Shown: positions 1 through 47,824 of the stretch, one piece after another
How positions within the stretch are numbered: position 1 is the stretch's first letter
Layout of the letters: each line of letters opens with the position of its first letter
NCBI GenBank assembly: GCA_947457335.1
Contig: CANGWA010000003.1
Location: 1 to 47,824 of the forward strand
DNA length: 47,824 nucleotides
From: Sphingobacteriaceae bacterium
GTDB lineage: Bacteria; Bacteroidota; Bacteroidia; B-17B0; Aurantibacillaceae
Direction: 5' to 3'
The notes under the pieces: model-generated
What the model was told of the DNA's origin: nothing
Database searches by the model: none
Seen by the model: the letters and a program-made list of their open reading frames with translations, nothing else
Program-made: the position numbers and the translations under genes

Positions 1-2
1 AC

Positions 3-836
3 GGATTTATTTATGTGCGCCGAAATGGTGGCTCTGACCACCAAATCGCCCCTTCGAAGCGGGTCAACATTCACACTGAAAAAGGCATGGTGACCGGCGT
101 TTTTGGCTGGCCAGCCATTCACGTGCGCGATGCCGCTAAGGAAGAATCGCCTTCCCTCAAAAATATTTTTATTGATGTAGGCGCTAAATCCGACAAAGAA
201 GTAGAAGAGATGGGCATCCACGTGGGTTGTGTGATCACCTATCCTGACGAACTCATCGAATTAAACAACCGTTATTACGTTGGCCGCGCACTCGATAACC
301 GCATTGGTGGCTTTATGATTGCAGAGGTGGCCCGCTTGTTGAAGCAGAACAAGGATAAATTGCCCTTCGGCTTGTATATTGTCAATTCTGTTCAGGAAGA
401 AGTTGGTTTGAATGGGGCTACTATGATCGCTCGTAAAATCAATCCAAACGTTGCCATCGTCACCGATGTGTGCCACGACACCCAATCCCCGATGATGAAT
501 AAAATCACCAGCGGCGATATTGCGTGTGGTAAGGGACCAGTGGTGAGTTATGCCCCGGCCGTGCAAAACAATCTATTGAAGCTCATCATTGAAGCAGCAA
601 AGAAAAACAAAATCGATATCCAGCGGATGGCAGCCTCTCGCTCAACAGGCACCGATACCGATGCCTTTGCTTATTCTACCGATGGCATTGCTTCTGCCTT
701 AATCTCCCTTCCATTGCGCTACATGCACACCACTGTTGAAACGGTGCACAAGCAAGATGTTGAACGGGTGATCCAATTGATTTATCACTCCCTGAAATCC
801 ATCAAAAACAATCACGATTTCAGGTACATAAAATAA
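3..836 (+). CDS. M42 family metallopeptidase/aminopeptidase, 5' truncated by window edge
   Basis: Open frame continues upstream of the listed GTG to the window edge (GFIYVRRNGG...). Contains DNRIGG, VQEEVGLNGA and ASRSTGTDTDAFAYS motifs typical of M42 peptidases. Confidence 0.88.
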   Translation, partial: GFIYVRRNGGSDHQIAPSKRVNIHTEKGMVTGVFGWPAIHVRDAAKEESPSLKNIFIDVGAKSDKEVEEMGIHVGCVITYPDELIELNNRYYVGRALDNRIGGFMIAEVARLLKQNKDKLPFGLYIVNSVQEEVGLNGATMIARKINPNVAIVTDVCHDTQSPMMNKITSGDIACGKGPVVSYAPAVQNNLLKLIIEAAKKNKIDIQRMAASRSTGTDTDAFAYSTDGIASALISLPLRYMHTTVETVHKQDVERVIQLIYHSLKSIKNNHDFRYIK

Positions 837-845
837 GCGATAGAA

Positions 846-2381
846 GTGCCAATACTTGGTTCAATAATAAAAGGGGCGATTGATATTCGGTCACGCATCC
901 CCTCCAGAAAAAATGCCTACCGCCAACAGGTCAAGCAACTCAAACGGTTGCTTTCTAAAGCAGAGTACACCGCCTTTGGTATGCACTACAATTTCAGCGA
1001 ATTGCTTTTGCTGGAAGACCCTATCAAGGCGTTTCAAAAACGGGTTCCGATTTTTGATTACCAAAGTCTCTTCGATGCCTGGTGGCACCGCACGCTGAAA
1101 GGGGAGAAAGATGTGTGTTGGCCGGGCAAAATAAAATACTTTGCGCTGAGCTCTGGCACCTCCGAATCCTCCAGCAAACATATTCCCGTGACCAAGGACA
1201 TGATTAAGTCCATTCACAAGGGAACCATGAAACAAATTCTCTCCACCCGCCACTTCAACCTTAGCAAGGAACAATATGAAACAGAAATATTGTTTGTGGG
1301 AGGCAGTACGAATTTGAATTATAACGGCACGTACTTTAGTGGGGACTTGAGCGGAATTACGACAGGCACCCAGCCGAGATGGTTTCAAAACTTTACCTTG
1401 CCTGGCCCTGAGATTAGAACCCTTAAGGACTGGGAAAGCAAACTGCAGGAAATCGTTGATAACGCAAAGAACTGGGACGTAGGCTTTATATGTGGTGTGC
1501 CAGCTTGGATTCAGATTTTATTTGAACGGATCATCAAACACTATAACCTTACCACCATTCACGATGTGTGGCCGAATTTGGCAATATACGTGCATGGTGG
1601 CGTGGCCATACACCCCTACAAAAACAGCATAAACGCTTTGTGCAGCCACCCACTCATTTTCCTCGACACCTACATGGCTTCTGAAGGATTTTTAGCGTAT
1701 CAAGAGCGACCAAGCGAGCAACAACAAATGAAACTGATTACAGACAACAAAATGTTGTTTGAATTTGTTCCCTTCAACGAATCTAATTTTGACCCAGACG
1801 GTAACATTAAACCCGACGCGCAAGCATTGACGATTACTGAAGTGGATGAAAATACCGAGTACGCTGTGGTGATCTCTAATTGCGCAGGTGCTTGGCGTTA
1901 CTTAATCGGTGACACGCTACGCTTCACTGATTCCAATCAATGCGAAATATTAATTACAGGTAGGACAAAACATTTCTTGAGTTTATGTGGCGAGCATTTG
2001 AGTGTGGACAATATGAACCAAGCGGTGAAACTGGTGTCTGAAGAATTAGGCATTACCATCAATGAATATTGTGTGGCTGGCGAACCATTTGAAGGTTTGT
2101 TCTCTCACCATTGGTACATTGGTACCGATAAACCCGTGGATTCGCAATTAGTGCGGAAAAAATTAGACGACCATCTAAAAGTACTCAACGACGATTATGC
2201 TGTTGAAAGACAACACGCCCTCAAGGAAATTGTGGTAGAAATATTACCCAACCAAACGTTTATTGATTTTCTAGCGAGTAAGAATAAGCTGGGGGGACAA
2301 AGTAAGTTTCCACGTGTCATGAAAGGCAAGCACCTTAATGACTGGAATGCATTTATTAAATCCATAAAATCCCAGCAGTGA
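846..2381 (+). CDS. GH3 auxin-responsive promoter family protein (acyl-adenylate/amidosynthetase fold)
   Basis: 511 aa, GTG start. FALSSGTSES adenylate-forming motif plus YMASEGFLAYQ and WRYLIGDTLRFTD segments resemble the GH3 family. Confidence 0.85.
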   Translation: MPILGSIIKGAIDIRSRIPSRKNAYRQQVKQLKRLLSKAEYTAFGMHYNFSELLLLEDPIKAFQKRVPIFDYQSLFDAWWHRTLKGEKDVCWPGKIKYFALSSGTSESSSKHIPVTKDMIKSIHKGTMKQILSTRHFNLSKEQYETEILFVGGSTNLNYNGTYFSGDLSGITTGTQPRWFQNFTLPGPEIRTLKDWESKLQEIVDNAKNWDVGFICGVPAWIQILFERIIKHYNLTTIHDVWPNLAIYVHGGVAIHPYKNSINALCSHPLIFLDTYMASEGFLAYQERPSEQQQMKLITDNKMLFEFVPFNESNFDPDGNIKPDAQALTITEVDENTEYAVVISNCAGAWRYLIGDTLRFTDSNQCEILITGRTKHFLSLCGEHLSVDNMNQAVKLVSEELGITINEYCVAGEPFEGLFSHHWYIGTDKPVDSQLVRKKLDDHLKVLNDDYAVERQHALKEIVVEILPNQTFIDFLASKNKLGGQSKFPRVMKGKHLNDWNAFIKSIKSQQ

Positions 2382-3016
2382 TATTTGCATTAATCTCCCA
2401 AACTATATTGCTGGTATTGTTGCTAACGTTTTCGTTCGGCCCTGCTTTTTTTGCACTCATCAACATTGGCATCAAGTACGGTTACCGCGTTGGTTCTTGG
2501 TTAGCGGTTGGTGTGGTATTAAGTGATTTTTTATTGTGCATGCTGATGATAAAGCTGGTGTCGATTGGTTCGACCAGTTTTATGGACGACCCCAAAACAT
2601 TAAAGTTCATGGGGGTATTAGCGGGTGTGATACTTATTGTGTTTGGTTCGTTGTACCTGCGTAAACCAGTTGTATCAACCGATGCAACTATCGAGATCAC
2701 GGCGCCTTCTCCAAAATCGATGTTGTTAAAGGGACTGCTGCTCAATACCGTTAATCCAAGTGTCTGGCTGTTGTGGTTGACGTATGTGACCAATACGAGT
2801 CAAGAGTTTTCCTTCTCTAACCGCAAACTCATTATCTATTTTGGTTCTGTTTTATTGATGGTGTTGATGATTGAGTTTGCCAAGGTATCGCTAGCCGACA
2901 AATTGAAACGCAGCCTTACTCAAAACATCATGCAAAAGATCAACACCATTACAGGCATCTTGTTAATGGGCTTTGGTTTAATTCTGATCTATAAATACTA
3001 TTTTGCCAGCAGATGA
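2378..3016 (+). CDS. LysE family translocator
   Basis: Multi-TM protein with LysE-like GPAFFALINIGIKYGYRVG N-terminus. GTG start overlaps the preceding stop (GTGA). Confidence 0.8.
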   Translation: MIFALISQTILLVLLLTFSFGPAFFALINIGIKYGYRVGSWLAVGVVLSDFLLCMLMIKLVSIGSTSFMDDPKTLKFMGVLAGVILIVFGSLYLRKPVVSTDATIEITAPSPKSMLLKGLLLNTVNPSVWLLWLTYVTNTSQEFSFSNRKLIIYFGSVLLMVLMIEFAKVSLADKLKRSLTQNIMQKINTITGILLMGFGLILIYKYYFASR

Positions 3017-3285
3017 CAGACGAAGAGATTGAACGCTTTCGGCAGAAACTTCAGGAAACGTTAACCTTTCCTACCGTTTACATGTATAAGTTCATTGTGC
3101 CAAGTGAGCACAAAAAAATAGCCCTTGTTGAAAATTTATTTGAGGGGGATACGGACATTCATCACAAAGACAGTCGTAACGGCCGCTACGTGAGCATCAC
3201 CGCTAAACAAGTGGTGATGGGTGTAGATGAAATCATTGCTATTTACAAAGGCGCCCTTAAAATAGAAGGGATTATGTTTTTATAA
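3013..3285 (+). CDS. DUF493 family protein
   Basis: 90 aa with FPTVYMYKFIVP and DSRNGRYVSITA pattern of the DUF493/YbeD-like family. Start overlaps LysE stop (ATGA). Confidence 0.8.
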   Translation: MTDEEIERFRQKLQETLTFPTVYMYKFIVPSEHKKIALVENLFEGDTDIHHKDSRNGRYVSITAKQVVMGVDEIIAIYKGALKIEGIMFL

Positions 3286-4145
3286 TGATCACACTGCTAT
3301 CGGATAAACTAACTGTTGAGGTATCCGCAATGGGTGCCGAAATTACTTCAATAAAAACACCAGGTGGCAGTGAGTTTCTTTGGCAAGCCGGAGAGGCCTG
3401 GAAACGACACGCTCCAGTATTGTTTCCAATTGTAGGGCGATTGAAGGGGGATGCGTATTCGTATCAGCAACAGGCGTACACGCTCTCACAGCATGGCTTT
3501 GCAAGGGATATGAAGTTTTCTGTGCTGGGTGCAGAGCCGGATCATTGCTTACTGTTGTTAATGGATTCGCCTGCAACACGCGAAAAATACCCGTTTCCTT
3601 TTGAATTGGAAATTTCACACCAACTCAAACGAAACGAACTAGAAACGGTGTACACCATCAACAATCCCGGTCGACAACCCTTGCCATTTAGCATTGGTGC
3701 CCACCCAGGCTTTCGCTGTCCGATCGAACCACACGAATCGTTTGAAGATTACTACCTTTTGTTTGAAAAGGAAGAATATCAGTTGACGCAACTTAATGGT
3801 GGATTGCGGACGAATGAAACAACGCCATTAAAAGTACCTGGGAAGAAATTAAAATTGACGGCGGAATTGTTTGCTAAGGACGCCTTGGTGTTTGAAGGAG
3901 CACAGCTGAATACCATTACGCTTGCTTCTTCTCGGAGCAACCGCCGCATTACCATGCGCGCGAATCAATGGCCGTATTTTGGCATTTGGACCAAGCCGGG
4001 ACAAAAAGAATTTATTTGTTTAGAGCCGTGGTATGGTATTGCTGATCACGAAAACCACTCGGGTGCACTTGACAAAAAGGAAGGGTTGCAGTGGTTGGAA
4101 GCGGGGGAATCTTTTTCGTGTTTTTTTAGCACGGCATTTATTTGA
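3285..4145 (+). CDS. aldose 1-epimerase family protein
   Basis: Galactose-mutarotase-like motifs: FLWQAGEAWKRHAPVLFPIVGRL, SIGAHPGFRCP, CLEPWYGIADH. Confidence 0.88.
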   Translation: MITLLSDKLTVEVSAMGAEITSIKTPGGSEFLWQAGEAWKRHAPVLFPIVGRLKGDAYSYQQQAYTLSQHGFARDMKFSVLGAEPDHCLLLLMDSPATREKYPFPFELEISHQLKRNELETVYTINNPGRQPLPFSIGAHPGFRCPIEPHESFEDYYLLFEKEEYQLTQLNGGLRTNETTPLKVPGKKLKLTAELFAKDALVFEGAQLNTITLASSRSNRRITMRANQWPYFGIWTKPGQKEFICLEPWYGIADHENHSGALDKKEGLQWLEAGESFSCFFSTAFI

Positions 4146-4736
4146 TTACTGGTAGCCCTTCATCATTCGCGCAACATACTTTCCAATTACATCAAATTCG
4201 AGATTAACCCGGTCTCCTTTTTTTAAGGTCCCAAATCCAGTATGCTCTAAAGTAAAGGGGATAATGTGGACAGAAAACAATCCTGGCTCAGAGCGCACGA
4301 CCGTGAGGCTGACCCCATTTACCGTGATGCTTCCTTTTTCAACCGTGATGTGGGTGGGCTCTTGTTCGTACTGGAACACAAATTCGGTACTACCGTTCAA
4401 ATCATTGATTTCAATGCAGGTAGCGGTGGTGTCTACGTGCCCTTGTACAATGTGTCCATCGAGTCGTCCGCCTGCCACCATGCACCGTTCAAGATTCACA
4501 GCGTTGTTTACCTTTAAATCACCAAGCGCAGTGCGCTGCAATGTTTCTTGAATGGCGGTAACTTTGTACTGGTTGCCGTTAATAGCAACTACCGTCAGGC
4601 ATACACCGTTGTGTGCAACACTTTGATCAATTTTAAGTTCAGCGGTCAAGGGGCATTCGAACCAATAGTGCTTATTCGTTCCCTCTTCGGTGCAGTTTTT
4701 TAAAACTGCTTTCGTTTCAATAATTCCAGTAAACAT
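4146..4736 (-). CDS. ribE: riboflavin synthase (alpha subunit)
   Basis: MFTGIIE N-terminus. Duplicated lumazine-binding domains (VAHNGVCLTVV / ITVNGVSLTVV) and GHIVQGHVD. Confidence 0.95.
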   Translation of the reverse strand: MFTGIIETKAVLKNCTEEGTNKHYWFECPLTAELKIDQSVAHNGVCLTVVAINGNQYKVTAIQETLQRTALGDLKVNNAVNLERCMVAGGRLDGHIVQGHVDTTATCIEINDLNGSTEFVFQYEQEPTHITVEKGSITVNGVSLTVVRSEPGLFSVHIIPFTLEHTGFGTLKKGDRVNLEFDVIGKYVARMMKGYQ

Positions 4737-5944
4737 TATTCGCGAATTAATTGTTCGATGAATTGTTCGGTGTGGCGGGTGAAAGCGGCGTACACTTCGC
4801 CAGTAGCGGGACCACTAAAGCCGGTGTGGACTTTTACAGCTTGGTGTGCACGGTTTAAAAAGATAGTCGTTGGAAAGGCGGCCACTTCACTGAGCCAGGG
4901 TAAGGCAAGCGTAGCTGCGTTTTTCCCACTTTTTCCAGATAAAAGCACTTGGTAGGTAATGCCGGTACGCGTGGCCATACGGCTTACTTGCGCTTGACTC
5001 TTTTCAAAGTCCTCGCTTTTCTCAAAACAAATCGCCACCACTTCTAGTCCCTTTGCTTGGTACTGTTTATACAGTGCACTGAGGTAGCGGGATTCATCCA
5101 AGCAATTAGGACACCAGCTCCCCATCAATTGAATAATGACGGGTTTGTTTTTGTAACGTTCATCGCTTAAAGCAACCGTTTCACCCTTCAGGTTTTTAAA
5201 CGTGAAGGCAATAGGCGTGTCTTTTTTAACGAATGAAATATTTTCAGGATCGCGCAGTTTGAAATCAGCATTGCGTCGTGCTGTCCATGTTTCTTGATAA
5301 TGCCGTCCACTGCGAAACGAGCCCTTCAAACTGCCGTCGTCTTGCAAAACGGCATGAAACAAGTAAGCATGGTTGCCGTCGAAACATGCAAGCCACAATT
5401 CTTTTCCGCTCACACAGCCTTCTAAAAAGCGGTAATCGCCTGTTTCAGTGAGAAACGTGCCATACACTTCATTGGTTTTTGTACCCTTTCTAAACACGCC
5501 AATGGCGGGAGTTTTGGCTTCATCCTGCCCAAAATAAACTTCCCATTGACCTTCGTAAGCAAACGCTGCGGGGGCAGTATTTTTAAACAACGCTTCAGCG
5601 GTTAGGTTAGCAGAAAAAGGAATGGAGTTGTCGGTGGTGCGGTAGTGGTTGATCCACACACCGCTCAACTGTGAGCCCTTAGCAACAAATTGCAACTCTG
5701 TATCAAACTCCGGCATTTTTGCTACGAGCGTGTCGTGTGTGTAATGAATATCATCTACCACAAAACGGTCTTCAGCGTTTGAAATAAGGAGTACTGGTTC
5801 ACCTGCCTGCAATTTAATTTCCAAATGAAAAGGAAGCTCAACCTGTTCTGCCAATTGAAGTGTGGCACGGTAATGACCCGGTGTGATATTAGCAGCGGTT
5901 GCGGACATGGACAAAAGCAGAAAGAGGTAACGGACTAATTTCAT
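4736..5944 (-). CDS. TlpA-family thioredoxin-like disulfide reductase, exported
   Basis: N-terminal signal peptide. C-terminal thioredoxin fold with IIQLMGSWCPNCLDE motif. Confidence 0.85.
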   Translation of the reverse strand: MKLVRYLFLLLSMSATAANITPGHYRATLQLAEQVELPFHLEIKLQAGEPVLLISNAEDRFVVDDIHYTHDTLVAKMPEFDTELQFVAKGSQLSGVWINHYRTTDNSIPFSANLTAEALFKNTAPAAFAYEGQWEVYFGQDEAKTPAIGVFRKGTKTNEVYGTFLTETGDYRFLEGCVSGKELWLACFDGNHAYLFHAVLQDDGSLKGSFRSGRHYQETWTARRNADFKLRDPENISFVKKDTPIAFTFKNLKGETVALSDERYKNKPVIIQLMGSWCPNCLDESRYLSALYKQYQAKGLEVVAICFEKSEDFEKSQAQVSRMATRTGITYQVLLSGKSGKNAATLALPWLSEVAAFPTTIFLNRAHQAVKVHTGFSGPATGEVYAAFTRHTEQFIEQLIRE

Positions 5945-6993
5945 GTTTTAGTCTGACTGAATGCTGCTAGGTTAGCGATGCGGTAAAGAATTCGTGCAGC
6001 AACATTGGCGTCCCAGTCGGTTTCACCCACACCCACTTCGTTGAGGTCAAACGCAATAATGGTGCGGCCACTGAGAACAATTTTTTCAAGCAGGTACATT
6101 ACTTGTTCAGTTTCAAAACCCCCAGCTACAGGGGTGCCAGTATTTGGACATAATTTGGGATCAAGACCATCGATGTCAAAACTCAAATAGATGTTCTGTG
6201 GCAACGTCGCTACTATGCGGTTACAGATTCTATCCCAGCTATCGCCGTTGAACTCAGCACGTTTAATGTCTCTGTCAAAAAAGGTCACCACACGTCCCCC
6301 GCTGTTTTGAATCAATTGAAGTTCTTCTTCACAGTAGTCACGTATGCCTACCTGTACCAATTTAGAAACCGCTTTTTCTTTCAGTGCATTGAACATGATG
6401 GAGGCATGAGAAAACTCAAAACCTTCATAGGCATCGCGCAAATCGGCATGAGCATCAATTTGAAGGATGGCAAACTCTTTGTTTAATTGTCCAAGCGCCT
6501 TTATCATGCCAAGTGGTGTGGAGTGGTCACCGCCCACTAAACCTACGTGTTTGTTTTGTTGGAGGTAGTGCAGGCATTTGTTGTACACCTGATCGATCAT
6601 CCATTTACAGCCAGCGTGTATGGCGTCAATATCGTTTTTTAGGGAATCAGGTTCGGCTCCGTTAGCTTGTGCCTCAATGCATTTTTCTGCAAGTGCCCTA
6701 AGCGCATCGCTCTTCGCCATCATATCAATAGGCAGTTCGTCCATTGCAATGCCCTTCATCCACGCATCTTTCACCAAGGGGTCATAAAGATCCACTTGGT
6801 AGCTGGCTTGAAGAATGGCTTCAGGTCCCTTAGCGGTTCCGCCGCCATAACTTACCGTGACTTCCCATGGAACAGGGATGAGCACGGTGTCGGACTCTTC
6901 AAGGGTAAAGGGTAAACCATACATGCCATCGTTGACCTGTCCGATATTGTTAGGATTGAAATTTTTAATCTTTTCTTGCTTGTTCATATTCAC
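5941..6993 (-). CDS. arginase/agmatinase/formimidoylglutamase family protein
   Basis: Ureohydrolase motifs GGDHSTPLG, QIDAHADLRD, SFDIDGLDP. Confidence 0.88.
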   Translation of the reverse strand: MNMNKQEKIKNFNPNNIGQVNDGMYGLPFTLEESDTVLIPVPWEVTVSYGGGTAKGPEAILQASYQVDLYDPLVKDAWMKGIAMDELPIDMMAKSDALRALAEKCIEAQANGAEPDSLKNDIDAIHAGCKWMIDQVYNKCLHYLQQNKHVGLVGGDHSTPLGMIKALGQLNKEFAILQIDAHADLRDAYEGFEFSHASIMFNALKEKAVSKLVQVGIRDYCEEELQLIQNSGGRVVTFFDRDIKRAEFNGDSWDRICNRIVATLPQNIYLSFDIDGLDPKLCPNTGTPVAGGFETEQVMYLLEKIVLSGRTIIAFDLNEVGVGETDWDANVAARILYRIANLAAFSQTKT

Positions 6994-7361
6994 TTACACC
7001 CACTTTGAATCCATAAATCTATGACTTTTATTTCACACGAATCCAGTTGCTTTTTAGGTGGCGGCGGCATGGTAATTTGTTGTGCACCGCCAATGATTAC
7101 ACTCAACAGATCGCCCGACTGTGCCTGTGCTTTCACGTCATTCAAGTTATCGAGGTTGATGCCCCCGCTGCCGGGAGAGGCGTGGCATGGAAGGCAGTAA
7201 TTCTGCAGCAAAGGTGCCACAAAGGCGCTGTAGGTGAGGCGATTGGTGTCAGGCAATTGACAGAGCAGAGTGGTTGGGGCCGCTATCGGAGTATGGGGCA
7301 CCGGCGTTTTAGCCTTTTCACACCCTGCAACCAAGATCAAGAGAAAGTAACAGAACTTCAT
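6990..7361 (-). CDS. putative c-type cytochrome lipoprotein
   Basis: Lipobox-like LILVAGC and a CLPCH haem motif, with a following GGAQQITMPPPP Met-ligand region. Confidence 0.65.
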   Translation of the reverse strand: MKFCYFLLILVAGCEKAKTPVPHTPIAAPTTLLCQLPDTNRLTYSAFVAPLLQNYCLPCHASPGSGGINLDNLNDVKAQAQSGDLLSVIIGGAQQITMPPPPKKQLDSCEIKVIDLWIQSGCK

Positions 7362-7406
7362 TTGGCAAAGTTGCCAAGTGACTGTTAGGGGAACATCATT
7401 GAATTG

Positions 7407-8057
7407 TTAAGGAGAGAGCCGAGATTTCACCCACAAGTCGTTTTCTAACCGGTATTCGACGCGGTCGTGTAAACGGCTTTTTCGGCCTTGCCAAAACTCA
7501 AACCGATTGGCAATTAAGGTGTATCCGCCCCAGTGGTCAGGACGGGGCACGGGTTTGTCCTTAAATTGCGTAGAGAGCTGAGTGACTTTTTGTTCTAAAA
7601 ATTCACGGGAGGGAATGGGTTGACTTTGGTTGCTGGCCCAAGCGCCGATTTGCGAACTCACGGGGCGACTGTTGAAGTAGAGGTTGCTTTGTTCTGTTGG
7701 CGCCACCTCTACAGTACCCTCGATGTGTATCTGCCGCTCTAAATCTGGCCAAAAAAAGGAAATAGCAGCAAATGGATTTTCTTGAAGTTGCTTGCCTTTG
7801 CGGGAGAGGTAGTTGGTATAAAAGGTGAAACGGTTTTCTTCAAATTCCCTGAGATAAACGACGCGCGAGGTGGGCTTACCATCAGGTGAGGCGGTGCACA
7901 GGGTCATTGCCTGCACTTCTGGGGTTTGAGCGGCAACAGCCTGTTGCATCCAGATGGAAAAAAAAGCAGCAGGCGATTGTGGCATTTCAGCCTCATTTAG
8001 AGAGCCCTTCATAAAGTCTTCACGAAGATTTTTGATATGCGCTGATAACGGATCCAT
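7407..8057 (-). CDS. pdxH: pyridoxamine 5'-phosphate oxidase
   Basis: ATPDGKPTSRVVYL-like segment (TASPDGKPTSRVVYLREF), SRKGKQLQENPFAAISFFW, SQPIPSR, WGGYTLIANRFEFWQGRKSRLHDR. Start chosen at MDPLSAHIKNLR. Confidence 0.95.
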   Translation of the reverse strand: MDPLSAHIKNLREDFMKGSLNEAEMPQSPAAFFSIWMQQAVAAQTPEVQAMTLCTASPDGKPTSRVVYLREFEENRFTFYTNYLSRKGKQLQENPFAAISFFWPDLERQIHIEGTVEVAPTEQSNLYFNSRPVSSQIGAWASNQSQPIPSREFLEQKVTQLSTQFKDKPVPRPDHWGGYTLIANRFEFWQGRKSRLHDRVEYRLENDLWVKSRLSP

Positions 8058-8079
8058 AATACAAAGATGCAAAAACGAA

Positions 8080-8565
8080 TTACATCAATAAGTTTTGTTT
8101 CGAAGGAAGCGACTGGAGGTCCAGAATTTCCGCGTTAGTGATACCGTCCAAGTCATCGATGATGGATGCTGCACTGATGGCACGGTGTTCGTGTGCTTTT
8201 CCCTTCAGGGTCATAAAAAAATCGACATCGGGAAGTTCTTTTACCAAGCGAGCAGTTTCGTCAACCGCTATCCCAGAAAAAAGGCCATCGCCAGTTGATT
8301 GAATTTTACTTGCTGGGAGCAAGTTGCTGGTGTTGGAGATGAATTGAAATTCCATTTCCATGGTGTTGTTTTCGTATTCAAACACAGCGAATTGAAATTC
8401 ATGGCCATGGCTCAACGGAAAAGGTAAATTAACGGTGTATGCCAAATCAATGTTTAGTGCGCGGTTGATGTGGGCGAGCGTTTCATACAAGTTCATGCGT
8501 GTTGAAATACCGATGACGCTAAAGTCGTAGGATTCAAACGTGTTATTGAGTAAATGTTTAGCCAT
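8080..8565 (-). CDS. IPExxxVDY family protein
   Basis: Small protein directly downstream of rnc. SYDFSVIGIST and KELPDVDFFMTLKG resemble this Bacteroidota-specific family. Confidence 0.65.
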   Translation of the reverse strand: MAKHLLNNTFESYDFSVIGISTRMNLYETLAHINRALNIDLAYTVNLPFPLSHGHEFQFAVFEYENNTMEMEFQFISNTSNLLPASKIQSTGDGLFSGIAVDETARLVKELPDVDFFMTLKGKAHEHRAISAASIIDDLDGITNAEILDLQSLPSKQNLLM

Positions 8566-9295
8566 TGGCTACCTGTAATTGCTCGAGGGTGAGTTGAGCC
8601 GCTTTTTGTTCTGCTAAGCGTTTGCTATGACTTTCAAAAGTGACATAGGGCACTTGGTTAATGTGCACTTGAATGGTATAAAGTTTATTGTTACCAACTT
8701 TGACCTCGCTGAGCACTTTGTATTCAAGTACCGCTTTGTTGCGTTGGCAGTAAATTTGAAGTTGACTTTTGTAATCGTCGTTCGTGTTTACGAGTGTATC
8801 GAGGTCCACGTGCAATTTAATCACGCGTGTAATGACAAATTTACGGGTGCGTTGATAACCCAGATCGAGGTATAGAGCACCGATAAAAGCTTCGAAGGCA
8901 TCGCCAAATGCGCTTGATTTCGTTTTTTCATCGCGGTTGAGAGTTGCTTTTAAGAACACATCGAATCCAAACTTAATAGCCAGTTCACGAAGATTCTGTC
9001 CATTAACAATTTTACTGCGCAATTGTGTCAAGAAACCTTCGTCTTTATAAGGGAAGATGGAGAAGAGGTAGTCGGCTACAATTGCACCGAGAATGGCGTC
9101 ACCGAGAAACTCAAGGCGTTCGTTGCTAATGGTGGTGCCACTTTTTTTAACCGATGCACTGCTGTGTGAAAAGGCTTGGTGATAAAGGGCGATGTTTTTT
9201 GGGGTTTGCCCAGTAAGGTCCTTGATCCAATTTTTCAAATCATTATCACCCTGACCCGTCAAGGAAAGCAGTGATAGTAATTTTTTTATGGCCAA
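8558..9295 (-). CDS. rnc: ribonuclease III
   Basis: NERLEFLGDAILG signature and C-terminal dsRNA-binding domain. Confidence 0.95.
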   Translation of the reverse strand: MAIKKLLSLLSLTGQGDNDLKNWIKDLTGQTPKNIALYHQAFSHSSASVKKSGTTISNERLEFLGDAILGAIVADYLFSIFPYKDEGFLTQLRSKIVNGQNLRELAIKFGFDVFLKATLNRDEKTKSSAFGDAFEAFIGALYLDLGYQRTRKFVITRVIKLHVDLDTLVNTNDDYKSQLQIYCQRNKAVLEYKVLSEVKVGNNKLYTIQVHINQVPYVTFESHSKRLAEQKAAQLTLEQLQVANG

Positions 9296-9298
9296 GGT

Positions 9299-10552
9299 TT
9301 AGGGATTATACTTCCGGATGACCACAGCGGCATTGTGTCCGCCAAAACCAAATGTGTTACTGATGGCAACATTAACAGTGCGCTTTTGAGAGGCGTTCAA
9401 TGTCAAGTTAAGCGCCGGATCAATTTCAGGATCTGGGTTTTCGTGGTTGATTGTTGGTGGTACGGCATCGTTTTGCACGGCAAGAATCGTTGCAATACCT
9501 TCAATTGCGCCAGCAGCACCGAGTAGATGGCCGGTCATGCTCTTAGTTGAGCTAATGTTTAGTTTGTAGGCGTGTTGACCAAAAACATTTTGGATTGCTT
9601 TCAACTCTGCCACATCCCCAAGCGGGGTACTGGTGCCGTGGGTGTTGATGTAGTCAACTGCCTCTGGGGTTATGCCCGCATCGCGCAGTGCGCGGTTCAT
9701 TACCAAGGTTGCACCCAATCCTTCCGGATGTGGAGCTGTTATGTGGTGTGCGTCAGCGCTCATGCCGCCGCCAATGATCTCAGCGTAAATTTTGGCACCT
9801 CTAGCCAGGGCGTGTTCTAATTCTTCCAACACAATTGCTCCGCCACCTTCACCGAGTACAAACCCATCGCGTTCTTTGTCGTAAGGACGAGATGCTTTAT
9901 CCGGGAAATCGTTACGGGTACTCATGGCTTGACAAGCGTTGAATCCTCCCATACCACTTTCATTAATGGCAGCTTCTGAACCACCTGAAATGATGGCAAC
10001 AGCTTTACCTAAACGGATGTAGTTAAACGCATCAATCAATGCATTGGTAGAAGAGGCACAAGCCGAGACGGTTGTAAAGTTTGGTCCACGCAAACCAAAC
10101 CGCATGGAGATATGACCGCTACAGATATCAGCAATCATTTTTGGAATAAAGAAAGGGTTGAAGCGGGGTGTACCATCGCCTTTTGCAAACGCAAACGTTT
10201 CCGTTTGAAATGTGTCCAAGCCACCGATACCGCTGCCCCAGATCACACCCACCTCGTTAAGGTCAACACTTCCTTGGTCCAATCCGCTATCCCTGAATGC
10301 CTGCTCGCTTGCGGCAATGCCGTACCACGAGAAGGCATCCAGTTTGCGGGCTTCTTTCTTTTCGAAGTAATCTTCAGGATTAAAACCTTTTACTTCACAC
10401 GCAAAGCGTGTTTTGAACTTAGACGCGTCAAAGCGGGTAATGGGTGCAGCACCACTCACGCCATTAAGGAGATTCTGCCAATAATCAGAGACTGAATTAC
10501 CCAATGGAGTAATAGCACCGAGTCCGGTAACCACAACACGTTTCAGTTGCAT
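9299..10552 (-). CDS. fabF: beta-ketoacyl-ACP synthase II
   Basis: MQLKRVVVTGLGAITPLGN start. Active-site TVSACASSTNAL, NTHGTSTPLGD, SMTGHLLGAAGA. Confidence 0.97.
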   Translation of the reverse strand: MQLKRVVVTGLGAITPLGNSVSDYWQNLLNGVSGAAPITRFDASKFKTRFACEVKGFNPEDYFEKKEARKLDAFSWYGIAASEQAFRDSGLDQGSVDLNEVGVIWGSGIGGLDTFQTETFAFAKGDGTPRFNPFFIPKMIADICSGHISMRFGLRGPNFTTVSACASSTNALIDAFNYIRLGKAVAIISGGSEAAINESGMGGFNACQAMSTRNDFPDKASRPYDKERDGFVLGEGGGAIVLEELEHALARGAKIYAEIIGGGMSADAHHITAPHPEGLGATLVMNRALRDAGITPEAVDYINTHGTSTPLGDVAELKAIQNVFGQHAYKLNISSTKSMTGHLLGAAGAIEGIATILAVQNDAVPPTINHENPDPEIDPALNLTLNASQKRTVNVAISNTFGFGGHNAAVVIRKYNP

Positions 10553-10564
10553 AAGTAAAAGAAA

Positions 10565-10804
10565 TTAGTTTTTAGCGTTTGCTTCGATGTAGGCAATGGC
10601 GTCACCAACGGTGCCGATCTTTTCAGCCTGCTCGTCAGGAATTGCAATATTGAACTCCTTTTCGAATTCCATAATCAACTCTACAGTATCCAATGAGTCA
10701 GCTCCAAGGTCGTTGGTGAAGCTGGCAGTTGGAGTTACTTCTTTTTCATCAACGCCCAATTTGTCTACGATGATGGATTTCACTTTGCTTGAAATGTCAG
10801 ACAT
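10565..10804 (-). CDS. acpP: acyl carrier protein
   Basis: 79 aa with [15 protein letters not shown] phosphopantetheine site. Directly upstream of fabF. Confidence 0.97.
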
Positions 10805-10828
10805 TCTTCTAGAATTTTAAATTTGCCA

Positions 10829-10857
10829 CAAAAATAGAAATATCGGCTCTAAAACAA
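10829..10857 (-). promoter_or_regulatory. Bacteroidota-type promoter for acpP-fabF-rnc
   Basis: On the minus strand TTG, N18, TATTTTTG, matching the -33 TTG / -7 TAnnTTTG consensus, 24 nt upstream of acpP ATG. Confidence 0.6.
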
Positions 10858-10861
10858 AATT

Positions 10862-12052
10862 TTAAGAGGGGCTTTTAACCAGCAAAGCCATGTAAAACCC
10901 GTCAAACCCTGAAGATGGGAGCAACGTGCTGTCTTTCAGTAGTTTAAATTCTGGATGGCTCTCTAAAAAGGCGTTTACCTGATTTTCGTTCTCCGAAGGA
11001 AAAACGCTGCACGTGCTGTAAACGAGTGTCCCGCCCGGTTTAACCATCCCAGAATATTCGTTAAGTATTTGATTTTGAGTAGATTTTGTTCTTTCTAGGG
11101 ATTCTTCCGATAGTTTCCACTTGGCATCGGGGTTGCGTCGAAAAACGCCACTTCCGCTGCAGGGAACATCCAAAAGCACTTTATCTGCACTGTTTTTCAT
11201 GGAGGCAATGGTATCTTTTTCAATGAGTCGGGTAGTGATTTGGTGGACACCTGCTCTTTTTGCCCGTTTTTTCAGCTCATCCAATTTCCACTGCTCTACA
11301 TCCATACTCACAATACGTCCCTTGTTTTGCATTAACGCTGCCAATTGTAGGGATTTTCCTCCTGCTCCTGCGCAGGCGTCAACCACTACTTCGCCTGCAT
11401 GCGGCGCTAAAAACAGTCCGATTTGTTGAGAGCCTGCATCCTGCACTTCTATCCATCCTTCAGAAAAGGCTTCCGTTTTAAAAATGTTGGCTCGGTTCTT
11501 CAAAACCAGTGCGTGGTTGATTCCCAGCACGGCTTCTGCAACAATACGGTCCTTTGCTAGACTCGCTATCACTTTCTCCGGTGTTGCTTTTAGCGTGTTC
11601 ACTCGCAAAAACACCCGTGCTTGTTCATTCATCGCGGTGGCTTCTTGTTCCCAAACCGCCGGGGTGAGTTCCCTTGCACCTAGTTCCCACAACCAATCGG
11701 GAAAAGATTGTGCAATCACTGCATTGGTTTCTAGTTTAGCTTTGTGCTTTTTAATGGCTTCAGGGTGCACATCCACAAACTCCTGCCAAGCGGGCAATTC
11801 GTAATCGTGCACGACCAACCAAATAGCCATCATGAACCAATAATTGTTTTTTGATCCCGCTAACTCACTGTACAAACGGTAATACCTAACAATGTCATAA
11901 ACGCTTTCAGCGACCATGCGCCGATCGCGGCTGCCCCATTTAGGATTTTGTTTGAAAGTGCGTTCAAGCACTCTATCGGCGTACCTTTTTTCGGTAAAGA
12001 TTTCCTTTAGTGCAACGGCAGTGGCCTGCACCAGGTGTTTGTGTAATTTCAT
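10862..12052 (-). CDS. RsmB/NOP-family class I SAM-dependent RNA methyltransferase
   Basis: VVDACAGAGGKSLQLA SAM motif, LLDVPCSGSGVFRRNPD and STCSVFPSENENQV catalytic motifs. Confidence 0.92.
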   Translation of the reverse strand: MKLHKHLVQATAVALKEIFTEKRYADRVLERTFKQNPKWGSRDRRMVAESVYDIVRYYRLYSELAGSKNNYWFMMAIWLVVHDYELPAWQEFVDVHPEAIKKHKAKLETNAVIAQSFPDWLWELGARELTPAVWEQEATAMNEQARVFLRVNTLKATPEKVIASLAKDRIVAEAVLGINHALVLKNRANIFKTEAFSEGWIEVQDAGSQQIGLFLAPHAGEVVVDACAGAGGKSLQLAALMQNKGRIVSMDVEQWKLDELKKRAKRAGVHQITTRLIEKDTIASMKNSADKVLLDVPCSGSGVFRRNPDAKWKLSEESLERTKSTQNQILNEYSGMVKPGGTLVYSTCSVFPSENENQVNAFLESHPEFKLLKDSTLLPSSGFDGFYMALLVKSPS

Positions 12053-12054
12053 AG

Positions 12055-14823
12055 TTAACGGGCTACCTGGAAGTAGCCTTTTATTGTGCGTTTGACGATG
12101 CCCTTTAAGCGGGGCTCGTACACATCACAAATATAAAAGAAGGTGCCTGAACTCACAGGAAGATTACTCATGCGGCTCACACCGTCCCATTGAAAATAGG
12201 GGTCTTTTGAGTTGTACACGGTATTCCCCCAACGGTCGTAGATGGTAATGTTGATGGAATGAATTTGACGCACCTTAATCGCTTTAAAGGTTTCATTCAC
12301 ATTGTCGTCGTTTGGGGTAAAGATGTTGGGTAATTCAAACTCGGGACAATTGTCAATACAATAATCCGTGACTTGTTCGCTCATGTTGCCCGACGAATCG
12401 ATGGCCACAATTTTATAACAACCTGCAATGAGTGGATTGGCATCGGGAATGAACTTGAGTTCCATCGTGGTGGTGTAGCTAGCCAATTTATTGTATGCTA
12501 CTCCTAACGTGGATTTAAAATACAAATCATAGGCCACCACATCGTCTGACCGGGTCGAGTCATTACAGGTTAACCGCACATCGTTCCATTCTACCTTCAC
12601 AAATCCCGTTTGACAATCGGCGCTAATGGTAATGGTAGGGGCACACGGCGGTATGAGATCTACAGCTTTTGCGCAGGCTTCTTGTGAACGATTGACTAAT
12701 GGATGCACGAGGGATGTGTCTGAATAGCGGCCCTCGCTTTCTACATAGTAGCAATAAGTGAAGCGATTAACAATGTTGTCGTTGTCTGTGTAGTTGGTAA
12801 GGCTGGTGGTTGCTATAACAGAGTAAGTACTGCTTCCAGGGTTTTTCTTGTAAACAGTGTATTTATAATTGTTCCACGGTGTTTTAGAACTCCAACTCAA
12901 TGTTATTTTTCGATCGCCCGGTGTTGGCGTCAGAAAAATAGAAGTGGCTTTTTGTGAATCGCCAATGTAATCTTCACCCGAGCTCAACCGCAAGGTATAA
13001 ACATGAATGGTGTCGGAGGTGTTAACCCCGCTGTGCGTAAAGGTTAAGGGTAATCCAAGAATGCTTTTTGCTGTATATGTTTGGACCAAAATGCTGCTAT
13101 TACCACGCCAATGAAGGACTTCCAGCTTGAAAGGTCCTTTGTAGACCGAGGTGTCGAGATTGTCTTTGTCTAGAACAGGTCGGGTCCATCTTAAACCAAC
13201 ACTGCCTGTTGCTGCGGTGCTGAGTATGTCCACATTGAGAATAACAGGTACGTTCCGTCGTAGCTTAGTGCAGTATTGGGTGCCACTATAGGTCACTGCT
13301 CCATCTTTATACACGGCAAGGACGATATAGGAATAATTTTGCCCCACTACTAGACCTTCACCATTATTGGTATCGACATATTCTGTGCTTGTCGCTGCCG
13401 TTTCTGCTACCAAGGTAAAGCCAAACGATTCGGGCAAGGAGGTTTGACAAGGAGAGGGGCTGTAGGTGGCACAATCATTTTTGCGATATACTTTAAACGC
13501 AACAATTGGATTGTTGGTGGGATTGCACGGTGCGCCAGTCCAGCTAATCTTAATATTAGACCCTTGTGGGGTAGCAGTCAAGTTTTTAATAGCAGGAGCA
13601 ACTACTTTGATGTTAAAGCTAGAGAAAGAAACCTGGTTAACGGGACTTCCCTTATCGCTTGCTTTAAAGGTTGCTTGAAAAGGAATACTTCGGATATGGC
13701 TGCAACTGGTGGGCCATTCGAATTTAGCTGTGAAACTTCCTCCAGCAGGTATGGAGCTAGACAGTGGCGCTAGCGATGCAAGAGGAACGGCTGTGTTGAA
13801 AGGCCCACCGCCTCCTTCGAGGGTTACCAATCCGCCTTCAGCATCTCTAACCACAACATTCTTTTGCACCACGGTTCCTGCTTCCACACACGTGTCTTTC
13901 GGGACCACAATTACAGGAGGTGAATTATTAGGACACGCTTCCACAATTACCTGCATGTCGCGCAGCACATACCCAATCAATTCATAATTATCCGACGTGT
14001 TCTTTCGCCATTCTTTTACAATGAAGGCGATGTTGTATTGTCCTTGTGTTTGAGGGGTGCACCAACTTAATAGTCCAGTCGAAGCGCTAATACCAAACGA
14101 CCCATTGGGACCCGGGTAGGGAAAGGTGTAGCCAGTTGCCGCCTCTCCATTGGCGCCGCGCGAGGTGGTAATTTCATAACTCAGGCTGTCTTTCAAATCG
14201 GGGTCGTAGGCCCCAGGGTTGTGCATGAAACAAGAATTTACACAAGCCTTATCCACTGGCGGAAAAGTAAATACTGGGGAGCTATTGGTGCCAGTAAAGC
14301 CATTAATAATGAGCAACGATTCAATGTAAAATGGCACATACAGGGAATTGGGAATATTCTGCACCTTGTCATTGCGATTGGGGTCTAACGAGCGAATCAC
14401 GTAACTACCGGGACCCGGGTAGGTGTGGGTGATGGTGTAAGTGTTTAGTTTTACACGGTAAGGTTCAATGCTGGTTGTTTGATTGATGATGATGGAGCCA
14501 CAGCCGATGGCCAAAGTGCCCAGGGTGCCGCATTTGCAACCACCCAGCGGACTACCGTTGATACGCGGGGCGATGCCTTTTTCGCCATCACCGAAGGAAA
14601 TGGTGTCAAGACAACGGTCTGCAATGCCATCTCCATCGTTTGTGTATTTTGTAACGGTGATGGAGTAGGTGTACACTTGCACGGTTACGCCGCCAACTAC
14701 TTTGGAAAAGGGAGCAATTCTCTTGTAGGTGATTTCACCGGCACGGTTGTGAGTGGCCAATGATAGCAAAGGCAGGAGGAGGATGGCAAGTAGGCACAGT
14801 AGGCGGTTCATGGTTTTATTCAA
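12055..14823 (-). CDS. large secreted protein with gliding-motility-associated (T9SS type B-like) C-terminal domain
   Basis: Signal peptide, Fn3-like repeats. C-terminus ELPNIFTPNDDNVNETF...ITIYDRWGNTVY...SGTFFYICDV...GYFQVAR. Confidence 0.9.
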   Translation of the reverse strand: MNKTMNRLLCLLAILLLPLLSLATHNRAGEITYKRIAPFSKVVGGVTVQVYTYSITVTKYTNDGDGIADRCLDTISFGDGEKGIAPRINGSPLGGCKCGTLGTLAIGCGSIIINQTTSIEPYRVKLNTYTITHTYPGPGSYVIRSLDPNRNDKVQNIPNSLYVPFYIESLLIINGFTGTNSSPVFTFPPVDKACVNSCFMHNPGAYDPDLKDSLSYEITTSRGANGEAATGYTFPYPGPNGSFGISASTGLLSWCTPQTQGQYNIAFIVKEWRKNTSDNYELIGYVLRDMQVIVEACPNNSPPVIVVPKDTCVEAGTVVQKNVVVRDAEGGLVTLEGGGGPFNTAVPLASLAPLSSSIPAGGSFTAKFEWPTSCSHIRSIPFQATFKASDKGSPVNQVSFSSFNIKVVAPAIKNLTATPQGSNIKISWTGAPCNPTNNPIVAFKVYRKNDCATYSPSPCQTSLPESFGFTLVAETAATSTEYVDTNNGEGLVVGQNYSYIVLAVYKDGAVTYSGTQYCTKLRRNVPVILNVDILSTAATGSVGLRWTRPVLDKDNLDTSVYKGPFKLEVLHWRGNSSILVQTYTAKSILGLPLTFTHSGVNTSDTIHVYTLRLSSGEDYIGDSQKATSIFLTPTPGDRKITLSWSSKTPWNNYKYTVYKKNPGSSTYSVIATTSLTNYTDNDNIVNRFTYCYYVESEGRYSDTSLVHPLVNRSQEACAKAVDLIPPCAPTITISADCQTGFVKVEWNDVRLTCNDSTRSDDVVAYDLYFKSTLGVAYNKLASYTTTMELKFIPDANPLIAGCYKIVAIDSSGNMSEQVTDYCIDNCPEFELPNIFTPNDDNVNETFKAIKVRQIHSINITIYDRWGNTVYNSKDPYFQWDGVSRMSNLPVSSGTFFYICDVYEPRLKGIVKRTIKGYFQVAR

Positions 14824-16690
14824 TTACGATCCGGTGTTGCAGTTGTGTTTGACCGCTACCGGTCACTTTCAGTATATAAACGCCAGAACTTAGTGTTTCA
14901 GTATTAAAAGAAAATTCAGACACGCTGGCTTTTACCAAATCGCGGTAAAGGGGTGTTATCAAACGTCCTTGTAAATCATACAGTTCGATGTTGAGGTACT
15001 CGGGACGGGGCAAATTAATTTCAATTGAAAAGCGTTTTGGAGCAGGATTTGGGAACACCTTCATGTCATTGGTTGCTGCCACGTTCTGTTCAGCAATGCC
15101 TACGTGTGTGCTGTCGTGGGTGAATATTTGTGCCACCCATGCCCCATGCGCCTTCGGGTAATTGGCACTGTATGCATAAGCGTAGTAACCACTCATCCAC
15201 ACTTCGCCTGGTTTGTTATAGCGGCGCTGTGAGCCGCTGTAGTCGCCCCAACGCTCAAGATTGCCCAGTAAGAGATCAACATAATTAAGGCCGTTTTTGA
15301 TGCGCAGTACGGGCGAAAAATTCCCGGCACCATCGGCTTGAATGGCAGAAATGCCCGTGAACACTTTTGGCGAACTGTGGTCAAAATTGATGACAGCGGA
15401 ATTGTCGAGTGGACCTACACCGGAGTAGGATATGTTCGGATAAGCAAAGTCCATCGTATCGTTCTTAAGTATATATCCAGTTACCGACGGCGTTGATTGT
15501 GGATTTGAAATAACGCCATAATAAACGCTGCAGAGGTTGTTGGCCGGGTTCTTCGTATTGTGCACGTACTGTATCCATCCATTCTCATAAAATGCTCCTA
15601 AGTTCCTGCAGTCGTTAGTGGCAAGCGACTGGGTGGCGAGGGATTGTCGTCCATCAGGCGGAAAAACGTAAGGGGTGGGCGTTTTCATGACCTTCGCCGT
15701 TACTGTTAGGCCTGGTGCTCCAATGGTATCGGTAATGTTCACCAAGAAAACGGAGTCGTTAGATGAGGCAAGGTTACGGTTGGATAAAAAGTACATATTT
15801 GGTCCGTAAAACTTACTCCCGCCTTTAACTGGACAAAGGTTACGAATGGCTTTACCGTTGTATTTGATGTTGGAATGTAACAAAGAGCCAAGCGGTTTAC
15901 CAGCATAACCACTGTCCTTGCGCATTTGCCACACAATGGTTTCTACGAAGCCAGTTTGCCACGAGCTATCGTTGTATAACAAATTGATGGATAGAAAAAG
16001 TTCCTTTTTCGACATGGCAATCATGGGATAATCTGACCATAGGTGGTTGTTGAGCGGGTTGCCGGGGAGGACGTATAAGTTCCATTGTCCAAATGGATCG
16101 TTGGTTTTCGTAAACCCGACCACAATTTTGCTCGTACTATCTTCTGCACCCACCATGGTAATGAGCGCAAAACGATCGTTATCTGGATCATATATGACCT
16201 TTGGATCAAACTCACGGTGGTAGCTGTTAACAGGATTGGTAAAGCCTGCTAAAGTCCTGCTGACATTTTGGTTGGTGGCTGAATTGCGAATGAGAATGTT
16301 GGTATTGACAACAGAAATAAAAATGGCAGAGTCGTTTACGGCCATGTCGTTGTCGTTGGGGGTGCTAACGCCCCAGCCATTTGCGAAGGCGCTGTAGCCC
16401 GTTTTTAATGCAGGCAAGGTATAGGAAGCTGCAGCCGCCTTTTTCATTTCGGTTTGCGTGGCCGGCGAAGAAGGCTTGTTGCCACCTTGACGGGGCATTT
16501 CGCGCACGAGTAAGTTGGGACTGAAGGGGTCTTGAATATTTCGAAACTCAACAACTGCGCTGGGTTGGATGGTGAAGTAGGTTTGTTTCGGCTGATTGGA
16601 TTTTGCCGACGGCGCACTTGGCTGAGCAGCGCTTGTTAAAACGAAAAAGCTCATTACCAATAAAGAATGGATGCGTTGCAAACCTGTCAT
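14816..16690 (-). CDS. secreted protein with T9SS type A sorting domain
   Basis: Signal peptide (MTGLQRIHSLLVMSFFVLTSAAQ). C-terminus KVFPNPAPKRFSIEI...IELYDLQGRLI...LSSGVYILKVTG. Confidence 0.88.
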   Translation of the reverse strand: MTGLQRIHSLLVMSFFVLTSAAQPSAPSAKSNQPKQTYFTIQPSAVVEFRNIQDPFSPNLLVREMPRQGGNKPSSPATQTEMKKAAAASYTLPALKTGYSAFANGWGVSTPNDNDMAVNDSAIFISVVNTNILIRNSATNQNVSRTLAGFTNPVNSYHREFDPKVIYDPDNDRFALITMVGAEDSTSKIVVGFTKTNDPFGQWNLYVLPGNPLNNHLWSDYPMIAMSKKELFLSINLLYNDSSWQTGFVETIVWQMRKDSGYAGKPLGSLLHSNIKYNGKAIRNLCPVKGGSKFYGPNMYFLSNRNLASSNDSVFLVNITDTIGAPGLTVTAKVMKTPTPYVFPPDGRQSLATQSLATNDCRNLGAFYENGWIQYVHNTKNPANNLCSVYYGVISNPQSTPSVTGYILKNDTMDFAYPNISYSGVGPLDNSAVINFDHSSPKVFTGISAIQADGAGNFSPVLRIKNGLNYVDLLLGNLERWGDYSGSQRRYNKPGEVWMSGYYAYAYSANYPKAHGAWVAQIFTHDSTHVGIAEQNVAATNDMKVFPNPAPKRFSIEINLPRPEYLNIELYDLQGRLITPLYRDLVKASVSEFSFNTETLSSGVYILKVTGSGQTQLQHRIVIE

Positions 16691-16864
16691 ATTTTTTATC
16701 TTAAGGAGAATAAAATTAATCAAAATAAATGTCTGTTTGAGCAGTTTTACACAATTTAGGCCCTACAAAAATGGGCCTTAGTCGCAAGGTTTTTATTATT
16801 AAATCGACAACTGGCAGGATATTTTATATAATTTTGGCCTTTTTAGATTTAGAATCCCTTCTCA

Positions 16865-18814
16865 ATGGGAGCAAACAATCACGGCCATTTAAGTAAAATC
16901 ACCCTTGGAGGGTTACTGGTAACCCTTGGAATTATTTACGGTGATATTGGAACTTCTCCATTGTATGTAATGAAATCCATTGTTGGGGAAGGCGCCATCG
17001 ATCCTCGAAAAATCATTGGCGGGATGTCCTTGATCTTTTGGACGCTAACCTTACAAACAACTGTCAAGTATGTCATCTTTACACTGCGTGCGGATAACAA
17101 GGGTGAGGGCGGAATTTTTGCGCTCTATGCGCTCATTAAACGCGCCAAACGCAAATGGTTGATTTACCCAGCCATCATCGGTGGGTGTTGTATTCTGGGG
17201 GAAGGCATCATTACTCCACCCATCTCCGTTTCATCTGCTGTTGAAGGGTTGAAACTAGTAAAGGGACTCGAGCACATTCCCACCATTCCAATTGTTATCT
17301 CCATTATTACTGGTTTATTTTTTATTCAGCAATTTGGAACCAAGTTTATAGGGCGCTTTTTCGGCCCCATCATGCTCATTTGGTTCTTAATGTTGGGGGT
17401 CATGGGGATTGGTAACATGGCCACAAACATCTCTGTTTTAAAGGCCTTGAATCCATGGTATGGCATTGATTTGTTGATGAATTATCCCAAAGGATTTTGG
17501 CTACTCGGTGCTGTCTTTCTTTGCACTACCGGGGCAGAAGCCTTGTATTCCGATATGGGGCATTGTGGTAGACAAAACATTCGTATCAGTTGGATATTTG
17601 TAAAGTCCATGCTGGTATTAAACTACATGGGACAAACGGCTTGGTTACTGGGTCACAGTGGCGAAACGCTTTCAGGAAGAAACCCCTTTTACTCCATCAT
17701 GCCCGAATTTTTCTTGCCGGTCGGTATTGGCATTGCTACGATTGCCACTGTAGTGGCGTCACAAGCGCTCATTAGCGGCTCGTTCACGCTCATCAACGAA
17801 GCCATGCGTTTGAATTTTTGGCCGAAAGTTAAAGTAAAGTACCCAACAGAATTAAAGGGACAGTTGTACATTACCTCGATCAACTGGCTGCTGTACGCGG
17901 GTTGTGTGCTGGTGGTGTTATTCTTCAAAGAATCCTCACGCATGGAAGCTGCTTATGGCTTAACCATAATTCTAGGAATGATTATGTCGTCACGCCTCTT
18001 GGTTTTCTTCATGGTTTTGAAAAAATATCCCAAGTGGTTTACCAATATTTTCTCCTTGTCCTACATTGCTGTTGAAGGCACCTTCCTCGTGGCCTTGCTT
18101 GAAAAATTCATGCGTGGCGGTTACGTCACATTGATGATTGCCTTGGTGCTGGCCTTCGTCATGGCTAGCTGGTACGTGGCAAAAGAAATTAGAAGGCGTT
18201 ATGTTGACTTTGTGGATCTGGATAATTACAAACAATTGTTGGTGGAGTTGAGTGCAGATCCTTCCATACAAAAATATGCCACCCACTTGGTTTACATGAC
18301 CAGTGCTAATAATCCAAAAGAAATTGAGTCAAAAATCATTTACTCCATTTTACAAAAACGTCCCAAAAAGGCCGACATTTATTGGTTTGTGCACGTGGAC
18401 GTGGTGGACGAGCCTTATCGCTGCGAGTACAAGGTGATTAAGATCAACGATGACATTTTCCGTGTCGATTTCCGTTTGGGTTTCCGTGTGGCGCCACGTA
18501 TCAATTTGATGTTTAGAAAAGTGGTTCAAGACATGGTGCATAACCATGAAGTGGACATTACCAGCCGTTACGAATCGCTTAACCGCAACAACGTAATCGG
18601 TGATTTTAAATTTGTGGTGATTGAAAAATTCCTTTCGTATGAAAACGATCTGCCGCTGTTTGAAAAGGTAGTTCTGAATATTTACTTCTTCTTGAAACGC
18701 TTCAGTCTAAGTGAAGCCAGGGCATTCGGATTGGATAGTAGTTCTGTGAAAGTTGAGAAATTTCCGATGGTCATTAATCCACCAAAAGAGCTCAACTTGG
18801 TGCGCATCAACTAA
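16865..18814 (+). CDS. kup: KUP family potassium transporter
   Basis: LGIIYGDIGTSPLYV signature, GEGGIFALYAL, multi-TM, Kup-like C-terminal domain. Confidence 0.95.
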   Translation: MGANNHGHLSKITLGGLLVTLGIIYGDIGTSPLYVMKSIVGEGAIDPRKIIGGMSLIFWTLTLQTTVKYVIFTLRADNKGEGGIFALYALIKRAKRKWLIYPAIIGGCCILGEGIITPPISVSSAVEGLKLVKGLEHIPTIPIVISIITGLFFIQQFGTKFIGRFFGPIMLIWFLMLGVMGIGNMATNISVLKALNPWYGIDLLMNYPKGFWLLGAVFLCTTGAEALYSDMGHCGRQNIRISWIFVKSMLVLNYMGQTAWLLGHSGETLSGRNPFYSIMPEFFLPVGIGIATIATVVASQALISGSFTLINEAMRLNFWPKVKVKYPTELKGQLYITSINWLLYAGCVLVVLFFKESSRMEAAYGLTIILGMIMSSRLLVFFMVLKKYPKWFTNIFSLSYIAVEGTFLVALLEKFMRGGYVTLMIALVLAFVMASWYVAKEIRRRYVDFVDLDNYKQLLVELSADPSIQKYATHLVYMTSANNPKEIESKIIYSILQKRPKKADIYWFVHVDVVDEPYRCEYKVIKINDDIFRVDFRLGFRVAPRINLMFRKVVQDMVHNHEVDITSRYESLNRNNVIGDFKFVVIEKFLSYENDLPLFEKVVLNIYFFLKRFSLSEARAFGLDSSSVKVEKFPMVINPPKELNLVRIN

Positions 18815-18833
18815 TCGAACCGTTCACATTAAA

Positions 18834-18861
18834 AAAGGTCTTCTCAATGGAGAAGACCTTT
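18834..18861. terminator. bidirectional intrinsic terminator between kup and purH
   Basis: Perfect 12-bp stem AAAGGTCTTCTC-AATG-GAGAAGACCTTT flanked by A/T tracts between convergent genes. Confidence 0.85.
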
Positions 18862-18882
18862 ATCGTTTAAAATAGTTAGTGC

Positions 18883-20409
18883 TTAGTGTCTGAAGTGGCG
18901 CACGCCGGTGAATACCATGCTCATGTTATTGGCGTCGCAATAAGCAATGCTATCTTTATCCTTAATTGATCCACCCGGCTGAATCACTGCGCGAATGCCT
19001 GCATTGTGGGCAATTTCAACACAATCCGGAAATGGGAAGAAGGCGTCACTGGCCATGACGGCCCCGTTCAAATCAAATCCAAAATGTTCGGCCTTAGCAA
19101 TGGCTTGCTTAAGGGCATCCACACGCGATGTTTGTCCCGTACCACTCGCAATCAATGTGTTGTTTTTAGCCAGAACAATGGTATTGGAGCGGGTGTGTTT
19201 CACCAACTTATTAGCAAACAACAAATCTTTTATTTCCTCAGCGCTAGGTTTTAATACTGTTACTGAGCGTAATTCTTCTGCTGATTCGGTTTTAGCATCG
19301 CGGTCCTGCTCAATTACCCCGTTGAGCAGCGTTCTGAATGTTTTTTCAGGTAAGGCCACCGGCTTTTGGACAAGCAGAATGCGGTTGGGCTTACTTTTTA
19401 ATGTTTCCAATGCAGCGGGCTCATAACCCGGAGCGATAACCACTTCGCAAAACAATTTATTAATTTCTGCCGCAGTAGCTGCGTCAATTGTTCTGTTTGC
19501 GATGAGCACGCCACCAAATGCAGAAGTAGGGTCGCAGGCCAGGGCATCCACATAAGCTTGGTGAATGGTTGCCCTGCTAGCCACTCCGCACGCGTTGTTG
19601 TGTTTCAAAATAGCAAAGGTAGGCTCAGTGAAGTCAGCCATTAAAGTAACGGCAGCATCGGTGTCCAGTAAATTGTTGTATGAAAGCTCCTTGCCATTTA
19701 ATTTTTCCAACATCTCGCTAAGCCGACCATGGAAAACGCCTTTTTGATGCGGGTTTTCGCCATAGCGCAGTATTTCGGAGGTTAATTCACTTTGCTTGAA
19801 GTAGGGCAATCCTTCTGTTTGGTTGAAGTAATTGAAAATAGCTGTATCGTAATGAGACGAGGTGGCGAAGGCGCGCGCGGCAAACTTTTTACGCTCAGCT
19901 AAATCGGTAGTTCCGCCCTTGCTATTCAATAATTCTAACAGTTCACCGTACTCGGACATCGACGATACAATGAGCACGTCGTTAAAATTTTTAGCCGCTG
20001 CACGGATCAAGGAAATGCCGCCAATGTCAATTTTTTCAATAATTTCTTGTGGCGTACCCCCTGCTGCAACAGTAGCTTCAAACGGATAAAGGTCCACAAT
20101 CACTAAATCGATGTCGTTGATGTTGTGTTGTTTTTTCTCTGCAATATCTCCAGCATGACCCCGTCTATTCAAAATACCACCAAAAATGGCAGGATGTAAT
20201 GTTTTTACGCGACCGCCAAATATTTCAGGATACGCTGTTAGCGATTCCACAGCTGTAACCGGTTTATTCATTTTTTGAATAAAGCTAAGCGTGCCGCCGG
20301 TGCTATATAAAGACACACCGAGTGCGTGAAGCTTTTCGATAATTGGCTCGAGGTTATCTTTGTGATAAACTGAAATTAAGGCGTTTTTGATGGTAACGGG
20401 TTGGCTCAT
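18883..20409 (-). CDS. purH: bifunctional AICAR formyltransferase/IMP cyclohydrolase
   Basis: ALISVYHKD, STGGT, GGRVKTLHPAIFGGIL, LRYGENPHQKG, KHNNACGVA. Start chosen at MSQPVTIKNALIS; the longer ORF runs through a TATCTTTGC element. Confidence 0.95.
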   Translation of the reverse strand: MSQPVTIKNALISVYHKDNLEPIIEKLHALGVSLYSTGGTLSFIQKMNKPVTAVESLTAYPEIFGGRVKTLHPAIFGGILNRRGHAGDIAEKKQHNINDIDLVIVDLYPFEATVAAGGTPQEIIEKIDIGGISLIRAAAKNFNDVLIVSSMSEYGELLELLNSKGGTTDLAERKKFAARAFATSSHYDTAIFNYFNQTEGLPYFKQSELTSEILRYGENPHQKGVFHGRLSEMLEKLNGKELSYNNLLDTDAAVTLMADFTEPTFAILKHNNACGVASRATIHQAYVDALACDPTSAFGGVLIANRTIDAATAAEINKLFCEVVIAPGYEPAALETLKSKPNRILLVQKPVALPEKTFRTLLNGVIEQDRDAKTESAEELRSVTVLKPSAEEIKDLLFANKLVKHTRSNTIVLAKNNTLIASGTGQTSRVDALKQAIAKAEHFGFDLNGAVMASDAFFPFPDCVEIAHNAGIRAVIQPGGSIKDKDSIAYCDANNMSMVFTGVRHFRH

Positions 20410-20428
20410 CCGAAAAAAATTAAGAGCG

Positions 20429-20436
20429 CAAAGATA
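20429..20436 (-). promoter_or_regulatory. -7-like element TATCTTTG upstream of purH
   Basis: CAAAGATA on plus strand, about 20 nt upstream of the MSQPV start. No clear TTG at -33. Confidence 0.4.
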
Positions 20437-20479
20437 AGCATTCCATAGGTGCATTGAATAGAATGACTACATTCATGTT

Positions 20480-20899
20480 ATGAAACGCTTATTGACTTTT
20501 TTAATGTTTTGTGTGGCTTGGGGGGCACTTTTGGCCCAAAATCCTGAACAATCGGTGCGAAAGGCCATGCTTTTGCAAGAAAAAGCGTGGAATGAGGGCA
20601 ATATTGAACAATTCATGGATTGGTATTGGAAGAGCGATAGTTTAATGTTTATTGGTAGCAAGGGGGTGACGTATGGTTGGGAGAAGACCCTTGCCAATTA
20701 CAAGAAGGGGTATCCCGATAAGGCGACCATGGGGGTATTAAACTTTGAATTGATACAGGTTAAAATCCTCTCTGAAAACGCGGTGTACGTAGTAGGGTTG
20801 TGGGCATTAAACCGGGAGAAGCCCGTTGGGGGGCATTTTACCTTACTATGGCGAAAAATCGAAGGGAAGTGGGTAATTGTGAGTGATCACACCTCTTGA
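20480..20899 (+). CDS. nuclear transport factor 2 / DUF4440-like (SnoaL-fold) exported protein
   Basis: Signal peptide then AMLLQEKAWNEGNIEQFMDWYWKSDSLMFIG, typical DUF4440. Confidence 0.75.
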   Translation: MKRLLTFLMFCVAWGALLAQNPEQSVRKAMLLQEKAWNEGNIEQFMDWYWKSDSLMFIGSKGVTYGWEKTLANYKKGYPDKATMGVLNFELIQVKILSENAVYVVGLWALNREKPVGGHFTLLWRKIEGKWVIVSDHTS

Positions 20900-20931
20900 C
20901 GTTTACCCCACGTTTCGAGCCTTGAATTTAC

Positions 20932-20939
20932 TATCTTTG
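20932..20939 (+). promoter_or_regulatory. -7-like element TATCTTTG upstream of uppS
   Basis: TATCTTTGC ends about 11 nt before the uppS ATG (20951). Confidence 0.45.
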
Positions 20940-20950
20940 CCAGCCATCAA

Positions 20951-21697
20951 ATGGAATTAAAGCAGACCATCAACCCAGAAAATGTGCCCCAGCACGTTGC
21001 CATCATTATGGATGGGAACGGTCGTTGGGCAAAGCAGCAAGGGGAAGACCGGTTATTCGGTCACCACGAAGGGGTAAACAGTGTGCGCGAAATTGTTGAG
21101 GCCTGTGGGGAGATAGGGGTGAAGTACCTTACCCTTTATGCCTTTAGTACCGAGAACTGGAACCGTCCGAAAGAGGAAGTAGATGGTTTAATGGAATTAT
21201 TGGTAAACACCATTAGCATGGAAACCCCCAATCTGCATAAAAAGGGTGTAAAACTGGAAGTGATTGGCGATTTGGCCAGCCTCCCTGGCACCTGCCAGCA
21301 GGAGTTGGAGGAGTCGATGGCGGTGACCAAGGACAATACCCGTGTTACCCTGGTATTAGCGCTTAGCTATTCCAGCAAATGGGAGATTACCGAATCGGTA
21401 AAACAAATCGCTGCGAAAGTAGTCAGTGGGGCTATCAAAATAAATGACATAAATCCACGTTTAATCGAAGAGCATCTCAAAACGAACCGTTATCCTGATC
21501 CAGAGTTGATGATTAGAACTAGTGGAGAACACCGAATTAGCAACTTCCTTTTGTGGCAGCTCGCCTACGCAGAATTTTATTTTACAGATGTACTTTGGCC
21601 AGATTTTAGAAAGGAAGATTTTTACAAGGCCATATTATCTTATCAGAACCGCGAAAGACGTTTTGGAAAAACCAGCGAACAAATTACTCAGAGCTAG
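20951..21697 (+). CDS. uppS: isoprenyl transferase (undecaprenyl diphosphate synthase)
   Basis: HVAIIMDGNGRWAKQQG, YAFSTENWNRPKEEV, DPELMIRTSGEHRISNFLLWQLAYAEFYF. Confidence 0.96.
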   Translation: MELKQTINPENVPQHVAIIMDGNGRWAKQQGEDRLFGHHEGVNSVREIVEACGEIGVKYLTLYAFSTENWNRPKEEVDGLMELLVNTISMETPNLHKKGVKLEVIGDLASLPGTCQQELEESMAVTKDNTRVTLVLALSYSSKWEITESVKQIAAKVVSGAIKINDINPRLIEEHLKTNRYPDPELMIRTSGEHRISNFLLWQLAYAEFYFTDVLWPDFRKEDFYKAILSYQNRERRFGKTSEQITQS

Positions 21698-24275
21698 CAG
21701 CATTGCCCCGTTGCTTCGACTTTTAGCAGTGATCACCTTGTTTTTGCCTGGTGCTCTTTGTGCACAAAAAGACAGCAGCGGGCTTAATCTTAATGCGGCC
21801 CGCAATCCCCGAAAAATGGTGATTGCTGGTATCACCGTTGAAGGAGCTGTCACCGATAAAAATGTGGTGAGGCACTTATCCGGATTAACAGAAGGAGATG
21901 TGATTACTGTGCCTGGTGACCAAATTGCAGACGCCATTCGCAAGTTGTGGAAACAAGGGATGTTTGACGATGTCAAAATAGTGAGCACCCGTGAAAATGG
22001 CGACAAAATATACTTGAGCATACAGGTCACCGAAAAACCCCGTTTGACAACTTTTCGCTTTAGTAAAAACGTGCGCAAGGGAGAGGCGGATGACATTAGG
22101 GCACAAATAAAAATTGTAACAGGAAAAGTGTTGACCGATTACCTTATCGGTAACGTGACCCAGGCCGTTCGCGAATACTACATTGATAAAGGATTTTATT
22201 ATGTGAAAGTGGATGTCATTCGAAAAGCGGATACTTCCAAAAAAGTCCCATCTGCCTCCTTATTCATCAACATTGACAAAGGTGAAAAGGTGCGTATACA
22301 AGAAGTGTTTATTGAAGGCAACACCGTATTGCCCGATTGGCGGTTGCGCATGAAGCTTTCTGATACCAAGCGCCGTCGTTGGTGGAATCCATTCAATTCA
22401 GGAAAGTATTTAGAAGAGAATTTAAAGAAAGATTTACCAGCACTTTCTGAAAAATATTTAGCCAAGGGCTATCGCGATGCGCGGGTGGTAAGGGACAGTG
22501 TTTCCTTTATCAATAAAAACCGAGTAGCTGTGTATGTATTTATTGACGAAGGACATAAGTATTGCTTCGGCAAATTCAATTGGTTTGGCAACACGAAGTA
22601 CCGCAGTGGGCAATTGGACACTATTCTTGGCATTAAACAAGGCGATGTGTTTGACCAAAGTAAATTGGAGCAGAAAATGTTCATGAATCCCAATGGCATG
22701 GACATTTCGTCGTTGTACCTCGACGACGGGTACTTGTTCTTCCAGGTGAATCCCCAAGAAAGCAATGTGCATAACGATACCATTGATTTTGATGTATTGA
22801 TGTACGAGGGCAAGCAAGCCATTATTAATAAAGTAACGGTAAGAGGAAATGAAAAAACCAACGACCATGTTATTTATCGGGAGATCCGTACACGACCAGG
22901 ACAATTGTTCCGCCGTTCGGACGTCATGCGAACCAATCGGGAATTGGCTGCATTGGGATATTTTGATCCTGAGAAATTAAATGTCATTCCTACGCCTAAT
23001 CCCGCCGACGGCACAGTGGACATTGAGTACATTGTTGAGGAAAAGCCAAGCGATCAAATTGAACTAAGTGGTGGTTGGGGCGGAAATACGCGCTCGAATG
23101 GTTTGGGACTTATCGGCACACTCGGTGTTCGTTTCACCAATTTCTCAGCCCGCAACATGTTCAAAGGCAGCGAATGGCGTCCCTTACCTAGTGGTGATGG
23201 CCAAACACTTCAGTTGCGTGCTCAAACCAATGGCTTGTATTATCAATCTTATAACTTTTCATTCACTGAGCCTTGGTTGGGGGGTAAGAAACCCAATGCG
23301 TTTACCATTTCCGCTTACCACTCGTTATTTAGTAATGGACAGCGCAAGTACGTCGATGTAAATGGAGTAAAATCTTACAACACGACCCGTCAGTCCATGT
23401 CCATCATCGGCGGCTCCATTGGCTTGGGAAGAAAATTAAAATGGCCCGACAACTGGTTTCAAATGCAAACCAATCTGACATACAACTACTACGATTTGTA
23501 TAACTATGGCAACACCTTTGTCTTTAAAGAAGGCTATGCAAACGATTTTAGTCTAGGACTATTTATCTCGAGAAATTCTACGGATCATCCCATCTTCCCA
23601 AAATCAGGCTCGAATGTAACATTTAGTGGACAGTTAACACCACCCTATTCTTTGTTCAACGGGAAGAATTATACGGACATGACGGACCGTGAGCGGTACA
23701 AATTTATTGAGTATCAGAAGTACAAATTTACAGCCGAATGGTTCCTTCAATTAACAAATAAACGCGCCGCAGAAGGTAAGGAGTCGCGCAATTTGGTGTT
23801 ACGCACTAAGGTAGGTTATGGTTTCCTTGGGTATTATAATAAGAATGTTGGTTATTCGCCATTTGAGCGTTTTTATTTGGGCGGAAGTGGACTGAGTGGA
23901 TTCCAGAACTTTGTCGCTCGCGAGATCATTGCCTTGCGTGGGTATGCCGATCCTTCCAGCAGTTTCTATGGTGATCCAATCGTTGCCCGTTACACGATGG
24001 AATTGCGTTACCCACTCACCTTGAGTCAATCGGCGACAATTTTTGTACTTGGTTTTGCCGAAGCAGGGAATTCATGGGCTAATTTCAGAACCTTCAATCC
24101 CCTTAAAGTGAAACGCAGTGCAGGTGTCGGAATTCGCATTGCCTTACCAATGTTTGGATTACTTGGTTTTGATTACGGCTGGGGCTTTGATGCGCCTTTG
24201 CGCAGCAATAGTTCAGGTGGTTTTGGTCAAGGGCAGTTCCATTTCACCATCGGCGGAACCATTGGAGAATTATAA
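21663..24275 (+). CDS. bamA: outer membrane protein assembly factor BamA
   Basis: POTRA-like repeats and C-terminal Omp85 barrel. Proposed TTG start at 21663 precedes signal peptide LLRLLAVITLFLPGALCAQ; the listed ATG at 21522 lies out of frame inside uppS. Confidence 0.9.
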   Translation: MEKPANKLLRASSIAPLLRLLAVITLFLPGALCAQKDSSGLNLNAARNPRKMVIAGITVEGAVTDKNVVRHLSGLTEGDVITVPGDQIADAIRKLWKQGMFDDVKIVSTRENGDKIYLSIQVTEKPRLTTFRFSKNVRKGEADDIRAQIKIVTGKVLTDYLIGNVTQAVREYYIDKGFYYVKVDVIRKADTSKKVPSASLFINIDKGEKVRIQEVFIEGNTVLPDWRLRMKLSDTKRRRWWNPFNSGKYLEENLKKDLPALSEKYLAKGYRDARVVRDSVSFINKNRVAVYVFIDEGHKYCFGKFNWFGNTKYRSGQLDTILGIKQGDVFDQSKLEQKMFMNPNGMDISSLYLDDGYLFFQVNPQESNVHNDTIDFDVLMYEGKQAIINKVTVRGNEKTNDHVIYREIRTRPGQLFRRSDVMRTNRELAALGYFDPEKLNVIPTPNPADGTVDIEYIVEEKPSDQIELSGGWGGNTRSNGLGLIGTLGVRFTNFSARNMFKGSEWRPLPSGDGQTLQLRAQTNGLYYQSYNFSFTEPWLGGKKPNAFTISAYHSLFSNGQRKYVDVNGVKSYNTTRQSMSIIGGSIGLGRKLKWPDNWFQMQTNLTYNYYDLYNYGNTFVFKEGYANDFSLGLFISRNSTDHPIFPKSGSNVTFSGQLTPPYSLFNGKNYTDMTDRERYKFIEYQKYKFTAEWFLQLTNKRAAEGKESRNLVLRTKVGYGFLGYYNKNVGYSPFERFYLGGSGLSGFQNFVAREIIALRGYADPSSSFYGDPIVARYTMELRYPLTLSQSATIFVLGFAEAGNSWANFRTFNPLKVKRSAGVGIRIALPMFGLLGFDYGWGFDAPLRSNSSGGFGQGQFHFTIGGTIGEL

Positions 24276-24336
24276 AATTAGTTAACGCCGCAGAATCACC
24301 CTTTGTGGCATGTTTTATGTATAAATTGAAATAACG

Positions 24337-24861
24337 ATGAAAAAATTACTTTTGATTTTCACGTTGCTTTTCGCAATCACAAATCATACTTCTGCGCAGA
24401 GTGCCGCCAAGTTTGGGTATGTAGACACTGATTACATCATGAGTCAGATCCCTGAATACAAAGCGGCTCAGGCTGAACTTGACAAAACCAGCCAACAATG
24501 GCAAAAAGAAATTGAGACCAAGATGGCAGAATTAGAAAAATTACGAAAAGCCTATCAAGCCGATGCCATCTTGCTCACAGAGGAAATGAAGAAAAAAAGA
24601 GAAAGTGAGATTGAGTCCCGCGAAAAAGAAGTTCAAGAGTTACAACGCAAACGGTTTGGTGTGGATGGTGAGTTTTTCAAAAAGCGCCAAGAATTGGTAA
24701 AACCCCTGCAGGACAAAGTATATAATGCCATTAAAGCAGTAGCTGAAAAGAATGGTATCGGATTTATGATGGATAAGGCAGGACAAGTGGCCTTGTTGTA
24801 TGCCAATAGTAAATACGACAAAAGCGACGATGTATTGGTTTACCTCGGATATAAAAAGTAA
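24337..24861 (+). CDS. OmpH/Skp family outer membrane chaperone (copy 1)
   Basis: Signal peptide, KFGYVDTDYIMSQIPEYKAAQAEL, coiled coil, IGFMMDK. Confidence 0.9.
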   Translation: MKKLLLIFTLLFAITNHTSAQSAAKFGYVDTDYIMSQIPEYKAAQAELDKTSQQWQKEIETKMAELEKLRKAYQADAILLTEEMKKKRESEIESREKEVQELQRKRFGVDGEFFKKRQELVKPLQDKVYNAIKAVAEKNGIGFMMDKAGQVALLYANSKYDKSDDVLVYLGYKK

Positions 24862-24896
24862 TTTTACCCCCTTTAAGAATTCAAGCAACAAAAAAG

Positions 24897-25508
24897 ATGA
24901 ATAAGTTAAAAACACTGGTCCTGTTCGCGTTACTCGCATTTAGTTTACCTGCAGGTGCTCAGAAAATCGCACATATCAATTTCGACTCACTCGTGAGCGT
25001 CATGCCGGAAACCAAAACTGCAACAGAAGTGGCTCAAAGCTACCTGAAAGGTTTGCAAGATGAAATCATTGCCATGCAAAACGAGCTGGAAACCAAGTAT
25101 AAAAAGTACATGGAAGACGAGCCGAATTTGTCGGAACTCGTAAAAAAATCCCAAATGGAAAGCCTTCAACAGTTGCAGGCCCGTATTCAGGACTTCCAGC
25201 AGCAAGCTGCTGAGGACTATAAGCGTAAACAAGAAGAGCTAACCCGTCCGATTTTTGAAAAGGCGAAGAAGGCAGTCGATGCAGTGGCAAAGGAAATGGG
25301 GTACAAGTATGTGCTCGACACTAGTCCAAGCAACAATACCGTCCTCTATTTTGACGGTTCAGACGACATCTTTATTGCTGTAAAGAAGAAATTGGAAAGC
25401 ATGCCTGCTGCGGTGATTCCAGGGGCACAAAGCACACAGCCGAAACCAGGAGCTCCTGCACCAAAACCAGCCGCTCCCGCCCAAACGCCACCAAAAAAGA
25501 CTAATTAA
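24897..25508 (+). CDS. OmpH/Skp family outer membrane chaperone (copy 2)
   Basis: KIAHINFDSLVSVMPETKTATEVAQSYLKGLQDE, coiled coil, Pro/Ala-rich tail. Confidence 0.88.
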   Translation: MNKLKTLVLFALLAFSLPAGAQKIAHINFDSLVSVMPETKTATEVAQSYLKGLQDEIIAMQNELETKYKKYMEDEPNLSELVKKSQMESLQQLQARIQDFQQQAAEDYKRKQEELTRPIFEKAKKAVDAVAKEMGYKYVLDTSPSNNTVLYFDGSDDIFIAVKKKLESMPAAVIPGAQSTQPKPGAPAPKPAAPAQTPPKKTN

Positions 25509-25523
25509 TATTAATTGATGAAG

Positions 25524-25550
25524 AGACCGGCATTTGTCGGTCTTTTTTTT
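25524..25550 (+). terminator. intrinsic terminator after the second Skp gene
   Basis: AGACCG ... CGGTCT stem followed by a T tract. Confidence 0.75.
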
Positions 25551-25566
25551 GGAGTATTTTTACAGC

Positions 25567-27033
25567 ATGCAACCACTCTACATTTACAACACGCTTACCC
25601 GTTCGAAGGAGGTATTTCAACCCATTAATCCCCCTTATGTTGGACTGTATGTTTGTGGACCGACAGTATATAGCGATGTGCATTTAGGTAATTGCCGAAC
25701 CTTTATTTCATTTGATTTGATATGCCGTTACCTCCGACATCTTGGTTACAAGGTAAGGTATGTGCGGAATATAACAGACGCTGGACACTTAGAAGGTGAC
25801 CGTGACGAAGGGGATGACAAGTTCGCAAAGAAGGCGCGCCTTGAACAATTGGAGCCAATGGAAATTGTGCAGAAGTACACGGTGGGTTTTAGGAACATTA
25901 TGGCGCGGTTCAATACCGTGCCTCCATCCATTGAACCTACGGCAACGGGGCACATCAGTGAGCAAATTGAAATGATCAAGGAAATCATCTCCAATGGGTT
26001 TGCTTATGAAAAAGAGGGAACGGTTTATTTTGATGTAGAGAAATATAGTAAGGAATACAATTATGGTCAGTTGACCAACCGCAAACTCGAAGAATTATTG
26101 GAGGGAACGCGCGAGTTGCATGGACAGGATGAGAAAAAGGGGCGACTCGATTTTGCTTTGTGGATCAAGGCAAAACCGGAGACGCTCATGCAGTGGCCAT
26201 CGCCATGGGGATGGGGTTTTCCGGGCTGGCACATTGAATGTTCTGCCATGAGCAGGAAGTACCTTGGCGACACCTTTGATATACATGGTGGGGGTATGGA
26301 TTTGCAAGCCACCCACCATACCAATGAAATTGCACAATCAAAAGGGTGTTATCATGCTGAGCCTGTAAAATATTGGATGCATACCAACATGCTCACTGTT
26401 AACGGTGCGCGCATGTCAAAGTCTGCAGGTAATGGATTCCTTCCAAACGAATTGTTTACAGGAAATCACCCGTTGCTAGAGAAGGGGTATAGTCCAATGG
26501 CCGTGCGTTTTTTCATGATGCAAACCCATTATCGGAGCACTTTGGATTTCAGCAATGAGGCTTTGCAGGCGAGCGAAAAAGGGTTTGAGCGACTGATGCA
26601 AAGTTGGAAGACCTTGCAAACATTAGAACCATCAGGAACATCGGATGAAAATATTCGTGCAATTCAAGAAGCCTGTTATGCGGCAATGAATGATGACTTC
26701 AATTCGCCTGTTTTAATTGCACAACTCTTCGATGCCGTGCGCATTATCAATACCGCTAATGATAAGAAATTAAAGGTCACGGTTGGTGACATACAGTTGT
26801 TGAAGGACATTTATGAGCATTTTGTCTTTGATGTGCTTGGATTGGCGACTGAGGAAGAGACGGGCAAAACCAGTGAGGCGCTTGCAGAAGTGATGAACAT
26901 GATATTAGATATCCGCCACAAAGCGAAGCTTGAGAAAAACTTTGCATTGAGCGACCAGATCCGGGATCAACTGCTCGCTGCAGGAATACAGGTGAAGGAC
27001 AGTAAGGAAGGAAGCACATGGAAATTAAACTAA
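25567..27033 (+). CDS. cysS: cysteine--tRNA ligase
   Basis: YVCGPTVYSDVHLGNCRTF, WHIECSAMSRKYLG, GGGMDLQATHHTNEIAQS, KMSKS-like RMSKSAGN. Start chosen at MQPLYIYNT; the listed ORF start lies inside the terminator. Confidence 0.96.
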   Translation: MQPLYIYNTLTRSKEVFQPINPPYVGLYVCGPTVYSDVHLGNCRTFISFDLICRYLRHLGYKVRYVRNITDAGHLEGDRDEGDDKFAKKARLEQLEPMEIVQKYTVGFRNIMARFNTVPPSIEPTATGHISEQIEMIKEIISNGFAYEKEGTVYFDVEKYSKEYNYGQLTNRKLEELLEGTRELHGQDEKKGRLDFALWIKAKPETLMQWPSPWGWGFPGWHIECSAMSRKYLGDTFDIHGGGMDLQATHHTNEIAQSKGCYHAEPVKYWMHTNMLTVNGARMSKSAGNGFLPNELFTGNHPLLEKGYSPMAVRFFMMQTHYRSTLDFSNEALQASEKGFERLMQSWKTLQTLEPSGTSDENIRAIQEACYAAMNDDFNSPVLIAQLFDAVRIINTANDKKLKVTVGDIQLLKDIYEHFVFDVLGLATEEETGKTSEALAEVMNMILDIRHKAKLEKNFALSDQIRDQLLAAGIQVKDSKEGSTWKLN

Positions 27034-27851
27034 CCCGAAGCTTATTTTTAGCACTAGCGCTGTTGTTAGTAGCCTGCGGTGAAACAAAACAGCCACAAGA
27101 AGCGCCTAGCGCTAGTAAGCCTGCGCCAGAGCCCGTTCCGATGATGGATTATACCCTTGTGCGGACCTTGCCGCACGATGAAACCGCCTTTACAGAGGGA
27201 TTGTTGTTTGAAGACGGGAAGTTGTTGGAAAGTACAGGGGCGCCAGACTATTTGCCGCAAGCCCGTTCTGCATTGGGGGTTGTGGATACCAGTACCGGAA
27301 AACTGCATATCAAGGCCGAGTTAGATAAGCGCATTTATTTTGGAGAAGGCATGGTGGTGTTGAATGGAAAAATTTACCAAGTCACGTACCAAAACCAACA
27401 AGGATTTGTTTACGATGCAAAGACCTACCAGCAGCTCGCAACATTCAACTATCCGAACAAAGAAGGATGGGGGTTGACAACCGATGGTCAATATATTATC
27501 ATGAGCGATGGCACGTATAATCTGACCTATATCGACCCAATTACCTACCAAGTCGTTAAGACGGTGGCGGTGACAGAGAGTGGTTTTGCAACAGACATGA
27601 TCAATGAATTGGAATACATCAATGGATTTATTTACGCCAATCTGTGGACTAAGAACATGATTGTGAAAATCGATCCAAACGATGGCAAGGTGAAAGCAAA
27701 AATAGATGTCTCGGCGCTCTATAATAAAGAAAGAGGTGGTAACATTAATTTGCTGGAGATGAATGGCATTGCTTGGGATAAAAAGACAGATCGGATACTG
27801 GTCACAGGAAAATTCTGGAAAAATTTTTATCAGATTTCCTTTCCGCACTAA
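27018..27851 (+). CDS. glutaminyl-peptide cyclotransferase (plant/bacterial type), lipoprotein
   Basis: LLVAC lipobox, FTEGLLFEDGKLLESTGAPD, YINGFIYANLWTKNMIVKIDPNDGKV. Confidence 0.88.
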   Translation: MEIKLTRSLFLALALLLVACGETKQPQEAPSASKPAPEPVPMMDYTLVRTLPHDETAFTEGLLFEDGKLLESTGAPDYLPQARSALGVVDTSTGKLHIKAELDKRIYFGEGMVVLNGKIYQVTYQNQQGFVYDAKTYQQLATFNYPNKEGWGLTTDGQYIIMSDGTYNLTYIDPITYQVVKTVAVTESGFATDMINELEYINGFIYANLWTKNMIVKIDPNDGKVKAKIDVSALYNKERGGNINLLEMNGIAWDKKTDRILVTGKFWKNFYQISFPH

Positions 27852-27917
27852 ACCCGCCTTATCAAAACTTTCAATTACCTTTAATTCGGTGTGATACCAT
27901 CATACCTTTACTGACGC

Positions 27918-30740
27918 ATGATTACAAAAGACACGGATCGCAAATTATTTTTGCTAGACGCTTACGCACTTATCTACCGCGCCTACTTCGCATTTTCTAA
28001 TGCACCGCGCATTAACTCCAAAGGGTTGAACACCTCAGCTGTATTTGGATTCACGAACACGTTATTAGAAATATTAAACAAAGAGAAACCGACACACATC
28101 GCAGTGGTGTTTGATGTCTCCGGTCCCACCCAGCGGCACGAAGAATACTCCGAGTACAAAGCTAATCGTGAGGAAATGCCGGAAGATTTGCGTACAGCCT
28201 TGCCTTACATCACCGAATTGATAAAGGGGTTCAATATTCAAATGATTGGACTTGAAGGGTATGAAGCCGACGATGTAATTGGCACGCTCGCGCGAAAAGC
28301 CGAGTTGGCAGGATTCACCACTTACATGATGACGCCTGATAAAGATTACGGACAATTGGTAGACCAGAACACCTTTATTTATAAGCCCGCTCGTTCAGGA
28401 AACGGCGCCGAAATTATGGGAGTTGAAGAGGTTTGCAAGAAATGGGACATCCGTAATGTTGGTGAACTGATTGATATACTTGGTTTGATGGGGGATAAAG
28501 TCGATAACATCCCTGGCATTCCCGGTGTGGGTGAGAAAACTGCCATTCAACTGGTTAAAGATTTTGGTTCAATTGAAAATTTACTTAACAATACTGATAA
28601 ACTTAAGGGCAAGCTCAAGGAAAAAGTAGAGAACAATAAGGAAATGGCTCTTCAGTCCAAACGGTTAGCCACGATTATTTTGGATTGTCCCGTTGAGCTA
28701 GAAGAAGATAAACTTGCTATACAACCAGTCAACAAAGAAGCCTTGTTGAATCTTTTTCGTGAGCTCGAATTTAGGCGTATTGCGCAACTGGTTTTAGGCG
28801 AGGATATTGGTGGCAACGAGTCGCTCCCAGCGGCTAAACCCGCCCCTAAGGCGAACCCTGCGCAAGCCTCTTTATTTGATGTGGCAGAAGACGAGGCACC
28901 ACTCGAAATTCCCGAAGCGACTATTTTTAAGACGATTAATGATGTGCCGCATGTATATGAGGTAGCAGATACCGATGAAAAAGTAATGGCGATGCTGGCG
29001 ATCATCAATAAGCATGTTGAGTTTTGTTTTGATTCTGAAACAACCGGCTTGAATAGCCTGAACGCAGAGTTGGTTGGACTTTCTTTTTCAATAAAATCAT
29101 TTCATGCTTGGTACGTACCGTTGAGTGCCGATCGTGCTGAGGCGCAAGCGCGACTAAATTTGTTTAGACCGCTGTTTGAAGACACGACTAAAACACTTAT
29201 CGGACAAAACATTAAGTACGATTACCAGGTAGTAAAGAATTACGGAATTGAAATTAAAAACCGTCTGTTTGATACGATGGTGGCTCACTTTTTAATTAAG
29301 CCAGATATGCGTCACAACATGGATGTGTTGGCTGAAACGTATCTTAACTACTCTCCAGTAAGTATAGACACCTTAATTGGGAAAAAGGGGAAGGAGCAAA
29401 ACAGTATGCGCGATGTGCCACTCGAACAAATCGCTGCATATGCCGCTGAAGATGCCGACGTGACGTACCAGCTTAAGGAGAAATTCGCTCCCGAGTTGAA
29501 AAACAATGATGTAGATAAATTGTTCAATGAAGTGGAAGTACCACTCATTACAGTTTTAGCGAATATGGAAAGAGAAGGCATACGTGTTGATACTGGCACC
29601 CTCCACCAAATGAGTGCGCAGCTTCAGGAAGATGTGGTGGCGGTAGACAAGGAAATTCAAGAATTAGCGGGAACAAGGTTCAACGTGTCCTCTCCGAAGC
29701 AAGTCGGTGAGATCCTCTTTGATTATCTAAAAATAGTTGAAAAGCCAAAGAAAACGAAAACCGGCCAATATGCTACAGGTGAAGATGTATTGAGCAAACT
29801 GGAAAAGGCACATCCTATTGTGTCTAAAATCTTGGATTACCGTGAACTTGTTAAACTAAAGAACACTTATGTAGACACTTTACCTGAATTGGTAAATCCC
29901 TTCACGCAACGCATACATACCACCTACAATCAAGTAGTGGCAGTAACGGGACGTTTGAGTAGCGATAACCCAAATTTGCAAAACATCCCTATTCGTACAG
30001 AAAGAGGCCGTCAGATTCGGAAAGCCTTTGTTGCGCGCGACGAAGCACATGTATTATTGAGCGCGGATTATTCACAAATTGAGTTGCGCATTGTGGCCAG
30101 CATTAGTGGCGATGTAAACATGTGTGCCGCCTTTAGGGAAGGGAAGGACATTCATACGGCAACCGCAGCACGCGTGTTTGGTGTTGAAGAAAGCGCTGTT
30201 ACCAAGGAGATGCGCTACAAAAGCAAGAGTGTGAATTTTGGTATTATTTATGGTCAGGGGGCTTTCGGACTAGCAGAGAACCTCAATATTCCACGCGGTG
30301 AAGCCAAGGAGCTCATAGATAATTATTTCAGAGAATATGCATCCATCCGTAACTATATGGATGATCAAATTGCGTTTGCCCGTGAGAACGGATATGTGCA
30401 AACATTGTTAGGACGTAAACGGTGGCTAAGGGACATAAATTCTGCCAATGCAACCGTTCGTGGATTTGCAGAACGAAATGCGATTAACGCTCCTATTCAG
30501 GGCACAGCAGCCGATATGATAAAGGTGGCGATGATTAATATTTACCGAGAGATGCAACAACAACAACTCAAAACAAAAATGCTATTACAGGTGCATGACG
30601 AGTTGATTTTTGACGTATACAAACCCGAAATCGACCATGTAAAAACTCTCGTTGAAAAACACATGCGCGAAGCACTACCTTTAAAAGTGCCTTTAGAAGT
30701 TGAAATGGGTGTGGGATTAAATTGGCTTGAGGCCCATTGA
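27918..30740 (+). CDS. polA: DNA polymerase I
   Basis: 940 aa. 5' nuclease domain, FDSETTGLN 3'-5' exonuclease motif, SADYSQIELRIVA and RYKSKSVNFGIIYGQGAFGLA polymerase motifs, QVHDELIFD. Confidence 0.97.
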   Translation: MITKDTDRKLFLLDAYALIYRAYFAFSNAPRINSKGLNTSAVFGFTNTLLEILNKEKPTHIAVVFDVSGPTQRHEEYSEYKANREEMPEDLRTALPYITELIKGFNIQMIGLEGYEADDVIGTLARKAELAGFTTYMMTPDKDYGQLVDQNTFIYKPARSGNGAEIMGVEEVCKKWDIRNVGELIDILGLMGDKVDNIPGIPGVGEKTAIQLVKDFGSIENLLNNTDKLKGKLKEKVENNKEMALQSKRLATIILDCPVELEEDKLAIQPVNKEALLNLFRELEFRRIAQLVLGEDIGGNESLPAAKPAPKANPAQASLFDVAEDEAPLEIPEATIFKTINDVPHVYEVADTDEKVMAMLAIINKHVEFCFDSETTGLNSLNAELVGLSFSIKSFHAWYVPLSADRAEAQARLNLFRPLFEDTTKTLIGQNIKYDYQVVKNYGIEIKNRLFDTMVAHFLIKPDMRHNMDVLAETYLNYSPVSIDTLIGKKGKEQNSMRDVPLEQIAAYAAEDADVTYQLKEKFAPELKNNDVDKLFNEVEVPLITVLANMEREGIRVDTGTLHQMSAQLQEDVVAVDKEIQELAGTRFNVSSPKQVGEILFDYLKIVEKPKKTKTGQYATGEDVLSKLEKAHPIVSKILDYRELVKLKNTYVDTLPELVNPFTQRIHTTYNQVVAVTGRLSSDNPNLQNIPIRTERGRQIRKAFVARDEAHVLLSADYSQIELRIVASISGDVNMCAAFREGKDIHTATAARVFGVEESAVTKEMRYKSKSVNFGIIYGQGAFGLAENLNIPRGEAKELIDNYFREYASIRNYMDDQIAFARENGYVQTLLGRKRWLRDINSANATVRGFAERNAINAPIQGTAADMIKVAMINIYREMQQQQLKTKMLLQVHDELIFDVYKPEIDHVKTLVEKHMREALPLKVPLEVEMGVGLNWLEAH

Positions 30741-31246
30741 CGGTAGGCATCTGCTTGGGTTTGGTTGAAATGTGTACAGTGCAACCAAAAAAATTCTGTG
30801 GACTTAATTTGCCGATGTTGCTTTACAGATAGGGCGTGAATGCCTTTTTTAAATGTAACTCAGCTAGGTGTGTTGGTTAGTGCGCATCTTCAAAACGATT
30901 GAGCGCTTGCGATTTGCGGTTTCGACTACCAAATGAATAGGTATTTGACGAAATCTGTTTATTTCATACGGGGCCCGAGAATAACCGCATCCATCTTTTG
31001 AAAACCTGATTCAAATTAAAAGGACATATAAAAACAGTTGCGCTACGCAGTCGTCCGCTGTTGGAGAATTTTTTTAGCAATTCGTACATTTCTTTTTTGA
31101 GGCGTATTCGTCGCAGGCAACGGTGTGTAAATACCGAGCAGCCGTGTTATATACGCTAACGCGCTGCGTTGCTTCCAAATGGAGATTCAAATGAATTTAA
31201 AAACTTACAGACAAAAAAATGAAGTCAAATAAATACTGAATTTGGT

Positions 31247-34200
31247 ATGAGTATGAAATCTGTATTTAAAGGAGTTTTTTTCTTGTTGTTAACCTTAATG
31301 TCGATAAAGGTCGTTGCATCGGTTAGTGTCACAAAATTCACCTCGGTTAGCACTTGTACCAACAGTTACCCTACTGCATTTGTTACGGGCTCTTTTGCAA
31401 TAAATGAGACAAAAATATTAGGTAACCAAGCGTTCCGAAAAAACCAAACAAACAAAACCTTAATCATTGGGTTTTCCAGCACTGTCTGTGCATTTAACCC
31501 TTCTACGGGCACCGTCAGCTCTACCGATGCGGAGGTCACAATTAATGGATACACGATTGCCGTTGACGGCGTTACCGTCAATGTTTCAACATCTAGTTCC
31601 AATCAAAACCTAACATCCATTCAATTTAAAGGGATTCAAATAAAGGGCCAGAGTGCCGGCACGTCTTTCATTTGTAGAACAGGCGGATCTTTTTCAATTG
31701 ACAACTCTACCGCAAATCCATCTTCAGGACTCTCCATTGGTGATTTTACATACGCTTCGCCCCTAGCTGTTTCTCAGAATTCAACAACACAAACGAGCTC
31801 TGCTGATTTGTTCCCAAACATGACAGCAAACCCTGTGCTACAAGTAGAGATTACCTTTTCGGGCACTTGCGGCAGCGCTTTGAGCGTAACAAGTTTAACT
31901 TTTAGTACGGTTGGTACGGGACTTGCAACGCAGAACCCAACAACCAATCTCTCATTGATTCGCGTCTACTATACGGGGGTAAATGAAATGTTCAATAAGA
32001 CCAGCCTATATGGCACTGCAAGCGTAGTGAATGGTTCTTTTGTTGTTACAGGCAGCCAAGTGATTAGTGCCGCTGGCAGCTATCATTTTTGGCTGTGTTA
32101 TGACATTACCAATTCCCCGAATAATGGCGATCAAGTTGATGGTTCATTTTTAGGTTTTACTGCCTCAGGCACCTCTTATTCAGCTACTGCTGGTAACCCG
32201 TCTGGCACTGCCAGAGCTATTAACACCACTGCGTTTTACAGTATTGCAAATGGTTTATGGAACAATCCAGCCATCTGGAGCCTTTCGTCGGGAGGAGCTT
32301 CATGTAATTGTGTGCCAACTGGCAGCAGTGCTGTAAACATCGCCCATTCTGTGACGCTGAATGTGAACAGTCCAAACATCTATCTCCTAAACATTAATAA
32401 CGGCGGCGTACTGACTGACCAATCGTTTTCTCTAAACGTTTCACAGTATTTCAACACCTTTGATAATGGTACCTTTACCGCTTCAACCGTTTGGGCGTTT
32501 CCTGATTTAACAATGAGTGGAACTGGTACATGTGTTTCCACTCAATCGGTTTCAATTTCTGGTGATTTGAGCATAGGAAATGGCACACAATTAAAACTGA
32601 CTGGTGGAGCCGGAAAAAACTTATCAATAAATGGCAATGTTGATATCGATGGCAGCGTTGTGCTTGGCGCAAGCAATTTCAGCTTATCCAGTATCAATGG
32701 TCTCTATATTGATGGCGATGGGGTGGTAAGTGGCAGCGGCATTTTTTACATGGGCGTCGATAAAGTGATTCCCTCTGATGCTAATTTGACTTTTTCAACA
32801 GCGGTTACGCTGGCGGCATCTGTAACTGTGAATAATTATGGCGCCATTACAATAGAAAACAACTTGGTCGGTACTAATGCAACTACCAGCATCTGGAAGA
32901 ATAGATCAGGGTCATCGCTAGCGATTGGTGGCAGTGCTGGAGCGCTGCTCACTACGGGCGTCTTAGATGCAGCCGAAACCAGCAACACGGTAGAGTACAA
33001 GGGCTCATCTGCACAAACGGTAAAAACGCCTTCTACGAATTATTCTAACCTTGTGTTATCCAACGCTTCCGTTAAGACCACTAGTAGCAACTCCTTTACT
33101 ATAGCCAACAATTTAACGCTTTCGGGCACCACACAATTTTCCATGTCGGCTACCTCGGGTTCGCTCTATTTGTCTGGAAATATTTACAACAATAGCTCCA
33201 ACAGTACCCCAATTACTGTTCCCTACTTTATTTTTATGGGAACCGACTCTATTATGGGAACAGGCGTTTGTACTTTTTCGCAAGTGGTTATCAATGGATC
33301 ATCCTTTACGCGTCTAAACCCATTGACCTCCAAAATATTTGTCACTGCAGATTTTCAAAACGATGGCGATATAGACCCCGCTAACTCCGATGTAACTTTC
33401 AATGGCACCAGCAGTTTAACGGGGAATAGTACAGCAGAGTTTTATACCCTTATCCTTAATTCGTCCAAATCATTGGTGCTACATCCCATTGAGACAGATA
33501 TTGCAGGTAATCTGACCATCAATGGAGCGCTCACCACCACTACCAGTGTGTTAATTTTTAATGGTTCTGGCAATGCACAGACTGTATCCGGTTCTGGTAA
33601 CTATACGGTCACCGAAGTCGAATTCAACAATTCTTCAGGGACAGTAACCCTGAATGCGCCGCTTAACGTCTCCACCTCGTTTACTTTAACTGCTGGCATT
33701 GTAGAAACAAGTTCGTTATCTATGCTGGTTGCGTCGTCAACGGCTTCAGTTTACGGCGGAAGCTCTGCGTCTTATGTTAGTGGTCCTATGAGCAAAACAG
33801 GCTCAGCCTCTTTTGTCTTTCCAGTTGGTAAAAATGGCAGGTATGCACCAATTGGTATTAGCTCCATGTCCTCTACTGCTACTTTCAAGGCAGAGTACTT
33901 TGCTAATACACACGCAAGTGCTTTGTCGTTAGCGACATCCATCACGCCAACACTTACGCGTGTTTCAGCTGTGGAGTATTGGGATTTAAGTCGTACCTCT
34001 GGAACAACAGGAGGTATTGTTACACTCTATTGGAGCAACGCTACCTCGAGCGGCATCAACAGTTGCAATAATGCGAATCTTAACATTGCACATTTTAATG
34101 GCACGGGCTGGGAGAATGCCTCAGAAAACTGTGTGATCACGGGTTCTTGCTCGAACACGTATTCTGGCTCTATTGCAACATCTAGCAACATGACTAGTTT

Positions 34201-34804
34201 TAGCCCATTTACGTTTGGCTCCAAAAACACAGGCACTGTTAATCTACTCCCCATTACCATCAGTCATTTCAACGCCGAGTGTGCTGCAGGTAACGCTCAA
34301 ATCACTTGGAGCAATTACTTGGTTGAAGACACCTACACAGTAGTTCTTGAAAAGTACTTGGCGAATGAAACGTGGGAAGTTGTTTATACAGAATCAAGCG
34401 GTTTATTGGTTTCTGGGACAAAATCCACTTATGTCGACGATCATACCAACGGCACTGATTATTACCGCTTGGTGAGCATTAATAGTGCCAATCAAAGGAC
34501 AGTGCATGGTACAACTTATTTGAATTGCGCCGCTATGCGCACAAATGACTATCAAGTGTTGGTTAATCCAAGTTGCAAACGAATTGAAGTCGAAACACAT
34601 GTCGATGAACTGAAGAGAGATGTGCTTGTGCAAATTGTTAATGAATTAGGGGTTGTTTGTTTTGAAGAGTACGTAAACCTCAATAAAGGAGCCAACAAAG
34701 CCATCTATAATTTAGATGCTGCCGCGGGTGTTTATTTTGTTAAGTACTTGCACCCTCGCCTACACCTACCCGTAAAAAAGGTTATTCTTGTGGGGTGTGA
34801 TTAA
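31247..34804 (+). CDS. large secreted Ser/Thr-rich repeat protein, probable T9SS substrate
   Basis: 1185 aa, signal peptide, Ser/Thr/Asn-rich repeated beta-strand pattern, C-terminus with INELGVVCFEEYVNL...AAGVYFVKYLHP resembling a sorting domain. Confidence 0.75.
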   Translation: MSMKSVFKGVFFLLLTLMSIKVVASVSVTKFTSVSTCTNSYPTAFVTGSFAINETKILGNQAFRKNQTNKTLIIGFSSTVCAFNPSTGTVSSTDAEVTINGYTIAVDGVTVNVSTSSSNQNLTSIQFKGIQIKGQSAGTSFICRTGGSFSIDNSTANPSSGLSIGDFTYASPLAVSQNSTTQTSSADLFPNMTANPVLQVEITFSGTCGSALSVTSLTFSTVGTGLATQNPTTNLSLIRVYYTGVNEMFNKTSLYGTASVVNGSFVVTGSQVISAAGSYHFWLCYDITNSPNNGDQVDGSFLGFTASGTSYSATAGNPSGTARAINTTAFYSIANGLWNNPAIWSLSSGGASCNCVPTGSSAVNIAHSVTLNVNSPNIYLLNINNGGVLTDQSFSLNVSQYFNTFDNGTFTASTVWAFPDLTMSGTGTCVSTQSVSISGDLSIGNGTQLKLTGGAGKNLSINGNVDIDGSVVLGASNFSLSSINGLYIDGDGVVSGSGIFYMGVDKVIPSDANLTFSTAVTLAASVTVNNYGAITIENNLVGTNATTSIWKNRSGSSLAIGGSAGALLTTGVLDAAETSNTVEYKGSSAQTVKTPSTNYSNLVLSNASVKTTSSNSFTIANNLTLSGTTQFSMSATSGSLYLSGNIYNNSSNSTPITVPYFIFMGTDSIMGTGVCTFSQVVINGSSFTRLNPLTSKIFVTADFQNDGDIDPANSDVTFNGTSSLTGNSTAEFYTLILNSSKSLVLHPIETDIAGNLTINGALTTTTSVLIFNGSGNAQTVSGSGNYTVTEVEFNNSSGTVTLNAPLNVSTSFTLTAGIVETSSLSMLVASSTASVYGGSSASYVSGPMSKTGSASFVFPVGKNGRYAPIGISSMSSTATFKAEYFANTHASALSLATSITPTLTRVSAVEYWDLSRTSGTTGGIVTLYWSNATSSGINSCNNANLNIAHFNGTGWENASENCVITGSCSNTYSGSIATSSNMTSFSPFTFGSKNTGTVNLLPITISHFNAECAAGNAQITWSNYLVEDTYTVVLEKYLANETWEVVYTESSGLLVSGTKSTYVDDHTNGTDYYRLVSINSANQRTVHGTTYLNCAAMRTNDYQVLVNPSCKRIEVETHVDELKRDVLVQIVNELGVVCFEEYVNLNKGANKAIYNLDAAAGVYFVKYLHPRLHLPVKKVILVGCD

Positions 34805-34852
34805 CTTGTATGGGGTTTCGTACAAAGGCAGTTGGGACTTTATATGCCATTA

Positions 34853-35842
34853 TTAATGGATTGAGGCCGAATAGGTGTGCGGCACCTCAGCTAATACCTG
34901 CAGCAAATCAGCCATGGTATTTAGTGTTACCAATTTGGTGCGTGTTTCTTTAAAATTTGGTACACCTTTAAAATAGTTCGCATAGTGGTTGCGCATCTCC
35001 AATAGTCCTAATTTTTCACCCTTCCATTCTACTGATTTGATGAGGTGGGTGCGACACACTTCAACGCGGTTTTCAATGGTGGGTGCAGGCAAATGCTCCC
35101 CGGTGGCAAAGAAATGTTTTATCTGATTAAAAATCCAGGGATAACCAATGGCTGCCCGGCCAATCATAATGCCGTCGACACCGTAAGTGTTCTTGTATTC
35201 TAAGGCTTTTTCGGGTGAATCAATATCGCCGTTTCCAAAAACGGGTATTTTTATTTTGGGATTGTGCTTAACCTCTGCTATATGGTTCCAATTGGCACTG
35301 CCCTTGTACATCTGTGCACGGGTTCTACCATGTATGGTTAGGGCTGCCACGCCTACGTCTTGCAAACGCTCTGCTACTTCCATAATGTTGATCATGGACT
35401 CGTCCCACCCCAACCGCGTTTTCACAGTAACAGGCAAGTGGGTGGATTTAATAACGGCCTTGGTTAGGCGAATCATCAAGTCCACATCTTTTAATACCCC
35501 TGCGCCGGCGCCTTTGCAGACAACCTTTTTTACGGGACAACCAAAATTAATGTCCACCAAATCGGGTTGTGTGGCGTCGACAATTTTTGCCGATAACGCC
35601 ATGGCTTCTTCATCTCCCCCAAAAATTTGTATGCCGATGGGACGCTCGTAATCAAATATGTCGAGCTTTTTCCTGCTTTTAATGGCATCACGAATCAACC
35701 CTTCACTACTAATGAATTCGGTGTACATCAAGTCGGCACCGTATTGTTTGCACACATAGCGGAATGGCGGATCACTCACGTCTTCCATGGGTGCTAATAA
35801 TAGCGGGAATTCAGGGAGTTGAATATTTCCAATTTTTACCAG
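34853..35842 (-). CDS. dusB: tRNA-dihydrouridine synthase (DusB-type)
   Basis: APMEDVSDPPFRYVCKQYGADLMYTEFIS, NFGCPVKKVVCKGAGAGVL, GNGDIDSPEKA, MIGRAAIGYPWIF. Extended to an upstream CTG to include VKIGNIQLPEFPLLLAP. Confidence 0.92.
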   Translation of the reverse strand: MVKIGNIQLPEFPLLLAPMEDVSDPPFRYVCKQYGADLMYTEFISSEGLIRDAIKSRKKLDIFDYERPIGIQIFGGDEEAMALSAKIVDATQPDLVDINFGCPVKKVVCKGAGAGVLKDVDLMIRLTKAVIKSTHLPVTVKTRLGWDESMINIMEVAERLQDVGVAALTIHGRTRAQMYKGSANWNHIAEVKHNPKIKIPVFGNGDIDSPEKALEYKNTYGVDGIMIGRAAIGYPWIFNQIKHFFATGEHLPAPTIENRVEVCRTHLIKSVEWKGEKLGLLEMRNHYANYFKGVPNFKETRTKLVTLNTMADLLQVLAEVPHTYSASIH

Positions 35843-35847
35843 AGCGG

Positions 35848-35855
35848 CAAAGATA
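35848..35855 (-). promoter_or_regulatory. -7-like element TATCTTTG just upstream of dusB
   Basis: CAAAGATA on the plus strand, 5 nt upstream of the candidate CTG start. No matching TTG at -33. Confidence 0.35.
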
Positions 35856-35870
35856 CGGAGATAATTGCAG

Positions 35871-36443
35871 TTATGACCGTGAAAAGCGAATCAAGGGCTC
35901 GTAGTCGTTGCAGTCGGCGGCCTCGAGACAAGCGGTGTAATGGCTGCGTAGGTCATCGGCTGAAGTGTTTTGAAGACGGCCCCAAGTCAACGGGGCTTCT
36001 CCGAAAAGTTTAGTAACCATCAAGTCAGCCATGAACCGCGCATGCCTGCCGTTGCCGTGCTCGAAACAACAAATGGTCATCAAGCCATGCATGTACCTTA
36101 CCGCTTGTTCGGTGGGGGGATAGGTGGCGTTTGTAAAACGGTCCAATGCATCGGCATGGAGTTGCCGCAGTTGAATGCCAATATTGGTCCACCGACAACC
36201 CGGAGACTGCTCCCGTTGACGGAATTGACCCGCTTGTTTCCACACCGTGCCGAACATTTTTTTGTGTACGAATTTGATAAAGTCCTCTTTCAATACTTCT
36301 TCAGCAGTGAACGGTTTAAAGTAAAACCACTCCAGCGCTTTTTCGATAGCGTGGTGTTCCATCTCTCTGATGGTGGCGGGGTCGGAAAGACCCTTGCGTC
36401 TCAATTCGCCTGTGATGGTGGGTGGGGCAACGTTTAATCCCAT
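35871..36443 (-). CDS. mobile mystery protein B-like Fic-fold protein with atypical motif
   Basis: IKFVHKKMFGTVWKQAGQFR, TYPPTEQAVRYMHGLMTICCFEHGNGRHARFMADLMV, LTWGRLQ. Overlaps its HTH partner by 10 nt. Confidence 0.85.
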   Translation of the reverse strand: MGLNVAPPTITGELRRKGLSDPATIREMEHHAIEKALEWFYFKPFTAEEVLKEDFIKFVHKKMFGTVWKQAGQFRQREQSPGCRWTNIGIQLRQLHADALDRFTNATYPPTEQAVRYMHGLMTICCFEHGNGRHARFMADLMVTKLFGEAPLTWGRLQNTSADDLRSHYTACLEAADCNDYEPLIRFSRS

Positions 36444-36895
36444 AAATAGCGAGGCATTTCGTTTATTAATCGGTGGGTGCGTTCTTGTATGGCCCCTGTT
36501 TTTTTCTCATCGGCCATTTCGGTATGGTCTAACAACATGTTGTGGTGCGCGCGCTCTACAATCTCAGTAGCGAGGACCCTTGCCCTTTTTTCAATCAGCG
36601 TTTGCAAGGTGTCGGTTTCGGGCACAATCGCATAGACGACTTTCATGTCCAAGGCCTTGGCCGCTTCTTGCAAGGAGGAGAGAGTAATGCTGCCCTGTGC
36701 TTCCCGCCGCTCAATGTCCCTCACGCTCTGCGCCGAAATATTCAAACGTGCCCCCAACTGCCGTAACGACATGCCAATCGACTTCCGAATGAGCTGAATC
36801 CATCCCCCATTCGGGACCTCTAGGTGTTGAATGGGCGCCAGCTCTTTTTGGCGGGCCACCACAAATTCAAGAAGCTGACGTTTTTCTGAATACAT
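36434..36895 (-). CDS. mobile mystery protein A-like XRE-family HTH regulator
   Basis: GGWIQLIRKSIGMSLRQLGARLNISAQSVRDIERREAQGSITLSSLQEAAKALDMKVVYAIVP. Confidence 0.85.
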   Translation of the reverse strand: MYSEKRQLLEFVVARQKELAPIQHLEVPNGGWIQLIRKSIGMSLRQLGARLNISAQSVRDIERREAQGSITLSSLQEAAKALDMKVVYAIVPETDTLQTLIEKRARVLATEIVERAHHNMLLDHTEMADEKKTGAIQERTHRLINEMPRYLWD

Positions 36896-36904
36896 AAGTT
36901 TATA

Positions 36905-36922
36905 TTCTAAAATATTTTAGAA
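36905..36922. promoter_or_regulatory. candidate operator: perfect 18-bp palindrome
   Basis: TTCTAAAATATTTTAGAA, 9 nt upstream of the HTH gene start. Confidence 0.55.
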
Positions 36923-36993
36923 AATTAATAAAATGATTTGAATTTGCATGAAAAATTAAAATAATAGATTTAAAATTGTGATTTTGAACTAAA

Positions 36994-37455
36994 ATGCGCA
37001 TTTTATTTGTTTGTCTAGGGAACATTTGCCGTTCGCCCCTGGCAGAGGGGGTGTTGTTGCACATGAATGAAAAATTGGGACTTGCTTGGCACATCGACAG
37101 TGCGGGAACGGCTGGGTACCATATCGGAGAAGCCCCCGACCGGCGCACCATGGCCAATGCGGCCAAACATGGCGTTGATTTGAAACCACTGCGGGCGCGC
37201 CAATTCACGGCGGCTGATTTCGATAGGTTCGATCACGTGTTGGTCATGGATCAAAACAATTATAACCTGGTGGTGCGCCAGGCCTCCAACGCAGAACAAA
37301 AAGCCAAGGTCAACCTCTTTCTCGAATTGGCTTTGAATCGAAAAAATGCTGAAGTCCCCGACCCTTACTACGGCTCAGAGAAAGACTTTGAAGAAGTCTT
37401 TCAGTTGGTGCAAAAGGGATGTGAAGGGTTGGTACAACAATTAAAGGTAGAGTAG
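36994..37455 (+). CDS. low molecular weight protein-tyrosine phosphatase
   Basis: MRILFVCLGNICRSPLAEGVL P-loop, C-terminal VPDPYYGSEKDFEEV. Confidence 0.93.
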   Translation: MRILFVCLGNICRSPLAEGVLLHMNEKLGLAWHIDSAGTAGYHIGEAPDRRTMANAAKHGVDLKPLRARQFTAADFDRFDHVLVMDQNNYNLVVRQASNAEQKAKVNLFLELALNRKNAEVPDPYYGSEKDFEEVFQLVQKGCEGLVQQLKVE

Positions 37456-37523
37456 GGCTGCTGCAGCAGAAAAAGACGAATCGTTAAACCGACTTTAAAA
37501 CGCTACTACCGATGAATTGCGGC

Positions 37524-38150
37524 TTATCGTTGGTAAAGTCCGTACCCAAGCCCAATCGAAAGGACCAGTAAGAACAAAATGATCCAATACAGGGCCCCAC
37601 TGGTATATTCTTGTAACGATTGCGAATGGAGAGGAAGTCCATTTTGGGCGCGCTTTATTTGTTTTATCAATGCGTTGTAATGGGTTATTTCCAAATTGTT
37701 GATTTTAATCTTTTGTGATTCATTGAAGCGAATGGTGCACTGCAGGCCACTGTAATACACCCATTCCGTGCCGTTGTCACGGTATTTCTTTTCAAAAGGG
37801 GACTCGTCGAGGATGGTCGATTTTGATAGGTGATACGATCGGCGGTACAGCACAAAAGGCCGAATGAGTTTGAGCTCGCGGGGGTAAAGCCGAATAAACT
37901 TTAAGCGTAATAGGTACCATAAACCCATACCGGCGAAGCCAGCGAATAAAGCGGGAATTAGCCAAACATACCAAGGCGTGGGCACGTCGCTTTCATCCAC
38001 CCTATGCACTGTGGGACCAGGCCAACTGAGCGCCACTAATTCTATGAAAAAGACAACACCCAATACGAGTAAACTCACGTAAACAATCGAAGGTCCAGAC
38101 GTATAGAGGCGTGTTTTCTCTTCGCCTATAAAAGTAGACCTTCTCGTCAT
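37524..38150 (-). CDS. hypothetical membrane protein
   Basis: Three apparent hydrophobic segments around a soluble, possibly PH-like middle. Confidence 0.6.
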   Translation of the reverse strand: MTRRSTFIGEEKTRLYTSGPSIVYVSLLVLGVVFFIELVALSWPGPTVHRVDESDVPTPWYVWLIPALFAGFAGMGLWYLLRLKFIRLYPRELKLIRPFVLYRRSYHLSKSTILDESPFEKKYRDNGTEWVYYSGLQCTIRFNESQKIKINNLEITHYNALIKQIKRAQNGLPLHSQSLQEYTSGALYWIILFLLVLSIGLGYGLYQR

Positions 38151-38163
38151 GTTGAGTTGAATG

Positions 38164-39231
38164 TTAGCATTTCTTTCGGTTCAACCCCATGGTTTTAAGC
38201 ATCCATTTGGGCAATGGTTTTTCAGCGGGACGTTTTCTTAAATCCAAGTACCAACCAATTTTTTTGAGTAGCGGCACTTTCTTGGTTTCAACGAATTCAA
38301 TTAAGGTGCCATCAGGATCTTCAATGTAGGTAAAGTGTCCGGCCGCTTCACCCATTTCAAAGCCAGCGCCACCATCCACAGTAAACGGATGTCCCGCTTT
38401 TTCGCATGCTGTTTTCAAAGCCGCCATGTTGCGAATGTCAAAACACAAATGAATGAATCCCGGATCGCCCCAGAAACGCCCTTCGTATATTTTTCGTGGC
38501 GACCGTTCCTTAACAGCAATTAATTCAATTTCACCGCGACCTAGCAATTCAGAAAACGGTCCCACTCTTTTTTTCGAATGCGTTAACAAGGCGCGCTCGA
38601 GCACTTGATTGCCGCCAGGCACACCGTGCATATCGCTTTGCAATTGCGTTGTGCGGTACACCACTTTATCAAACCCAAGGATTTGTTGATAAAACGTAAT
38701 GGCACGGTCCATATTGGTTACCCCTACCACGGCTCCTGCCACACCGCCTTGCGCGCGACCGGTGCTAAAGAAATCGTCGAATTCAATTATTTCAAAAATG
38801 TTGCCGTAGGGGTCTTCCAGATAAAAATGCTTTTTGCCTGAAGGCGCAGTGGTAACAGGTGTGAGCAGCTTTACCCCCTTGCTCTTGAGCACGTCAAAAG
38901 TCGCCTGCACGTTGTCGGATTTCACTTTTACGATAAAGATGCCCAGATCGCCGGCTTCTGCCTTAAAGGTAGGTTTTACCGGTGTGCGGCTGGTGTACTG
39001 CCAAATTTCAAATCCCCCGCCACCCTTGGTGGTGATTGCTAAAATGGCCCTGCGGCTTTGCGGTTTTCCACCCGTATAAGGCAACATCAAGGCTGCCTCT
39101 GCCGCTTCATCAAACACGGGAATATCCATGCCTAAATGTTCATTGTACCATTTAAACGCCGCTTCCACATTTTCTACGCCCACGCCAGCTTGCTGAATCC
39201 CAGAAATAATATAGGTCATACCTTCCTTCAA
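38164..39231 (-). CDS. VOC family protein (two glyoxalase-like domains)
   Basis: Duplicated halves with GVGVENVEAAFKWYNEHLGM / GVTNMDRAITFYQQILGFDKV and YLEDPYGNIFEIIEF / YIEDPDGTLIEFVET. Start may be MTYI (39219). Confidence 0.85.
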   Translation of the reverse strand: MKEGMTYIISGIQQAGVGVENVEAAFKWYNEHLGMDIPVFDEAAEAALMLPYTGGKPQSRRAILAITTKGGGGFEIWQYTSRTPVKPTFKAEAGDLGIFIVKVKSDNVQATFDVLKSKGVKLLTPVTTAPSGKKHFYLEDPYGNIFEIIEFDDFFSTGRAQGGVAGAVVGVTNMDRAITFYQQILGFDKVVYRTTQLQSDMHGVPGGNQVLERALLTHSKKRVGPFSELLGRGEIELIAVKERSPRKIYEGRFWGDPGFIHLCFDIRNMAALKTACEKAGHPFTVDGGAGFEMGEAAGHFTYIEDPDGTLIEFVETKKVPLLKKIGWYLDLRKRPAEKPLPKWMLKTMGLNRKKC

Positions 39232-39321
39232 AATTGTAAGGGATAAAGTTAATCGAAAAGCGCGAGTTCATAAAATGAATCGCGATGGCGTTGAAGAAGA
39301 GAGAACAGGAGGGGTGGTGTA

Positions 39322-39475
39322 AACGCCTCAATTCTCAACTCCTAAAAAGGGGTGGAGGGTAGAGGTGTGTCAACGCCATTTACCATTAACAATTTACCAT
39401 TAACCCTTCACGCGTAAATGAACGCCAATGCTTCAATTCTCAATTCTCCATTTTCCATTCTCAACTTTCAATTAA
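39322..39475. repeat. degenerate 7-nt-period repeat tracts
   Basis: 39376-39410 CCATTTA CCATTAA CAATTTA CCATTAA CCCTTCA; 39434-39475 CAATTCT CAATTCT CCATTTT CCATTCT CAACTTT CAATTAA; 39329-39342 CAATTCT CAACTCC. Confidence 0.75.
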
Positions 39476-39478
39476 TTT

Positions 39479-39620
39479 GGGCGCCTTCACGCGCTTTCCG
39501 GCTGTAGTTGGCTCGCTGGGCCCGCCCGCACTAGGGCGTACGGGGTCTTCTGCCTCCGCCGCCCAAGTGCAGGCAGGGCCCACCTTCGCCAAGCTACTGC
39601 CTGCAATCGCTGGCGCACGT
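39479..39620 (+). repeat. dispersed hairpin-forming repeat, copy 1
   Basis: Shares CGCTTTCCGGCTGTAGTTGGCTCG, GTACGGGGTCTTC, GCCTCCG, CCAAGCTACTGCCTGCAATCG and TTGGCGCACGTT-like blocks with the reverse complement of 41652-41839. Confidence 0.9.
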
Positions 39621-39754
39621 TTACAAAAGGCGTTGTGGCCAATTGTCCCTTTACCATTTCGTGTAAATGCATCTCATTTATCACAAGACAAGAGTTGCAA
39701 AATAGAGTTGCGAACGAATGACCAATGCCTTAATTTTAGCGTTTTTATAAGAGT

Positions 39755-40942
39755 ATGTACGGCCAATTACAACAGCAACTGCAAAACACGCTTGCAGAAA
39801 TCGAAAGCAACGGATTGTTTAAACGCGAACGCATCATTACTACACCTATGGATGCAGTGGTGAAAGTAAATGGCAAGGATGTTGTTATTTTTTGTGCAAA
39901 CAATTACTTGGGCTTGTCTAGCCACCCCCGTGTTATTGAAGGCGCTCGCAAGGCGCTCGACACACACGGTTACGGCATGAGCAGCGTGCGCTTTATTTGT
40001 GGCACGCAAGACCAACATAAAGTGCTCGAAAAAAAGGTGGCCGATTTCCTGGGCACAGAAGATACCATTTTGTATGCAGCGGCCTTCGACGCTAACGGCG
40101 GAGTGTTTGAGCCCTTGTTCGATGAAAACGATGCCATCATTAGTGACGAATTGAACCACGCGTCAATTATTGATGGCGTGCGTTTGTGCAAGGCACAACG
40201 CTACCGGTATAAAAATTGCGACATGGCTGATCTCGAAGAGCAGCTCATTAAAGCACAAGCGCAGCGGCACCGCATTATTGTTACCGACGGCGTGTTTAGC
40301 ATGGATGGATTTGTAGCTCCCCTCGATAAAATTTGCGACCTCGCCGATAAATACAATGCCTTGGTGATGGTGGACGAAAGCCACGCCACTGGGTTTATTG
40401 GTAAAACGGGGCGTGGTACCATTGAGTACCGCAACGTGATGGGCCGTGTGGACATTGTGACCGGCACCTTGGGCAAGGCGTTAGGTGGCGCCATGGGCGG
40501 ATTTACTAGTGGAAGAAAAGAAATCATTGAAATGTTGCGTCAACGGTCGCGCCCTTATTTGTTTAGTAATTCTTTGTCGCCAGTTATTGTTGGTGCTAGC
40601 ATAGCCGTATTCGACATGCTCACTGAAACTACTACCCTGCGTGACAAATTAGAATGGAACATCAACTACTTTAAAGCCGGTATTAAGTCCGCCGGCTTCG
40701 ACATTCGCGAAGGCGAATCGGCCATTGTGCCGGTGATGTTGTACGACGCTAAACTCTCGCAACAATTCGCCGATAAATTATTGGCGGAGGGCATTTATGT
40801 TATTGGTTTCTTTTATCCCGTGGTGCCAAAGGACAAGGCGCGCATTCGCGTGCAATTGAGCGCCGCGCACGAAAAAGAACATTTGGATCAAGCCATTGCC
40901 GCCTTCACCAAGGTGGGTAAAGAGTTGGGGGTGATCAAATAA
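39755..40942 (+). CDS. kbl: glycine C-acetyltransferase (2-amino-3-ketobutyrate CoA ligase)
   Basis: [80 protein letters not shown]. Confidence 0.93.
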
Positions 40943-41033
40943 AATGGCCCAGCTCTCAAAACGGCTTTGAACGGGTAAGTAAAAATTTGTTTCTTCGACA
41001 ATTACGAATACCTTCGTTTAATATCCTATTTAT

Positions 41034-41480
41034 ATGATGCCTAACATTCAACTCAGTGGTCTTGCCATACTGTTAACGGTGGTAGCCACTTTTATTTTTG
41101 GTTTTATTTGGTACACACCCTTGTTTGGTAAGGCGTGGGCAAAAGAGCTTGGTCTAAATATGGACCGCAAGCCCACCACTGGAGAATTCATGAAAGGAAT
41201 TACCTTGAATTTGCTTGGTAACCTGCTTATGGCGTGGGTACTAGCGCACAATTGTGCAGTGTGGAATCCAACAACATGGGGACTTCCAGCGTCGACCGAA
41301 ATGACACCCGGTTTTATGGCGGTAATGAGCGGGTTGTTTACCTATCTCGGTTTCTTCTTGCCAACCGACCTCAGCACCATTGCCTGGGAAGGAAAATCGA
41401 TGAAATTGTTTTTCATCAATACCTTCTACCACCTAGGTAATGTGCTCATCGCTTCATTCATACTGATTTTCGTACACTAA
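41034..41480 (+). CDS. DUF1761-like membrane protein
   Basis: About four TM segments, FGFIWYTPLFGKAWAKELGL N-terminus and a YHLGNVLIASFIL end. Confidence 0.7.
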   Translation: MMPNIQLSGLAILLTVVATFIFGFIWYTPLFGKAWAKELGLNMDRKPTTGEFMKGITLNLLGNLLMAWVLAHNCAVWNPTTWGLPASTEMTPGFMAVMSGLFTYLGFFLPTDLSTIAWEGKSMKLFFINTFYHLGNVLIASFILIFVH

Positions 41481-41651
41481 GTCCGCCTTACTGCTTGTGC
41501 AGTAATTGATTAGACGTGTGCATCTATTTGTTAAGGTTGCTAGAAGAAGCAAGCCGTGTTCGGTTATGGATGTTTTGAGCAGTGCTTATTCGTAAATGCA
41601 ATTGAAATAACCTGGCGTTAGAGGGGGCTGTAAATGGTGAAAACGTTCGCC

Positions 41652-41839
41652 GTAACGTGCGCCAACGATTGCAGGCAGTAGCTTGGTGAAGTAATGCCGT
41701 GCCTACACTTGGGTGACGGAGGCTGAGGGCGAAGCCGGAAGACCCCGTACACCTTAGTGTAGGCAGGCAGGACGAGCCAACTACAGCCGGAAAGCGTGGT
41801 GCCGCTGAAAGTATATGGTGTTAACGGAGGCAGGCGCCC
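41652..41839 (-). repeat. dispersed hairpin-forming repeat, copy 2, inverted relative to copy 1
   Basis: Reverse complement aligns to 39479-39620, with an extra block near one end and a longer loop. Confidence 0.9.
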
Positions 41840-41907
41840 AAAAAACAGAGTTAAAGCGGAGGGTGAGAGCGAGAATGACTCTCCCATTTTTTCCGTAATT
41901 TCAACGC

Positions 41908-42903
41908 ATGATGTCTGCAGATATTGCTGTTATTGGTAGTGGAAGTTGGGCGACCGCATTAGCGAAATTGTTATTGAACAATGTCTCGCGCATTCACTGG
42001 TATGTGCGAAAACAAGAAGACATTGTGCACTTCAACACCTTTGGCAATAATCCCCGGTACTTGACCTCGGTGGATTTTGATACTTCTAAAATTGTTTTTC
42101 AAGACCACGTGTTGTCGGCTATTCGCGAAGCACGGATAGTGGTGTTGGCGATTCCCTCAGCGTTTGTTCATGCTTCGCTGCGTGATTTGCCAGCAGAGAC
42201 GTTTAAGGACAAGGTGGTGTTTTCTGCCATTAAGGGCATTGTGCCCGAGTACAATTTAATTGTTGGGGAATACCTGCATAAAGTGCATGGAGTGCCGTTT
42301 GAGAACATTGGTGTCATTACCGGCCCCTGTCACGCCGAAGAAGTAGCGCTTGAGAAGTTAAGTTATTTGACCATTGCCTCGCGCACAGAGTTGTATGCGC
42401 GCGAATTGGCCACCATGCTCAATTGCCGTTATTTAAAAACAACGGTGAGCGATGACATCTATGGTACCGAATATTCAGCCGTATTAAAGAATGTGATTGC
42501 CGTAGCTGGCGGCATTTGCCACAGTTTAGGGTATGGAGATAATTTCTTAGCGGTGCTGGTGAGCAATGCGATCCAAGAGATGAAGGCGTTTGTGGATGAG
42601 GTGCATCCCATTGATAGGGACATTAAGGCTTCGGCTTATCTGGGCGATTTATTGGTTACTGCGTATTCACAATTTAGTCGTAACCGTATGTTTGGCGCGA
42701 TGTTGGGAAAGGGTTACAGTGTAAAGCAGGCGCAGATGGAAATGAACATGGTGGCAGAAGGGTATTATGCGGTGAAGTGTGTGCATGAAATCAAGCAGGC
42801 CTACAACGTGCACATGCCCATTACAGATGCGGTATACAACATTGTTTACCGACAAGCCGATGTGCGCCGTGAAATTCAAAAACTTTCGGAACTTTTAAGC
42901 TGA
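41908..42903 (+). CDS. gpsA: NAD(P)H-dependent glycerol-3-phosphate dehydrogenase
   Basis: VIGSGSWATALAKLL Rossmann motif, VITGPCHAEEVALEKLSYLTIAS, EYSAVLKNVIAVAGGICHSLGYGDN. Confidence 0.94.
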   Translation: MMSADIAVIGSGSWATALAKLLLNNVSRIHWYVRKQEDIVHFNTFGNNPRYLTSVDFDTSKIVFQDHVLSAIREARIVVLAIPSAFVHASLRDLPAETFKDKVVFSAIKGIVPEYNLIVGEYLHKVHGVPFENIGVITGPCHAEEVALEKLSYLTIASRTELYARELATMLNCRYLKTTVSDDIYGTEYSAVLKNVIAVAGGICHSLGYGDNFLAVLVSNAIQEMKAFVDEVHPIDRDIKASAYLGDLLVTAYSQFSRNRMFGAMLGKGYSVKQAQMEMNMVAEGYYAVKCVHEIKQAYNVHMPITDAVYNIVYRQADVRREIQKLSELLS

Positions 42904-43541
42904 TGCGCAAGACCATCGCCACTGGTTTATCTGTCCTCCTGCACCCGATGCTCATGCCCACGTATGGCATCTTGTTATTTTTCTTCGGCATGAAGGGTAC
43001 GGTATACGATTACATGACTCCCGAACCATTGAAGTGGCGCCTAACCCTCATCGTCTTGGTATTTACTTTTGTTTTTCCCTCCATCAACCTATTTGTCCTC
43101 TATAAATTACAACGCATTGGTGACTTAACATTGAGTGAGCAGCGGGAGCGGACCTTTCCTTACTTGGTGACATCGCTTTTTTATTTTGGGTTGTTTTATT
43201 TGTTGATGGATGTGAATTTATGGCCCGAGATAAAACTGTTTATACTTGGAGCGGGACTTGCTATTGTGTTGACGGCGCTTATTAATACCGTGACAAAGAT
43301 TAGCGCTCACATGGTGGGTATTGGCGGGTTGACGGGGGTAACAATAGCCTTGTCCTACTTGGCACGGCTCGACCTCATGGGGGCGATTGTTGTTTTGATT
43401 ATTACAGCGGGGGTGATTGGTACTGCGCGTTTGGTGTTAGCGGCACACACTGCTCAGCAATTATACTTGGGTTTTGGATTAGGCTTATTGGTGCAACTCA
43501 TGATGCTTTATATTGGTCTTGGAGGGGGCTTTTTTGTATGA
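42903..43541 (+). CDS. multi-TM membrane protein, possibly PAP2-related
   Basis: Six or so hydrophobic segments, NTVTKISAHMVGIGGLTG and AAHTAQQLYLGFGLG. Confidence 0.6.
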   Translation: MRKTIATGLSVLLHPMLMPTYGILLFFFGMKGTVYDYMTPEPLKWRLTLIVLVFTFVFPSINLFVLYKLQRIGDLTLSEQRERTFPYLVTSLFYFGLFYLLMDVNLWPEIKLFILGAGLAIVLTALINTVTKISAHMVGIGGLTGVTIALSYLARLDLMGAIVVLIITAGVIGTARLVLAAHTAQQLYLGFGLGLLVQLMMLYIGLGGGFFV

Positions 43542-44542
43542 AAAAACTAGTCCTCGGTGCCTGCGGCATAGTAGGCAGCCACGTGGCCTTGCAGTTAGTG
43601 AAGGCGGGAGAGCAGGTTAGGGCCGCCAAACGTCCCGCTACTAGCACCGAGCGCCTCGAGCGGCTTTTTGCCATTTATGGTGAAAGGGCGTTAGCGGCGC
43701 AGTTGGAGTGGGTAGATGTGGAGTTGGAAGACCCTTATTCCATTGAAGCCGCATTAGACGGGTGCGATGCAGTATACCATTGTGCGGGGTATGTTTCGTT
43801 TCGTTCGAGTGAGCGCGAGAAATTATTTAGGATTAACGAAGGGGGCACCCGTCACGTGGTGAATGCCTGTTTGTACAAGGGGGGAGTAGTATTGTGTTAT
43901 GTGAGTTCGGTGGCGACTATACACAACGAAGACTTGCGGCGCAAGATGACGGAGCAGGTTTTTTGGAAGAAAAGTGGACACGAGAGTTACTATGCCATTA
44001 GCAAGTACAATGCTGAGCGTGAAGTTTGGCGGGGCATGGAGGAAGGTTTGAAGGCCGTGATCGTTAATCCGGGTGTTATTTTATCGGCTGGGTTTGATAA
44101 CCAATCCAGTTCACGCATGTTTACCACTTGCCGCAAGGGCAACCTCTTTTATCCCCCCGGCACCACGGCTTACATTTATGCCGGTGATTTGGCCCGAATC
44201 ATGTTGGAGTTGACACGCAGGGAACTTTTTGGCGAGCGCTACATTGTGATTGAAGGCAATTATTCCTACCAAGCTATTTTTTCGCGGGTTCAGCAGAATT
44301 TTGGCCGTCGTCCCCCGCTCATTAAGGCGGGTAAGTGGCTATTAAGAGCCGGTTGGTTGGTAGAGCGGGCTTTGTCCCTTTTCGGTCGCGAACCGGCGCT
44401 GACCCGTTCGCTGATCCGTTCGGCGCTAAACAACCAGCAGTTTGATGGGTCGAAGGTGGTGGAAACCCTTTCTATTCAGCTGACCCCTGTGATGGAAGCC
44501 CTTGATACCATTTGTGAGCAGATCACTCATGAAAACGCCTAG
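43538..44542 (+). CDS. NAD-dependent epimerase/dehydratase-type (extended SDR) protein
   Basis: LGACGIVGSHVALQLV, VYHCAGYVSF, YYAISKYNAEREVWR. Confidence 0.88.
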   Translation: MKKLVLGACGIVGSHVALQLVKAGEQVRAAKRPATSTERLERLFAIYGERALAAQLEWVDVELEDPYSIEAALDGCDAVYHCAGYVSFRSSEREKLFRINEGGTRHVVNACLYKGGVVLCYVSSVATIHNEDLRRKMTEQVFWKKSGHESYYAISKYNAEREVWRGMEEGLKAVIVNPGVILSAGFDNQSSSRMFTTCRKGNLFYPPGTTAYIYAGDLARIMLELTRRELFGERYIVIEGNYSYQAIFSRVQQNFGRRPPLIKAGKWLLRAGWLVERALSLFGREPALTRSLIRSALNNQQFDGSKVVETLSIQLTPVMEALDTICEQITHENA

Positions 44543-44629
44543 GTAATTTTTCCGAATTTTTTTGGTTAGTGGCATAGTTTTTGGTGATTGTCAGCGAATT
44601 CCATATATTAGTAAGATTATTTGACGAAT

Positions 44630-45247
44630 ATGCACATCGCGATTGCGGGAAACATTGGATCGGGGAAGACGACACTTACATCGTTATTGGCAAAACACTA
44701 TAAATGGCATGCACATTACGAAGATGCAGATGACAATCCTTATTTGAATGATTTTTATGAGGACATGCAGCGTTGGTCGTTCAATTTGCAGGTGTATTTT
44801 TTGAATAACCGTTTCAGTCAGATTTTAGACATCCGCAAGGGAAAGCACACGGTGGTTCAGGATCGTACCATTTACGAGGACGCTTATATTTTTGCACCGA
44901 ATTTACACGCCATGGGATTGATGACCACGCGTGATTTTGATAATTATTTTGCGCTGTTTAAGTTAATGGAAGGCTTGATTAAGGCGCCGGACCTTATCAT
45001 TTATTTAAGAGCCAGTGTACCAACCTTGGTGCGCCAGATTCAGAAGCGAGGCAGGGATTATGAGAACAGCATTCGTCTCGATTATTTAAAGCGTTTGAAT
45101 GAGCGTTACGAGGCGTGGTTGAGTTCTTATGAAGCGGGTAAGGTATTGGTAGTGGATGTTGATGAAATTAATTTCAGTGAAAACAAAGAAGATTTCGGAA
45201 AAGTCATTCGTTTGATTGATGCCGAATTGAATGGATTGTTCAAGTAA
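44630..45247 (+). CDS. deoxynucleoside kinase
   Basis: IAIAGNIGSGKTTLTSLLAKHY P-loop, QDRTIYEDAYIFAPNL, YLRASVPTLVRQIQKRGRDYE. Confidence 0.92.
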   Translation: MHIAIAGNIGSGKTTLTSLLAKHYKWHAHYEDADDNPYLNDFYEDMQRWSFNLQVYFLNNRFSQILDIRKGKHTVVQDRTIYEDAYIFAPNLHAMGLMTTRDFDNYFALFKLMEGLIKAPDLIIYLRASVPTLVRQIQKRGRDYENSIRLDYLKRLNERYEAWLSSYEAGKVLVVDVDEINFSENKEDFGKVIRLIDAELNGLFK

Positions 45248-45250
45248 TCG

Positions 45251-45820
45251 GTGAGCACAACCCTCTATAACGACGCTGAGTTTTTTCAGAAGAAATTTCT
45301 GGAGGAAATAAGCCGCGTGAGCAGTACCAATGAGGTATTGGTTTCGTATGATGGGTTATTGAATCCCGATACCATTGCCAAATTGGAGACGGAAATTGAA
45401 TCCAAAATTCTTGAAAAAAATTTACCAAAGGGACTTGTGAGAAAGGTATTCTTTATTTGTATTGAATCCCTTCAAAACATGTACATCCATGGTTATAACG
45501 ACCATGAAGGCCGCAAGCACAATTTTTTTGTGCTGTATTTAAATGGCGAAAAGGTCAACATGATTACAGCAAATTTGGTGGCGAATGCGGCCATTGAGAA
45601 GATGACGAGGCACATTGCTAAAATCAATTCGTTTGACGATCCAGCCGCCTTAAAGGCCTTTTATTTGGAGCGCCTTGAAAACAATGAAATCAGTGAAAAG
45701 GGCGCGGGACTGGGCTTTATCACTATTTGCATGAAGAGTGGCAACAAGCTCAACACTTCTTTTGAATCCATGAACGACGATCGCTCGTTGTTTAAAATGG
45801 AAGTGGCCATTTCGGCCTAA
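45251..45820 (+). CDS. SiaB family protein kinase
   Basis: GTG start. IESLQNMYIHGYNDHEGRKHNFFVLYLNGEKV and EKGAGLGFITICMKSGNKLNTSFESMNDDRSLFKMEV match this GHKL-like family as I recall it. Confidence 0.75.
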   Translation: MSTTLYNDAEFFQKKFLEEISRVSSTNEVLVSYDGLLNPDTIAKLETEIESKILEKNLPKGLVRKVFFICIESLQNMYIHGYNDHEGRKHNFFVLYLNGEKVNMITANLVANAAIEKMTRHIAKINSFDDPAALKAFYLERLENNEISEKGAGLGFITICMKSGNKLNTSFESMNDDRSLFKMEVAISA

Positions 45821-46590
45821 ACCTTACCTATTGCTTTTTCTGCTTCAATGGTCAGTTCAATGAACTGGGCCACGTTGAGTTGTTCGGGACGTTTGTCGAG
45901 CAGTGCATGTGAAAACGTAGCGCCATTCATCATGGGTTTGATGCTATTGCGAATGGTTTTGCGGCGTTGGTTGAAAGTTGTTTTCACCACTTGTTTGAAC
46001 AAGACTTCGCTGCAGGGCAGTTGTAAGGTGCCATTGCGTTTGAGGCGAATCACGCCACTTTTTACTTTTGGCGGCGGATCAAACACGTGTTCGCTAACTG
46101 TAAACAAGTATTCAATGTCGTAAAACGCTTGTAGCAACACACTCAGAATGCCGTACACTTTTGAGCCCGGCGGTGACGCCAGTCGTTCGGCCACTTCTTT
46201 TTGAAACATGCCAACCACACAAGGAATGTCGTGCCGTTGTTCGTATACCCGAAACATGATTTGACTGCTGATGTTGTAGGGAAAATTACCAATGATGTTG
46301 AAGGGGCCGTTGGTAATCGCTTTTAAATCTGATTCCAAAAAATCTTTTAAGTGAAACTTTTTGGCATACTGCGGGTAGGAGGCCTGGAGGTAGGCGATTG
46401 ATTCCTCATCCACATCCAGCGCATTGAAATGGTTGAGGTGCATGAGGTGGCGGGTGAGCACACCAGTGCCGGGACCAATTTCAATGATGGGCGTTAGCGT
46501 ATCCACCTCTGTGAGAGAGGTTACAATACGCTCTGCAATTCCTTCATCCTTCAGGAAATGCTGGCCAAGATGTTTTTTTGCTCTTACCAC
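45817..46590 (-). CDS. rsmA: 16S rRNA (adenine1518-N6/adenine1519-N6)-dimethyltransferase
   Basis: KKHLGQHFLKDEGIAERIV, IEIGPGTGVLTRHL, IIGNFPYNISSQIMFRV, FNQRRKTIRNSIK. Confidence 0.96.
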   Translation of the reverse strand: MVRAKKHLGQHFLKDEGIAERIVTSLTEVDTLTPIIEIGPGTGVLTRHLMHLNHFNALDVDEESIAYLQASYPQYAKKFHLKDFLESDLKAITNGPFNIIGNFPYNISSQIMFRVYEQRHDIPCVVGMFQKEVAERLASPPGSKVYGILSVLLQAFYDIEYLFTVSEHVFDPPPKVKSGVIRLKRNGTLQLPCSEVLFKQVVKTTFNQRRKTIRNSIKPMMNGATFSHALLDKRPEQLNVAQFIELTIEAEKAIGKV

Positions 46591-46684
46591 GGGTTAAAAG
46601 TACTAAACACTGGTTGATTTATTCATTATTCCCTCTTGCTAGATGCGCTATAAGGTGATTTTTCTGTATTTTTAAAGCATCCAA

Positions 46685-47824
46685 ATGACGAACGTGAAAC
46701 GTACGCTACAATTTATTTTAACCTTTCTTTTGCTGAATGCATGGGCATTTGGGCAAGGGTGGACATTAAAGCTGAGCAGCACAGTTGAGATCCGCAACTG
46801 GAAATTAACGACAGAAGCAGATAAAGAAGAAAAGGGTTTGAGTGGTGCACAGATTGCTTTGTACCAAGGTGCGACCTTGGTGCAAAAAGTACAAAGTGAC
46901 GCTTATGGTGATTTTACAATAAATGTACCTGGCAACGGCGAGTTCATATTGGTGGTTTCATACGCGGGCTACAATACCAAGAAATTTTATGTGAACACGA
47001 AGGGCGTGCCCGAGGACATTCAGGACGAACGGTTCAAGCCCACATTTGCGATTGGTGGGTTTATTATGGCGAAAGCTTTTCCGGGGGTGGATTACAGTCA
47101 ATTGCAACAACCCTTGGTGCGCGTGGTGTGGCAGGCACGTGCGAAGAAGTTTGATGACGATGAGCAGTATACGGAGCAAATGTTGGGCGGCTTGTCGCGT
47201 ATTGCCGATGCGGAGAATGTCATCATTGAAAAATTTTGTGGTTTAAACCGCGAAGGCAATAAAGCCCTTGCTATTCCCGATTGTCCACTTGCTAAAAAAC
47301 TCTATGGTGAAGCCATTGCGTTATTGCCCGACGAAAGTTATCCGAAAATTCAATTGGAAAAAGTTGGCGAATGTTTAAAAGCCAAAGCCAAGGAAGAAGA
47401 AGCGAAAAAAGCCAAGGAAGAAGAAGCGGCGAAGAAAAAAGCGGAAGCTGAAAAATTAGCTAAAGAAAAAGCAGAGGCAGATAAGGTTGCAAAAGAAAAA
47501 GCGGAAGCAGAAGCCAAACAAAAAGCAGAAGCCGAAAAAGTAGCCAAGGATAAAGCAGACGCTGAAGCCAAACAAAAAGCGGAAGCCGAAAAAATAGCTA
47601 AGGATAAAGCGGAAGTTGAAAACAAACAAAAAGCAGAAGCCGAAAAAGTAGCGAAGGCAAAAGCAGAGACCGAAGCCAAGCAAAAAGCAGAGGCTGAAAA
47701 ACTCGCTAAGGAAAAAACGGAAGCAGAGGCCAAGCAAAAAGCAGAAGCTGAAAATAAACAGAAAGCTGAAGCTGAAAAATTAGCTAAGGAGAAAGCAGAG
47801 GCCGAGACAAAACAAAAGGCCGAG
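46685..47824 (+). CDS. exported TolA-like Lys/Ala/Glu repeat protein with N-terminal carboxypeptidase-regulatory-like domain, 3' truncated by window edge
   Basis: Not in ORF track. ATG at 46685 stays open to the window end (380 codons): MTNVKRTLQFILTFLLLNAWAFGQGW...GLSGAQIALYQGATLVQKVQSDAYGDFTINVPG... then repeats of AEAEKVAKDKADAEAKQK. Confidence 0.88.
   Translation, partial: MTNVKRTLQFILTFLLLNAWAFGQGWTLKLSSTVEIRNWKLTTEADKEEKGLSGAQIALYQGATLVQKVQSDAYGDFTINVPGNGEFILVVSYAGYNTKKFYVNTKGVPEDIQDERFKPTFAIGGFIMAKAFPGVDYSQLQQPLVRVVWQARAKKFDDDEQYTEQMLGGLSRIADAENVIIEKFCGLNREGNKALAIPDCPLAKKLYGEAIALLPDESYPKIQLEKVGECLKAKAKEEEAKKAKEEEAAKKKAEAEKLAKEKAEADKVAKEKAEAEAKQKAEAEKVAKDKADAEAKQKAEAEKIAKDKAEVENKQKAEAEKVAKAKAETEAKQKAEAEKLAKEKTEAEAKQKAEAENKQKAEAEKLAKEKAEAETKQKAE

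What the first reader, a model, noticed from the sequence alone, without database searches (positions are those of the whole stretch)
35871..36895. Mobile-mystery A/B (HTH + Fic) pair whose Fic motif has lost the catalytic histidine
In the sequence: two minus-strand genes overlap by 10 nt (ATGGGATTAA). The second reads VRYMHGLMTICCFEHGNGRHARFMADL (codons att tgt tgt ttc gag cac ggc aac ggc agg). From family knowledge: Fic AMP-transferases use HPFx(D/E)GNGR, and mobile mystery protein B, as I recall it, has FHHRLV.IHPFPNGNGRHAR here. By that alignment HPF has become CCF and the acidic/Asn position has become His, while GNGR and flanking residues stay intact. His to Cys needs two base changes (CAT/CAC to TGT/TGC), so one sequencing error does not explain it. 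Inference: this could be a decaying toxin, or a subfamily with altered chemistry such as a Cys nucleophile or a binding-only role.
Basis: partly seen in the sequence, partly recalled or inferred. Interest (0 to 1): 0.72.

Follow-up and report, generated by a model that had tools for sequence, protein, structure and literature searches.

The report
Toxin–antitoxin pair with a disarmed Fic
A bacterial gene pair of a poorly understood family ('mobile mystery' A and B) carries a Fic enzyme that has lost the histidine it needs for catalysis, and its partner protein has lost the glutamate that would normally restrain such an enzyme, so this copy looks like a defused toxin–antitoxin module that still keeps its reading frames and its DNA-binding half.

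Summary
The pair is genuine: mobile mystery B is TIGR02613 (147.4 bits, cut-off 124.4) and A is TIGR02612 (129.6, cut-off 122.6), with the 10-nt overlap usual in Bacteroidota. At the catalytic position 91 of 92 full-length relatives have His; the window has Cys (TGT). One detail was misread: the second Cys is normal (64 of 92 have HCF). The real departures in the motif are H125C, P/A/S128E and N129H. No other C.F..GNGRH[AS]R mystery B appeared in a scan of about 85,000 species genomes.

New here: mystery A has a nearly invariant C-terminal motif, [S/T]MxLE[D/N/E/G]Q, resembling the Fic-inhibiting [S/T]xxxE[G/N] helix of class I antitoxins. The window's A breaks exactly two of 21 conserved columns, that Glu (E123D) and that Gln (Q125T). 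The motif is kept in 91 of 91 loci with an active-type B and lost in 3 of 11 with a dead or absent B.

Best reading: a defused Fic toxin–antitoxin module, both frames still open. Altered (Cys) chemistry is unlikely. It is a single locus at about 42% identity to its nearest relative, so retained binding role versus slow decay stays open.

The parts
35871..36443 (-). Mobile mystery protein B (Fic/Doc fold), 190 aa, catalytic His replaced by Cys
   Evidence: TIGR02613 147.4 bits over cut-off 124.4; Pfam Fic PF02661 36.4 bits over 24; most deviant of 93 members at conserved columns, 17 of 56
36036..36074 (-). Fic motif, residues 124-136: I-C-C-F-E-H-G-N-G-R-H-A-R (family I-H-C/P-F-x-N-G-N-G-R-H-S/A-R)
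   Evidence: Column counts over 92 relatives
36069..36071 (-). Codon TGT (Cys125) in place of the catalytic His (CAT/CAC)
   Evidence: H in 91 of 92 relatives, R in one; codon counts
36057..36059 (-). Codon CAC (His129) at the metal/phosphate position, Asn in the family
   Evidence: N 90, D 1, S 1 of 92
36434..36895 (-). Mobile mystery protein A, HTH_3 DNA-binding protein with putative Fic-inhibiting C-terminal motif, 153 aa
   Evidence: TIGR02612 129.6 bits over cut-off 122.6; HTH_3 31.4 bits over 23
36521..36541 (-). Degraded antitoxin motif in A, residues 119-125 N-M-L-L-D-H-T (family [S/T/N]-M-x-L-E-[D/E/N/G]-Q); E123D and Q125T
   Evidence: M, L, E, Q are 88/88 in relatives; the window's only violations among 21 columns conserved at 90% or more
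36434..36443 (-). 10-nt overlap ATGGGATTAA between A stop and B start
   Evidence: Same -10 overlap in nearly all Bacteroidota members
36895..36910 (-). Residual mystery-A operator-like site TTAGAATATAAACTTA overlapping the A start codon
   Evidence: 10.7 bits in the family register (-15), shuffles 95th percentile 8.7; best match to the family site in the whole window, 2 mismatches
36905..36922 (.). Perfect 18-bp palindrome TTCTAAAATATTTTAGAA just upstream of A, not of the family operator type

Best explanation
The pair is a defused member of the mobile mystery A/B family, which I read as a class I-type Fic toxin-antitoxin module: A is an HTH autoregulator whose C-terminal [S/T]MxLE[D/N]Q motif is inferred to act as the Fic-inhibiting helix, and B is a Fic enzyme. 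In this genome B lost catalysis (H125C at the general base, N129H at the metal/phosphate position, plus changes at R120 and V122) while keeping most fold residues and the GNGRxxR phosphate nest. With no activity left to restrain, A's inhibitory Glu and Gln drifted (E123D, Q125T). Shown: family membership, the substitutions, their rarity, the joint change in both proteins, open frames, one surviving operator-like site. Inferred: that the motif in A is an inhibitory helix, that B is catalytically dead, the order of events, and that what remains is at most a DNA-binding or complex-forming role under relaxed constraint.
For: H125 is H in 91 of 92 and C only here; N129 is N in 90 of 92. B violates 17 of 56 columns conserved at 90%, the most of 93 members, median 1, and has the longest terminal branch of 85, 1.56 against 0.79 for its A. 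A violates 2 of 21, both in the MxLExQ motif whose four residues are 88/88 elsewhere (chance that both fall there 0.029). Motif lost in 0 of 91 loci with His-bearing full-length B, in 3 of 11 with B dead or absent (window, solo A L213, A-B fusion L221): p = 0.001, or 0.009 without the window (counts corrected by hand). B is broken by stop or deletion with A whole in four loci (L038, L069, L080, L113), while A broken with B whole was never seen. The Einh-R2 salt bridge of class I antitoxins is described in PMC5033356 and PMC3667792; R136 (R2) is 92/92.
Against: The match of A's motif to [S/T]xxxE[G/N] is by motif only: no Pfam or PDB hit links A to VbhA or EcFicA, and the residue after Glu is mostly D/E rather than G/N. 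E to D is a mild change. A substituted His need not mean zero activity: PMC4454073 reports a Doc clade with Gln at this position and residual activity of a His-to-Ala IbpA. Only one such locus is known, and L047 (His to Arg) and L049 keep an intact A motif.
Confidence: 0.7

Rival explanations
1. Catalytically dead B is kept for binding: it stays in complex with A (for instance as co-repressor of the operon) or binds a target or nucleotide through the intact GNGR nest. This is a sub-case of the best explanation, with selection to retain the protein.
For: The frame is open over 190 codons although 17 conserved residues changed: neutral simulation gives 1-5% chance of no stop, before counting frameshifts. 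Codon usage is like that of A and within the range of the window's other genes. Phosphate-nest residues are kept. One operator-like site is kept. Bartonella BepC, with a non-canonical motif and no known enzymatic activity, binds and relocates GEF-H1 (PMC8401265).
Against: Two normally invariant Trp (W70Q, W102R) and much of the N-terminal block also changed, which looks like general relaxation. No close homologue exists to test selection (dN/dS).
Confidence: 0.35
2. Passive decay: the toxin was inactivated by mutation and the gene is drifting, with frame-breaking changes not yet fixed. Also a sub-case of the best explanation.
For: B loss with A retained is recurrent in the family (L038, L069, L080, L113; L204 without B). 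B is the most deviant member. The operator array has lost its other sites.
Against: Open frame and two in-frame length changes after long divergence. The antitoxin motif had time to drift while both frames stayed open.
Confidence: 0.35
3. Altered chemistry: Cys125 (or His129) takes part in a new catalytic activity.
For: GNGRHAR, which would hold a nucleotide, is intact; Cys and His are chemically capable residues; a Gln-bearing Doc clade is suspected to be active (PMC4454073).
Against: No clade: zero other members with Cys in about 85,000 species genomes. The putative restraining Glu in A is lost. Other conserved positions are lost as well.
Confidence: 0.06
4. Sequencing or assembly error in a draft assembly.
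For: The genome is a draft of 317 contigs, 85.8% complete; reads are not available.
Against: Two base changes at the codon, several neighbouring non-synonymous changes, an open frame, and a matching change in the partner gene.
Confidence: 0.03

Closest known systems
[quoted passage not shown]
   Same: Both above curated cut-offs; same gene order, strand and 10-nt overlap; Fic motif frame HxFxNGNGRHxR otherwise kept
   Different: His125 to Cys, Asn129 to His in B; Glu123 to Asp and Gln125 to Thr in A; operator array reduced to one weak site
Class I Fic toxin-antitoxin modules (VbhTA, EcFicTA)
   Same: Antitoxin gene directly upstream; a motif like [S/T]xxxE[G/N] in the family's A and the R2 arginine in B
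   Different: A also carries an HTH domain; no detectable homology of A to VbhA/EcFicA; in the window the Glu is lost
Doc clade D2 with Gln in place of His (PMC4454073)
   Same: Replacement of the catalytic His within a Fic/Doc protein
   Different: That is a clade of 45 sequences with Q and GNKR; here it is one sequence with C and GNGR
Campylobacter fetus Fic2 (PMC5651007) and EcFicT (PMC5033356)
   Same: Fic proteins with degenerate motifs
   Different: Fic2 keeps the catalytic His, which it needs for toxicity; EcFicT's antitoxin keeps its inhibitory motif (SRRLEG)

Membership tests
Mobile mystery protein B (TIGR02613) | Score above the curated cut-off | tested here: met
   147.4 bits vs 124.4
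Mobile mystery protein B (TIGR02613) | Next to mystery A | tested here: met
   A directly upstream, 129.6 vs 122.6 bits
Mobile mystery protein B (TIGR02613) | Catalytic His in HxFxNGNGR (near-invariant in the family; membership is defined by the profile score, not by this residue) | tested here: not met
   Cys125; H in 91 of 92 relatives
Mobile mystery protein A (TIGR02612) | Score above the curated cut-off and HTH_3 domain | tested here: met
Class I Fic toxin-antitoxin module | Small antitoxin gene immediately upstream of fic | tested here: met
Class I Fic toxin-antitoxin module | Inhibitory [S/T]xxxE[G/N] motif in the antitoxin | tested here: not met
   Family has [S/T/N]MxLE[D/E/N/G]Q; window has NMLLDHT
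Class I Fic toxin-antitoxin module | HxFx(D/E)GNGRxxR in the toxin | tested here: not met
   CCFEHGNGRHAR; both Arg kept, His and acidic position not
Class I Fic toxin-antitoxin module | Toxicity neutralised by the partner | not testable with these tools
   needs expression experiments
Active Fic AMP-transferase | Transfer of AMP to a target | not testable with these tools
   predicted absent from sequence only

The most novel reading that the evidence does not exclude
Mobile mystery A/B is a class I-like Fic toxin-antitoxin system in which the antitoxin is also the HTH repressor of a phased (33-bp) operator array, and this locus is a natural double mutant in which the toxin's catalytic base and the antitoxin's inhibitory Glu were lost together, leaving a non-catalytic Fic-repressor complex that is still maintained.
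Probability: 0.3. Interest if true: 0.6.

Novelty: new variant of a known kind. Interest (0 to 1): 0.42.

Why it matters
The mobile mystery A/B family is widespread and was named for lack of a function. The paired loss in this locus, together with the near-invariance of MxLExQ in A, gives a concrete and cheap hypothesis for how the whole family works (A restrains B through an inhibitory Glu and represses the operon through a 33-bp-spaced operator). The locus itself is a natural test of what remains useful when a Fic toxin is disarmed. If the motif reading is wrong, what is left is one more degenerate Fic protein.

Tried and rejected
Close relatives: the genome-wide scan with B found none and the genus scan gave only about 40% identity, so no dN/dS. 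IMG/VR scans with B failed five times with a machine error, as did one pattern scan of it. Phage records hold no match. The four C.F..GNGRH[AS]R hits in 85,000 genomes are out-of-family chance matches. Considered and dropped: His129 as a displaced catalytic base (wrong position); a compensating frameshift around the motif (motif and flap align without gaps; other frames, read by eye, give nothing alike); the N-terminal TRGEL block of family B as an inhibitory helix (the -4 residue is variable, so the A motif fits better). Synteny of the insertion site is not informative: relatives have other genes upstream of dus.

Full report
OBSERVATION. B (35871-36443, minus) matches TIGR02613 mob_myst_B at 147.4 bits (cut-off 124.4) and Pfam Fic at 36.4 bits (cut-off 24); A (36434-36895, minus) matches TIGR02612 mob_myst_A at 129.6 bits (cut-off 122.6) and HTH_3. 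B is the only member in its own genome, a draft of 2.75 Mb in 317 contigs. The flanking genes are ordinary chromosome: polA, a tRNA-dihydrouridine synthase, a low-molecular-weight phosphotyrosine phosphatase, a glyoxalase-type protein and an aminotransferase-fold enzyme.

WHAT THE MOTIF REALLY SHOWS. From 1,993 searched genomes (mostly Bacteroidota) plus three plasmids I assembled 93 full-length B proteins. At position 125, 91 of the 92 relatives have His, one has Arg (L047), the window has Cys. Position 126 is Cys in 64 of 92, so the second C of 'CCF' is the family norm. Position 129 is Asn in 90 of 92; the window has His. F127, G130, N131, R133 and R136 are invariant, G132 is 91 of 92, and all of them are kept. 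A scan of about 85,000 species genomes for C.F..GNGRH[AS]R gave four matches, none in a Fic protein. The pattern requires an Ala or a TCN Ser codon and the scan may leave out near relatives of the window, so it is a strong but not complete negative. The codon is TGT against CAT/CAC in relatives. CAT to CGT to TGT, two transitions, is a possible path, and CGT is the codon in L047; this is inference.

THE PROTEIN IS UNUSUALLY DEVIANT. At columns conserved at 90% or more, window B departs at 17 of 56, the most of 93 members (next 13, a Ruegeria plasmid copy; median 1). The departures include G7, E24, L25, Q30 in the N-terminal block, W70, K79 and N80 (flap region), W102, R120, V122, H125, N129. 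Its terminal branch is the longest of 85 (1.56), twice that of its A (0.79); the B/A ratio is second highest of 60. The nearest relative shares about 42%. Still, the frame is open. Starting from four relatives and mutating neutrally until 17 conserved residues had changed left no stop in only 1-5% of runs, frameshifts not counted. Codon usage of A and B is alike, lower than the average of the window's long genes but within their range. So unconstrained drift alone is an uncomfortable account of all the divergence, though a late loss of constraint is compatible. A direct comparison of violation rates (B 17/56, A 2/21) is not significant by itself (p = 0.08).

THE PARTNER CHANGED TOO. In 88 relatives of A only five columns are wholly invariant: M120, L122, E123, Q125 and W152. 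Four of them form one motif, R[TS]xx[ST/N]MxLE[D/E/N/G]Q. It resembles the [S/T]xxxE[G/N] motif of the inhibitory helix of Fic antitoxins, for instance SRRLEG in EcFicA, whose Glu makes a salt bridge to the last Arg of the Fic motif (PMC5033356; PMC3667792). Window A has NMLLDHT: E123D and Q125T, its only two violations among 21 columns conserved at 90% (chance that both fall in the motif 0.029). The conserved columns of the DNA-binding part are not hit.

IS THE LINK BETWEEN THE TWO LOSSES MORE THAN COINCIDENCE? I sorted loci by B state. The script mis-sorted L136, L147 and L154 (long upstream frames; they have full His-bearing B) and counted as lost L104, where both genes are broken but the motif remains in a fragment. 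Corrected by hand: motif intact in 91 of 91 loci with His-bearing full-length B; lost in 3 of 11 loci with dead or absent B (the window; L213, a solo A reading NATQALEASA; L221, a deletion that fuses the HTH half of A to the end of B). Fisher p = 0.001, without the window 0.009. This is a post hoc comparison with small numbers and shared ancestry, so it is suggestive. Solo or recently orphaned A genes with intact motif also exist (L193, L204), as do loci with B broken by a stop or deletion and A whole (L038, L069, L080, L113). The reverse, A broken with B whole, was not seen, as expected if B is toxic without A.

MECHANISM. Most likely (0.7) this is a defused Fic toxin-antitoxin module. From established knowledge of Fic enzymes, catalysis needs the His as general base and the D/E/N position for metal and phosphate; both are replaced. 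Loss of activity would remove the need for the inhibitory Glu in A, which then drifted. If B were active with a new chemistry, one would expect the restraint in A to be kept; that argues against the Cys-nucleophile idea but does not exclude it. Whether the remaining complex still does something (repression, binding) or is on its way out I cannot decide; I put these at about equal odds. In the literature held here, TIGR02612 has been called an antitoxin next to a fic gene in a cas locus (PMC3936711) and TIGR02613 has been listed among Tn7 cargo (PMC8649781); I found no functional study of the family.

OPERATOR ARRAY (SIDE RESULT). Upstream of A in most relatives lies a palindrome, consensus TAAGGTTATAACCTTA, repeated at 32-33 bp, typically three copies, the last one touching the A start codon; 78 of 89 loci have at least one site and 51 have three or more, against 0.17 sites expected per shuffled upstream region. 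The window keeps one weak site in register (10.7 bits; 36895-36910), the best match in the whole window, and has lost the two others. This fits A being the autoregulator of the operon, and fits partial decay of the control region here.

COMPARISON. By profile the pair belongs to TIGR02612/TIGR02613. It does not meet the active-site definition of a Fic AMP-transferase nor, in the window, the antitoxin motif of class I Fic modules. Replacement of the catalytic His is known in a Gln-bearing Doc clade (PMC4454073), so a His-less Fic protein as such is not new. A matched loss in toxin and antitoxin was not described in what I could search.

Noticed in passing
Upstream of mystery A in relatives, e.g. 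L079, L055, L052, L003 (positions about -81, -48, -15 from the A start): A phased array of palindromic sites (consensus TAAGGTTATAACCTTA, spacing 33 or 32 bp) precedes the A gene in most loci, the last site touching the start codon; probably the operator of mystery A. No description found in the papers held.
   Followed up: partly
Mystery A proteins, C-terminal part (window A residues 115-125; window 36521-36553): The most conserved element of mystery A is MxLExQ rather than the HTH; it resembles the Fic-inhibiting antitoxin motif.
   Followed up: yes
L047 (G297): A second full-length mystery B without the catalytic His (Arg, codon CGT), otherwise normal, with intact A motif.
   Followed up: partly
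L049 (G145): A full-length mystery B with HCFPSGNSR (N129S, G132S, H119S), another probable inactive copy with intact A motif.
   Followed up: partly
L221, ORF 1219-1662 (+): A deletion fuses the HTH half of mystery A to the C-terminal end of mystery B in one frame.
   Followed up: partly
window 36905-36922: Perfect 18-bp palindrome TTCTAAAATATTTTAGAA just upstream of A, unlike the family operator.
   Followed up: no
window 47438-47802: Tandem repeat array, period 54/108 bp, near the window end.
   Followed up: no
window 12055-14823 and 14816-16723: Two overlapping genes with type IX secretion C-terminal domains (CHU_C and Por_Secre_tail).
   Followed up: no
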